NCBI GenBank assembly: GCA_023634235.1
Contig: JAMKCF010000013.1
Span: 13,641,705-13,705,704, forward strand
DNA from: Pisaster brevispinus
Lineage: Eukaryota > Echinodermata > Asteroidea > Forcipulatida > Asteriidae
Length of the DNA stretch: 64,000 nucleotides
Direction of reading: 5' to 3'
Part shown: in pieces, positions 1 to 64,000 of the stretch
How the letters are laid out: each line of letters opens with the position of its first letter
Position numbering within the stretch: the stretch's first letter is position 1
Notes under the pieces: generated by a model
The model's database searches: none
Told to the model about the DNA's origin: nothing
The model's input: only the letters and a program-made list of their open reading frames with translations
Translations under genes and position numbers: made by a program

Positions 1-2194
1 ATCATGATCCTTCATTGTTTGGTGTGACATTCATCGCGTCGTCGCCGATGTGCCCCTGCCGACACCATCGGAATTATCAGGTGATGATGGGGGAGCGATA
101 ATTTCACTGATGCGCTTAAAGAGTTGCTGATAACTAGACACCGGCCAATCACCTTCTACTCGTTAATGGATAACTGACTTGTTCACGAGGAGTGATTTAT
201 CGGTCTTGCAGTGTTCCAAAGAGGACAGAAATTAGGCTTGCTTTAAAGTGTGGTACGACGACGATTACGATGTACAGGGGAACTCAATGTTGACTGGAGA
301 GTGACGAGGAGAGAGGAAAACATGGGTTTTCGGAAGGAAGGCTCAATAGAGGATGAATGATTTGGACGTGGGGCTACAATTGAAAACACGCTACTAAATC
401 ATGCCTTCTAAATCGAAAGATACAATCTGAATTGTATTCGGTGCGAAGTAATTTATTCAAGATGAGTTTGTACTTGTCTTCATTTGGCAACTCTTCCATC
501 TTTTTGTTGCCTGAAACATATTTAGGGATTGATTGAAAATCTATATTACATCTGGTGTTATTTCTCGTTTTTTTCTCCCTCCATGGGTTTATGATGTCTT
601 AAAAAAAAACTCACATCAAAGGTGTTTTGTTTTTCTATTGAGTTGTACTCAAAGTTGATTATCATGTTTGTTTGTTCATGTACTTACAATTACATGTACA
701 TCTACATGTACATGCAGGTAACTGAACATTTTGAATTTACAAGTGTGTGCATGGGATGCTTATACATGAACATCTTTAAAATTAACTACTTATTTGAGAA
801 CTATTCTGCTGACGAGCATTAACACAATTTTCTTAACAATTGTACACTTCTATTCTATGGTAATGCTTTTAATCCACCTGAAATATTAGATAGAACATTT
901 AAAATCGCAATGCGCTTACATTTATATGGTGTAAACACTCTGAGTGAACGATATTCTAGGGCCTTGCCGTGCGTACATGAACTACGCAAAAACATCGTCA
1001 AAAGGATAAATCCCAAAGATGCCTATTGTCATGGTAATGGGTGATCCTCAGTGGATCAAAACATCTTCCCCACACAAAAGCACCAAGTGCAAATGCCCAC
1101 TACTGCCTGACCAAATTAGTGCAATCTTCCATCACAGAAGTTCAAGCTGCTAAATATTCCCATTGTACCCTAACAATAGCGCCGTTGTCATATTTATCCC
1201 ATTTTGCTCCCGTTACCCTGCAAGCACGTGCTACCTTATTAGATTAACCTCCACCGTGCTCATTAACATAATTTAATTACAGGTGAAAATTGTGAATTCT
1301 GCTTTGGGGAGGTTGGGGGGGGGGGGGAGGTGATGAATTTATTTGTCTGAGCCAGTGTACTACACAAATATTATCACACGTGCTTAAAGGATGTTTTGAA
1401 TGTCATATCTTGCCTACTGGTTTGTCTCAGTCTTGAACAGTTATAATAATCCAGTAAATAACACTAAGTACATTTGTATTTATTAAGCAAGCATTTAATT
1501 ATTTCTAGAAAGACCCCAGAGTTCGCGAAATAGTACACAATTTTTTTAAATTCCTAAGCCTGCCAGCCACCAAAAGTTGTCAAGCAACGAAAAAATCTTA
1601 TTTAAAGGAGAAACAAATTGATATACGTTTATCAGGCAGACTCAATTTTTTGTTTAAATGTTACAAATGGTAGAAACAAATTAGATCAGATCATATTTTT
1701 GTGTTGCTGTGCCATATTCATACTCGCATAGTATTGCTGAACAGGAAAAGTGTAGAAAATATTGTCCAAATTTGCTGTTTTGCTAGATAAAAAGTGGTAC
1801 CCACACACCTGATGTTGTTTTGACTGGTTTCCCAATAGGTTACTTACTCCAGTATGTTTCTTTAAGTAATCTTCTTTGAGAAACAGGTCTAGTGTGCAAT
1901 TTGGGAGCGATCAAAAAGATGAAAATAAGAGTTTAGCCCTACTACGCAACTAACTCTGTGGACCTGTGCATTGACGTCATACACTGGTATTTTAACATGT
2001 TTGATGAAAATAATAATAAGATTAATTTGGGAGGCTAATCATCCTTACTCGCAGCTGAGAAGCTGAATTGTCAAGGGCATGCTCTACGACGTGTTCAAGT
2101 TGCAGGCATGCAAGGGACCGATTGGTAGCCAGCCACATAGACCCATGTACATGTATATGACCATCGAGCACAGCCAAAGATTGAACGTGTTTGA
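1..2194. other. No gene recognised
   Basis: AT-rich sequence with short open frames only and no domain I recognise. It holds alternating ACATGTAC-type motifs near 692-716 and an uninterrupted run of 13 G at 1315-1327. Confidence 0.6.
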
Positions 2195-2345
2195 TTTTTC
2201 CAGAGGGAGGACATCCGGAGGGCCTGGAGAAAAACCCTCGTGGCATATTAGAGAACCAAGGCACAACTCTACCCACGTATGGCCCTCGCAGGGAATCGAA
2301 CCAGGGCCACAGTGGTGAGAAGCAAGTGCTTTACGTGCTAAATGT
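2195..2345 (-). repeat. Degenerate tRNA-derived dispersed repeat
   Basis: On the - strand, 2291-2302 reads GGTTCGATTCCC, a good match to the pol III box B of tRNA genes. Neighbouring sequence resembles a SINE-like repeat common in marine invertebrates (recollection, not searched). I find no proper box A or cloverleaf, so it is not a functional tRNA. The long open frames across it on both strands have no recognisable domain. Confidence 0.45.
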
Positions 2346-5225
2346 AGCCACACATTCCACCCAATATTTTGGGAGTTATACTGCATATTGCATGTAAAGA
2401 TATAGTGCACGTCCAACCACGGGCGTATCGCCTTAAATGCACCCTGCACAGTTACACAGAGGGAGTTTGATTCCCAAAATAAAGCAACCAAGATTTGTCC
2501 TGGGTAATGACGCCAGGTGAATTGGGTCAATACCATCAAATTGTACTCAATCCCTACTGATGATTCAGAAACGATCAATTGTGAAAACATCATTTGCCCG
2601 CCTCATCAATAAATGTACGACCAGCATTTTGATTACCTGGGCGTAAGGGCCTGGGGGTATGGCTGAATAGCACACATTTACATGGAGCTATTAGATTGGT
2701 ATACAATTTCTTCAATTGCTGGATATTTATACGGTAGACTTGTTACAAGATACACAGTGTGTCTGATTGCGTAGACAAAACTACATATTTCTAAAATTAG
2801 AAACAATTTATACAAAAATGAGACTTGCTTCACTTGGATGTTGATACATATTTTAGGCTTCTGACATCACTACAAAATATTGTTATAGTTAATACAAGCA
2901 TTGGTACGTTTATATGTTTATGCGTTGGGATTAAACGACAATAATCATTCATAGAAAGTAAACAATTTTTTAAGTTTAAAGCTTGAATTTATATGTTTTG
3001 GGGTGGAATTGTAGAAAAGGACTGTTATGCCAGGAAAAACAAGAAGACCTTTAATTTTTTAACAGCACAAGTCAGGAATCATTTTCTTTTTTAAATAAAC
3101 TTGTTATTTATTTATTATCAGTACACTGTACATCTATTTCTAAAAGTTCAACAACTTGTTCAGATCTGTTGATAATTGAATCAGGGATGTAATCTCATTC
3201 AAATTGTTTCCTTTTCAAAAATATTATTAATGTAAGTGTAATTTTATTGATCGTAAATTTTATTTATAAAACCGCGTTTTGGGGGGTTTCTGCAACTGAA
3301 AAAAATGCATTCAAAAAAAGACTTGAATTTGTTTTATTGACAATTTTTCTTGGACTGTTTAACAACAAACAAATCAGACAGTAAACAAGTATGCAGGCTT
3401 GAAATGCACACATAACTCAAGCACTCGAGACGTCACAATTCAATATATCTAGATGCTGTTTAACATCCCTAGAGGTTTGTCCTCTCCAATGGTTACATTT
3501 CCCCCTTAAAAAGGTTCAGATTAATCTTCTAAGCTTCTCTGACTGGCAGATAGGGGGATCTTTAAAAGCAAATCCTTGAGGAGTTTTGCCTTGATGTCTA
3601 ACGATTCCTCCAGGGAGAGCAGTGGAGTGTGTAGGAGGAAACGAGACAGGGGAAAAATAGAAGGCTGTTACTTTGAAAAAAGGCAGCTGCCTTTTTTTTT
3701 TAGTCGTTCGGATTCCTACTTTTGTTGCATATTTTTTTTATGGTTCTAAAGAGAAGCCTGTATTTATCTTTCATAGTTTAAATCACAGGTGTACATTTCC
3801 CTGCTGTGCATTATGGTGGAAATTTCACAAACCCTTCATTTGCCCGCAGGTATCTAACAAATTCAAGTGGTTTTTCTAGTGTTTATAATTTTTTAAAAAT
3901 ATATTTTTGGAAACTTCTCCAACAGTCCTGTTTTCACTCAGACCTTAAGAGTGTCACATCAGGAACCAATGTTCTCCCCATGCACAAGTTAGCGTATCAG
4001 GCCGATATGTGCATATTGTGGGCAGATACGCAAACAAAAACATAGAGTAAGAAATAATTTAATTTGTTTAGATTTCAGATCAAATTCACAAAAATTGTAA
4101 ATTAAATAAAAAAGAATTAAGAATGTTCCCAGTTTGCTTTTTCATACCAAATATATTAATCATCAAGTAAAAAACATTTCAATTCAATTCAATTCAATGT
4201 GCATTGGCCAAACTTGCAAAATCCCAAATTGCAAAATCCAGAATTAATTATTTTTTCATTAAGTACAGGGTAGTTCATGGTTTAATCATCTGAATCCTTT
4301 TTTTCCTACCATTCATTGCATCAAAACGGAGGCTCTTTGCATAAAAATGGTCTGGTTCCATTTTCTGCAGTTGAGACTTTGCCTGCAATACTGGGAAGCT
4401 GACATGGCTGACAAAGATGGCCGTGGCATGAGGAAATTCTATTCAATAAAGAGGATGCTTGATAAACAAACAGCTTCTGAGTGCAGTATAGGTTTTTTAC
4501 ATGCGGTATTGTTCGGCCTTAATTTGCATGCAAAATTTCTGTGCAGACAATATTCGCATAAAATGCTTGCACTACAGGTTAGGTAAGCATTCTGATACAC
4601 TTACTGTGCACAGATAGGTTTGTACATCTTGTTTTTACAGAAAATGTTCAATGCTGGATATTGAATTTTTGTGTATGCTTGAAGATTATTTGTGTGTTTT
4701 AATCGTTGAGAAAGGACAAATGATATCTACATGTTTTGAAGCTGTGTGAAGGCACTCTACAGTGTACTTGGTTATGTTGTTAAACTCAGAGCCGTAAACT
4801 GAGAGAGTTGTGACAATTTGCGATTTGAAGCCATTTTCTGTTCCAAAAAACTCATGTGCGCATCCCCAGGGTGCCAGACTGGACTACATGTACACATTGG
4901 GCTGTGATGCGTTTGAATCAAAAATGGTACCAGCAGCCATGTGACCAAAGGAAACCGGTCCCTCAATGTCGCAACTTTCTCAATACTTAGCTCTGGTTCA
5001 ACTATAGAGCTGTTCCTTGTTCTGTGGTTCAAACTACACAAGTACACGTACTTTTTAATTAATTTGTTTTTTCTTTGTGTCGAAAATGTGAAGTACATAA
5101 CATTGATTGCAATTTAAAATGCACCGTAGTGACACATTTTAATTAACATTTTACTTACGCTACAGTATTTTTACATATATTTTAACTCATCAAACTGTAC
5201 AGCTATTTGTTTAAATGGTGACTGT
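2346..5225. other. No gene recognised
   Basis: AT-rich sequence without convincing coding potential. A short AATTC tandem tract lies at 4180-4198. Nothing else stands out. Confidence 0.55.
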
Positions 5226-5380
5226 GGTGTACAGGTACAAATTCCATGCAGCTTTGGCTGCAGCTATGACCAGATCACTGCAAGTGTGTATACACTCTTC
5301 AATGTTGCATCTTCAGCCACAGTCCATATACATGTACACACTGTAGCCATAGCCAAAAGTCACTACATTTGGACACAGCC
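5226..5380. mobile_element. Probable old copy of the GGCCGTGTCC inverted-repeat family
   Basis: The left arm contains TTTGGCTGCAGCTATG and the right arm, reverse-complemented, reads TTTTGGCTATGGCTAC. The right end, ATTTGGACACAGCC, matches the family end seen at 28399-28647. The arms are diverged and I see no target duplication, so this is a tentative, decayed member. Confidence 0.4.
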
Positions 5381-8300
5381 CATACTTGGTGAATAAAGAC
5401 TGAAAGAGCTCACAATATTTGTATGTAATTTTTTTTTCTCTCAAAATGCAATCACCTCCCTTCTAAGCAACAGCTGTTGAGAAACACATCTCCAGTATTG
5501 ACAATTGGTGCTGGAGAAAGCTGTACCCATGTGCAACGTTCAATCACCTTGCCCAAACATGTGCACACTTTCCCCAAATCCCATTAAGCGCAATGTAATT
5601 TGTTAAAATGTTTGGGTTTAAAATCTTTTTTAAATTAAGTGCATTCTCAAATGAGTAACTGCAGCAGCAGCCTGGGTATCACATTATCAGGCACATAGCC
5701 CAGTGTTGGGGCCCAGGTCTCTCGATTTGGGTGTTATGCTGTTAAAGTGGAATGGCCATTATATTGATTTTGATTTGCCACCTGCCATAGCCAGTTGTCA
5801 CTTGACACATCCTGGGGTATGAAACAAGCAGGTGAGATGATTCTTTCCTGCAGTTTTTAAATATTTTTATTAAAAGCATGAGCTACTCTGGAGAATGTGA
5901 ACGTGGTTTAAGGGGTAATCATGAAGTTGATGAAGATTAAGACTGGGACCCAATTTCATAAGGGTGCAACTTGCAAACATAGACTGTGCAAGTCTCGCGC
6001 GGATCAAAAATGAGATAACATCTTGACTGAAGACTACAGTGTATATCTTTGTATGAAAAACAAATCTTCTTTTAAAAAATTCTGTTAGTAAACAAAAATC
6101 TTGAAAATAAAAAACACCCACAGCAATTTGTTTCTAAATACAATTTCAGTTTTTATAAAAAACATACAGTTTGTTAAAATTTTCATTGAAACAAAATTAA
6201 AACTTTGGACAAGGATGCTTATTTTTTGTTTATAGAAAACCTCATTTGCCAATCACACCAGAATTTGGGCGACCATTAAAAAGCTTTATGATGATTGCAT
6301 GAACATCATTTTAGCAAAAATTCTTAATTGTTTACAAGTAACCAGAAATGGAGGTCAAGCCGTTTTCTCAGGTTTTCTTTGTTGATTTGTTAAGTTTGTT
6401 TACTTTCATATACTTTAAGACTGAAGTTTACTTTCCCAACAATATGATATAATTGTTAGAGTGTACAGCCATAAACTGTGTTAAAACTAAAAGTATCTGA
6501 AGAAACAAAACTGCGCACAGGTACAACTCAATATGGTAGGGACCAATTTGGTCCCAGGAGTTTGTAATGTAACACATAGTCCCACAAGTACGTGCAGCTC
6601 TGGAAAGTATCATTTCAATATTTTATGTCATGCAAAGTATTCAAAATGCTGATGTTTTTCCCCCCAAAAATCAACATATTATTAGAATGTTTACCTGAAT
6701 TTGACAAGAAAATTAAATCATTTTTCAAGGATGACTGCAGGAATTATTTCTCTGGATAAATTGCACCACTTAATTTTACCTCTCCTTTTTTTGCACACGT
6801 GTATAAACCATCATTTATGCGTTTGCTAGTCCATCACCTAAACTATGTATTGAAGCACAAAATCCTCTAGGGGTACCTGTGTTTAAGCTCTTTGCAATGT
6901 AAGAAAAGAGGCAGGATCAAGGAAGATCTGACAAGACTCCATTAGCACCTTACAAACTTAGTACATGTGTAAAAGGGAATCTCTTAAACTTTCTGAAAAG
7001 CCACCTTTACTGATCGTCTATTCCCTGTAGGATACCAAAGTGGCTGAAGAGCAAACCGGGACCATTGGCCCCAATTACATGGACAGACTATTACAGGGTT
7101 ACAGGCTTTGACTATAAGCCCATGGAACCTGCTCTCATTTTCTGTTGGTTAGAGACTGGGACGTACATGTAGAAGGTGGGAAGTTTCTCCGGGGCTGCAT
7201 TAAAATGTGCTTTGGGGCTGCATTAAAATGTGCTTGGGAAAGATACTTATTTTAATTTGTAATTTCAAGTAAGTGTTGTGAAGATCAGTGTATTCCATGC
7301 AGTCGTACATGTGCACATAGTGCATTTGTATATTTTGAAGGAAGACCGATTTTTTTAAGCAAAACCAGAAAGTTCCAACGACATTATTACAATCTACTTA
7401 GTGAGTTTTGCATTGAACCTTTTCAACCACAACCCTGTAGCCTAGAATTTCACAAAAAAACTGGCCTCCATTGCACTGGTGTAGTCCTTGAAAAAAATTT
7501 CCTCCGACTTTAAAAGTTTCTGATTGAAGTGCGCCTTTTTTCCTGTAAAGTTCCCGCCTTCCCTTCAAGAATGTAATCGCAGGAGTGCTGTTTAGACTAG
7601 CATGCTGATCAATATGTTGAATTGCTGCATGTAAACCACCGGTCGTTCTCAGAGCCAACACAACTTTTAAGAGATTACACGCACATGTCAGATGGACTTA
7701 ACATCCAAAGGAATTTGATTTTCGGGCAAGAAGAATTCCGACGTCATTCTAGGGTTGCTTGAGGACTTTTGGCTAACCTCACAAAAACACCTGATCCAGT
7801 GTTGGATAAACTTTTGACCTAATAAAGTATGCACATCCTGATGTCTTATAAATATAAGGGGGAAGTTTATAAGAAATGGGGAAAAAAAACATCTGCCGCA
7901 AAGCCCACGTTTTCTCATCGACTTACAAAAAATAATATCTTTTTTTCGGGCCCCTCTCTTGTTGTGTGCCATTTTACATAATTGAATTGAAGATTGAAGA
8001 CTGTCGTCGGCTTCTTCAAAGGGATAGAAGAAAGGGAGGACTTTGTATGAAGCAAGCCGACCAAGAATGCAATGTAGGGCCCGGTCGACTCTATTCACTA
8101 GCTCTCAGCTATTTTTCACTTTTACCCTCTCGCTAGCAGTCATGAATTAAATTGTACTTTCTTCTGTCTTGTCCCTAGACTGAAGGGTTTCTTTGCTGGA
8201 CAATGACTTGGGATAAGTGAATGATATAAGGAAGGGGGGGGGTTGGAATTGGGGTTGTTGTGTGGTGGCTGCAGTCATTGGCTATTATATAGGGGGTAGC

Positions 8301-8698
8301 ATTGCATAATTAGCCGTAACAAGAAAGTTTGTCACTGCGAAATACAGTGACATACAATACAGTATTGTGTGGAGGGAGCATAGGTGCTGTGGAATGTCTT
8401 TCCTGCATGACTTGCCTAAGCTTACATCTTTGGGCAAAGCTGAAGATACATGTGAAGTTAATTATTCTAATGGGAGACTTTGTTCTCAGAAATGTGTGAG
8501 TGCTCAGGATCGGGTAAACAATGGAGATATTACTTGGTCTGTCTGCTGCCATCTAGCATTTCTTAAAGTTCCCCGAATATCATCTCAATAGAAAATTAAA
8601 TCCTACACATACATTACTGCAAACATTGGTCTTCAGAAGCCGTACACAACAATATTTTTAGCCTAAGCCTATATCAGATTTTACAAGTTATTAATGTT
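5381..8698. other. No gene recognised
   Basis: No convincing exon. A fragment at about 5946-5972 (GGGACCCAATTTCATAAG...) resembles one end of the TIR repeat seen intact at 39364-39558. A 23-bp unit beginning GGGGCTGCATTAAAATG is tandemly duplicated at 7191-7235. The rest is AT-rich unique-looking sequence. Confidence 0.5.
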
Positions 8699-8881
8699 GA
8701 GTGTGAAGCCAAGCTTTTTGCTTCTTCTCACCCATACTCTCTTGCTTTTCTGAGATGTAGAACAAAGAGCCATTCCCACAGCTTCATTCAATGTTCTGCA
8801 TCTCTTTGGAACTCCTTGCCTGGTGCATGTTTCCCTCCATCCTACAATCTAGACTGTTTTAAGAGGAATATGAATTCCTAA
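8699..8881 (+). pseudogene. 3' end of a non-LTR retrotransposon (LINE) reverse transcriptase ORF
   Basis: An open frame of about 60 codons ends at the TAA at 8879-8881. It contains SLWNSLPGACFPPSYNLD followed by CFKRN. The pattern WNSLP...YN...FKR is typical of the extreme C terminus of CR1/L2/jockey-like LINE polymerases (family knowledge). No upstream reverse transcriptase is present, so this is a 5'-truncated insertion. A second, frameshifted copy lies at 51612-51843. The exact clade is not determinable. Confidence 0.5.
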
Positions 8882-9495
8882 CTACAGCTCCCCTTAGTTA
8901 TTAAAAAAAATACATAAATGAGTAAATGATAGAAATAATAAGTGTAAGTCTTGATAATGTTTCCGTTTGTTTTTTTATGTTTTTATTTGTGTGGGTATCT
9001 GTTTCTGTTGTTGTTGTGGTTGTTTGTTTTTTTAATTACTGGTGTCCTCAATTTTTTTTTACATTTAGGACCAGACAAATGTTTTGAATCTCTGCTGAGG
9101 ATGACTAAATGTACTGTCCCATTATTGAGTCCATTCAGTGGAACCTAAAAGTGATCAACCAGGATGGAATCTTTATTTCCCATTTCACTGAGCTGTTTTT
9201 TTATTGCCTTGTTACCCATTACCTGTCCATCCCTGTACAGGGTTGAAGGGGATATCCAGAATATTCTGTCAATAGCTTTGCAAAAAGACTCTCCGGGGAG
9301 GTGTGTGGGGTCTTAACATGAAGTGCATTCTATTCAGAGAGAATTTCAATGGTTTATTGTGATGAGAGGTGGACGCTAGACCAGGATTTGTTACTGTTGT
9401 TGTTGTTGTTGTTGTTGTTGTGGGGGTCCCGTGTCCTATCAGTGTTTCCTCTGGCTAATGGAATGAGCGAGGGGAAAAAGTGCAAATTTCATAAC
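8882..9495. other. No gene; (GTT)n microsatellite at 9395-9421
   Basis: This follows the LINE remnant and may include its 3' untranslated tail. A GTT trinucleotide repeat of about nine units occupies 9395-9421. No other feature is recognised. Confidence 0.55.
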
Positions 9496-9760
9496 TTATG
9501 AAAAACTTACCCAGTTTGCAAACTGACAAGAATGCAGCACTCACATAAATTTGTGATGACTCCATCCATGTACACATTCTAACTGCAAGTTCTAGACACA
9601 TAAAGATCAAGGAAAAAGCTTAAATAACACAAAATTAATTTTTTTGTTGCTCTTTGTGGCAAGTCTTCACAGCAAGCTGGTGATATTGGCCCCAAAATGA
9701 GCGAGACTGAAAGTAGCAAGGTGGGCCGCCTAACCTTTGAAAGGGCAGGGGAAACACTAT
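9496..9760. repeat. Dispersed repeat, copy 1 (paralogue at 62569-62809)
   Basis: Shares blocks with 62569-62809 in the same orientation and order, including AACTGACAAGAATGCA, a diverged GGTCAAGG-type block, GACAGCAAG.TGGTGATATTGG and ATGAGCGAG. The two copies have diverged by substitutions and indels. The family is unknown to me and has no coding capacity. Confidence 0.55.
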
Positions 9761-12076
9761 GTCCTTTCATGAATCTACATGTAGCTGCAACCATCTTTTT
9801 AAAGGTACCTAGAGTACACAATGGTAATGAAAGTTCTAACAACAATTCTTTAGATTGGAGGGACCAGACTATTTTGTCTTTCCCTCTGCTTGCCTTGATT
9901 TGATTGAAAGATAACCAAGATGGCTGCTTAGCTTTTCAACACTGCTGAGCACCAAGTAGGTAGGAATTTGCATTAAAAAACTAAGATCTACATTGGAAGA
10001 AGTCCTTGATTTCACTGGAGATTCAGCAGTGACAGTCATGCCATACACAGTATGTCATGTGTACCCAAAGGGAATAGACTCTGCATGTAATGTACGTTGT
10101 ACAAACAGTATGCATGCAGTCCTCCATATTTCTAACCCTGGCCTTGTTTGACCCATGTAGCTGGTTGGTCTGTCCATAAATAAAGACACACTGTCAGAGG
10201 GGTCAGAGACTACAAACATAGATTTGCCACAAAAACCCAAACCTCATAGCCTACAGGGTGAACACCTGACACCCCTGACCATAGACCAAGGCTCTCTCTG
10301 ACAGTAAGTCCCCTTTTAATAATTGGGAGGAAACTTTCTGAAAGCTGTTCCTTGGCCCGCCCCAAGGGAAGGACAGAAACTTGGCCCAGTTTTAGTTTTT
10401 TATTCATGGGATAAATATCTTCTTATAATATTTAAGATATGCGATGTGGGATGAAAAGGTGAAAGGCTAACAAGTGGTGAATGGGAGGTGCAAATGGTAA
10501 CAAGACCAGGGCATGGGGGTCAAGGAGATAAGTGCCTAAAACTGGGCCTAACAGTACATTCACGTTTGGTGGTAAATTTAAAATCAGCTAATTTTGTTTA
10601 CAATTAGAATTAAAAGTGAAAAGAGTGATTTTTTTTTAAAAACCAGATGGCTCAGTTTTTGTTCATTCTGTAGGAATTAAGACCATGAACTTTTAAGATG
10701 TGTTTGGTACAAAATTGTAAAATGAGCTTGTGGGAAGAAAACGTTTTGAAAACAGTGTGTATAGTGAACGATGAAAGTAGATGTAATAATAACTTACAGT
10801 ACTTCAGTATTGATCTGCTTTACATGTTGAAATTGAAGATGAATTCTTTGAAATTTATATCCCATTATTTGAAGACATACTGTACCATGTCTGAACAATG
10901 CTAACCTTATTGTCGGGGCAAGTTGTTTTTGACAAAACTAAAATTCACAAAGAATACCGTCTTCATCCAGAGCTCTATTCTTCACCATTTTGAGCATAAA
11001 TATGTATTTTATGATTTTGAAATAAAGTTGGTACCTTGATGTATGTGTGAATACATACATACATGTGTGTACATTCAACTGTATACTTTTTGTACGGTGT
11101 GGTAGACAGTTTGCCATCCATTTAAATTCTGGATTGCAGTACAATAAATACCTCTGTTTTGTATGAAGGCCTGTGTCAACAGTGTGGCATTTTCGTTTTT
11201 GTCTCTGAAACTTTCATTGAAGGAAAACAGAAAACTTCAGCAGTACAGATCGTTTATTCTTCTTTCTCCATTGTCTCGCATGATGTAGAACGTCCCTTCT
11301 TTGGAAGACTATCAAAGCGTGTAACATTATACGAAGGGAAATTAAATCGTCACGCAACATTTAATAACTTGATATACATGTACTGTACTTGTGACAGTAG
11401 GCTGTGAATGATAAAGAATTTTTTTTTTTTTTACTTTACTCTGTATTCTATTTACACATGTTGGGTTGTCACGGTTGATTGAAATGTATAGTCACTACAT
11501 AAAGCTTGTGTGCGAAGCGGTAAAATAAATTCCAATATTGGTTTTCAGTAAAGATTATTTGTAATTTAGAAGGAAAAAAAATGCAGTAATTGTGTACATA
11601 TACGTGTGCATAGTGTATATAAATCTTATCTTCTGTACACAAAATACAATTTTGTTTTGAAGAACTCTTCTGATGAAAACAGACTACGTCAGAGTCCCCA
11701 GGGCCGTGGAAAATTAAACTTTATTTTCCCTAACTAGAAATTCAATTAGCAATGACAACTTGGTCAGTGTAATAACTGAGTTCAATCAAGCAAGGGAAAA
11801 AAGAAATAGATTTTTTCGGACATATGCCTCGACATTTGGAAACGTTTGGCACATTTTAATATTGGGTTGACGATACAATTACAAACCAAAGGCAAACCAA
11901 TTACAAATCAAAACTATGATTTTTCTTTCATCGGTCATTGAATTAGTTGTAAAAATCAGTGTGTTTTTTGCTGTTTGTTTTTCTGAAACTGTCTATTAAT
12001 GGAAAAGTCTGACTGATAAACAAACCTTGGTCAAGGCGCTTCACTTTTTCTTCTAAAAAGCAAACAAACAAACAAA
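9761..12076. other. No gene recognised
   Basis: AT-rich flank of the retroelement with no convincing exon. A short AAAC tract (12061-12075) abuts the inverted-repeat element that the retroelement entered. Confidence 0.5.
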
Positions 12077-12132
12077 GGCCATCTCCGAGTTAATGGCTTC
12101 GGCACTGGCTATGGCTTAATCGATGAAAGTAT
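12077..12132. mobile_element. Left half of an inverted-repeat element split by the LTR retrotransposon
   Basis: Begins GGCCATCTCCGAGTTAATGGC. Its partner on the far side of the retroelement (21906-21956), reverse-complemented, reads GGTCGTGTCTGGCTATGGC. Together they make a roughly 107-bp element of the family seen at 28399-28647. The retroelement is therefore nested inside an older transposon. Confidence 0.6.
12129..12132. other. Target-site duplication, left copy (GTAT)
   Basis: GTAT directly precedes the 5' LTR and recurs at 21902-21905 after the 3' LTR. With a preceding A the match would be AGTAT (5 bp) if the LTR ended at ...CCAC. The inverted ends TGTG/CACA favour the 4-bp reading. Confidence 0.85.
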
Positions 12133-12149
12133 TGTGATGGAATTGCATG

Positions 12150-12300
12150 AGTTTGTTTAGTCATGTGACATCGCACGTGATGTGTGAACGACGTCATTGG
12201 TCATGTGTTGGCTTGCACCAATAGGGTTGGTGCAAGGTGCAAGTTCCCGCCACGAGAAGTCAGGTGAACTCTGATTTGTGCGGTAGTTGTAGTTCAGTTG
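12150..12300 (+). promoter_or_regulatory. Putative U3 promoter region
   Basis: Visible motifs are GTCATGTGAC (about 12160), CACGTG (12174-12179), GACGTCA (CRE-like, about 12190), ATTGG/CCAAT (about 12196 and 12218) and an initiator-like TCAGTT at 12294-12299. A 10-bp perfect inverted repeat, CTTGCACCAA / TTGGTGCAAG, with a 5-nt loop lies at 12212-12236. No strong TATA box sits at the matching distance; ATAAAAG at about 12392 is an alternative. The start site is inferred, not seen. Confidence 0.35.
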
Positions 12301-12474
12301 GGCTAGTTGCCCGTAACTTTAAAGAAGTTAGTTAAGTTTATGTAAGATATTGTGCGCTGTTGGGCGTGCACATGGCTTTCAGGAAAGCGTGATAAAAGCT
12401 GCTGTTTTGGGTTTTGCAGAGTAGTACTGTATTAGTAGAGGGACTTGTTCCAGAAATTCTGTGCAGCATATTCA

Positions 12475-12480
12475 GTAAGT
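12475..12480 (+). promoter_or_regulatory. Candidate splice donor in the retroelement leader
   Basis: GTAAGT followed by AT matches the U1-complementary donor consensus; the preceding exon bases are TTCA. If transcription starts near 12296, this lies in the untranslated leader. It could pair with the acceptor at 19457-19458 to make a subgenomic mRNA for the zinc-finger ORF, as retroviruses do for env. The pairing is inference. Confidence 0.35.
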
Positions 12481-12936
12481 ATTTGAGAGTTGTTCATCAA
12501 TTTGTGCATTTTAGGCAGCGTTGTTTAAGGCTGTGCGCGTGCAGGCGATCGTCGTGATAAATACACAAGACGATCAGCCGGAGCTAGCTGTACTGCAGTG
12601 TAGTTGAACTGGGTTAAGTGCAACGACCCGATGGTTGCCGTCGCTGTGTGCGAGGCAGACAACTACTGTATTCCGAGAGGGCTGTGTAGCGGAGCGGGTC
12701 GTGTGTTGTTGCCGGGACCGAGCTGTGTGCTCAAGGCCTAAGGTAGCTGGGTTGCGCTGGGCTAGGCGTGCAACTGCGGCGTGGTGCTCTGTGTATGTGT
12801 TGCCTCTTACTGGTATTGAGTATTGCTAGGTGTAGTAGTATTTGGTTACATGACTTGTAGATAATTTGGGGTCTCATATTCTAAGTGCTTACAGACTAGT
12901 TATTTTGCCCAACTTCTGGAGTTGAAGGTGAATGAC

Positions 12937-12942
12937 AATAAA
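12937..12942 (+). promoter_or_regulatory. Poly(A) signal AATAAA in the 5' LTR
   Basis: AATAAA is followed by GT/T-rich sequence (TGTGTCCTATCTGTGTGATT) within about 60 nt. The 3' LTR copy at 21661-21666 would be the functional one, placing the R/U5 border near 12960-13000. Confidence 0.6.
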
Positions 12943-13179
12943 TTACTTTTGAGGTCAAGGTCACTGTTAAACTGTGTCCTATCTGTGTGATTATTTTAGG
13001 GAATTGTGTGTACTCTGACAGAGAGGTTTACAATCTTTTATAATCGGGCGGTATACTTCCTCCCAAACGAATCTCGCCACTCAGCCTTAAGTCCGCTTAG
13101 TGACTTTAACTTGAGCTAGCAAGAGAAAGGGTCCGAGTTAATAAGCACAGACTGGATAACGGTCGGTGCCCGCCACAAA

Positions 13180-13197
13180 TGGTGTCAGAAGTGGGAT
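13180..13197 (+). other. Primer-binding site, tRNA-Leu type
   Basis: TGGTGTCAGAAGTGGGAT starts two bases after the LTR's terminal CA. Its complement corresponds to the 3' end of animal tRNA-Leu (CAA/CAG) genes plus CCA, over all 18 nt as I recall that tRNA. This gives the direction of reverse transcription and independently confirms the LTR boundary. Confidence 0.85.
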
Positions 13198-13285
13198 GAT
13201 TATAATTGATTAAGTGAACTCTCTGTTAAAGATTAAGCCTCCCTCTATAGGGAAAGGCAGAGATACACAAGTGAAGAGTGTGGTC

Positions 13286-13567
13286 ATGCAAAATTGTCTT
13301 GGCGTATACATACTCTTGGTAATTTTGGTTGTTGTTGTTTTAATTCTGAGCGGGTTGCTGGTTAGAACTTGCATAGAGTTAAAACGATTGCGAAGAGTCG
13401 CAAAGGAACAGAGGTCGACACTGCTGCGAGTTCGTCAGTTGGCGAGCCAAGCGCAAAGTGTTGGGTTTTCGCAAGGTTTTCGGCCGCATCGGAGTGCATC
13501 ACTGACTAATTTGCTTGAAGTGACTGAGTCACCGAGCAGACATTGGTCAAGTGTAGCAACCGTGTAA
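13286..13567 (+). CDS. Putative 93-aa single-pass membrane microprotein upstream of gag
   Basis: Chosen from the first ATG in this frame; the frame stays open upstream to 13214 but without an ATG. Residues about 7-26 form a strongly hydrophobic helix (YILLVILVVVVLILSGLLV). A basic, amphipathic stretch follows (LKRLRRVAKEQR, about 32-43), then a Ser-rich tail. By the positive-inside rule the C terminus would be cytosolic. It lies between the primer site and gag, ends in TAA at 13565-13567, and is followed 14 nt later by a second membrane ORF. I recognise no homologue. It could be a real accessory protein or a broken N-terminal extension of Gag. Identical LTRs argue against long decay, though a defective genome could have been mobilised in trans. 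Confidence 0.5.
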   Translation: MQNCLGVYILLVILVVVVLILSGLLVRTCIELKRLRRVAKEQRSTLLRVRQLASQAQSVGFSQGFRPHRSASLTNLLEVTESPSRHWSSVATV

Positions 13568-13581
13568 GGTTACCAGCCCTA

Positions 13582-13725
13582 ATGCGAGTTTGGGTTGTTA
13601 TCATAATCCTGGTGATTTTGGTTGTGGAAATTTATTGTGTGTGGAGTAAAATCCAACAACGGAGACGTGGTACTCGCTGGTTGTCATCCACACGGGGTAC
13701 TGTTGAGAGAGAGACATCAGTATGA
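13582..13725 (+). CDS. Putative 47-aa membrane microprotein overlapping the gag start
   Basis: Starts at the ATG at 13582-13584 (the frame opens at 13528, but upstream only TTG is available). Residues about 3-21 are hydrophobic (VWVVIIILVILVVEIYCVW) and followed by a basic tail with RRRGTR. Its TGA at 13723-13725 overlaps the gag ATG as ATGA, an arrangement known to permit termination-reinitiation in compact viral mRNAs. The core ILVILVV also occurs as LLVILVV in the preceding ORF with similar DNA around it, so the two may be duplicates. No homologue is recognised. It lies in a third frame, -1 relative to the ORF before it. Confidence 0.45.
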   Translation: MRVWVVIIILVILVVEIYCVWSKIQQRRRGTRWLSSTRGTVERETSV

Positions 13726-15293
13726 GTGTAGGGTCAAGGGTTACCTTGGACCCTACGGGTACGGAGTCTGAGTTACAGAAGCTCCGCATGGACTATCAAA
13801 TTCTGCAACTTGAAAAAGAACTCGTTGCAAAGAAATTGGAGGCGTCCATGAATGGAATGCCCAAGGAACACATGCCTCATGAAGGAAGGCGTGTGAGGAA
13901 GAGTGTAGATTCTGAGGTGGAATTACTGGTGACGAAAGAGACGGCAGGGTATGCCTCTCGTCTACCGGTTGACTTGTGGAGTGTGGACATGAAGGAACCA
14001 GAAATGGATCCCATGTCGGGGAGGGTTGGCATTGTGGGAAGTACACCTCTGCGGGGCGGAAGTGCGGCGCAATTTTCCCCAACTGAGTTAACCCCCATCG
14101 CCAAGGACCCCCCCAAGCACACTCCAGTTGACGAATTGGCACTGTTCTTGTCAGGACAAAGTGTCGCCGAACACAGTTCACGAAGCCGAAACCCATTTTT
14201 AGAAGAAGGGGAAATGGCTCCGAAGAAATTTAGCAGCGAACTGCTAAGCTGTGCTACCCACCCAGTGGAAGTAACACAAAGCAGCAGTTTGGCTGTGAAG
14301 GACCACACTTCAGTAAGGCCTCAGCCACTGAAGAGTGAAGTCCCGGATGTGAAGGACGACACAGATCAGAAGGACCTTTTGGAGGGACTAAAAAATCGTC
14401 GCCCAAACATAGTCCCTGATCGGTATAATGGCAAGGTTCTCTGGAAGGAGTATTACCGCCATTTTGAATCGTGTCGTGAGGTGAATGGTTGGACTGATGA
14501 GCAAGCTGCAAAGTATTTGACTGCAGGCTTGCAGGGGAACGCTCTCCGAATGTTGGGCGAATCGGGACAAAAGTACACTTATAGTGCACTTGTCAAACTA
14601 TTGGAGAGACGTTTCGGGTCAGGTAGGCAGAGTGAGAACTACCTAGTCGAATTGAGACACAGGCGGCAAGGTCCAAAGGAGTCACTGCAGGAACTGGGTC
14701 AGGCGATCTATGAGTTGACGGCACGGGCATACCCTGAAATTCAGGAAGATGCACGTGACCGGTTGGCTAGAAATCACTTTGTAGATGCAGTGGATAGCCA
14801 TTCGATACGGGAGGGCATAAATAGAGCCCGTCCAAAGAACTTGGACGAGGCCATCCAAGCAGCCTTAGAAACTGCTAATTTTGAGAGTGTGGAAGTTCAA
14901 AGGTTGGTGGACCGAAAGCCTGCTAAATTAGCGAGGGCTTTGGACTCTAGTATGGACATGAGGCTTGGTTCATTAGAGGCCCATCTCAGTGAGCAGGCTC
15001 AGAGCTTAAAATCTTTGGCGGAGTTTTGTAAAAACTTGTCAGGTCAGAAGGCCCGTGAGTCAGTTCAACAAAGGGAAGTGCCCACAAAGCAAGTGCACAA
15101 GTCCTCATCAGGTCCAGCTGGTCACCGGAAGTGCTATAATTGTGGGTTGGAGGGACATTTCGCACGTGAGTGCAAAAGGCCCCGAAAACAGAAGAATCAG
15201 ATGTCGGGAAACGCCGATCAGCCTCCTGCAGGATCCCCAGTCAGGCTGAATGTACGAGAGGGTCCAAACGACAACATGACAACAACGACATAG
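13722..15293 (+). CDS. Gag polyprotein of the Ty3/gypsy element (523 aa)
   Basis: Gag forms the particle that packages element RNA. Residues about 15-41 look like a short coiled coil (heptad-spaced Leu, Glu/Lys-rich). Residues 100-220 are low-complexity and Pro/Ser-rich. About 228-395 resemble the retrotransposon gag capsid region (W241, then WTDEQAAKYL, LLERRFG, ESLQELGQAIYEL). One CCHC knuckle, C-x2-C-x4-H-x4-C, lies at C471-C484 and would bind RNA. The ATG at 13722 is the first in frame; a TGA at 13704 closes the frame upstream. The zero frame ends at TAG 15291-15293. A fraction of ribosomes probably shift -1 after codon 497 to make Gag-Pol. Confidence 0.93.
   Translation: MSVGSRVTLDPTGTESELQKLRMDYQILQLEKELVAKKLEASMNGMPKEHMPHEGRRVRKSVDSEVELLVTKETAGYASRLPVDLWSVDMKEPEMDPMSGRVGIVGSTPLRGGSAAQFSPTELTPIAKDPPKHTPVDELALFLSGQSVAEHSSRSRNPFLEEGEMAPKKFSSELLSCATHPVEVTQSSSLAVKDHTSVRPQPLKSEVPDVKDDTDQKDLLEGLKNRRPNIVPDRYNGKVLWKEYYRHFESCREVNGWTDEQAAKYLTAGLQGNALRMLGESGQKYTYSALVKLLERRFGSGRQSENYLVELRHRRQGPKESLQELGQAIYELTARAYPEIQEDARDRLARNHFVDAVDSHSIREGINRARPKNLDEAIQAALETANFESVEVQRLVDRKPAKLARALDSSMDMRLGSLEAHLSEQAQSLKSLAEFCKNLSGQKARESVQQREVPTKQVHKSSSGPAGHRKCYNCGLEGHFARECKRPRKQKNQMSGNADQPPAGSPVRLNVREGPNDNMTTTT
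15206..15249 (+). promoter_or_regulatory. -1 programmed frameshift signal (GGGAAAC plus stem-loop)
   Basis: GGGAAAC at 15206-15212 is read in the gag frame as G GGA AAC, the X XXY YYZ slippery pattern; the same heptamer is used by some betaretroviruses. After a 5-nt spacer, TCAGCCT (15218-15224) pairs perfectly with AGGCTGA (15243-15249). A further CTG/CAG pairing is possible inside the loop. Heptamer frame, spacer length and downstream stem all fit a classic -1 frameshift site. The pol frame has no ATG before the protease core, so frameshifting is the natural route to Pol. Confidence 0.8.
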
Positions 15294-18200
15294 AGGAGAA
15301 GAAGTTTAAGCATGGAGATGTGCAAAGAGAAGTTACTCTGCCCGAACCAGGTGTTACTCCCCGCATGGGTATGTTTGTGGAAGGGTCGGTAAGGGCTACC
15401 AAGTGTTGGTTTTTAATCGATACGGGGTCCACCGACACATTGATAAGTAGTTCAATCTTTTACGAAATACCTAAGGAGCAAAGACCCATCTTGGAGACGG
15501 ACGGTGTGGTTGTAAGACAGGTTGATGGTAGTCGTATTCCCACACTGGGGAAGGCAGCTGTGGAAGTGCAAGTTGGAAGGACAACGCACATGGTGAAAGC
15601 AATTTTCACAGAAATGAAATACCCAGGCATCCTGGGGATGGACTTTCTACTGCCCACTGGTGGAACACTAGACTTCCAGTTGAAGGAATGGAGGCTCAAT
15701 GGTGAGCGAATAAAGTGCACTGGCAGGGCTGGTGAATCCTTCATTGGGCGTGTGGTAGTTTCAAGAACTACAGTGATTCCATCAGGCCATGAGGCTGTTG
15801 TCCCGGGCATTATTGCTCGAAGGAAGGCTGCTTTGGTGGGTCCAGCCATGGTTGAACCAATTGAGGGTGGCGGTGAGTTGGCACAGAAGGGCTTGGTACT
15901 GGCCAGGTCCTTGGTAGATGGCGAGTCGGAAGTTATTCCATTGAGGGTGTTTAACCCTGGGAGGGGAGAGAAGGTGGCCCGTGAGGGGACCACTGTGGGA
16001 ACCCTCTCCACAGTTGAGACCGACTCAGGGTATGGAGAGTTAGAATCTCCACCGAGTGCAGTGAATACTCTCCCTGTACACTTGCACGACTTATATGAGA
16101 GGGGTACGGCCAACCTTGAGACTAAGTACCACAGTGAGGTTCAGAAGTGCTTGCATGACTATCAGGACGTGTTCTCAAGGGGAGAACATGATATTGGCAA
16201 AACCAATATTGTTGAACACCAAATAAAGACGGGAAGTGCCAGGCCAGTCAAAGAACGGCCAAGGAGGCACCCCTACTGCAACCAGCAAGAAATCCAGCGA
16301 CAGGTGGCCGATCTCGAGAAGAGAGGTGTTATTGAGCCCTCAGACAGTCCGTGGGCTGCAAATGTTGTTTTGGTTCGGAAAAAGGATGGGACGCAGCGTT
16401 TCTGTGTGGATTACAGAAAATTGAACGCAGCCACCATCAAAGATGCATATCCTGTGCCACGTATTGATGAAACTTTTGACGCTCTGAATGGGGCTAGGTG
16501 GTTTACGACACTTGACTTGGCATCAGGGTATTGGCAAGTTGCTCTGGATGAGGACGCCAGCCAAAAATCAACATTTGTAGTAAGGAATGGTTTGTACAGG
16601 TGGAAGTGTATGCCCTTTGGGTTATGCAATGCCCCAGCAACGTTTGAACGGCTCATGGAGAAGGTCATGGCTGGGTTGCAGTGGGACATCTTGTTGGTTT
16701 ACTTAGACGATGTAATTGTCTTTGGTCGAACAGTAACGGAAACTCTACATCGTCTGAGAGTTGTTTTGGACAGATTGAGACACGCAAGACTCAAATTGAA
16801 GCCCAGCAAGTGTCACTTGTTTCAAAAGTCAGTGGCTTATCTGGGGCACATTGTGTCATCAGAGGGGGTAGCGACGGACCCGGAGAAGGTGAAAGCTGTA
16901 GCCGAATGGCCAACTCCGAAGTGTGTAAGAGATGTGAGAAGCTTTTTGGGCCTCGCCTCTTACTACCGGAAGTTCATTCGTAGGTTTGCAGAAATTGCCA
17001 GTCCGTTGCATGCCTTGACTGAGAAATCAAGGGAGTTTGCATGGACGGAGTCTTGCCAAGGGGCATTTGATGAGTTGAAGGACAGACTGCAGTCTGCCCC
17101 AATCTTATCATACCCCAATCCAGAGGGAGATTTTGTCTTGGACACGGATGCCAGTGGAGAGGGCATCGGGGCGGTACTATCACAGGTCCAAGATGGTGAG
17201 GAAAGAGTCCTGGCTTACGCAAGTCGCAAGCTCAGTAGACCTGAGCGCAACTATTGCGTGACTCGACGTGAGTTGTTGGCTGTGGTCATGTATTTGAAAT
17301 ACTTTAAACAGTATTTGTATGGTCAGAAGGTCAAAGTAAGAACTGACCATGCTGCATTGCGGTGGGTCCTTAATTTTAAGAACCCGGAGGGTCAGCTGGC
17401 TCGATGGATTGAAGTCATCTCACAGTATGACTTGACGGTGGAGCATAGGCCCGGTAGAAAGCATGGCAACGCTGATGGGTTGTCGCGGAGGCAGTGTAAA
17501 CAGTGCGGCCGAGAAGAAATGACCAATAACGAGCAGCCAAGTGATGAGACACCCGGGGTAAAACCTAAGGGTGAGGAGTTGATCGTAAGGGGTCTGGAGG
17601 CCAGACCTATCATTTCGAAGGAAGCTTTGCGGGAGGCACAGCTGGGAGATGGGACAATGAGTTGGGTCCTCAAGTCCAAAGAGGATGGTAGTGGTCGTCC
17701 AGAGTGGAAGACGCAGTCCCACTCCTCAGTAGCATCCAAGACCTATTGGTCCCAATGGGATCAACTAGAGGTTAAGGAGGGGCTTCTCTACAAGCGATGG
17801 GAGTCGGATGATGGGAAGTCGGTAAGATGGCTCCTGGTCTTGCCACAGAAGTTCAGAAAGAGTATCCTCAGTGAGTTGCATGGTGGGCAACTCAGTGGAC
17901 ACTTAGGTGTTAATAAGACACTCGCCAAGGTGAAATACAGGTATTTCTGGCCAGGAATGTCTGCGGATGTTCGGTCATGTTTGAGAGTTTGTGACCTCTG
18001 TGCCAGGAGGAAGTCTGCTGCAAAGAGAAGGGTTGCCCCTTTACAACAGTATCGGGTTGGCGTTCCTCTGGAACGGGTAGCAATAGACTTGCTCGGGCCA
18101 CTGCCCAGGACGGACAGTGGCCACCTGTGGATTATGGTGGTGGGTGACTATTGCACTAAGTGGATGGAGGCATATCCGCTTCCTGACTCCACTGCAGGTA

Positions 18201-19225
18201 CGGTTGCCCTGAAACTGGTGAACGAGTTTGTTTGTAGATTTGGGGTGCCCCAAGAACTTCATTCTGATCAGGGCCGGAATTTTGAATCTGAGGTGTTTAG
18301 TGAGATGTGCCGGCTCCTTGGAATCATGAAAACCCGAACGACCGCCTATAACCCAAAATCGGATGGCATGGTTGAAAGGTTTAATAAGACTCTAATCAAC
18401 ATGGTGTCAGTCATGATCGATCCAAAGAAGAGACAGAAGGACTGGGATGAGTTCCTTCCCTATGCCACCTTTGCGTATCGATGTACTCCTCAGGAATCGA
18501 CTGGAGAGTCGCCAAACATGATGATGTTTGGCCGCGAGGTTTATCTTCCGGTAGATTTGGTGGCAGGGTGTCCCGAAACCCAGGAAGACACCAACACCGA
18601 TTTTGCCGAAAGGTTGAGGGGTAACATGCAACTGGCACATGGTAGGGCAGAGGAGTGTCTCGGCAAGAGTGCCAAGAGGCAGAAGAAGAACTATGATAGG
18701 CGTGCATCAGAGCATGGTCTGAGAGAGGGACAATTTGTGTGGTTGTTCAACCCGGCCAAGAAAAAGCATTTGTCCCCCAAACTGCAATTGCGGTGGGAAG
18801 GACCTTGGCTCGTGGTTAAGAAATTATCTGATGTAGTGGTTCGCATCCAGTTGAGGAAGGGAGGCAAGCTCAAAGTTGTCCATGTGGACAGGTTGAAGCC
18901 GTATGTTGGGGAGGAAATTGAACCTTGGGACAGTCCATCCAGTGAGGTGGTGACAGAAAGCCCCCTTGCTGGAGAGGTGACTGCCCCTCGTGAGGAGGTG
19001 ACAGAAAGCCCCCTCATCGAAGAGGTTACACCCTCACAGGAGGAGGTTCTGGAGGTAGAGAGCTCCCCAGAGGAGGTTGTCCCTAGCAACAATGAGTTGG
19101 TCCCTGCCTCCGGTGCAGAAGGACTGGGTGGAGACATGGAGGGTAATCTGCCAGTAGAAAAAGAGAAGACACTTGCCAGGCGTAACCCGAGGCGAACACA
19201 CAGGTTGCCTCTGAGATATCGTTAG
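15212..19225 (+). CDS. Pol polyprotein (protease, reverse transcriptase, RNase H, integrase), expressed by -1 frameshift
   Basis: Numbered from 15170, where the open frame has no ATG start. Aspartic protease: LIDTGST with D84, and the flap-side ILGMD at 154-158. Reverse transcriptase: LDLASGYWQV (448-457) and YLDD (511-514), which copies element RNA into cDNA. RNase H: D660 in DTDAS, E701, D726 and D769 in NADGLSR. Integrase: zinc-binding H904, H911, C941, C944; catalytic D973, D1033, E1069 with 35 residues between the last two. A GPY/F-like module (WEGPWLV) sits at about 1209-1215, with no chromodomain. The order RT-RH-IN is that of Ty3/gypsy. The C-terminal 100 residues are acidic and repetitive. 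All catalytic residues I can check are present and there are no internal stops, so the copy looks intact. The clade within Ty3/gypsy is not assigned. Confidence 0.96.
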   Translation, partial: RRSASCRIPSQAECTRGSKRQHDNNDIEEKKFKHGDVQREVTLPEPGVTPRMGMFVEGSVRATKCWFLIDTGSTDTLISSSIFYEIPKEQRPILETDGVVVRQVDGSRIPTLGKAAVEVQVGRTTHMVKAIFTEMKYPGILGMDFLLPTGGTLDFQLKEWRLNGERIKCTGRAGESFIGRVVVSRTTVIPSGHEAVVPGIIARRKAALVGPAMVEPIEGGGELAQKGLVLARSLVDGESEVIPLRVFNPGRGEKVAREGTTVGTLSTVETDSGYGELESPPSAVNTLPVHLHDLYERGTANLETKYHSEVQKCLHDYQDVFSRGEHDIGKTNIVEHQIKTGSARPVKERPRRHPYCNQQEIQRQVADLEKRGVIEPSDSPWAANVVLVRKKDGTQRFCVDYRKLNAATIKDAYPVPRIDETFDALNGARWFTTLDLASGYWQVALDEDASQKSTFVVRNGLYRWKCMPFGLCNAPATFERLMEKVMAGLQWDILLVYLDDVIVFGRTVTETLHRLRVVLDRLRHARLKLKPSKCHLFQKSVAYLGHIVSSEGVATDPEKVKAVAEWPTPKCVRDVRSFLGLASYYRKFIRRFAEIASPLHALTEKSREFAWTESCQGAFDELKDRLQSAPILSYPNPEGDFVLDTDASGEGIGAVLSQVQDGEERVLAYASRKLSRPERNYCVTRRELLAVVMYLKYFKQYLYGQKVKVRTDHAALRWVLNFKNPEGQLARWIEVISQYDLTVEHRPGRKHGNADGLSRRQCKQCGREEMTNNEQPSDETPGVKPKGEELIVRGLEARPIISKEALREAQLGDGTMSWVLKSKEDGSGRPEWKTQSHSSVASKTYWSQWDQLEVKEGLLYKRWESDDGKSVRWLLVLPQKFRKSILSELHGGQLSGHLGVNKTLAKVKYRYFWPGMSADVRSCLRVCDLCARRKSAAKRRVAPLQQYRVGVPLERVAIDLLGPLPRTDSGHLWIMVVGDYCTKWMEAYPLPDSTAGTVALKLVNEFVCRFGVPQELHSDQGRNFESEVFSEMCRLLGIMKTRTTAYNPKSDGMVERFNKTLINMVSVMIDPKKRQKDWDEFLPYATFAYRCTPQESTGESPNMMMFGREVYLPVDLVAGCPETQEDTNTDFAERLRGNMQLAHGRAEECLGKSAKRQKKNYDRRASEHGLREGQFVWLFNPAKKKHLSPKLQLRWEGPWLVVKKLSDVVVRIQLRKGGKLKVVHVDRLKPYVGEEIEPWDSPSSEVVTESPLAGEVTAPREEVTESPLIEEVTPSQEEVLEVESSPEEVVPSNNELVPASGAEGLGGDMEGNLPVEKEKTLARRNPRRTHRLPLRYR
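18944..19084 (+). repeat. 48-bp tandem repeat in the Pol C-terminal tail
   Basis: The units at 18944-18991 and 18992-19039 encode related 16-residue blocks with EVVTESPL and EEVTESPL. A third, degraded unit runs to about 19084. The encoded region is acidic and probably disordered, C-terminal to the integrase. Its role is unknown. Confidence 0.75.
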
Positions 19226-19429
19226 GCCAATCGTTGTAAATATTTAGTGTTTTGAGAGGGAAGGATGAAAGTCCCCCTATGTATTTGCACTAAAGTCACA
19301 GTACATTGTAAAAACAATAATAATTAAGTTTGAAGGGAAGGGTGAAGGTTTTCACCCCCCCCCTGAAGTTGTTGTACAAAGTGGTTTGTTTGGGAGAGTT
19401 GTTGTGAGATTGGTTGCAGTAGAGTAATG
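19226..19429 (+). other. Spacer between pol and the zinc-finger ORF
   Basis: About 200 bp of non-coding sequence. It contains two purine-rich runs, about 19252-19270 and 19332-19348 (GAAGGGAAGGGTGAAGG). They resemble polypurine tracts but lie far from the 3' LTR; an internal plus-strand primer is possible but unproven. Confidence 0.5.
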
Positions 19430-19458
19430 ACCCCTCTTTTGCTCTCTGTTCTTTCTAG
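19430..19458 (+). promoter_or_regulatory. Splice acceptor upstream of ORF3
   Basis: A long pyrimidine tract (CCCCTCTTTTGCTCTC...TTTCTAG) ends in AG at 19457-19458. A branch-like TAATGAC lies just upstream, and ORF3's ATG is 20 nt downstream. This is the position and form expected for a spliced, env-like subgenomic message. Confidence 0.65.
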
Positions 19459-19478
19459 TTTATCAAGCTGAGATCAAG

Positions 19479-20252
19479 ATGCCGAAAGGAGCTGGCAAGG
19501 TGGTCGCCAAACCTCGGCGTTATAGATGCAGACAGTGCATGAACTCCTACACCCACAGACAGGGCCTGTGGCAGCACATTGAGGCACAGCATGGAGAGAG
19601 AACTATGTCCTGTGAGTATTGCTCATTCAAAGCTGGTCAACTTGGGACCATCATCAGCCACCTCAGAGAGGCTCACCCTGAGGCTAACCGAAGAGCCAGC
19701 GATGCACTGCAGACGGGGGAACCGTCAGTGGCCAGAGTGGAGGTAGAGTCGGCTGGGGACCCCCCTTCAGAGAATGTTGAGATACCTCAGCAGGAGGATG
19801 TGGCTGTGTTATCTCTGTCGCCAACCCCGATGGCAGAGCTACAGGACACGGCCTGGCCCCCCGCAGTTGCCCCATCTACTCAGACAGAAGAGCAACTGAG
19901 ACCAACCGCCCCGATCCCAAAAGTCGTCGGCCCTGCCCGGGGAACAGGTGGGAAACCACGGGCTATGTTAGAGCGGATGAGGGAGGCTGCAGTTGCAGCC
20001 TCATCCTCCACTTCATCGTCTGCCTCCTCCGTGGCACCAACCCTTGACCAACCCCCTACCCTGTTGGTTCCAGAGGAAGGCATGGCTGCCCGACTGCCGA
20101 AGAAGACGAGATTTGCAATAGTGAAGCGACACATCAACGCGGAGTACATCCTAGATGGCCGGGTAATCAAGAGAGAGGAGTTGCACACCCAACACTACCA
20201 TCAAGTACAGGTTGATGAGGATGGCAAGCTAGTCGGATTCCCTTGCCATTAG
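19479..20252 (+). CDS. ORF3: 257-aa protein with two C2H2 zinc fingers in the env position
   Basis: ATG with A at -3. The N terminus is basic (KPRRYR). Finger 1 has C17, C20, H33, H38 and finger 2 has C45, C48, H61, H66, both C-x2-C-x12-H-x4-H. Fingers of this type bind DNA or RNA; the target here is unknown. Residues about 70-200 are Pro/Ser/Glu-rich and probably disordered, including a Ser-rich run near 175-186. The C terminus (about 208-250) has a short conserved-looking segment without a family match. There is no signal peptide or membrane helix, so it is not an envelope protein. It lies 253 bp beyond pol behind a strong splice acceptor. It may be a captured host zinc-finger exon or an accessory nucleic-acid-binding factor; I cannot tell which. 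Confidence 0.85.
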   Translation: MPKGAGKVVAKPRRYRCRQCMNSYTHRQGLWQHIEAQHGERTMSCEYCSFKAGQLGTIISHLREAHPEANRRASDALQTGEPSVARVEVESAGDPPSENVEIPQQEDVAVLSLSPTPMAELQDTAWPPAVAPSTQTEEQLRPTAPIPKVVGPARGTGGKPRAMLERMREAAVAASSSTSSSASSVAPTLDQPPTLLVPEEGMAARLPKKTRFAIVKRHINAEYILDGRVIKREELHTQHYHQVQVDEDGKLVGFPCH

Positions 20253-20617
20253 TTTCTTGCCACAGTTCATAAGGTATCTTATCCCTTTTTACCAGCATTT
20301 ACAGGTTTAAGTACATCATATATTTTTCTATATTTATTTTTTATATCCATAAGTGTTATTTATGTAACCTAGTGCCTTGACCTTTGCCATGTATAAATCA
20401 AAGTCCATTTGATCATTGTGTAAGAAAATCTCAGGTTAACTTTTGAATCAGTGTGTAAATGTGTAATTTTAGACGAAAAGTTTGATTTTGTATAAAGAAC
20501 GAATCTATGCCAGTGTAATCAGCCTAAGATCACATATTTTTGTATTCTGTGTAAAATCAAGTAAGTCCATTTCTTATTGTATAAGGTGTAAAGTCCTGGT
20601 CATGTTAGAAACTTTGC

Positions 20618-20736
20618 GCATCCGTAATGAGCAAATATTTTTGTGTGGAAATTTCCATTGAGTCAAACTTGAGCATATTTAATGAGCAGATTTAGGTGAA
20701 GTTTTCTGGGAGAATTTCTGTGCATACGTAATTAGC
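20618..20736 (+). repeat. Three spaced copies of GCAT-N4-TAATKAGC-like motif
   Basis: GCATCCGTAATGAGC (20618-20632), GCATATTTAATGAGC (20673-20687) and GCATACGTAATTAGC (20722-20736), spaced 55 and 49 nt. They could bind a homeodomain-type factor (TAAT core) or act in the RNA, for example in packaging or localisation; both are guesses. Confidence 0.55.
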
Positions 20737-20821
20737 TTAAAGGTGTTCTCTGATGTGTTATATTGTATTTTAAAATTGTGTGAAGTTTCATGCATTCCAT
20801 TTTGTTTTAAGGTATGGCTAA

Positions 20822-20839
20822 GAGTATGGGGTCATACTC
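20822..20839 (+). other. Perfect 7-bp hairpin near the 3' LTR
   Basis: GAGTATG and CATACTC flank a GGGT loop, 17 nt before the 3' LTR, where a polypurine tract would be expected. It may contribute to plus-strand priming or be incidental. Confidence 0.5.
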
Positions 20840-20856
20840 GGCCAAGCTCGGGCCTT

Positions 20857-21901
20857 TGTGATGGAATTGCATGAGTTTGTTTAGTCATGTGACATCGCAC
20901 GTGATGTGTGAACGACGTCATTGGTCATGTGTTGGCTTGCACCAATAGGGTTGGTGCAAGGTGCAAGTTCCCGCCACGAGAAGTCAGGTGAACTCTGATT
21001 TGTGCGGTAGTTGTAGTTCAGTTGGGCTAGTTGCCCGTAACTTTAAAGAAGTTAGTTAAGTTTATGTAAGATATTGTGCGCTGTTGGGCGTGCACATGGC
21101 TTTCAGGAAAGCGTGATAAAAGCTGCTGTTTTGGGTTTTGCAGAGTAGTACTGTATTAGTAGAGGGACTTGTTCCAGAAATTCTGTGCAGCATATTCAGT
21201 AAGTATTTGAGAGTTGTTCATCAATTTGTGCATTTTAGGCAGCGTTGTTTAAGGCTGTGCGCGTGCAGGCGATCGTCGTGATAAATACACAAGACGATCA
21301 GCCGGAGCTAGCTGTACTGCAGTGTAGTTGAACTGGGTTAAGTGCAACGACCCGATGGTTGCCGTCGCTGTGTGCGAGGCAGACAACTACTGTATTCCGA
21401 GAGGGCTGTGTAGCGGAGCGGGTCGTGTGTTGTTGCCGGGACCGAGCTGTGTGCTCAAGGCCTAAGGTAGCTGGGTTGCGCTGGGCTAGGCGTGCAACTG
21501 CGGCGTGGTGCTCTGTGTATGTGTTGCCTCTTACTGGTATTGAGTATTGCTAGGTGTAGTAGTATTTGGTTACATGACTTGTAGATAATTTGGGGTCTCA
21601 TATTCTAAGTGCTTACAGACTAGTTATTTTGCCCAACTTCTGGAGTTGAAGGTGAATGACAATAAATTACTTTTGAGGTCAAGGTCACTGTTAAACTGTG
21701 TCCTATCTGTGTGATTATTTTAGGGAATTGTGTGTACTCTGACAGAGAGGTTTACAATCTTTTATAATCGGGCGGTATACTTCCTCCCAAACGAATCTCG
21801 CCACTCAGCCTTAAGTCCGCTTAGTGACTTTAACTTGAGCTAGCAAGAGAAAGGGTCCGAGTTAATAAGCACAGACTGGATAACGGTCGGTGCCCGCCAC
21901 A
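20857..21901 (+). repeat. 3' long terminal repeat (1045 bp)
   Basis: Same length as the 5' LTR and the same sequence as far as I can compare by eye. The functional poly(A) signal AATAAA would be at 21661-21666. The two bases before it are TT and the two after the 5' LTR are AA, so unprocessed cDNA would have TTTGTG...CACAAA ends. Confidence 0.97.
21661..21666 (+). terminator. Poly(A) signal AATAAA in the 3' LTR
   Basis: Followed by GT/T-rich sequence, which would end the element transcript within about 60 nt downstream. Confidence 0.65.
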
Positions 21902-21905
21902 GTAT
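21902..21905. other. Target-site duplication, right copy (GTAT)
   Basis: Matches 12129-12132. The reconstructed empty site is AGTATACATACT-like, a near-palindrome, within an inverted-repeat element. Confidence 0.85.
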
Positions 21906-21956
21906 ACATACTTTTTATATTGCCCCTACAGCTAACAGCCATAGCCAGACACGACC
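21906..21956. mobile_element. Right half of the split inverted-repeat element
   Basis: Ends CCAGACACGACC followed by TTA. Its reverse complement aligns with the left half at 12077-12132, and the TTA fits the TWA target preference of Harbinger-type elements. Confidence 0.6.
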
Positions 21957-24900
21957 TTAGTCTGGAATTGAAAATAGTCTGGTTTCTGTCTTTGTGTATT
22001 CACTAATCATGGTGAGTATTCATTGTCCTGAACCAAAACCTGTTCAGTTGTTAAGCACTGGGTGGGCCTTTTGCCTAGTATTTTTGTAATACCATTGGAA
22101 GCTTCTTTTACTGCAAATTTGTATTAAATTCTTGATTTTGAACAAATTGCAATTTTGCTTGTTTGTTTGTTGGTTTTTTGAGGGGGGGGGAGGGAGAACA
22201 TGGGGGTGTTTTGCCTCAGACTGTCTGATATTACCCTTATGTCATCATACAATACATCGCCATAATCTATGGTACTTAGGGCTATATCTCTTTGTGATGA
22301 GCAGTGGTGTTTTTTGTCATCACAATCGGTTTCGAGTTACACCCCTGCCTTGCCCGTGTAGCTATTCCACCTAAATATTGTTCTGATCGGCATTTCATCT
22401 GCATGCAAATTATTTTTTCTTTTCTCTTGGAATCGGGAGGGAATGGAGAAATACAACACCACTAGCAATCCAGGACTGCACTTTGCATTCCTAAATAGCA
22501 CTACGGAATTGTTAGGGTAAACTAGTCTCGAACCAAAACACAACGTACATGTATATCCCCCTCCATGTGGGAGATGCAAACAGGTTTTGTTGGCCGCTTG
22601 CTTGACTGGTCCACTGAGTGCCACTCATATTTGATTGGTGAAACCCTATACTGAGTCGCATTTGCTCGGTACCCTGTAGCTTCGGTCCGCCTGGTCTATT
22701 GGGCCCAAGCTTTTGTTATCAAGTCCAATTTACATACAAGGATACAGTTTCAGAACCCAACCAAAATGACTGAAATTGTAATTTGCGGCTGGAGTCTGGA
22801 GTCATTTTTATGTTTTGGTTATTAAAAAACATGATTGTCTTATAACTATGTCTTGTAACAGCTGTAGACATATTGCTGCCTCTGTCTGACTGTATATTTG
22901 TTCAAAAGATCGAAAGTTGTCCTTCCTCCATTGGCGCACATGGTCACCCTTAAAATGACAGTGCCTGACTCATGCAGTTTCGTTTAAAAACTAAACTTCT
23001 GTGATGTTGCAAAATGTTGTCAAATACAGACTGCGAGATAACAAGTCTTTTACATTACCATTAAGAAGTATTAAACATGTGTAGCAAAGCCACCATCTCA
23101 TGCAAACCATTTATCCAGGGGGCACTTCTAACCCTTTCTCACGATTTCACAAAGCCCAGATTGAAGTTTGTCAACTTATTACAGAGACATAATTAATTGA
23201 GATCGAAGGATCTTTATTAAACAGAGACACACCAGCATTAAGCCAAAGCTTTAGGGATTGATGTACAGTGTGCAAAACATGCCAAATTTCTTGATTTTTT
23301 AGTGTTAAGCAGCCACACAAATTGGGGTAAATGAACGCAAATTTGCTAAGCATGCCAACGTTGTGCTAAGAATTTCATGTAACAGTTTACTAGCAGCTAA
23401 AATACCAAGTGATGTACAGTTTTGCATGATTTTCTGCTTAAATGTTGCAGTTGAATTGCATTATTGTCTGCTTTTAACAGTACCATGAAATAGTACATTT
23501 GATGGGAAGCCAACACGAACATTTTATGAACATTGTTAATAGCCATGAAATTGCGCCGTAAATATACCAATGGCCTTGCTTTTAGGGCATTAAAGGGCTA
23601 CAACACTGTGCAACCGATCATTAAGTTTATATGGTGGCATTTAATTAAATTGCAAGGTTAAAAAACGAAAACAGGTCACTATGGAGAGAAAGTGTGAAAG
23701 GTATTGCATGGTTGGAGACACGCTAGCCATGTTGGAGACATGTGGTTGTGTTTGTCTTTGGATTTTAGAACAGTCTTTGGCCTGGATGTAGTTGTGAAAA
23801 AGTAGAGCATTGTTGTTTTGTTTTTCTCGACGTCATGCGCACGATGTGCAAATTTGCGTGCTTTCCTTGATACGTGTAGATGCGTACTTGTCAACTTCGT
23901 ATGGTAGATGAAATAAGTGACTTTCCAGATGAGACTGAGAGGTTGAAAAGAAAAAAGATTTTAAAAAGAAAGAGGCGTTCTTCAAGAAAGCATTTTGTGG
24001 CATCATTTGGCTTTTGTCAACACAATGCCGATTCAAGGCAAAATTAAGAGAGAATAAGAAACAATAAAAGTCACCTGTGAAAGTTTAAGTTAAATACAGT
24101 GTCAACTTGAGAAAACAGCAAAATACTGTCAGTATTTTCAACAAGAAGTTGAACCCATTCAAATATTACCGAATACCAACAGCATCTCTGGCTGTATTGA
24201 GGACAGCATTCCGACGGACACCACGCAAATTTCAAAAAGTCCCCTGCAGGTGATCTGTGGAGATTAAACTTTTTGACATACTTTCATTGATTTCTAACCA
24301 ACGGGGCACTTCAGACGAACACGTTTTGCATTATGCTTACTACCTTTACCATGGTTACAATAAGTAGGTTTTCAGATAAAAATTACGCAATTGCTTTTCA
24401 GAGTCATTACCATAGTATGACCCTGTGACATTTAAGCCTATTTGTTGTAGTCAATACTTTTGATTAAAGATTGATCTCCACATTGGGAAATTAAGCCTCC
24501 AATCTTCTCACGCTGCCCATTTGAGGCTAAATAGACCATGACTCTCTGGTGTGTATCCACTCCATGTAATAACACCATTCAACCAATACCTGGGTGTCTT
24601 GCTAAGGAATGCAGAAGATTAGAAAATGGTTTTCAAGTTACAAGCAGGGGCTACTCTAGTAATTGATAAACGACCCCGCTGTCCTGTCCTCATACCAAGA
24701 TGTGCGATGCAAATGAAAACTGTTGTCTCAGGTTTTTTTCTACCGTCAGTAATTTGATAACGTTTGGTTTCACTGAGCGCCAAACTTGGGAACTCTCCCC
24801 GCATCTGACCTCTTAGCAGGAGCCTAGGGGGTTTGCATTTAATTCAATTTGAGAGATGGGCAAGATTACAGAAATATAATTTGAGGGGAAAACTGTTGCT

Positions 24901-25239
24901 GTGTGGGTCTCATCTTCAATCAGTATTCTACAAACACGTTGATTAAATTGTGTAGTGTGAATGATTGCTGATAGAAAGTATGTTATCTGGATTCAACCAA
25001 ATAAGCCACAGCCAATAAAGCCTAAGCCGAAACAAGGTTTACAGATAGGGCCTTTATGTACTGTACATGTGTGTGTATGTACATCATGTGTACACAGTGG
25101 CTGAAACACTCCTAAAAGGTGCAATATCAACTACTAGTGTACATGTACAAAATGTACAGTGAACATTGATTTGCAGCTCTATGGTGACGATGGCTACAAA
25201 CTATACTACACAAGATTTGTACTATGTACATACACCTCA
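21957..25239. other. No gene recognised
   Basis: AT-rich sequence with only short open frames. A GAGGGGGGGGGAGGG run lies near 22180-22194. I see no exon or family repeat I can name. Confidence 0.5.
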
Positions 25240-25371
25240 GGCCAGATCTGAGTTGTCGGCTACAGCTATGGCTCTGACTGTTGCTAAGGGTGTTGCTAAG
25301 GACGTCCCATACTTCAACGCATGATGATGCGGAAATCTATCCGTAGCTGTAGCCGCTAATTCGGGCAAGCC
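25240..25371. mobile_element. Inverted-repeat element of the GGCCGTGTCC family
   Basis: The left arm reads GGCCAGATCTGAGTTGTCGG then CTACAGCTATGG. The right arm is CCGTAGCTGTAGCCG then TTCGGGCAAGCC. Flanks are TCA and TTA, compatible with a mutated TTA target duplication. It is 132 bp with no coding capacity. Confidence 0.6.
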
Positions 25372-25714
25372 TTAATGCCTGAGAAAGGATCCACATAAAC
25401 AAATATTGAGACTTGCCCACCCAAACCCACTGACTGGAGCCTTTGCACTTTCTCAGTTTTCTCTCTTTAGAGCATGTTTTACATGTAGACCTATGCATTG
25501 ACGCCATCCAGATCCTGCCGCACAGCTACATGTATGCAAGGTGCTCGGAATGGGCCAATGAAACCTTCTGTTGACCTCACGTGAGGGCGCCCTGCTCTGG
25601 TGACATCATGTGCATAAGGTCTATTTACTACTAGTAATTAATTTTTTTTACGTAAATACTGTTCCTTGAAAAAATTCATGTACATTCATGTAATGTTGCA
25701 TTTCTATTTTTGTG
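25372..25714. other. Nothing recognised
   Basis: About 340 bp between a small transposon and a tandem duplication; no feature seen. Confidence 0.5.
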
Positions 25715-25922
25715 TGAATTAAACTACATTCACATCATTTGCACTGTTTGCAAGATGAACAAAACATCATTAGTGATATTTAGTACACTGTAAGAATGGG
25801 TATTCAGGATTTTTGTCTGATAAGGATGAATTAAACTACATTGACATCCTTTGTACAGCTTGTAAGATGGACAAAATACGCCATTAGTGATAACATGTAC
25901 ACTGTAAGAATGGGTATTCAGA
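25715..25922 (+). repeat. Tandem duplication, period 112 bp
   Basis: The copy at 25715-25808 (TGAATTAAACTACATTCACA...) repeats at 25827-25922 with scattered substitutions. Both end CACTGTAAGAATGGGTATTC. An old local duplication with no coding capacity. Confidence 0.85.
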
Positions 25923-28395
25923 ATGGTAACTTAATCAAATTTGCCAGCATATCAATGGTGAATACATGTACTTTTTTAATTCATTTGTGATGATTGCAGT
26001 GAAAGACTGCAACGGAATGCACTCCATGTTTATTTAAACCATTCTCTAGTGCATTGAACTATTAATGTCCTTTAAACAATTTTTTTGCAAGAAACAAACA
26101 ATTCTTGTCTTCCAGTTTTAAAGAAATGTGTTTCGTAAGGTAATAAGAAAGCATTTTTTTACGAGTGAATTTTAACAATGCTTAGAACTTGTTGCAGCCA
26201 TTATTACTGCTTATCTTTCTAGTGTCTTTTTTAAGATAAAATAATTAATTAATTAATTTATTATTACTATTTATTTTTTGGGACAGCTGTTTGTTAATTT
26301 TTAGTGAATGTAAAGCACCTTCACTGCTAAGTTGACAAATTTGGCACTATACCCTTTTTTAATATTATTTTCTAGAAAGAACCACATAATTTGGTGAAAC
26401 ACATTGTTGTTGAAATATTTAGGGCCTCGTCGGATGACATTTTCCCCATTTGGCTCTAAGTATGCTATTTGTAGAGCTAGAGGAATAAAATCATGTGCTC
26501 TCTTCACCATTTGATACCTTCCATTGAGAGTGAACCCTGAATATGAGGCAGGGTTTCAAAGAGATCCCGGTTGTATTACGGCAGCCTCTTTCAGCTTACC
26601 CTAATTCCTTTCAGGTCGTCCCTCGCCCACAGATGATCCAAAAACAGTTTTGTTGATTTCATTTGTGGAGCAATCAAATTTAGCAGAATGCATCTTTTTT
26701 TTATCCCACTGACAGTTGCCCGGATTCAATTTCATCTGGGTATTGTCTCTCTGGTCTCACATCCCCTAGTTTTCCTCTTCGCCAATCAGCATCCATTACT
26801 TCTCCTCTGAGCAGGTGGTTTGACCACAGGCGTATTCAAACACCCCCCCCCTTCACATGAAAAATAAAACTAGCCGCAACTTAAAGATTTGAAACCATCG
26901 TCCATACTCTGGCTGTAATTCCATCGCCAATCCTGTGAAATAATGACCCTATTGTAGAATATAAGATTGATGGCTGTTCCTTGTTGACTCAGACAGTTTG
27001 ATCCTGATTAGGTATCCTGCGCAGAAATGCTCGGCGAAAAAGTATCGGATGGCCCCGAGCTTTACGGGGCTCGTGCGTTATATCAAATGTGGCGGCGGTG
27101 ATAATGCGAGTATCTTTTTCGTTTCAGTTTTGCTTTTGTTTTTTCGCTGAGGGAAATTAATCAGGGCAGTCTGATTCATGAGATCGTATTACACGTCTCC
27201 TTTTGTTATTCAGAATTTCTGTGTGTGGATGATCACAATCTCACAGGTTATGTGTTGAGCCATGTAAATTATTGTTTTCACCTTTGGCCAGGGTTCTTGA
27301 TCATTGAGTTTACATTGTACAAATGTAGCGTGCGGACTAGAATATATTGCCTGATGAATTTATGGTAAAAATCTGAACAGAATAAATGGACAATGAACAT
27401 GATGAAAAAAAACCCAGCATTAATATTTGAATATTTAAAAGGAAAGTACAGTTTTATTCTATTGATTAACTCTTTAGAGATCAAAGAGGTCGCAAGCTTC
27501 TGCACAACAAAATGCCCATAGCAGCCACAAAAGGCTGCATGATTTGACTTACTCCCATTTGCTCAAAGAGGACATGTGCAGAATCGACATTTTCTAATGT
27601 TTCTCATGTTGACATACTGACATTTGTATGTATGTATTTTCTGTTATATTATTTTTATAGACATTTTTACGGAAAAGAGTTACAATAAACAATAGTAGCC
27701 ATGTCTACTGCAATGTTGACAGAAATTAATGTTCTCTAATGGGTTAACTGTTGCAATAGAATGTGGCATTAAGTTTATAAAAGAGGGACTAGAATGTTGT
27801 ATTTTGCTTACAAGATTGATTCCTTGTTGCATCAATGATGAGCGCTTGAATCTTCCAGAGATTTATGAACTTTAAGGTCGTTTTCCCACTCCCTCAGCCC
27901 CATTTGTATTAGAAATTACCCTTCATACAGTAGACTATTCCCATCAAAGACTGTCCACCCTAACATGATCGCATTTGACAAGTTTCTAATATTGTTAGGA
28001 GCTGCATGGTTTGTAAATTAGATTCTAAAAAGTTCAAGTGTACAATAATGAGGGTTAAGCGCACGTTGTTGAATATTAAAACCTGCACGGATCTCGCTTG
28101 ACTTGACGTAGGCTTTATTGCTGTCATGTGTCGTTATTAAATTCAGAGTAAGGTGCGCCATGGTGGCTGTGACAAATAGAATATGGCTATGTACTAGCTT
28201 CAATTTAAGGTCTTTAAACAACCCACCTGTTTAACTGGTGTCCTTTCTAGGGGAAACACAATGTGAAAAAGACTTCTTGCCGCCATCACATCTGCCTTGT
28301 TCCCTTTGCTTAATAGCAGTCATGGATTTTGGTTCCCGTAATATCAAAAAGGGACCGTTTTTGGACTCTTTTCCCCTGGACCCTTGGTTCTGCTA
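25923..28395. other. No gene; AATT microsatellite and LINE-tail-like segment
   Basis: ATTA/AATT tandem tract at 26241-26260. The segment near 26310-26350 (TGTAAAGCACCTTC...GGCACTATA) resembles the conserved 3' tail of CR1/L2-like LINEs, by recollection. A 6-bp GCCCCG/CGGGGC hairpin lies near 27052-27070. No exon is recognised. Confidence 0.45.
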
Positions 28396-28398
28396 TAA

Positions 28399-28527
28399 GG
28401 CCGTGTCCGAAACGGCGTCTTCGGCTACAGCAACGGCTAGATCGCGCGCGTCTGCCTATTCTTCAACACTGGCAGACGCGCTGATCTAGCTGTAGCTGTA
28501 GCCGAAGTTGCCGTTTCGGACACGGCC
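28399..28527. mobile_element. Foldback MITE, Harbinger-type (129 bp)
   Basis: Starts GGCCGTGTCCGAAACGGC and ends GCCGTTTCGGACACGGCC, flanked on both sides by TAA (28396-28398 and 28528-28530). Almost the whole element folds on itself: the inner arms CTAGATC...GCGCGTCTGCC and GGCAGACGCGC...GATCTAG leave a loop of about 14 nt. The TAA duplication fits PIF/Harbinger. It has no ORF and would be mobilised in trans. Confidence 0.8.
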
Positions 28528-28530
28528 TAA

Positions 28531-28647
28531 GGCCATGTCTATAATTATTGGTGTCTATGGCTGCGGCTTAATCAGCAGATGAACGAGTATTGAATTACAA
28601 GAGGCCCATATGTAGCAACAGCCACAGCCACCAATTTGGGCACGACC
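28531..28647. mobile_element. Second MITE of the same family, abutting the first
   Basis: Starts GGCCATGTCTATAATTATTGG and ends CCAATTTGGGCACGACC, flanked by TAA (28528-28530, shared with the previous element) and TAA (28648-28650). More diverged arms than its neighbour, so older or of another subfamily. Confidence 0.7.
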
Positions 28648-28650
28648 TAA

Positions 28651-30097
28651 TTTATTGATTTGAATGGGAAAAAAACCCAGGATAGCTGCACCAAAGTCGG
28701 CATCAATCAAAAGTAGCAATGACAGTTTGTGACAGTGTGGAGCATCGGTGAATACTTCCCCCACCTTTCGATTTTACCTTTTGGGGGAAGGGGGCAAGAG
28801 AGAAAAGAATGAGAAAATATTGGTTATATTTTTGCTCACATGTACTTGTACTGTTTAAATGTATGAATTCATTACAGGAAGGAAAACACAGTGTTGTACT
28901 TCTTCTTTCATTTAAAGTACGCACATGATGTGAAGCGTGGTGTAAGATGTTGACCTTCCTTTTAGTATGACTCAAGTTTGTCTCCGAACACGGAGTGGGG
29001 GCTGAACGAGAGATGTAACCATCAGCATGCATCAGTGGCGACCGCCCCTCCCTCGTGACTAAATCCTCACATCCAGCAAGCGGCAAAAAACCAACGAGAG
29101 AAAGCATAAGAAGTAGAAGAAGAAGAACAAAAAAAACCACCCCTAAATAACCACTTGCATCCCGGTAACACAATAATCGAAACGGTATTTGATCCCCCAA
29201 TGCCATCATCCCAGCAGAAGATACGAGCAGTGCCGCAATCCCTCCTCACAAGCAGTAATGAATTCAAAGGTGGCACAAATTTGCGGCTTTCTTTTGGGAC
29301 ACTTTTCCTCGGGGCATGCTGACTCACTTCTTGGGGAGTGTTGTTTTAAAAATCTTAAGAGTTCCCGTTGCATTTTACTCACAGGGGGATGGTCGAGATG
29401 ATTAGAATTTGTTCAAGTTGCTCGCGAGACGTCGTCATAAAACCCAATTCCCCTTATTGATGTTGGTAGTACTTTGTAAGGCGCGTAAGCCCCACCTCTG
29501 ATAAGATATCTTGAATTTGTTTCACGCGTCGCACTCGCTGGTAATTTGCCTCATAGGGATGATCGCTATCACTGAACATTGTTGCACGGTTTTCTCATTC
29601 ACAACAGCGGAACCCGATGCTGTTGGATGCAATGCATAAAAGCCATGATTCGTTACCTTTGCTAGTCAAATCATGTGTTTATCAAATGTATCATTTAATT
29701 CATTTAACAGGTTGAGCTCTGGAATTTGAAGCTTGCAGAAGACATTTGCTCAAAATGTAAAATTTAGTTTTGGAAGCTTTCTCTTTGAGAGCTGAAAAGA
29801 AGTGACCATGTTTTCATTTAACTCATCACAGTTTCTCTTCAGGCTGTTTAACACTAGCCGCACTATCCATCAAAATGGAAATAACATATGTAACATATAT
29901 ATTTTATTGTTGAATCTCACCCTGGAAATTGAAACAAAATTACTGCATCAATAGTTTTTCCACGTGTCCATGTACTTACATGTGAGATACAGATGTATAA
30001 ATTACCTTATTAGGCGTCTGTGTGCAATTTCATAAGCAGAGAATATTGTCTAGCAAATTTATTGTATTCTATAAAGCATGAATCATCATGGAACCTG
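28651..30097. other. No gene recognised
   Basis: Several overlapping short frames on both strands without domains; nothing recognised. Confidence 0.45.
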
Positions 30098-30260
30098 GGG
30101 CTGATTTCATATAGCTGCTTAAGATGGCAACAGTTCAGCAAAAGTAAAGCAGGGCGCCAGTTGCAAGTATACATGTATGACAGAGTTGTTTTTCCCTCCC
30201 TGGTAAGCACATCTTGTTCCCGCCTTGCAAATTGAGGTCACAGCAGCTCTATGAAATAGT
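30098..30260. repeat. Diverged copy of the GGGCCCAATTTTATAGAGCTG family
   Basis: The left end GGGCTGATTTCATATAGCTGCTTAAG and the right end CAGCAGCTCTATGAAATAG are inverted relative to each other, as in the fuller copy at 39364-39558. The internal part contains CTGGTAAGCA-type sequence shared by the family. Confidence 0.45.
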
Positions 30261-30965
30261 TTATACCATGGAACTCATGGTTATATGTCAGAGCTGTCAG
30301 CTCTATCTGATTCTGCACAAAGTTCCCTGAAAATAAGCAAATCTCTCCATGTTCTGATGAACAGATTTGAAAATCTCCCTGATTATGGAAACCTTTTGCC
30401 TATTATGTTGAATGTGATTCTAAATATCTCCTTGATTTGATTGTTGTACAAAATCTCCCTGATTGCTAAGCTGCAAATATTGGCAGCTCTATATACATGT
30501 ACACCACATGCCAGGCCGGTTGCCTGTTGTAAGGCCGGATGCCTGTTTTTTGCTGTCAGAGCAGGGTTTTTTTTGGTGCTGAGCAAATTAAATTTTTAAA
30601 AGGTACGTCTGGACTGTTTACTGAGGACTTAATCTGTTACAAAGCAAAAGCAGAGTTTGCTGTGTTTGAGTGAGTGATGAGCCAGGAATGCATGTTTTTT
30701 GTATTGTGTGAAGAATGCCTAGCTCTTCAAGCCAACAATACACAAATAAGTGTGGTTGGAAGGCCACCAAGTCTTGGTCTGGTTCCTTTGAGAGCAATCC
30801 AACATGGGACAGTGTACCTTAATGTGTCTCAAGTAGGGCAGTACACACACAATTTTCAGGGTCGATGATGTATTTATTTGCAGTCAAGTGCTTTCTGTCT
30901 TGTACAAGAGGAAGCCACACCCCAATTTCATTACAAAGAGTGAAGAGCAGAACTTCCAAGAGAAT
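30261..30965. other. Nothing recognised
   Basis: About 700 bp of AT-rich sequence with short frames only. Confidence 0.45.
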
Positions 30966-31025
30966 ACGGCCCAATTTTGTGGAGTTCTTTTAGCACAAAA
31001 AGTTGCTAAGCACAATATAATCAGG
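30966..31025. repeat. One-ended fragment of the GGGCCCAATTTTATAGAGCTG family
   Basis: GGCCCAATTTTGTGGAGTTC followed by AGTTGCTAAGCACAA matches one end of the 50447-50631 copy. The other end is missing. Confidence 0.45.
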
Positions 31026-31639
31026 CATGTGTGATATCTCAGTATTTTTCTGTTTTAGGATTTTCTCAAATTCTCCTTGAGCCTTCAAATTTTCATGAAA
31101 GAATGAAAGTATCACCGAAGGGGAAATATTAAATAAAGCAAAATTTTTTTTTTTTTAATGATAGACCTGTCCAAACTTTGACAGGGACAGAGGATGCTTC
31201 TTTGTGGGCTGATGCTCAGGAGGAGTCAAAGGGAAGGACAAACAAGACATCACTGACAGACAGACAGATAAATGGTAGACTCAGGAGACACATTATCATC
31301 ACCATTCTTTGCTGGAATTGTCCCAAGATGGTGGGGGGGGGGGGTGTTAAACTCCCCAAGTGCCACTGATACAAATAACTGTGGTTTTTAGATGCTGACT
31401 GAATACCAAATTATATTTTGTCAGTTTAGTTCTTCAACTGTCTTCATTGCCAAGAGGATTGGTAGCTACAAATTTCATCGTTGAAATAATTTTTCCTCAG
31501 CATTTCTACTACTTTTGCTCCAGCTTCATTACTAAATTAAAAAATGTCTACATTTAACACATGTGAACGTGGCTGGGATCAATTTTATTGCTCTGCTGAG
31601 CTTAAAGAGGTTTGACTAGACAGAAACAAGCTACCGACT
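31026..31639. other. No gene; 12-G run
   Basis: A run of 12 G lies at 31333-31344 and a T-rich tract near 31144-31157. Nothing else is recognised. Confidence 0.5.
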
Positions 31640-32030
31640 ACAATTCTGTTTGATGTGCATTACTTTTGAAGTTGTGACATATCCCTGTGTCTAATTGTTT
31701 ACTTAGTATTTACAAAGCTCTGTGAATTTAAGTTAAGTAGAAAAGAAACTATTGAAGTAAAGCAAACTAAACTTCACATAGCTTTGAACTTTTATCTTAA
31801 AAGACAGTCCTTAAACAAACCATTTCAAAATTCCATTTGATGTACATAATTAGCTGTGAAGTTGTGACACATCCCTGTCTAATTTTTTTACTTAGTGTAA
31901 ATAAATTAACAACCATAGCAAAGCTCTGTGAAAGTAAGTTTAGTCGCAAAGAAACACTTGAAGTGAAACAAATTCGACTTCATAACTTTGAACTTTGATC
32001 TTAAAAGAAGACAACCTTTAAACAAACCAA
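31640..32030 (+). repeat. Tandem duplication, period about 187 bp
   Basis: About 31640-31836 and 31837-32030 share AAGTTGTGACA.ATCCCTG, TTTACTTAGT, CAAAGCTCTGTGAA and TTTAAACAAACCA-like blocks in the same order. The copies have diverged, so the event is old. Non-coding. Confidence 0.8.
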
Positions 32031-33205
32031 GTCTGAGACGCCTCAGTAGAATTGGACGATGATCAGGGCAGTCATGATTTCTAAGTCTATTAATAATCTC
32101 GGCAGAAGAAATCAAAGCCAGTTTGTAAAACGCTTCCACCCAAGAAGAATGTGAACTCCATAGCCATCAGCCAATTCCCCCAAGAGTCAAAAGTGTAATA
32201 TCACATATGGGTAACCGATCAATGCCGGTAATGAAACCAAGTCTAGCGTGGAACTCTCTCTCTCTCTCTCTCTCTCACTTTCAGCCGATCCGGGAGAAGA
32301 AGACTGGACCGTGTGGTATACAGACTTTAATTTGATCATGTTATTGAGCAGGGGGGAAATATTTTTTAATAGCGTGGATAATCAATTGAAGTGAAGGAAA
32401 TGTGGCCTACTGAACAGTATCTTTTAATTCCCCTGTGAGATGAACGGTTGGAGAAATTGGAATAGTATGTTTTCACATCTGTATTTGGGAATGAGAATCT
32501 AGTGTAGATGATTGAAGTTATTTATTAAAGAATTAGATTAGGATGTTTATGGTTATGGACCATTAAATATCCCAATTTCGAGAAAAGTATTCCCATTAGA
32601 GTGTTTTCTTATCAGGGGAACCATAAACTGGAGCTGTTTAAAAAAAATTTTTTTATCGGACTTGCCCTAGCCACAACTGAAAATAAAATGCAACCAAGCA
32701 TTAAAGTACTGTCTAATTGTAATTCTTTGGTCAGAAATGGCAAGTCTGGTTCCTTGACTGGGGACCACTGATATCCTCATTGCAAACGAAGCATTCCAGT
32801 CAACAGAAAATTGTTTTCCATTTTGGGTGCGATGGCCCAATTTCATAAATATGTTAACAAGAAAAATTTGGTTAAATGTTCTTTTTTTTTCTTCAAGGCA
32901 GCAATGTAGCACAGTAGCAAGGAATCATGTTAAAACCATCTGAATCAGTGTACATGGACATACAGTGCAGGTACAGATTACCTTTGGTTCCTGCTAAGTT
33001 AAATTTGTTGTGGTAAGCAAATCTATTTTGGCTCCCAGCAAGGACCTTTGCAATGAGGTATAAGACAGACATGTAGGGCATTATTGCTGTGAGTAATCAT
33101 TGAGCTGTGGTCGGACTGATTGACACATGGATGATAAAACCAAATAAAACATGCTGGGTGGCATTTCACTATTTCCCCCACATCTCCTGAATGCTTTATG
33201 TAGGA
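32031..33205. other. No gene; (CT)n microsatellite
   Basis: CT dinucleotide repeat at 32254-32276. The piece at about 32834 (GGCCCAATTTCATAAATATG) may be another one-ended family fragment. No exon is recognised. Confidence 0.5.
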
Positions 33206-33860
33206 CTCACAAGGGCCTGAGGTCATCCATACTATGCGGATTGGGATATACTTTTATCTTGATTGGGGCCCAATCTCTCCCAATAAGGATGCTGTTGGTC
33301 CCCATTTGGTGGTAACCAGATGGAAACAGACATTTGTGTTCAGCCCCTTGCAGCTTTTAAAATGGTATCCGGAAAGACAACTTAAACTTTTTAAGTTTTT
33401 TTTTTCATTTAAAACTAGATCAGGAAAGTTCTCTAGATTGTGTAGGCGTACACGAACGGACATTAATGTGTTTCCCACAGGCCCGAAGACCTCCATACTG
33501 GTTTTTTTCATAATTTAAAACTAGATCAGGAAAGTTCTCTAGATTGTGTAGGCGTACATGAACGGACATTAATGTGTTTCCCACAGGCCTGAAGACCTCT
33601 ATACTACACCGATTGGAATATACTGTTATCTTGATCAAACACATTCTCTCCCAATAAGGATACTATTGCCTGGTACCCGTTTGGTAACCAGTTGATGGAA
33701 ACAGACATTCTTGGTCAGCCCCTTGCATCTTTTGAAGTCTTATCCCAAAAGACAACTTAACCTTTCTGAGATTTTTTCCATTTAAAACTAGATCAGTAAA
33801 GTTCTTCAGTTTGTGTACATGAGGGAACATTAATGTGTTTCCCATGCCCTCACGTCATGA
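33206..33860 (+). repeat. Nested tandem duplication
   Basis: A unit starting near 33236 (GATTGGGATATACTTTTATC) recurs at about 33610 (GATTGGAATATACTGTTATC). Within the first unit, a block starting AAAACTAGATCAGGAAAG is itself duplicated with a period of 106 bp (33411 and 33517). A third, diverged block lies at 33783-33846. Open frames on the - strand here only mirror the repetition. Confidence 0.85.
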
Positions 33861-34166
33861 TTCCTATCTCGTCGGTCTGAGATTAATCCTTAAAAATGCA
33901 GAGGTCTTCAACTTTAGGAAGTTATTCCAGATGGGTTGGGGGGGAAAAACATATTTGATAATATTCCGACGGCCACTAACCTTCTAACGAGATAACAAAA
34001 TTTGTAGTTCAAGACAACAAGGCCAAGGGTATGGTAAGTGGAAGATATATTACAATGACAGGGAAACATACTATATGTAGAATGTAGCCTGTCTGAAAAA
34101 GCATGAAAACTAAGAGTCCAGGCTCGCCAGTCTCTGTTCCTGATATTTTTCATGTCTAATTTGTGC
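33861..34166. other. Nothing recognised
   Basis: About 300 bp without recognisable features. Confidence 0.45.
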
Positions 34167-34365
34167 TTAAAGGCAGGGTACACTTTTGGTAATTGTCAAA
34201 GACAAGTATCCTCACTTGGCATATCCCAACATACATGTATGCATAAAATAACAAACCTTTTAAAATTTGGGCTCAATTGCTCGTCGAAGTTGCAAGAAAA
34301 AAATTGAAAGAAAAACCACTCTTGTTGCTTAAAATTGTGTTACAGAGCAAACTTCTTTAAATGTG
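34167..34365. repeat. Fragment of a dispersed repeat (TTAAAGGCAGGGTACAC...)
   Basis: The opening TTAAAGGCAGGGTACACTTT and the later GGCTCAATTGCTCGTCGAAG look like one arm of a high-copy inverted repeat I associate with sea-star genomes. This rests on memory, not a search. Only one arm is present. Confidence 0.4.
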
Positions 34366-37271
34366 TAGAAATTTGCATGAGATTACCCAATACCAAACGC
34401 TTGTTCAGAAACTTTAATTAGAATTAAAAAATAATTTTAAAAACATTTCTAGCAAAATGAAGATGAAAGTGGCTTTCGAACACACCATTTGTTCTGCACA
34501 CATAATCTAAAGTTTGGTGCACGTTGGGATGCATTGCAGTGTTGAATGACAAGTATACAGTGCGTGTGTACATACACGTTGTATGTATGCGCAACGCATG
34601 TTGCAGTTATTACTCACTCGCATCTCCATACTCCGGCTCGAGACACCAAGAGTGTAAGTGCATCTTCAACAAGTCAGACTTAGTCACCAATTTCAAGTCC
34701 CACAGCCCCCTCCTACCCACCCACACTGAGCACCCACGTTGTTAGAACCTGGTTGAAAATGGAAATTTCATGGGCAATAAAAGTTACCCCCTCAATTCAG
34801 GGCAAGCTTTGGTGAGGGCATCCACTTCAAAGGGAAGGCGACCGTCACATCGGCAATTCACCAGAAGTTCTTTTTATTATTGCACCGCGTCGCTTCCGCT
34901 GGAGCATAAGTGCCTGTGTTCTTCCTCTTCGCATACATGCGGCAATTTCTCAAGCTAAGTATTTGTTCAATCGGGATTCAAAGTTTGTTTTCTGTATCTT
35001 GTCAGACCATCATTCGCACACAAGGGAAGAATATATTTTCTCCTGGCTTCATTGTTGTTTTACAGTCAGGGGGGGGCTAGTACTCATTACAAACTCGTCA
35101 TTGTTGTCTTAGCGAGACACGTCCGTCCATTGCACCCGGCAAGAAACCACCTCGATGGTTGCAGACTGTTTTGAGAGATTGATTTACAAGTTGACATAGT
35201 CTCAGGTTTTATTTGTCCCCTTTGTGGACATGTTTTGTGGCTACGTGCGGAACAACAACAAAGGAATTCCACCGATGACTGGCACTCATTTCTCTCTGAG
35301 GGTCCCAATAAAGTACTGATATCAAAAGAACCGTGAATTACATTGTCTCTTACAAGTTAATTTCTTTTCCTGTTTTTTTGTGTGTTATAGACACAGTAAC
35401 TGCTTTGCCTGAGGTAACAGACATTTTTTTTTGTAGTGAAAAAAGATGTTCACTAAATTGTATGGATATCATATTAATAATTTAAAACTTAATTACATAG
35501 TATTTTAGTATCAATGAGGGTGATTTTTGGAATTTTAAGTTTATGATTTAGTTTTTTCTTAAGATGTTATGTTAAAATGTATAGAAATGGGCCCTTTTTC
35601 CGTTTCTTAAATTTGAAACTATACTACAGCTAACTGTAAAAAGTTATCTTTGAGTTCAGTCTTTTAGGGTTTTAAGTATTGTTTTCCTCACATTTTCGAA
35701 TTTGAGTCACCCCCTTGGGATTTTGTTGTAGGGTCATGCTTTTAATCTTGTGCACTATGAAGACACTTGGAGGCACTTTTCCTCCCAACCTTCACCTAGA
35801 TCATAGCCCCATTTCCAATTTATATCTACTGTTTCCCATCTTTTTAAGATCGTGTAGACTATATCCATGCAGTACACTGATACAGCAGGCCCTAAGCCCT
35901 TGAAAGCAAGCAGGCGTAAAATCCTTCCAGCAGTGCATGACACACAATAAAACATTCAGCATCTTCAGAGAGCGGTTTCCGTTGGACTTCTCTGCACCTT
36001 TCTTTTATATTTGCTATATGAGGCGAGTTAGTCTATGGGCTAGTCCTTGCTGTGTGGATAGATTTCTGGATGGATGGAGTGGGGATGATTACGACGTTTC
36101 CAAGAAACTTAAGTCAGATTTGGTGGGATGGACCATTGTGTTCAACCATGATGGAGGAAATGAATCAACTGGTGATGGTGGAGGCTGTGAGCGCTGATAG
36201 TTTTAAGGAAACTATTACTTTCAAACAGTTTGAACTTTCTCTCTCATTTACAAAAGTAGCACTTACGTTTTGAAGGGAGTATGTGATGTACATGAATTGG
36301 TTGTGTTTAATTAGTCTAGTACACTAAGCAGGCCATTGGTCTTTGATAGCTAGTAATATTGATAGCTAAAAACAACTTCTTGAAGGTCAAACCCTGCCAC
36401 AAGAGGGCCTCCTTCATTAGTCCAAAGACTGCCTAACACAATACATGTACTCCATTGACACTTAGTATGTTATTGCACTTTCTGGCTTTGTTGCTAGGTG
36501 GACAATGCAAGGGTCAAAGTAGAATGGGATTTCGGAAAAAAATTAGTACAAACTGCTACATGTCTAAGTATATATAGCAGGGCTACATTTTTAAGGTATA
36601 AAACTTTGGGGTATAAATGGTGACAGGGAATGTTCCCTTCGAATGCCCCCCCCCCCCCAACGTTCTCCTTTTCTGTTCTTGTTTGGAGTTTTTCAAGCAA
36701 ATATTTGTCACTATAAAATTTGCATTTAAACAATAAAAGACACAACACACTATCCTCCATCATCAGTCTTTTTTTTCTAAGTTCACCTTATTTGGGGATT
36801 TGATGGGAAGTTGTCGTTTGTCTCATCCCAGAGTTGTTACATTGTTTGTTTCTCTGGTGGCCCAGGATGAAATATAAATCCTAGCACTTGCCCATCTGTT
36901 GCCATTATATTCTTGGTATTTTGTTAGATGATATTTATGCAAGGGCCTACATGCCTGGGGTATAAAGTGAAGGGAATGATTGATGGGGCTTCTCTCCTGT
37001 TTGTGGTAGGGAAATATTGCTCATAACTTGGCTGGATAAAGTGTCATCTTTGTGATATGGACCTTTTCCTATTTCAGTCTTGTTGAAGGGTATTAATAGG
37101 GTATGCCTTGTCTGGGAGAATGCTTATCAAAGGTGCTCCGCCTCCTGTCGGTGTGGGAGAGAATGTCGGAAAGACTCTCCACTGTGGGTAGCACTGGGAC
37201 TGGTTGAGTTTGATGAATCATAGAGCATCAAGACCCTTGCACTGCCGGCGAATGCTGGCCGGGAATTACAC
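34366..37271. other. No gene; 13-C run
   Basis: Short frames only. A run of 13 C lies at 36646-36658. No exon or named repeat is recognised. Confidence 0.45.
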
Positions 37272-37414
37272 AAAGGCCATGGCCTCTGTTGCCCTGGTTT
37301 TAGCCTTGGTGCCCCTTACAATGTTTCCCATAGACTATCAGGTTTTTTTTCTCCAATGGCAGTGCCCTTTGCAAACTGAAAATGGCCTTGCCCTTTCAAA
37401 GATGAAATTCCAGG
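37272..37414 (+). repeat. Dispersed repeat family (GCCTTGGTGCC type), copy 1
   Basis: Contains TTGCCCTGG, AGCCTTGGTGCCCCTTACAA, CAGTGCCCTTTGCAAACTGAA and GGCCTTGCCCTTTCAAAGA. The same landmarks appear in order at 45837-45968 and, more briefly, at 59827-59905. Non-coding; family unnamed. Confidence 0.55.
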
Positions 37415-39363
37415 TTTTCCCTGGTGTCCACACCTTAATAAGCAATTGAGGGTGGTATTGTGAGCTACATGTACTGTTCAGGGCTGCAGCATGGACAATG
37501 CTCTTTTTTTAAAGTTGGGCTTTACAGCTCATTAAAAAAGAAGAAGAAAATGTGGTTGAAATTTTAGAGAAAGTTTATAAATGGCTGTTAGATTTAGACA
37601 CATAAATGTACATGTAGTTGAGTATTGAAATGGGCGACAACATGGGTGGGGTGTGCGTGGTCTTAACAAAATAAAACAAGTTATCATTATGCACAATTGT
37701 TGGTTCAGGCAGGGTATAACTTGGTGAACAGGAAATTTTGTTTGGAAAGTGGCCTCCCTAATATTGGAGTACTTCTAAGCAGCTCTGTTAAGTGCACAAT
37801 TTTGCTAAGCGTGGACAATTTCAGGTTAATCGAATCAGTTTATCAGCCAAGATGCGATTGTTGTCAGTCCCTGCTTATTCATGGTCAGGAATACCTCTAT
37901 AGACAGTATTTGGTGCTAAGCCTTTTTTTCCCCCCTAAAGTTGGTACAGGGTGGACTTGTCACCAAGTCCACCCGGATGGATCTTAAACTGTTCCAGCAA
38001 CCGTTACCAGTGTCTTTCTGGGTCAGCACCCCGATTAAAGATTTGTTGATGGCGGCTGGAGCAGCTGACATTCCGCCACCAGACGTGAAGATGAAAAATG
38101 ACGACATGCTTGGCTTCGCGACAAGTACACAATACCGATTTCTTCATTTTTTTTCAGCAGCTGTTTTTCTCCCATGTTTGGTAACTTAAAGGAACAGTCA
38201 GCTGTCGTTAGAACTTTTGTTTCAAAATATTTTTTAAGATTAATCACCCTGTTTCTTGAAGCAAACAGTACTAGTTGTTTAAGGGTTGTGTTGCATATGC
38301 AGCCATTATTTTCTTTTTATCTTGTGAAAATAATAATAAAAACAAGACCTAGGCTGGGAGAGAATAATGTTGCAATGGTGCATCATTTAACATGGTCAAA
38401 CATATGGTCAATTGCACTGCATTTTTTGCAAGCAGTGCCGTAAAACTAGAAATTAGAAATTAGAAATAAGCCACCAAAGATGACAGACAGTTCTTGGAAA
38501 CAGACTCTGTTATCATGGGTCTCAGCCTAAAGGAAAATTTGTTTCTTACTGAGGTAGAAATTGTCGCATTTATAGAAGCATATTTCAATAGATGTTAATT
38601 TTGTATCAGGGATAAAAAATATTAATTTGGTTTTTACCCATACACTGACGTGTGTAAAGCACTGTATACTCAGTACTTTTCTAAGTCCTGTGAAAATATC
38701 CACAGTCATATTACTCGAACCCATACCTTTTCCATTCAAGAGCTGATGTCTTACCGCTGGAACACAGAGATTGCCTGGTAGCTAGAGGCAGTTTGAGTCC
38801 TATATTTTAGCAGGGGGTACGGCAAGCATATTTTACAAAGAAGTGAGGAAATAATGCTTAACCTTGTAAACACATGCCCACTCCGTGTGTGCAGTGTACA
38901 TTGAAGAAATTTGCATTTTTTGCGACTGTTTTAGGACGTAAACCAAGTTTACGTTCCGCAAAACTATTATTATTATTATTGTGTATTTGACCATTGATAC
39001 AAAACAAGAATATACACTACAGGCAGTCATAAATAAGATAAAACTGTAGGTGTGATGCAAGGAAATTCGCAGTTGAAAGCGCCCTCACACGGTCAAAAAT
39101 ATTGTAAATTGCACTGCATTTTTGGGTTGTACATAAGTAGCAAGCAGTGCCATAAAACTAGACTCGTACGTACGTACGTGTAGTCTCACAGGCCCATATA
39201 CGTAGACCTTGGCCCAAACTTCTTTGAAGGACTTGCTTGGATCCTTCCTCACTCTACCATGCTCTTAACCAAATCTACACTGTAACACAATAGCAACTCA
39301 TCATCTAAACTGTTGGACTCTGATTATGTCAGTGTGCTTGATCCCTTAAGCATTTATAAATCA
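37415..39363. other. No gene; small duplications and a tRNA-like scrap
   Basis: A block of about 40 bp (ATTGCACTGCATTTTT...AAGCAGTGCC.TAAAACTAGA) occurs at 38413-38450 and again at 39108-39163, where it carries about 20 extra bp. A TTA microsatellite lies at 38967-38981. On the - strand near 38700-38760 a GGTTCGAG box-B-like motif suggests another decayed tRNA-derived repeat. No exon is recognised. Confidence 0.45.
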
Positions 39364-39558
39364 GGGCCCAATTTTATAGAGCTGTTTAAGCAGATCAGAA
39401 AAGTGTTTAATATTTTCTGCTCTGCCAAGCTAAGCAGGATACCAGTCACAGATTGCACATGTGGAATGGTATTTTGGGTGGTAACCTTATTCTGGTAAGC
39501 ATAAATTTGTTGATGCTTAGCTACTTTCCTGTTTAAGCAGCTCGATAAAATTGGACCC
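39364..39558 (+). mobile_element. MITE-like element with 21-bp terminal inverted repeats
   Basis: Starts GGGCCCAATTTTATAGAGCTG; its end, reverse-complemented, starts GGGTCCAATTTTATCGAGCTG. It is 195 bp and non-coding. Its interior matches 50447-50631 in the opposite orientation, including CTTACCAGAATAAGGTTAC and GTGACTGGTATCCTGCT on that strand. I see no clear target duplication, so the superfamily is open. Confidence 0.7.
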
Positions 39559-42500
39559 ATGTTTTCTGGTGCAGTCTAATCCAACAATTAAGCGAACTAA
39601 ACATGCCATGGATTTTGATGGGTTTTGGGTGGTGAGGGTTTTATTGTTAGGTTGATAACTATGGGAGTATCACTATTCTGAAATGTTTACTTCTCAAGTT
39701 TAGCGGAAGTCCACGCCATGCTGTTTAAATCTTTCTTTATTTCCGAAGCATAGACTTCACTTCCTTATAAGTAAGAAATTGTGATCCCTTTAATTTGTTG
39801 TACTCACAAAATTCCCACTCTGGGCTTTCACCACGAAAATGTGCTAAATTTATTCTGTCATAATAGCCCCCCACAGCTATTTATTTGGGGACTGGGACTA
39901 TTTATTAGTTTAGTGATTTTTATCCTTAATCACTCAGACTCCCCACTTTGCCTTCAGCGTAGCTTCTTTGTTCTATTGGGATTGATTAATCTTCATCAGA
40001 AAGATGTGAAGGAATTCTCTAGATGATTACTAAAGGATATGTCACAGTCTAAAAAGGAGAAAATGAAAGTTTGAAGATGAGGAGGGAAAGAAAAAATATA
40101 GAAACAAATAATAATCCTCAGGTTACTTGTGTGGGATTCAAACCCACGACATTGAGAGTTAGAGTGCAAACCAATTATCGGTAAAACCCAAAATTATACT
40201 TTTTATCCATGATGCATTTATTTATTAGACTCTCAATAATCTATTTGAGACTCTAAAAAGTATTCATGCAAGATTTTAAAATTGATGAATATTTACATTC
40301 CCGACTGTTCTACCTTAACTTACACATGGAAGAATTCACTCAAGATTCACCAAAGAACCTAATGAAAATATCTTAGTGGTAGAAAAAGGACATCTACTAG
40401 ATGTCCTTTTTTTCTTTAATATAAAAATGCAGAAGGGGGTTATACACATGTTTTTTGTGGTATATAAAATTACATGCAAGCAGATCTTATCTTGATACAG
40501 AATTTAATCACAATCTTCTTCAAGCATTTAATTAAAAACATTTCTTGGGACATTTGATCTTCTCAATTAATCTTTTGTTTGCATTGAAAGTCGGTCTTCA
40601 GTTTCCTTTTTCCCAGTAACTTCCCAAATTTTACCATGTGTTTTTAGTTGTTGATGATTAGTATGGAGAAACTGCTGTATATGGTAACCCTGTCTGTGTT
40701 TGGTCTGAGGCGACAAGGTCTGCAGAATCAATGAATGAACCTTGAGGTTTTGCCACCCTTCTCAGCTCTGGTCGTAAATCTTCCCCCCATATTATTTTGT
40801 TGTGTTTAAAATATCTGAGTAAATATTTCCAAACATTTGGTGTTATTACAAGGATGGTTACATCCTAGGAATTGGCCATAAAAGAGAAATAGTGCTTAGC
40901 AGTCATGGGTGGAGCTCTATGAAATTGGCCAGCAGAAATTTCTTGTAAAAACACCCATTTCCATAATGAAGTGTAAATGTTTTTGTTGTTGGATAAAGTT
41001 ATTTGGGAGTTGTGGACAAAAGGAGACTTACAGTTTGTGGTTACTGTTGGTTTTGGTTTTCCAGAATGTAGACTATGGTTTTGTGGGGTGGGGTTGGGGA
41101 CATAGGTGAGGTGGCCCAGACTCTTGTTTTGCAGTCGGTCTGCCTTGGGCAGAGCAGCTTGCTCTTGACTGTTGGCCTCAGGGCATCCTCTGGTCTCAAG
41201 TACATAGAAGCCCTACTTTGACCTCAATTTGCTCTGTGCTTTTTTATGCTTTAGTGCTCATCATGTACCATATTTTGTTCACATTGTTTTGTATTTTGTA
41301 AAACACCTGGAGATTTCCTTATGTCTTTGTGTTATATACTCTGTAGGAATGTTTTCTCATGTTCATCTGTATATATTTTTTTAAAGTGTAAATTTTGATT
41401 GAAAAAAGTGACTGAGAGTGACCTGTAGATGCCACAATTCTGCGACGGATTCCATGTCTGAAACGGATTATCTGATTCTTGAATCAGATCCACGTCTAGA
41501 AATTGAAATTCAAATTTCAGTTTACAGTGTATTACATTTTCCTTCATCTTGAAGTCAATCCGCAACTCATAATGAACGGATGTTGGAAATTACAATATAT
41601 TCTCGTCTGTGCTAAGGTTTGCTTAAGGTAAGAGTTAATTATTCAATTTCCAAAAGCTTACAGTGGTGAGATGCTGAACACAGATTCTGATTAATTCATA
41701 CAAATTTGTCTCAGCAAATATTTTGCGATGGTAAACTAATTCCAGCTGAATCTGAAGACAGATGTCTTGTTGGACTTAACTTCTTTACTTTTTTAACAAA
41801 CATATTGATGTTTGCAACATTCAAAGACGTATGTCTGATCTCCCAAATACCTTCCTGGAAAATGACAGCTTCATTTGCATAATAGCAATCCAGTCATGCT
41901 AGTAGAACTGAGTGTTAACTGATAAATTGGGGTTGCTACTTGGTGGTGAAATTAATTTTAAAAGTAAAGACATACATCATTCAAGCTAGATCTGTTATTT
42001 GTATAATCGCATCCTGTCACTGTCTTTTGTTATGTGCGGGGCTGCATACCTGCGGGTAATAGTAATTCATTTAACTTTTGCTGCCCCTGACCCACATAGC
42101 TGTTGCAGTTTTTCTTGTTGTTTATTTCATTCGTCCATAGTTTGTTTGTGTTTATTATTGTATTGGCCCTTTTAAGATGTTTAGATTCTGTGTTTTTCTG
42201 TTCATTTTGTATTGTTTGTGTACATTTTGTTTGTTTTCTTGCTCCTTTTATCACGTTTATTTTTGTGTTCATTTGTTTATTACTGTACATTTTGCGTTGT
42301 TTTGGTCGAATAAATAATAATAATAATAATGATTTGCTAAATGGTGCATTTGTTACATAAATACCCAAATTTTGGTCACTAATTAGCCCTTTATGTATTT
42401 CATTAGATTGTTTTGTTTCTTGTTGTCAATTTTTAGTCAAATTTTATGGATGTGAATCAAGTGCCATTAAATGTGCAGACAACCGAAACATGATATGAAT

Positions 42501-42766
42501 GTGATGTGATATGCCTTAAACATTCTATATGTTTAGAAATACTTACTCCTTTTCTGATAAACTATTTAATGAGCAAATAAACCCACTTTTGAGTTTTGGC
42601 AGGAAGTGCCCTGGTTTGGGAATGGGAATGTCACAAATTTTCACCTTTCATTATATTCTCAAATAAGGCATTCTTATCGATGACCCTTTTAAAAATATGC
42701 ACAATTTGAATGTCAAGTATTAATCAACCACAAGGGAAACTGACTGGTTAAATTTTAAACAATTTG
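39559..42766. other. No gene; tRNA-like scrap, palindrome, LINE-tail-like sequence
   Basis: The - strand near 40120-40200 contains GGGTTTGAATCCC, a box B-like motif. A perfect inverted repeat lies at 40383-40411. One-ended family fragments lie near 40896-40931. The segment about 41300-41340 and the T-rich stretch 42060-42330, ending in AATAAA and (AAT)n, look like LINE 3' tails. No exon is recognised. Confidence 0.45.
40383..40411. other. Perfect 14-bp inverted repeat with 1-nt centre
   Basis: AAAAAGGACATCTA and TAGATGTCCTTTTT flank a single C. It could form a cruciform or an RNA hairpin ending in a U-run. No adjacent gene explains it. Confidence 0.8.
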
Positions 42767-42940
42767 GGGTTGAACAAAGAAAAGTTGCCTGGTTGAATGG
42801 CACCCTCGACCAAAGATATTGACAAAAAAGGGAGACCACCAAAATTAGGGCTAGATACAATGTAGCTCAGTTCGTGCAACGTCGGCAGGTTTATCTGGAG
42901 GTTCAAGTCCCGCTTTAGTCAATTATTCTTTGTTCAACCC
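42767..42940 (+). mobile_element. TIR element carrying a tRNA-like segment
   Basis: The ends are GGGTTGAACAAAGA and TCTTTGTTCAACCC, a perfect 14-bp terminal inverted repeat in a 174-bp element. Inside, about 42853-42922 reads like a degenerate tRNA: TGTAGCTCAGTTCG (box A-like) and GGTTCAAGTCCCG (box B-like). This is either a MITE that captured a tRNA or an unusual SINE. I recall similar repeats from sea stars but have not checked. Confidence 0.65.
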
Positions 42941-43684
42941 AAAATCATTTGAATGTGAATCTAATTGGGAGGATGTGCTATTGACATGGATTTAGATCCC
43001 CAAGAAAGTTCTCATTTCTTTGACTCCACATTTCCTGAATCAGGAAACCTAAACACATGTACCTCAGTCTCATCTTAAAATCTGTCTGGGTATTTATTTA
43101 ATTTTGATACAGCATTCAGCAATCTCTTGGTTCAGTATACGTGTACAAGCCAGTGTTATCTGTCAGACAATCCTCCATAAATTTCATCCATTCAACATAT
43201 CGGAGACTATACATTCCGGTACACAATCAGCACATAGCATATTTCCATGCTGCACATGTGTGCACTTTGATACTTGCCAAGTGCCATCAGAGAGTCACTT
43301 ATCAAATAATTTTGGAGATGGCTTGACCTCGAGTGACCTCAATATGGACATTGAACCTTTGTAGACATATCTTGGCCAGATGTATTAGTTCTATTGTATA
43401 GTATAATTGTTATCATAACCTTTGTTGTTTAAAATTTAAAAACATGCCAAGTGACAATATATACATTAAAGAGGTATGATATCAAGCTAATTGGTAAATG
43501 TGTAAATAACTATTTTTACAAAATGTGCTGCCACTTTGCCCCAATATGAATAATCGATTAAATAAATAAATATAAATTAAATAAGTATAAATAATATAAT
43601 ATCATTTAAGTAAATAAATATAATTTAATGTTAAAATAGTATGAACAGCAATGGTATACATGTACAACTTTGACAGTAAAAACT
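42941..43684. other. No gene; AT-rich TAAA/ATA tract
   Basis: AT-only stretch at about 43556-43630 made of TAAATAAA-like units. Nothing else is recognised. Confidence 0.5.
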
Positions 43685-43853
43685 CAGGCCTTGAACTTCG
43701 CTCTTAAAAGGGCGCGACAATTTTCCTCTGGTAAGGGGCACTCTACATGTATGAGGAAAATGTAAATTTGTATTGGAACTTTGTAAAGGGCACCACAGCA
43801 AAAGCACAGGGCACCACGGCAATTGCTGTGGGTGCCGTGGGTTATTTCAAGGC
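43685..43853 (+). repeat. Dispersed repeat beginning CAGGCCTTGAACTTCGCTCTT
   Basis: The first 50 bp recur at 58166-58213. The ends GCCTTGAA and TTCAAGGC are inverted, and an internal CCACGGCA / TGCCGTGG hairpin lies near 43814-43840. The element is probably a small inverted-repeat transposon. Confidence 0.6.
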
Positions 43854-45836
43854 ATAAAAACTCTTCAGAAGTAAATACATGTACACAACTTATCAAATAA
43901 CTTGCTTTTTGAGAAACCCAGTTTGCTCCCAATCTCAAGTTAATTTTGAAGAAGACTTTTAAAATCTTTCAAAATCGAATGGATCTATTCTTATCAGGGA
44001 AAACTGGCCATGCACAGACAGTGATGACATTCTAGGGCCAAAGAATATGGCATGGCATTTTTGTGAAAAAAATATTTACTGATGGTCCATCAGAAAACGC
44101 TTCAAAATTTGTGTCCCATAAATTGTAAATTTCCAGTCCAAACCCATCGGAGGCTGCGTTTGATGGTTCCTGCATGGCTATCAAAACATGGACACTCTCA
44201 GGTCACACCAGATTCCTTTTGTCCACTTGTATCATTTTAACCCAGTTTAGTCTGACCATAAGGTTTCTCTCCACGAAAAAAGAAAAAACAAATTAAAATG
44301 GATTGTAAACAGAGAGGACTGATTCGCCAGGGCTGCTGAACAAAAGTGTAATCTCTGTCTCTGACTGTGGAATTCATAATGAGTTGATAAAGTTTATCTG
44401 GATGTGGTTGTTTACTGTCAATCAATCTGACCTCTAAAGCCTTGTTAATGTGTTTGTCTATTCCCCAAAATGTGATTCTCTTTGAAGCTTGTTTGCACTA
44501 GCCTGTCAGTCTGGAGTGTCAAAAAGCAAACAATGGATTGATGTACATGAGTTGATCTGGGGAGGTCCTATTTCATTCCAACATATAGAAATGCAGTTCC
44601 TATGTTTGAACTGACAGTTTTCAGACCATGAAGTTTGTTAGCAAGTAAATTCCTTGTTGGGCAATTCCGGGTGGTGGTAGGGGGTGCAAATGGGGCACCA
44701 GTAAGCTGTATCCACTAATGTCTAATGATCTAAACGATTGGACCGATATTCTCATAAAAACTTTGATTGAAAAGTTCTCTATGTGCTTAAAGTGAAGGAT
44801 TGAGGCAACAGACCTAAATAGTTCACAACCTGAAGCTTTGAGAGAGTATGCGAAAGCCTTAGTGTTTGACAGACTAATTAATCATTAGAAAAGCATAAAC
44901 TTGTAAAATGCTGTTGGTTGCCCATAGCCTTGTGGTCTGAAGTACATTTGTTTAACATTAAACATCCCATGAACAAATATTTCCATTGGCATTGCTTCTT
45001 TAATACATACTTGGGAGAAATCTTGATGGGGAAAAGCTGATTAGAAATCCATCACCAATAACTCAAGTATGTCTCTAGTGTAGTCTTTTGTAAATGGAGA
45101 ATCCATCCTGGGAAATTTCAGCGGGAAAATTGTGAAAGTTCATCATGCTTCAACATTCGTTGACATTTTGTCTGATATGTAGCGTGGATAATTGTTTACA
45201 ACACGCATTGTAATAACCTGCTTTTCGTACGACCAGAATGTATTGTATGAAATTTGATGCGGACGAAATAATCATGTTAAGTGGAGAAGACAGATTCCAT
45301 TTTGTTGAACGAATTTGAGTGATATGGTCTATATTGGTATACAGCAGTGCGGCTCATGTGTGTGATCAATGGGTTTTATTTATCGCCCAAGGCCTGTATG
45401 CTAAAAATGGTTTTCTCTAAAATCTTGTTTCAAGAAAAAAGTCTTGTGTTACTCCCTAGAAAAAGGCCTTTATTAAGAATAGTTTTTCTTAAATATAGAT
45501 TTTGTCTAGTTTCAGCAATACCATTTTTAGCTGTGCGTCCACAGCATTTTCAATCCAGCTTGTTGTAGTAAACCAACAATCTTTGCAAACAGGCAGCGGA
45601 AATCCACAACCCTTTTGCAATTCATGGAATGAAAATCCATGCTCGGACCATGTCGCTTCCTGCAAGCTTAGACACTTACACGTAGTCAGTAGACTCGTTG
45701 CACTCTGGCCACCATCTTTGAAGTCGAACAATGGAAACGTGTACGCGCTGCGCACAACTCTCAGCCAATGGTAGCTCTTCATTGACCTCAGTGAGGGAAC
45801 TGTTTTGGGCTTGTGACGTCATATGTTAGGGTCCAT
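43854..45836. other. No gene recognised
   Basis: Short frames on both strands, none with a recognisable domain. Confidence 0.45.
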
Positions 45837-45968
45837 TTGCCTTCCTGCCCCAGGTCATTGTGCCTTGGTGCCATTTGATATTTTCCAGCACAAGTTCCTA
45901 ATTCATATTAGCGGCTGCCCTTTGCAATGGGACAACAGTCTTGCCCTTATAAGAAACTATCAGGCCTG
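45837..45968 (+). repeat. Dispersed repeat family (GCCTTGGTGCC type), copy 2
   Basis: Shares TTGCC, GTGCCTTGGTGCC, CTGCCCTTTGCAA and CTTGCCCTTATAA landmarks in order with 37272-37414, and ends CAGGCCTG. Confidence 0.5.
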
Positions 45969-46970
45969 TAGACATGATCATCTTTTTACCACCACTAGAG
46001 GGTGCTCTAAAGAAACCCTTCCTGGTAAAACAGCAACTTAGTCTTTACATACAGTCAACAGCTTTTGTCAACTTATTGGCTAATTTGGACATAAAGTATA
46101 TTCAGTCCATTGAATCAGTGGTCCTTTCAGGGAGTGTACCCAAACACAGTTCATGTTGACGATCGCCATTGTCTTGATCTCGCAAGAAGAGCCAACCCCC
46201 GGCTCCGTTAAATCCTACTTTGGGCTTGTAGCAGAGGAAAGCCCACACTCGCCTTTCATTAGAAGTCAAGAGCTTGGACACCTGCAACAAAAAAAGCTAC
46301 TCTCAAAGTTCATTGTCACTTGAACCTTCCCACTGTTTGCTCCGATCTTTTCACCACAGCACGTTCTGTTTGCATGTGCCGTCCTTTTTTTAACGGTATA
46401 CAGGAAGTTCGTACAAAAGACTAATGTCCTCAGTCATTTTAGTCGCTCTGCAGTGTCAACTTCTGAGTACAAAGCTCAGTTTTTTGGGATGTGTCACTCA
46501 ATGGGTCATGATTACAGAACGTGTTATTTGTCTGTGTCACAGCAAAATTTATTGCCGTATGATTGCTAGACAAATTTACTCCTGTAAGTGTGTGTGTATG
46601 GTTTAAGGGGGAAAAGTTTAACAGGAGTGTTTTGAAACATAGGCCTACATGTGCACTTGTTTCAAGAAAACAAACATGTAAAGTTTATACATGTACGGGT
46701 ACCCCCATGTATCTTTCAAGGTGACCACAATTTGAAGGTAGCCACCTCCATCTGTGGTGTCCCTCTTAGCAAATTTGTTTAGTTTTACAAATGTAAAAGG
46801 AATTCCACTTGTACCTAATGGGAAGTACATATACATGGTTTTGGGGATAGTGAATTTATTCCCATCCTTAAACGAATACTCCAATTTTACAACCAACCTA
46901 TGAAAATATCATCAAAATCAGTGGTCCTATTTTAGGAAATAGACCATCCATTTGCTTAGCAACGGTCAGT
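45969..46970. other. No gene recognised
   Basis: No convincing features. Confidence 0.45.
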
Positions 46971-47261
46971 GTGCCGCAACCAACACGGGACAAGTTGTCT
47001 GCAGATTTTTCACCCGAGTCAATTTGCGGTGACCCCGCAGTTTTCCCTCACCTAGAAACCCCAAAATTGTTTCCTGTTCAGGAAAAAAGTGCTGAGGGTG
47101 GCCCATTAGTAGCCGTTTCTGAGCACGGACAGCCGAGGGGCTCTTGGCTAAAAATTGACTGCAACAACAATATTTGCTGTACTTCCCGGCGGGTTAAATA
47201 CGATGAACAGATGATAAAAAGGGAGTTTGAGATTCTCAGATGGCGTAGTTTATCAAAATAA
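46971..47261 (+). other. Unexplained 96-codon open frame, possible exon
   Basis: The open frame (GTG at its left edge, TAA at 47259-47261) is more GC-balanced than its surroundings and has a mixed, globular-looking composition with four Cys. Pyrimidine-AG sequences (TTTGCTTAG, about 46950-46959) just upstream could be a splice acceptor. There is no ATG until near its end and I recognise no family. Chance is a real alternative. Confidence 0.15.
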
Positions 47262-50025
47262 TAGAAAAGGCGATGTGGAGTATTATGATGGGGTTCGTTC
47301 GACTCACCATGTGGATTTGACTTCAAGGACTCATATCTTTCACTCAACATTGGGGATTTAAAATCGGCAAAATCTTAAGAGAAATTTAGCTCTCTACATA
47401 ATGCTGCTGCAGATGGAGTTTTTTCCTTTTTCTTTAGTAAACATCCTGGTGGTTCATTTCTGGCTCATTGATACAACTTTTTAACATAATTTGAAAGCAG
47501 CAGTTTGTTTGAAGGGTAGATGCAACATTGTGAGATTGAAAGTACAAATGTTCACAGACTTGCACATAACTTGGTTTAAAGATGTTCATGGTGGAAATCG
47601 TCGCTTGAAATATTTTTGCCTGAATGCTATAGTTTTGTGAGAGATGACTACAACATCCATGTGTGTATGTAGGGTGTCTACCTGTTGAAACCAATGACTT
47701 GAAAAATGTGATCTCTGTGTTTTTTGGACTGAACACTGACAAAAAAGAGAAGTTTGTTGTCGAAAAACTTATGTCTAAAGCATGTTATAAATTGTAAAAC
47801 CAGTGGTAAGGTTCACACTAACATATAAAAAGTGTTTTCTGACAGATATTTGCTTGGGAAACTGAAGGGGGGAGGGGACAAACCCATCAAAACCAGAAAA
47901 GATATTTATTTTCCTGATTTCTTGGCATCACAGATTGTTTGTAGATTTGAATTTGTGCAGAGCAATTGCAAAGCACAAGTTGATGTTGTTGAGGTTATGA
48001 ACTAAAGAAGAGGTTTGTTGTATAGCCTTGGGTAAAGTGCCAGACTGAAGAATCCAACAATATTTATCTTTCTTCAGTCGTGTCTTGAAGACAGAGCATC
48101 TTAAGACTTAACTTGATGCACAAGCAATTAGATTGCAAGACACGCGTTTGCATACATGTAGCAAGGGGAAAATCTATCAATTAACGGAAGCTAGAGGCAG
48201 ATCTACATCACGATTTGGCTATTGTCCAAACTAGGTCAGAGTGATTTCACGAAGCTCTCCTCTCCCATCTCCCAAGTGGTCGTCATCCATTTTCAGACGA
48301 CTCGCTCGTTCTGGCACAAAGTCCGTCTCTCTGATACAATGCGTATGTTTATGTAGTAGTAGTTAGGAGAGAGTCCGTGGCTTGACAGAGCAGATGTCTT
48401 CTTTAGTGAGCTGATCTGTTATGCATATAGGTGTGCGCCTTTCTTTCTGTTGGGTGTGTTAGCATAAATGTGACAGCCTCATTTCAAGATTCTAAAGATA
48501 TATCTTATCACATTGTATTTTATGTAGCTTTCAAGGATATTGCCCTGCTATTTTGTTATAGAAAATTGCTCCGCTTCAGGAAATTACATTTAAAGATCAT
48601 GGCTTGATAGATAGCAGTTTTCTGAATCCTGTTATCGGTGAAAAGTCCTTGCTGTTAAAATGCTGCAAAGACATGTTCTATGTGCTTTATGTAAATGTAG
48701 ACAAAGGCGCGCAATGTACATGAATGGACAGCCATCAACTAATGTGCATTCCACATGTAATGACCTCGTGAGCTGAGTATTTAAAGGGACACATTGACTT
48801 GGATTGGGCTCTTTGGGCTAGAAAAAACATTTGTTATAAACTGAATATGGTCGGAAAGAAGTTTTAAAAGTGAAATATAATGATTCACACTAACATCCCT
48901 CGAAATTGTGTGCTTTTCCTTTTTACTTAATGAACTGACATGGTCTGCCATTTTGTAATTCGAACACAAATTTTTGGGCACGCTGTCCAGTTGAAATAGA
49001 AATGTTCTCGCCAATGAAACCAGATATAAAAACCGGCCTGATGAGCAATATTGGTCAGGGACAGACTTTACTTTTTACTTTTTTACGTTAACATAAAATT
49101 AAGACTCTTCAATGTGTACATTTCATTTCGTCTTTAAGAAGTAACGGCGGGAACACCAACTGTGTGCATCCATTCATTTGTGAATGTGAAATTGGCATAG
49201 AAGGGTATTCATTCAGTTGACCTTTAGAGCAAAGTGAAAAAGGGGGGTTATTTTGAGTGCTTCAGGAATCGATTTTCTCTGTCATTCACGACAGACAATC
49301 AACTGATCTCATTTCGCTGTGTTTTGTCTTGGTTTAAAAAAGAACCCTCGTAAAATTGGGAAAAGGGAATCAAATTTGTTCCAAGTGAGTTGGACGATGA
49401 TGGCAATGGATTGGGGAGGGGGGGGGGGGGCTGAGAGTGGAATGGAGTGCATGATGGCGTTGTTTTAATCGGTTGTACTGCTCTGTAGGCCTGGCCATTT
49501 AAAAGATTGATTGATTGCTCCACTATTGCTCAAGGGAAACAAAAATCACCACTCTTTCTGAGATAAATTTTATGACCAATTGACACACTTCCAGCTCCAC
49601 TTTCCTCAACAGAAAGAAAACTAGTTTTAAAATATCATTATTATTTTTTACAGAACATGCTTTGACTCACATTATCATCTTCTGTTTAATTTTCAAAGAT
49701 CTAAAGGGTTGTTTTTTGTTACAACTACTATGGATTTTCCACAAAATGTGAGATTTAAAAATGTTTTAAATTAATATTTGACCCTTGAGTAGATCCTCTC
49801 CCTTTAACGCAGTTTTAACAGAAATCAAACAGCGGTGCCTAGTTTCTCCCTCAATGTGTGAGGTGTTTAGAGAATGTGTGAGAATTGGAGCCTAAAATGC
49901 ATGGAAGCGAAAAGTTGTGATACGTTGTCGCTGTGGCATGGAGGCCTCGTAGGCGCCATTTACAATTTCAATGACGCGTGTGAGCTGGCTCCTCCCAATT
50001 GGAGACGCGGAGTTCTACAAATAAA
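47262..50025. other. No gene; 13-G run
   Basis: A run of 13 G lies at 49418-49430. The rest is AT-rich with short frames. Confidence 0.45.
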
Positions 50026-50391
50026 GGGGCAAATTTCATAGCAGCACATTTGCTGAAGCCTGGAAAAATGATGTAAAGTAAAGGCAATCTAGGTAAACTA
50101 AAATGTCACTGTTTGATCTCAGGTTTCCTGTTAATGTCTGCTTAGCAAGGAAATTTGTTAAATAATTTTTTGAGGCTCAATGTCATATGATAAAGCTTCT
50201 AATAAGCGGAAAAAAGAGAGAAAAAAAAGAAGCTTAGCCTTGAAAAAATATTACTTTAGCAGAAACAGGTCACCAGCCAAAATTCTGTTATTCATATTGT
50301 TACAACTGGTGCCCTGTTATTGTTTTTTGTGAGCAAAAGAGTTTGCTAAGCACTGGATATTTTTGCTCTGAAGCTCTGTGAAACTGGATCC
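50026..50391. repeat. Diverged, longer copy of the GGGCCCAATTTTATAGAGCTG family
   Basis: The left end GGGGCAAATTTCATAGCAGCA and the right end GAAGCTCTGTGAAACTGGATCC are inverted relative to each other. The interior holds ACAGGTCACCAGCCAAAATTC and ACAACTGGTGCCCTG, family-like blocks. Confidence 0.5.
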
Positions 50392-50446
50392 TGTTCAGAT
50401 TCACTTTGCATTAATCCCAAGAAATAGACACATGTGTCTGACACTT

Positions 50447-50631
50447 GGCCCAATTCTGCAGAGCCACAAAAAGTAGCTAAGCACAACAAAATTATGCTTA
50501 CCAGAATAAGGTTACTAGCCAAAATGTCATTTGTATCATTTGTGACTGGTATCCTGCTCATTCTTGGCTAAGCAGAAAAATGTCAGTTATGCAGTATTTT
50601 CTGCATATAAGCAGTATAAGAAATTAGGCTC
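50447..50631 (-). mobile_element. Second good copy of the 39364-39558 element, inverted
   Basis: GGCCCAATTCTGCAGAG at the left and AAGAAATTAGGCTC at the right mark the ends. The interior AGTAGCTAAGCAC...CTTACCAGAATAAGGTTAC and GTGACTGGTATCCTGCT matches the reverse complement of 39364-39558 closely. Confidence 0.65.
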
Positions 50632-50654
50632 AGGTTTAAAACATCTTTAAAAGG

Positions 50655-50720
50655 TGTGCACCAACTTTAATTGTTGCTAAGCAAAATATAGGCCACTAAC
50701 TGTTTTTTGGCAAACAAATT
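50655..50720. repeat. Fragment of the same family
   Basis: ATTGTTGCTAAGCAAAATAT and GGCCACTAACTGTTTTTTGGC resemble the family interior. Both ends are missing. Confidence 0.3.
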
Positions 50721-51611
50721 ATAATTTGTCACACTTTGCCTTGTTTTTTTTCTGCAAAAAAAAAAATATGAATAAATAAAAACTTGCTTTTGTGTGATTT
50801 AAAGCAAAGTGGGTGTGATTAACAGGTCCTTGTGCCCTGCATTCAATCCAATTCAATTAACCTAGAAATGAATTCCAGCAAGTACAAGTGATATGCATAT
50901 GGAGCATGACCTACATATGAAAGTTTAATTTCTAATTCATCATTTAAAGTTCCGGATCTACAAAAGATTGATTCAATTAGTCGGTTTGTGTGTCCCAAGA
51001 GCCCCCTGGGGATATTCCTGAGCATGTAATAATTATTCAAATTAAATCTCTGTATCTGTAAAATAATAGACTTTGAGAGTCACAAAGTTAGGGAAAAGAC
51101 TGCTGGAGAAGTAACTGGAGTGGAATTGAAACTGGAAGGGGTAATCTTGTTTTAAATGGCAAACTAAAAAATGTTCATGTTAATTTCAGGGAAGAGAAAT
51201 ATCAGACTTTTATCTGATAACAGACTTTATCTGATTTTATGATTGTTAATGTCGGCATGTTGAATGAAATAGTTGTTAGATTCTTCAGGTATAAAGAAAT
51301 TATGCTCATTGATCTAGTTCTCTAAAGCACCGAAGACTCTGCTCCAAAATACTCCCTGAAATATCTATAACTCTAGGGATTCTGTAGTCATGGAAAGATG
51401 GCCATTATTTCAGCATCTTGTTAGTGAAGAGATGGGATCAACATTACAACCTCTTTCCCAATGTAGCTCCATAGCCAGCCTCTGTCTTTTTTTACTGATA
51501 CTGTGCCACCATGGTGTGTCTGTCCAGGTGCCTCCTATCATGGAGCAATACACTGGAACATGAAAGTGGGAAACCAGGCTTTCTGCTTGTTCCCACCCAC
51601 AAACTCTAGCT
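50721..51611. other. Nothing recognised
   Basis: AT-rich with an A tract near 50756-50766; no feature seen. Confidence 0.45.
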
Positions 51612-51843
51612 TTGCTGAGATGTAGAACAAAGAATAAATCCGACAGCTTTTTGGAACTTCTTGCCTGGTGCATGTTTCCCTCCATTCTACAATCTAGACT
51701 GTTTCAAGAGGAATATCGTTTCCTACATTCATCTCCCCATAGTGATTTTCATCTTCAATGTTTTCTTCTTGCGGCCCCTCACAAAAAGTGGCTTTTTAAA
51801 CCTTGTTTTGGGCGAACTTGCACTTAACAAAATAATAAAGTAA
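51612..51843 (+). pseudogene. Second LINE reverse-transcriptase 3' end, frameshifted
   Basis: From 51649 it reads FWNFLPGACFPPFYNLD then CFKRN, matching 8699-8881 at DNA level (GCCTGGTGCATGTTTCCCTC and TACAATCTAGACTGTTT). Relative to that copy it lacks about 20 bp upstream of WNFLP, which breaks the frame. The frame then runs on to 51843 into probable 3' UTR. A dead fragment. Confidence 0.5.
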
Positions 51844-52921
51844 AAATATCACCTACAATTTGGATTCTGCATGCAGTTTCAGACCTACATGCATTATTCA
51901 GCAACAACTCCCACCCATGTAACTTACACTAAGAAATCACATTGTAAGATTTTCTTATCAGTAGGTATAAGAGCATCATATTATTTAGGTTGTCACTATT
52001 AGAAAAGTTATTTAAAACATTTTGACTGATAAGAACAAAATTATTCATACTAATTTTTATCTGAGGATTTGCATTTCAGGTTTTGTTTTCCAAGAGATAA
52101 AAAAGAATAATTCTTTAAGTCACGCAACAGAAATTCATTGTGGCGTGTGCATAGAGACCATGGAAATAGGACCTGGAGGCTGCTGAGCTCCAGTGCACGC
52201 TATGTCCGGTAGTGGATGCGGCATATCAATACCATTTGACACGCTTGTATGGCAAAGTGATAACACAAGATATGCGTGTATGACAAGACGACATCAGACC
52301 TTGACCATTTCGAATTTATCGATCAAAACAATGTAAAATTGGTGTCACGTTATCACTTTTACCATAAATGCTTTAAAGACTCTGCGTAATAAAATGGCAG
52401 CGGTCGTCCAATAAATAGTCTCACAACCAAGTCTTGCAGGTTGATGACTCATTCAGCATTCTATGAAAGAAACACGTTTAGGTACCATTTTGAAAAGAAG
52501 AAAAAACATCCAAAATGTGTTAAAGTTATTCGTTGCAATGTGGGGAAATGGATCACCAGATGGTGATTTTGTTTCTGGCACGTAGCAGTCCATGTACTTC
52601 TGTGACTAATTGCTTCCATTGATATCTTTCGTCAAAATAAGGTTTCGGTGCTTTATGTTGATAATTCACAAAACATCTTTTGGGTGTCAACTGGTTAAGC
52701 CATTGGCAATGGTTTACACACATTCTTAGTTAGCAGTAAAATATGTGTACATCATTTCAGTAAGTCATTTGCAAGTTAGAGTTTAATAACGTCTGGTACA
52801 ATGACTTGCTACATTAAAGTCACAAGTTCCCACTTCAATTTGAATTCCTCAGACTAATATAGACAATTGCCATGTCACATGATTTGGGGCAAGCTTTTGC
52901 ATACATGTAAGAGGCCACATG
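51844..52921. other. No gene recognised
   Basis: No convincing features. Confidence 0.45.
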
Positions 52922-52978
52922 GCGCAAAGGTACCGGCTTAGCGCAAAGGTACCGGCTTAGCGCAAAGGTACCGGCTTT
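52922..52978 (+). repeat. 19-bp unit repeated three times
   Basis: GCGCAAAGGTACCGGCTTA occurs at 52922, 52941 and 52960, the third ending in TT instead of TA. Each unit holds the palindrome GGTACC. It sits in sequence (CACATGGCGCAAAGG...CTCATCTGGAGG) that could be a tRNA-like repeat expanded from within. Confidence 0.9.
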
Positions 52979-54139
52979 GCTCATCTGGAGGATGCTGAAC
53001 AAAAGCTTGCCCGGAACCTGAACCAGAAATTAGAGATTATTTTGTTTAAAATAGAAATAATGCTGACTTCTGAAAAACTGCCAAAGTTGAGAAGTAGACT
53101 CCTTCTCCCAAATCTCCAGTGTTTTTTTTGTTATAGACGCAACCTAAATTTAAAATGAACTTGTACAGAATTATAGTATTTTCTGTTCATGTTTTTTTCC
53201 CACCACTCAACATGACTACCAAATTTGATGAGTTTTTCACATGTTAGCTGGATGGTGACTTTTATTGAAAACCAGAGGATGTCAATGGATCATTGAATCT
53301 ACTCTTTTTTTTACCTGTAATACCTTGTTTTTGAAGACATTGACAAATTATACATGTGAAAATGTCATCACTGCGGGACCCCATGTTTTAAAAGAAGCAA
53401 TGACATGTTTTGCCACGTTAAATATTGTTTTTTAATGTGACATACTCAGTCATCAGTTTCTCAAAGACGAGAGCATTTCAAGAGGAAATGTAGTTCTTAG
53501 GGTCCCTGGTGCTTGTATTCCATTCAGTGGTGGGATTTAAAAAGCATTACTTGAGAATTTGAAATGAGCTTGTCAACCAGATCCTCTTGCATACATGTAT
53601 GATGTTTTCATCTTGACCATGCTAGAGTATTCAATTTGACAAACAGGCAACTGTCTTTAGATAAACACTTAAGAAGTTTTACAATGTTCAAAATACCTTA
53701 TGGATGTGTTGATATTTGTTCCTAAACCTTTTAACCTGTACTTTAAAATGGTCCAGTATAGAAGTATACACAATTGTTTCAACCACAAATGTGTTTTGTA
53801 CCCCTAGGTGAATCAGGTGGTCTGAGGTAGGTTTTGTTTGGATAGCCAGCAGTAGAATGTCCCTTGACATGTTATGAACCCTTTATATAGCTCCAGTTAT
53901 AGCTTTAATGTCAGTTTTGAAGATGTCATGGCTACCTCCATAAAGCTTCAATCATGATGGGATGACCTTTCACCTTGTTAAAATACTGCCAGACTGGTCG
54001 AGTGAAGTTTCAGGGGATTTGGGGGGAAAGATAAAGTGACAGTTTTTATTTCAAAAGGAAAGCTGATTTGAAGTCAAGTTTACAAGCTAGACTTCCTGAG
54101 AAATATTTTCCATTTCTCCAAGATGCAACAATATCAAGT
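52979..54139. other. Nothing recognised
   Basis: No convincing features in about 1.1 kb. Confidence 0.45.
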
Positions 54140-54342
54140 GTATGAAAAAAAAGAAGAGAGGAAGAAGAAAAAAAAACACCCCAAAACTTAAGTACATCGT
54201 TTTCTCAGAATAAATCATTGGGACAATTCCAAGACACTTTACTACTAGTAACAAAGCATTTATGTAGTCTCCTAAAGCCCTAAGAAAGAAAAAAGAAAAG
54301 AAAAAAGAGAGAGAGAGAGAAAAAAAAAAGAAGAAGAGAGAA
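54140..54342 (+). repeat. Purine-rich tract
   Basis: Runs of A/G at about 54140-54175 and 54281-54342 (GAAGAAG, AAAGAAAAGAAAAAAG, (GA)n). The longer one is almost pure purine for about 60 nt and could form triplex (H) DNA. Confidence 0.7.
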
Positions 54343-57110
54343 ATACATGTTAATACAGAAATCTATAAGCAACATACAAGCAGTATTCAGAGTAAAATTT
54401 ATACATCAAAAGTAAAGCCACAAGTTTCCAGTTAGATTTAATATTCAAATGACAAAAAGACACAAATTGGATAGAGGTTACCAGAACAGTTAAAATGATT
54501 CCAGAAAGGATTTTAGGAAATATCTTTAAAATGCCTGTTTAAGGAAAGGGAGTGAAGTGGCTAGCTAAATGTGCTGAGAGTTGGTGCAGCATACAGGTGA
54601 GATCTCTTACAGGTATGTCATTTTGACACATCCCGTTCCATAGTTGAGAAAAACCTGATATACAGAAGTGTTGTTAAAAGGTGTGTTAAGCTGTATTTTG
54701 TTGGAGGGGGGGATTGTGCTGGGTTCCAAACTGACCCTGTCTCTTGCTAGACATCGACATTTGTTTTGTTGTAGTTAGGATCTTGGAATGTACATAAAAA
54801 TTATATGGTTATTTCATGGAGAACTAAACAGTGGAATAAACTGTAAAGAATGCATGCTTGTAAGTCTGCCTCGGTACATTTATGTGAATCTTTCAAGGTA
54901 TTTAACAAGGAACTAGATTGACATTTTACTGACCATTTGTTCAACACATGGCAGGGATTTTGTATAGTACAGATTTGCAACCCACAGCCCCATGTTACTG
55001 GCGCTCGTTCCTCCCAACCCTGCATGTGGATAAAATAATAGCAACCCCGATATGACTCAAAACAAGGACCCTGGGTCCTTGACTTGCTTAACCTTTAAAA
55101 CATTCACAGTCTGCGATTTTTTTTTCCCTTCTCCAGCTTCGATTTTTCCTTCAGGTGTGGGGAATATAGAAAATTTATACAGATAGCCTCGGAGATGCTT
55201 CTGTTTGCTTGCGGGTTGTTCACATTCCAGAGATCGTTTGGTTTCGTGAGTGAAGGAAAGGGGGGAGGCATTTGACAACCAATTAGAATCCAACCGGAGG
55301 TTGGATTTTAGCTGCGAGGGGCGTAGCAGTTTGCGTGTACGTGCTGTTACGTCATGGCCTGGAGGTAGAAGTGCAAATGTGCCCCCTTTTTTCTTTTTTA
55401 AAGGGTAAATTCACCACTGGCTATGTATTCTATTTTGTATTTATTTTATTATTTTCTTATTTTCTTTTTAAGAGGGTCTCTTACGAAGAGCTTTAAATAA
55501 CTCTGGGATGAAAGATGAAAAATTTACCCAAATACGGTTTTAAAATAGTTCTGTCTGTCATGCGGCTCTCATTTTAATTTTTTTTTATTTTAATTTTTAT
55601 AATCCTTTGGTCTCAATGAAAAAACGCAATCATTTTAGAAACTGTTATGCAACATTACATGGAAAGATTCACACACATTGACTTCCCTCAAATGTAATGC
55701 ATTTGAATCAGGGTTGTATTTTGGAATCCTTAAATCGGTAACTTATTTTTGGTTGTTTGCTGAGTGTACTTTGGTAATTTGCTAATTACATACACCATAA
55801 AAAAGAGATTAACCTGCATTTTGGAACATTGGAGGAGGAGATGAATTTCAGACAAAAATGTGGGCATCGATGGCACCAGATGTTAGAGGTGTGAGACAGT
55901 GAAAAGCCTCGAGGCATATTTTACTCTTGGGAAATTTTCGCAAAATTATGTTCATCTTTTTAAGTGCACATTTTTTTGGGAAGAGTATTATAAGCATTGA
56001 AGGAACTCAAATAGAAAAGGAGAGAGGCAGTCAGATTACATGTATGCCTTAAAAAAACAAAAGCCCCTAGCCTGCTGAGCTTTTCTGCTTTATCACGGGG
56101 GAGTTGTTGGTGTTCTTGTATTTTCCCTTTTTGGTCGCAAACTCTGGGTGTATTTTCGACTGCGTTCAACGTACCAGTCAACTGGAAACTGCCCTTTAAT
56201 TTCCTTTAAGGAAGCTGAGCGAGATATAATTATAAATGAATGGGACCTGAGGTCTTACATGTATATGAAGGGAAAGCGGTGTTCCTCGTTGCCGTCTTAT
56301 AAATCCAGGAGCTTGGCTGTGGAGAGGCTCGTTACAAAACCACGGTGATGATGTGGATAAATTTTGACAACGTTCCCGGAGCTACAAGTTGTTTTTGCTT
56401 TGGCCTGCCGTCTCTTGTTTCATTTCCCAGGCGGGTTGGGACACTGAAGCGTGTGATACCTGAAGAGTGTTGGGCGTCATTTCTCGGTCTGGCGGAGATT
56501 AATTTCAACTCTCCCGTATACTCACAGACTGGGAGCTATAAATACTCTCTTTTGTAAAAGAAACTTTATTATAAGTACATTAAGTTGGATTTGCAGTCAG
56601 CGAATTGTAAAAAAAAAGAAGATACATAAAGACTTGTTATTAAAGGTAATTTTGCAAATATTTTGTAAGTGTCAAACTCACGAGAAATGATAATTGACAT
56701 TGACATCAGCATTTGAAGCTTTTCTGATGTGAAGATGCCAGATTCCATAATTTTTATTTTATTTTATGTAATTCCTTTCAGTTTATTTATGAACTGATTG
56801 TGATCATGCCATTTGTTGGTACTGACCAAAAATGACAGCATGTCGGAAAGTGTACACCGCTTCATTTTTGGTGTATCCTCAACCATTTTTTCTGAATTAG
56901 GGCTCGAATTAGGGCTTGTAGTTCAACATTTTTACTGGACCAAAATTTATTTCACAAGACCAGATTAAAAATGAGTTGAACAAGCACTAAGAGTAGATCT
57001 AACTCATTTGTCACTGCTACTCAACAGATTTGAAAGATATAGGCCCCTATCAGGTTCATTGTCAAAACTGTTCACAAAGATATTATTACACAATGAGGTA
57101 TTACTGTTAT
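54343..57110. other. No gene recognised
   Basis: Short frames only. The segment near 56905-56985 (GGGCTTGTAGTTCAACATTT...ACTGGACC) may be one end of an older repeat that the transposon at 57114 entered, with the other end near 58010-58080. Confidence 0.4.
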
Positions 57111-57113
57111 TAA

Positions 57114-57964
57114 GCCCTTTTCACACGACGGAAAAAACGAACATTCTTTGCGAAATTTTACAATTTTTTGTAAAAAATTACAATTTGGGCTTCGTGTGAA
57201 AGGACAGTCATATTTTACATCGCCTACATTCCTTGCGAAATTTTCGCAAACCTTGCGAAATTTTGTAGTAGGTCCCGACCTCCGACAAAATCTTACGCTA
57301 GCGTAATTTTTCGCAAGGAATCTAGTCAAACCTTCGTGTGAAACGATCCGTTGTTTATTGACCGACAATCCTCGCGAAAGCGGTATTAACACGCATGCGT
57401 GAAGAACATTCGGGAGCCGACCTTTGTGTGTTAACACACAGTCACCGGGCACTGGTCACCGTTGCGACCATTTGCCACCTCGTCCGCGATTTCCCGCCAA
57501 ACATGGCCGTTTTGGGTCAAACCATCCATTTTAGATTGGGTGGTTTCCTTCTCCATAATGTTTATCAAGGCAATCGTTTCCTCGTAGTACCAAGATTTCT
57601 TGACCTTCTTACTCTTATCTTTGGTTGATGTCGTCGCCGGTCGTTTTTTGGTGGACTCCCCAACGTCTTCGTGAGTGTCAGCAGCCATTTTGAAGAATGT
57701 TTACATGGTTTATTTGTTACCGCAACACACTGTGCACACGCGACATACGTCATCATTTAACTGGTACTAGCGCTGTTTAAGAACAAAAACTCTATAGTTC
57801 AGTGGTAACCAGCTAAGTCTGTACTCTCGTCTCATGGAACGTGGTCACATTTTTACTTGGTGTCGTGTGAAAGCTTGCGAAAGCGGTCAGGCGTGGGATG
57901 ACTTCAGCGCTCGTTAAATTCGTCGCAAGGAATGTTGGTTTTTTTTTTCTCGTGTGAAAAGGGC
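57114..57964 (-). mobile_element. PIF/Harbinger-like DNA transposon remnant (851 bp)
   Basis: The ends are GCCCTTTTCACACGA and TCGTGTGAAAAGGGC, flanked by TAA at 57111-57113 and 57965-57967. The inverted repeats continue with mismatches for about 45 bp (GAACATTCTTTGCGA / CAACATTCCTTGCGA). TAA duplications and a Myb-like ORF are hallmarks of PIF/Harbinger (family knowledge). No DDE transposase is present, so it is an internally deleted, non-autonomous copy. Confidence 0.8.
57431..57688 (-). pseudogene. Truncated Myb/SANT-like protein of a Harbinger element (85 codons)
   Basis: The - strand ATG at 57686-57688 opens a frame with a Lys-rich, nuclear-localisation-like start (about residues 14-31), then KKSWYYEETIALI (W33) and NGHVWREIADE (W64), ending ...GDQC before the frame is lost. 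The spacing of the two Trp and the closing QC fit a trihelix/Myb-SANT-like DNA-binding domain. In autonomous Harbinger elements such a protein helps the transposase reach the ends. The third helix is cut short, so it is probably non-functional unless spliced onward. No splice partner is visible. Confidence 0.6.
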
Positions 57965-57967
57965 TAA

Positions 57968-58165
57968 AGTCAACAAAAAAACACAAGACCCCAGGCTTGT
58001 CCGGTCGTGATTTTACTGGCCCAACGCTAAATGTACTGGCCTCAGGCCTGAGGTCCAGTTTGAGTTTCAAGCTCTAATTACTGGGACCCATTGGGTACAT
58101 GTGTATGTGTGACGTGTAGGTTTGATCTCATATCATGCTGGTGTCAAAATCAGTGGTCAAGGATG
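57968..58165. other. Flank of the Harbinger-like element
   Basis: Contains CTGGCCTCAGGCCTGAGG, a palindromic stretch near 58036-58053, possibly part of an older repeat broken by the transposon. Confidence 0.35.
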
Positions 58166-58213
58166 CAGGCCTTGAACTTCGCTCTTGAAGGGGCACAGCA
58201 ATTTTCCTCTGGT
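58166..58213 (+). repeat. Fragment of the CAGGCCTTGAACTTCGCTCTT repeat
   Basis: About 48 bp match the start of 43685-43853, then similarity stops. Confidence 0.65.
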
Positions 58214-59826
58214 GTAATGGGTGGAGGTATGTGATTTGTGGGAAACTTTTCAGAAGTACAGTCATTACTTCAGTCAAGTTTGTTCAGGTACAAGTACAAT
58301 GTAGGGGACACCGGAATGACTAAAATTTCATTTACAGACCATCAAAGGAATTGTGCCTGTGTCCAAATCCGTTGCAGTTTCATTGTCAATTATTGTGAGA
58401 ACTGTAGTTACAGCTTTGCATGTGGGATGCATTTATTCCTTAAATGAAATCATATTGTCCTCTTCCTTTTTAAGGAGGGCGGAAGTTAAGGGAGAGGGAA
58501 CTGAAAAATTCATTTGGGGTTTCATCAGTTAGTTGAGGCTGTTTTATTTTCCATTACCATTCATTAGTTATTTGATACATCATTTACTACTCATACAGTC
58601 CCAGCTCTAAGTTGATTTGATAAACCATAAACTAATTAGGCTGTATATTTTCATCTCCTCCAGTCCCTGCATAGAGCTGAAGTCGTCTTCTCCACTCTCG
58701 TGGTTCAAGAGATATCCTTTCACAATGCTACTGGAAAAGGAAGCTCTTTATTTGTATTCCTTCACTTAATTGACTTCCTTTATTAACGATCAAAACAAAA
58801 TAATGGGCAGGAAATGCCGAGGAACAAATAGTATTTAGACCACTTGCATTCCCAAGGCCAAAATTGTTTTCTTACTGCATGTGTTGACTTAATAGGTTTG
58901 TGTAGAATGCAAGTCTTGAGCTCATCTTACACGCTTCATTTATTTATTGGTTTATTTATTGAATTGGGGAAGTGCAAGGGTTTTTTGCCCTCTGTTCGTG
59001 CTGGTAATTTTCCCCACCTTCTTTTCGGAAAAAATAAACATATTTGTGCAGTTTGAGAGAATTTGCAAATTTGCTGTGAGTTGAAAAATACTGTGTCCAA
59101 ATTTATGAGCGGATATCTGAACGACATCTGCATTTTAGAGCCATGGTACATGTACATGTATGTGGGAACTCATTCCAAAATGTTCAAATACGCACAAGTC
59201 TTGCACGGTCTATGGACCAGCCTCACAACAGACTGAATCAGGTCTTGATGCATTCAGCATTCTCCCTGTTCTCTATTTATGGCATGTACATGTATGTGTA
59301 TGTACGTAACACTGGAGGACTTTCATCTTTGAGTAAATGCATTACACTGAGTATCTTTGTACAGCACTAGGGCTAGTATTTACTTGTCAATATAGCTTGT
59401 GTAAAGAGGAACTGCACATTTTAATACTGGATTTGAAGAAGACAAAAATTGTGTGGATGGACATCACATCTCGTCTCAGTCTGTATTAATCATCCATTCA
59501 TATATATGAGGCAGATGTGACATTGATCTTGATGAGATTGCCATAATGCATCAAGTCAAACACATTCCGACGCAATTGGATATTAGCAGTCGAGTGACAT
59601 TTATAAAAAATGGATAATCAGTCTGCTGTAGAAACTGTGTAGGCCGCATGTATAATGATTGGCAATCTGAAGATGTGTCATTGTGGGGTAGCAGTTTAAG
59701 TCATGTCAAGTGAAGTTCAGAATGCATCCTTTGGAGGCATTTCTGCATTGTAAAATATTTGCACTAATGTAAAGCAGCACAACTGCCCAGTCAGGCGTGA
59801 TACTTCACTTGGGGCAACAAAGGAAG
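58214..59826. other. No gene recognised
   Basis: Short frames; ACATGTACATGTATG at about 59149-59163 and a similar motif near 59284. No exon. Confidence 0.45.
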
Positions 59827-59905
59827 TTGCCTCCATACCCCTGGTCATTGCCTTGGTGTCCTTCCAAAAGTTCCGCATTGCCTTGCCCTAATATAAGAAT
59901 GAAGA
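59827..59905 (+). repeat. Dispersed repeat family (GCCTTGGTGCC type), copy 3
   Basis: TTGCCTCC, CCTGGTCATTGCCTTGGTG and GCCTTGCCCTAATATAAG match the landmarks of 45837-45968 in order, with internal deletion. Confidence 0.45.
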
Positions 59906-62568
59906 GCTACATGTACCCAGCATGTTTGTGGGATATCTTGTGCAAGATATCCACTGACCTTGATTTAAATCTTTGACTCCCTTGGGTTACTTGCTGGGAT
60001 GGGATCCTTCCACTCTCTGATCTGACAAAGTTCAACACCATCTGGCAACTTTAAACCTAAACCATTAACCGTTAGACTATGGTGGTTTGCCTGACGGTGA
60101 GTATGCAAAGCATATAAGTTTATGAGTGCAGTCCTCATTCCAAAGGAATCAAACAACTTGCACTTTTAGACCTATATTTTAGGGAAAGTACAGCACCCTT
60201 TATTTGAAGAGTAACTCAACTCCCATCCTCCGGTTTTTCAACAAACATACCGTACATGGGTTGCATACAAACTGAAAATTTCAGCAGCTCTGATGGTAAT
60301 GTTTAAAGTGAAATCTCCTACAAATTGCATACTTTTGTCAGGGATTTTGTGCACATTCATACTTGCTTATTTCCATTGCTGTAGTCAAAATAAACAACTA
60401 TTTTTGGTTGTCTTCAATTGCTATTCCTGACTTTAACAGCATTTCAGGTAGAAATACTTCTTTGAAAGGTTGGATACTGGTGTTATCTTTATAATCATTG
60501 AGCGTTCAGACTAATAACTGGTCAATTGTTTTGATGTATTTATCTTTTCATTATTTAGACATAAAGTTATTTGTTTAAACCAGTTATATAATTATTTGTT
60601 TAAACCAATTCTGTTTATTGCCTTTAAAACATTTTTGGATGGTAGGACTAAAAAGAAGCAGCTCCACCGGTTGGTCGCAGTAACTCAATACCTGAGCCAG
60701 ATATGAGCAGGCAATGATCTCAACTCATACTTGATACCAAAGTGTTCCGCCTTAATGAGGCGACCACAGACAGTCAAACTGGGTCACTATCCAAGCCCTC
60801 CCACCATGACACAACTCCCAGATTCATCAACTTCACCAAAGTCATTGCTCTTTTCATGTCATGTGGATCCTGGAACAAAAGCCTGGGAAAGTGCACGTTC
60901 CAAACAAAGAATTGGCAGATACTGTAGGGATTTATCACAGCAGGGGTGGTTGCTATGGTTTATGGAGAATTTTTCAATTACTCATGAACAGTTTAAAGTT
61001 ACTATGTGACAATAGTTATCAGAGCTTGACACGCTCTGTGTCATTCGGTTTAATGAAAGCCAAATCTGTTATTGTCCTGTTTTGATGTTAAAGTTTGTCT
61101 GTTTTTGCCCAAAATTTAATATTGTATCTTTGTGTGTTTTTATTTTATCCAGATGCTGCTGGCCAGATAACAATATCAACAAGCACTGAAATGCCAATGA
61201 GGTAAAACTAAGCCCTCTTTTACAAAGTTGTGTTCCATGTTTTTTCTTCCAACATTTTCCTTTCACTATAGGCTATTACATTAGTCAATAAAGTTTACGG
61301 GGTTTTTTATGGGTTTTTTTTAGGTACAGTGTATACACAATTCCTAACTGTATTTTTACAATTGATGTTTGAAATTTAGCAGGTTGTAGATGATAAGAAC
61401 TAGCTAGTTAAATCTCTTATGGAAATAGTGTTGGTTCTGAAGAGAGCTGTTGGTGAGGTCTCAGACCTATCAAACAGTATTCTGCTTGCCTTCAGAACCC
61501 CACTATGATTCACTCATGGTTGTACCCGCAAGTTTAAGTGTAACTCTAATTTTGTCTTAAAGGTCATTGGTGCAGTTTGTATCCTTTTCAAAATCGTGCT
61601 ACTTTGCAGCTCTTGGAAACTGGAGTTTATTGATAAGCGGGGGTTTCCAAAGTAGTTGTTTAGCAAAAGTAAACATTTTCTAAGAAAAACATTTATTTGT
61701 GGATTTTTTTCCCCTCCCAAATTGATTGACATTTACCTGGTAACGCCCTTTTGATAATTATGGATATGAAATTGCAATTACAACCTTATAGCACTGAGCC
61801 AGTGGTTTTTTTTTAAAAGTTACTTCCTTTATTTTTGATTTATTTGATGATCTGCAAAATTTGTCTGTTAACACATGTATTTGCACAGAACTTTCGACAA
61901 TGCTATTTTGGAAGACAGTTTTAATTTTTGTTTTTAATAATTGAAAAGTGCACAATAGTCTTTCATCCAAATTAACTTTTGCAATAGAATGGGTGCACTT
62001 TCAAGTAAACTACAGTTGTTCATCTACGCAATTCTTCAGATGCCTCAGGTCTCATTTATAGAAATATCTAAATAGTTTACCAAGCTTAAATTTGTTCAGC
62101 AAAGTCAGGGTTTGAGCTTGGGATTTGTTCAAATATATTCAGCACGGAGCTGGGTACTTGGTCAGAATTTGTTCTGAGATTTGTTTAAACAGAGTCTGGT
62201 TGTTGAACTAGAGTGTTTGTTGACAAACACAGTGGGTTATGGATGAATTAGTTCCCCATTAGCTGACATTTTTAAATGCTCATAAATCCAGAGGGGCCGA
62301 CTTGTCACACAGCAGGATTGTAAATTTAATATTTGTATGAGATATGTGTATGTATTGGAATGATAAGCAAGTCAGTGTGTTTGTATTATTTATCAAGTGC
62401 GTGTGGCTAAACCCTGAATGTAATAGGTACTGGAATACGTAAAACGATTCTGAGATGATAGTGAAATCCGGGTGCCAGACCACTTTATTCGAGCTGACAG
62501 TGTTTCCTGTACCTAGATGATGAACTGGACGAGGTGGTAACAATTTCAAATTGATGATTAAAGCAAAA
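59906..62568. other. No gene recognised
   Basis: A short direct repeat, TTATTTGTTTAAACCA, at about 60568-60583 and 60592-60607. Otherwise AT-rich with short frames. Confidence 0.45.
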
Positions 62569-62809
62569 TTTATGAAAACTGACAAGAATGCAATATGCAA
62601 GATGATTCCATCTACACATCCAAATTGTGAGTTCTGGGTTCCTTGAGGTCAAGGGAAAACCTCTTAACTGACACAATTTTAAACATTAGTTTCTTTTATG
62701 GCAAAAGTTGACAGCAAGATGGTGATATTGGCAAGTAATGAGCGAGTCGGTCACTGAAAGTTGTCAGTTGGGACCACCTCATATTTGGAAACATTGGCAA
62801 AACACATTA
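62569..62809. repeat. Dispersed repeat, copy 2 (paralogue of 9496-9760)
   Basis: AACTGACAAGAATGCA, GAGGTCAAGGGAAAA, GACAGCAAGATGGTGATATTGG and ATGAGCGAG recur in the same order as in the first copy, about 53 kb away. Confidence 0.55.
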
Positions 62810-64000
62810 AACCTGAGTTTGAAAGAAAGTACCGCATTTTCCATTCATGTATTTGTATTGTTTGTTCAGCTACAGGGGGGGGGGGGGTCATATACATACA
62901 AGATGTTTATTGTTTGCAGTGATGCACACAAACAAAAAACATGTGACTAATAATTGAACAAGAATACCCGAAATGCATTTTTTCTTCAAAAAATGTTTTC
63001 TTCAAATTCTGCTCATAGTTATTGTTGAACATTTTTATCAGATGCATTATTTTGCACATCAAAATATCTGTGGCATTGAAAAAAGAAAAAAAGATAAGAA
63101 AACTGTTTGTTAAAGCCTAAAAAGATTTCTTGAATCAAGTGTTCACTTCAAAAATTCAATATTGACACTTTGAGAAAGCGACATTCTTGAGGAATCATAC
63201 TGATTCTACATGTATGTTCACTTTCCACCAAATAAAGCCTGATTCATTCTTCCTGTGAATGTGAATGTGAAATGAATTTGACGTTACAGCTCTGTGTTCT
63301 CTGCGAATGTCTCGTAAGAGTTAGCTCAACTCATTGGCACTCCCAGGAAGTAGGGACTGGGCTTAAGTCACATGTGTCTACTACCATTTTAGAAAGCCTT
63401 GTTTCAGCTAAGGCTCCAGTGTTGTCTCTTTATCAGTAGTTTTGAAAACTTATACTTTTGGTACAGGATTTCAAACAGGAAGACAATGCCCAAGTTAAAG
63501 CCAAAGCATAAGGCGTGGTTTCGAAAAAACAGATTATGTTTACTGTCAATGCTTTTTGGAAGGGGAAAAAATGGTCTTGATAAATGAATCAACCTTGATC
63601 TTGAACATGAAGACACAGAAGATTTGCTGAACCCCAAGACCCTGTAAACTACCCTGTGTGTGTCATCTTTCATTTTCGGTGGAACGGCCAACATACAAGG
63701 TGACCCTTGACCTTTGCAATCATCCGTCAGCATCCATCCTATCTGTGGCCCAGATGTTATATGTTTACTTTTCCAATCAAATCAATTCACTGGTATGAAT
63801 AAGATTGCTCTTGTGTCAACACGACGACGGCGATAATTCCTATCTATCATTTTTTTGTTCTCTACCGGAGGAAATGTGGATGACATTTCGCTCCCATCAG
63901 CGGATATAATAACTGGTAATGAATGGTTTGGTCTGTCCTACGCTCCTCCCTGCTACACGGACTTGTGACCTGCATGCACTGAGGGGGATCGTTTCATCAT
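62810..64000. other. No gene; 13-G run
   Basis: A run of 13 G at 62875-62887. Nothing else is recognised up to the window end. Confidence 0.5.

Follow-up and report, generated by a model that had tools for sequence, protein, structure and literature searches.

An Envelope-less sea star Ty3/gypsy element with predicted membrane microproteins in its leader and a zinc-finger gene downstream of pol

A retrotransposon at positions 12133 to 21901 of the window, the 64,000-nucleotide stretch of Pisaster brevispinus DNA analysed here, carries five open reading frames: two predicted to encode membrane microproteins, then Gag, a frameshifted Pol and a zinc-finger ORF3. A preliminary description judged this plan non-standard for Ty3/gypsy elements and possibly diagnostic of a new lineage. 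We asked whether the layout does mark a lineage, and what its accessory frames may do for the element.

A young and intact Ty3/gypsy element

The limits of the element proved correct to the base. Its 5′ and 3′ LTRs (12133..13177 and 20857..21901; all features given here lie on the plus strand) have TG..CA ends and the same sequence, with 0 differences over 1045 bp, and are flanked by two copies of a 4-bp target site duplication, GTAT (12129..12132 and 21902..21905). Searching the genome for further copies, as had been suggested, yielded nine young full-length copies together with 55 matches to ORF3 and 49 to ORF1; LTR pairs are identical in eight of the nine, which bears out the description of this copy as recent and intact. 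A 4-bp duplication was present in 9/9 full-length copies and 6/6 solo LTRs read, and all 15 duplications have the form NTAN, a strong target bias. The solo-LTR count omits L028 (992 bp matched, no internal sequence), whose 3′ end is missing, and the LTR fragments L045 and L046 of contig C17 were excluded.

The primer binding site, TGGTGTCAGAAGTGGGAT (13180..13197), is complementary to tRNA genes of the host at their 3′ end and is identical or nearly so across the other leaders read. We take the matching genes to encode tRNA-Leu(CAA), and one of them (L109) to be intron-bearing, from features of its anticodon loop. ARAGORN, run without its intron setting, found no tRNA gene at the matching host sequence; in intron mode it labelled the L109 gene Ala(cgc), as against the tRNA-Leu(CAA) reading of the anticodon loop.

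Gag (13722..15293) comprises 523 aa with one CCHC knuckle, and the Pol frame (15170..19225) lies in the −1 frame, overlapping Gag by 124 nt. Within the overlap, the slippery heptamer GGGAAAC (15206..15212, Gag frame G GGA AAC) is a candidate −1 frameshift site; a stem predicted 5 nt 3′ of it was no better than those of shuffled sequences (z 0.36). Pfam domains in Pol follow the Ty3/gypsy order of protease, reverse transcriptase (RT), RNase H, H2C2, rve and integrase C-terminus, and this order, the CCHC knuckle, the TG..CA LTRs, a duplication within 4–6 bp and a tRNA primer binding site agree with assignment to Ty3/gypsy (Metaviridae). The catalytic residues of Pol were said to be present, and in a 23-row alignment the columns that we take to be catalytic show no variation (RT D384, D448 and D449; RNase H D593/D595, E636 and D661; integrase D908, D968 and E1004). 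Every frame (ORF1, ORF2, Gag, Pol and ORF3) is open in this copy. A young and intact Ty3/gypsy LTR retrotransposon occupies positions 12133 to 21901.

Other such elements are known from echinoderms. The Gypsy C-clade or Mag lineage, including the echinoderm SURL, is likewise Ty3/gypsy in an echinoderm (PMC6238403). Troyka LTR retrotransposons also combine a Gypsy-like gag-pol with occurrence in echinoderms, but have CG..CG ends and 3-bp duplications (PMC12440569), unlike the TG..CA ends and 4-bp duplications here.

A zinc-finger gene behind a candidate splice acceptor

Among ATG-started plus-strand ORFs of at least 60 aa, only ORF3 (19479..20252, 257 aa) lies between pol and the 3′ LTR; no env gene was found there. 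ORF3 encodes two C2H2 fingers with ligands C17, C20, H33 and H38, and C45, C48, H61 and H66. AlphaFold is confident only in residues 11–70, the fingers (mean pLDDT 75–91 in 10-residue blocks; 52.4 for the whole protein), and the remainder combines low-confidence structure with LSLSPTP and GKPRxM motifs. About ten ORF3 types occur in this genome, and in eight aligned ORF3 sequences, of which two belong to the same family, 8/8 zinc ligands are invariant. Among families A–F, dN is 0.33–0.85 with synonymous sites saturated or above 1.5, and dN against the remote family G reaches 1.02–1.39. Asterias amurensis has an ORF3 homologue, and an ORF3 profile search returned three matches among 7992 scored candidates, including one from a sea star.

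ORF3-carrying elements fall in one fork of the RT tree, from which L085 was dropped for want of an RT match and in which each DNA row is represented by its best HSP only. Every family of this genome within the fork has ORF3, families H and K with its C-terminal part only in the stretch read; an insect protein that bears the name 'transposon 412' (P0121) branches outside the fork. The C12 copy at 9.07 Mb likewise shows only a C-terminal ORF3 frame within the 801 bases read, and the frame is shifted in two of the nine young copies. Relatives of Pol are abundant among public proteins (6473 at E ≤ 0.001 among 7965 scored). Viral contigs scanned with Pol and with Gag gave no relatives; scanning them with the Pol alignment gave one remote contig, L089, and the scan of genome contigs also gave one, L090, probably a contaminant.

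A candidate 3′ splice site, consisting of a pyrimidine-rich tract and TAG (19437..19458), is separated by 20 nt from the start of ORF3. Under a simple in-house score it ranks first among the 831 AGs of the element, and by the same score the ORF3 acceptor tops its locus in six of seven other loci, drawn from six families. Candidate splice donors are good in the LTRs of families D, E and C and weaker in A. With the element's top-ranked 3′ splice site just ahead of it, ORF3 is probably expressed from a spliced mRNA. Among the papers listed by our literature searches, we found no splice-served zinc-finger accessory gene for Ty3/gypsy elements.

In complex retroviruses, regulators such as foamy virus Tas and HTLV Tax are encoded in the 3′ region and expressed by splicing. 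The element resembles them in placing a regulator-like ORF, served by a candidate splice acceptor, between pol and the 3′ LTR, but it has no env and its ORF3 is a C2H2 protein; the likeness drawn here is one of layout. It is possible, if doubtful, that ORF3 is instead a captured host zinc-finger fragment acting as a nucleic-acid chaperone in the particle or as an integration guide. The PDB matches of its fingers are host DNA-binding proteins of many kinds, and the NTAN bias would suit a guide; that bias, however, is explicable without ORF3, and the strong 3′ splice site just 5′ of ORF3 in the families examined argues for a message of its own. We favour a regulator made from spliced mRNA.

Predicted membrane microproteins in a variable leader

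ORF1 (13286..13567, 93 aa, beginning MQNCLG) and ORF2 (13582..13725, 47 aa, beginning MRVWVV) precede Gag, and the ORF2 stop and the Gag start overlap as ATGA. Both are predicted to be small single-pass membrane proteins, as judged from hydropathy computed for ORF1 of families D, E and H and from the transmembrane (TM) segment and basic patch read in the ORF2 sequence. By eye, 4–8 residues precede the TM segment; ORF1 then ends in a basic tail, and ORF2 in the basic tail RRRGTRWL and the C-terminus ETSV. A strongly hydrophobic segment is retained in ORF1 across the families compared, and its C-terminus reads ...SVATV in A, D and E and WPSVQTL in H. ORF2 tails end in ETSV/ETAV, ETIV or ETPV in families A, L065 and G, an ETxV end that we take to match the class I PDZ-ligand pattern, which certain membrane proteins of viruses also carry. 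A dN/dS below 1 had been proposed as a check on the frames; for ORF1 it held between families A, D and E (0.32–0.44) but not throughout family A, where few changes gave values up to 1.13. Between families, ORF1 is under purifying selection.

The leader itself varies. ORF1 and ORF2 are separate in three of the nine young full-length copies, and the other six encode one fused microprotein. In most short-form copies a 263-bp segment (13346..13608) is lost at junction J1, and other fusion junctions run from 13335–13340 to 13602/13603. The deletions measure 263, 266, 263 and 269 bp, each leaving a remainder of 2 on division by 3, as is needed to bring the two frames together, and all fuse ORF1 to ORF2 in frame. 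By eye their ends are not GT..AG, and we rejected splicing as their origin; template switching between two similar TM-coding stretches would fit better. An ATG-started ORF2 is gone from families D and E, which keep ORF1; in families C, F, I, J and K, Gag directly follows a short leader that encodes no microprotein. Of 11 leader stretches in one set, L069, L074 and L077 were not counted (no primer binding site or leader) and L073 extends just to the first 21 residues of Gag; in a second set of eight, L066 was not resolvable and L068 is a decayed copy.

These losses indicate that the microproteins are dispensable for spread, and together with the fusions they make the five-ORF plan one state of a variable leader and not the definition of a lineage. 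Copies lacking the microproteins and ORF3, which the preliminary description had named as evidence against its reading, were found in part, as fused or absent microproteins and the two shifted ORF3 frames. What survives of the proposed lineage marker is ORF3, present in all families of this genome within the RT-tree fork.

What the microproteins do can be read in several ways. They may be Vpu- or viroporin-like, removing or blocking a host membrane protein or leaking ions, and so aiding release or countering defence, not transfer. A short N-terminus, one TM segment and a basic cytoplasmic tail with no real ectodomain would suit such a role, as would the presumed PDZ-ligand end of ORF2, but neither microprotein has a Pfam match above the cut-off; we consider this a credible minority reading. 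Quite improbable, in our estimate, is that ORF1 and ORF2 are mere upstream ORFs that tune Gag translation by scanning and reinitiation, their peptides being inert. ATG is absent in all frames of the ORF1 and ORF2 bodies (3.55 and 3.31 expected; P = 0.0125 and 0.007), unlike the first 551 nt of Gag, which show no shortage, and this ATG-poor leader, a start context of ORF2 that we read as weak, the ATGA overlap and the families lacking upstream ORFs all agree with such tuning. Pure upstream ORFs, however, need no conserved peptide, frame-keeping fusions or hydrophobic segment, and the between-family dN/dS of ORF1, its conserved C-terminus in A, D, E and H, the invariably in-frame fusions and the retained hydrophobic segment count against it. 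That this is an ordinary Ty3/gypsy copy with chance leader and 3′ ORFs is hardly credible: long elements have spare ORFs and some relatives lack microproteins, but open homologues across many divergent families refute chance for ORF1 and ORF3.

Small membrane proteins and a proposed Envelope-less lineage

The closest parallel comes from insects. A 2025 preprint (PMC11952523) describes Env-independent LTR-retrotransposon transmission via small membrane proteins in Drosophila, where metaviruses of the MDG1 group (412, Mdg1, Stalker2, Blood and Tabor) carry sORF1 and sORF2. sORF2 localizes with capsids at the plasma membrane and is linked to Envelope-free cell-to-cell transfer, and sORF2-like genes are widespread among insects. 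Like that group, the present element is an Env-less Ty3/gypsy with two small ORFs 5′ of gag on the full-length strand; like sORF2, its ORF2 pairs a TM segment with an adjacent polybasic patch. Deletions affecting the small ORFs also occur in both, disrupting sORF1 in Tabor and sORF2 in Blood (PMC11952523).

The differences are equally plain. ORF1 here is a predicted membrane protein, whereas sORF1 of 412 is nuclear and helix-turn-helix-like; the MGxxxS/T N-terminal myristoylation motif of 4/6 Drosophila sORF2 members is absent from ORF1 and ORF2; and 4–8 residues precede the TM segment, against an ectodomain of about 30 in sORF2 (PMC11952523). Further, ORF1 and ORF2 can fuse, a zinc-finger ORF3 lies 3′ of pol, and the host is an echinoderm. 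The FAST fusogens of reoviruses are likewise small, span the membrane once and have a basic patch in the endodomain (PMC11952523; PMC12945298), but their N-out ectodomain has amphipathic residues or acylation sites (PMC12945298), for which there is no room here. Two sORF2/FAST hallmarks are absent from these microproteins.

On balance we favour, with moderate confidence, a lineage of Envelope-less echinoderm metaviruses whose modular accessory set comprises membrane microproteins and a spliced zinc-finger regulator, functions that we infer. Ribosomes scanning the full-length RNA would make ORF1, ORF2 and then Gag by leaky scanning or reinitiation, a scheme that the ATG-poor leader also favours; −1 frameshifting at GGGAAAC would yield Gag-Pol; and splicing to the acceptor at 19458 would give an RNA for ORF3, a putative nucleic-acid-binding protein most likely regulating transcription or the handling of the element's own RNA or DNA. 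The microproteins would lie in cell membranes, their basic tails facing inward, and aid particles there, most likely in release or cell-to-cell transfer, replacing Envelope. A bolder version, which we think unlikely, posits a complex-retrovirus-like program in which PDZ-tailed microproteins tether capsids to cell junctions and ferry them from soma to germ cells, alongside the spliced zinc-finger regulator. Such a program would be the deuterostome equivalent of the MDG1 sORF2 route, whether its origin is independent or ancient.

An echinoderm lineage with leader microproteins, natural fusions and clean losses makes the question of Env-independent transfer testable outside insects, including which part of a microprotein matters and whether copies or families without microproteins behave differently. 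The probably splice-served ORF3 would be a second type of accessory gene, conserved through much of the lineage.

Anatomy and young copies of the element

The Ty3/gypsy element at 12133-21901 is bounded by identical LTRs (12133-13177 and 20857-21901) and flanked by the target-site duplication (TSD) GTAT, and its core is plain Ty3/gypsy. Its primer-binding site (PBS), TGGTGTCAGAAGTGGGAT, is complementary to the 3′ terminus of host tRNA genes that contain introns and that we read as tRNA-Leu(CAA). On contig C4 of the host genome (G000; 11879427-11887861), the 3′ ends of 14 tRNA-Leu-like genes also form an array, all on the same strand and mostly about 195 bp apart, with at least one member perhaps truncated. 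Five ATGs lie between the LTR and 13730, opening two tiny ORFs, the microproteins ORF1 and ORF2, and Gag, whose start is overlapped by the ORF2 stop (ATGA). The Pol frame is open from 15170 in −1 relative to Gag, and a GGGAAAC at 15206 lies in the correct frame for slippage; the stem behind it folds no better than shuffled sequences. Near the Pol C-terminus, a 48-nt tandem repeat of about two copies occupies 18942-19037. A gap of 253 nt separates Pol from the zinc-finger ORF3, and the AG at 19457-19458 is the top acceptor-like site among 831 in the element by a home-made score. Just before the 3′ LTR (20815-20856) there is no polypurine run; this stretch is hairpin-capable (−17.6 kcal/mol, z −1.83) and is the same in all nine young copies, bar one base in one copy. 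Plus-strand priming of the element may be unusual.

The host assembly comprises 549.7 Mb in 512 contigs, and its 16,223-bp contig C512 encodes a COX1. Over 800 bases of this gene, by our reading of the residues, all six AAA codons stand where mammalian COX1 has Asn, one of two AGA codons at a Ser and seven of 11 ATA codons at an Ile, a pattern consistent with the echinoderm and flatworm mitochondrial code; its best PDB matches are mitochondrial COX1 chains such as the vertebrate 8ugh and 1occ. We take the host to be an echinoderm, probably a sea star. Searching this assembly with the LTR gave 47 matches, with 40 of 108 candidates scored, such that copy counts are lower bounds. Nine young full-length copies, the window's included, were compared piecewise. 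LTR pairs were identical in eight and carried two differences in the remaining one; Gag was full-length in eight, and ORF3 was full-length and the 1351-codon Pol frame complete in seven each. These nine copies and all six solo LTRs read have 4-bp TSDs, and every one of the 15 follows the pattern NTAN, against a TA share of 6.4% of dinucleotides in the window.

Separate and fused leader microproteins

Two separate microproteins (the long form) were present in three of the nine young copies, and the other six carried one fused microprotein of 57-58 aa, composed of the ORF1 start and transmembrane segment (TM) followed by the ORF2 tail (the short form). Among older copies, the long form occurs in five (L062, C1 6.98 Mb, C21, C23 and L068) and the short form in one, on C4. 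The short form was also found in three copies with A-like leaders (L061, L063 and L064; leader sequence 94-98% that of the window) and apparently at C1 8.70 Mb, as judged from overlapping ORF1 and ORF2 matches. On these counts the long form is likely, though not certainly, the older state and the deletion a later step.

Four deletion junctions were seen: 263 bp in the C3 copy and its relatives, which share an allele background; 266 bp on C105 and 263 bp at C1 0.82 Mb, both on the window's background; and 269 bp on C4. The C105 and C1 deletions, one GTT apart, are perhaps a single event. All four lengths equal 2 mod 3, the value required for joining the ORF1 frame to the ORF2 frame; given three independent events, the chance of this is 1/27, which is suggestive but no proof. 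By eye, every deletion form retains a single hydrophobic stretch together with the tail of ORF2.

Leaders vary further among related families, which we named by ORF3 type. Family A, that of the window's element, carries two microproteins or one fused. D (L072, L075, L078) and E (L076, L079) have an open ORF1 and no ATG-started ORF2; in D the ORF2 frame is broken, in E it is shortened. The old copy L065, whose Gag is broken, has an 85-aa ORF1 and, in the ORF2 frame, GTG at the position of A's ATG. Family G (L067) has an ORF1 of 52 aa and an ORF2 of 58 aa, H (L096) only an ORF1 of 95 aa, and C, F, I, J and K no microprotein, with Gag starting 115-190 nt past the PBS. The microprotein-free leaders may reflect either repeated loss or leader swapping.

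For ORF1, dN/dS (NG86) was 0.32-0.44 for the pairs A-D, A-E and D-E (dS 0.48-1.30), 0.16 inside D, and 0.41-1.13 inside A, where changes are few. With ORF2 as query, the genome yielded 27 matches at E-values of up to 10. The ORF1 and ORF2 bodies lack ATG in all frames, as expected if scanning ribosomes have to reach Gag; the LTR is also ATG-poor (11 against 18.9).

ORF3 across families and exchange of 3′ ends

Searching the genome with ORF3 gave 55 matches (148 of 203 candidates scored). It was read whole in families A-G, I and J, as far as the retrieved sequence extends in locus L097, and only as a C-terminal part within the stretch or frame in H, K and L055. Locus L108 (RT identity 64%) has a finger-like ORF at the very end of its stretch, and no ORF3 was seen in the 1.4-kb stretches searched in M (L107, RT 62%) or Z (L095, RT 50%). 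Outside this genome, an annotated protein of the sea star Asterias amurensis is homologous to ORF3. In every ORF3 pair dS is saturated or exceeds 1.5, with dN at 0.33-0.85 within A-F and at 1.02-1.39 for comparisons with G; dN/dS ratios are thus not usable, and the case for conservation rests on kept ligands, motifs and length.

In an RT tree of 30 rows, midpoint-rooted for drawing, the ORF3 carriers included, A to K, all fall within a single fork comprising 20 rows (UFBoot 95, SH-aLRT 91), seven of them public proteins, ORF3 status being read in host-genome rows only; M, Z and arthropod-named rows fall outside. A remote Ty3/gypsy with a 1051-aa ORF downstream of pol was also seen at L090 6915-10070, on a Calditrichota MAG contig that is probably contamination. 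The RTs of C and F are nearly one, and that of B is that of A. At C17 7.42-7.43 Mb, the B elements L061, L049 and L080 join an A-type leader and RT to a B-type ORF3, as does L111 (C12 9.08 Mb), where ORF3 is open only as a C-terminal frame. This combination argues that families exchange ends, and judged by their sequences these elements represent 3′-end exchange between families.

Proposed expression and roles of the accessory proteins

Ribosomes would reach ORF1, ORF2 and Gag by leaky scanning or reinitiation, as suggested by the absence of ATGs inside the microprotein ORFs and by the ATGA that ORF2 shares with Gag. Both microproteins have 4-8 residues ahead of a single TM, followed by a basic tail; from this layout we assume an N-out/C-in topology by the positive-inside rule. 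The ORF2 C-terminus is E-T-x-V in three of the four families readable to the end (A, L065 and G) and EAVV in E. The Gag start partly dictates the final V in A, not in G; E-T-x-V fits the class I PDZ-ligand pattern. The predicted structure of ORF3 is confident for the fingers and not for the remainder; where it lies and the splice site in front of it are suggestive of a regulator.

No element combining membrane microproteins in the leader, fused forms of these and a C2H2 ORF3 served by a splice site was found in the literature searched, outside which lay most subscription journals and Repbase. The Drosophila MDG1 group, Envelope-less metaviruses including 412, has sORF1 and sORF2 upstream of gag; two hallmark features of these sORFs are absent from the microproteins of the window's element, whose descent from MDG1 sORFs is no more than a possibility. 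Voichek et al. (PMC11952523) place 412 sORF2 at the plasma membrane together with capsids, propose that it permits fusion to a limited extent and lets capsids pass into the oocyte, and describe no success with standard fusion assays. For the window's element, a membrane role of the microproteins is likely and a part in cell-to-cell transfer possible.
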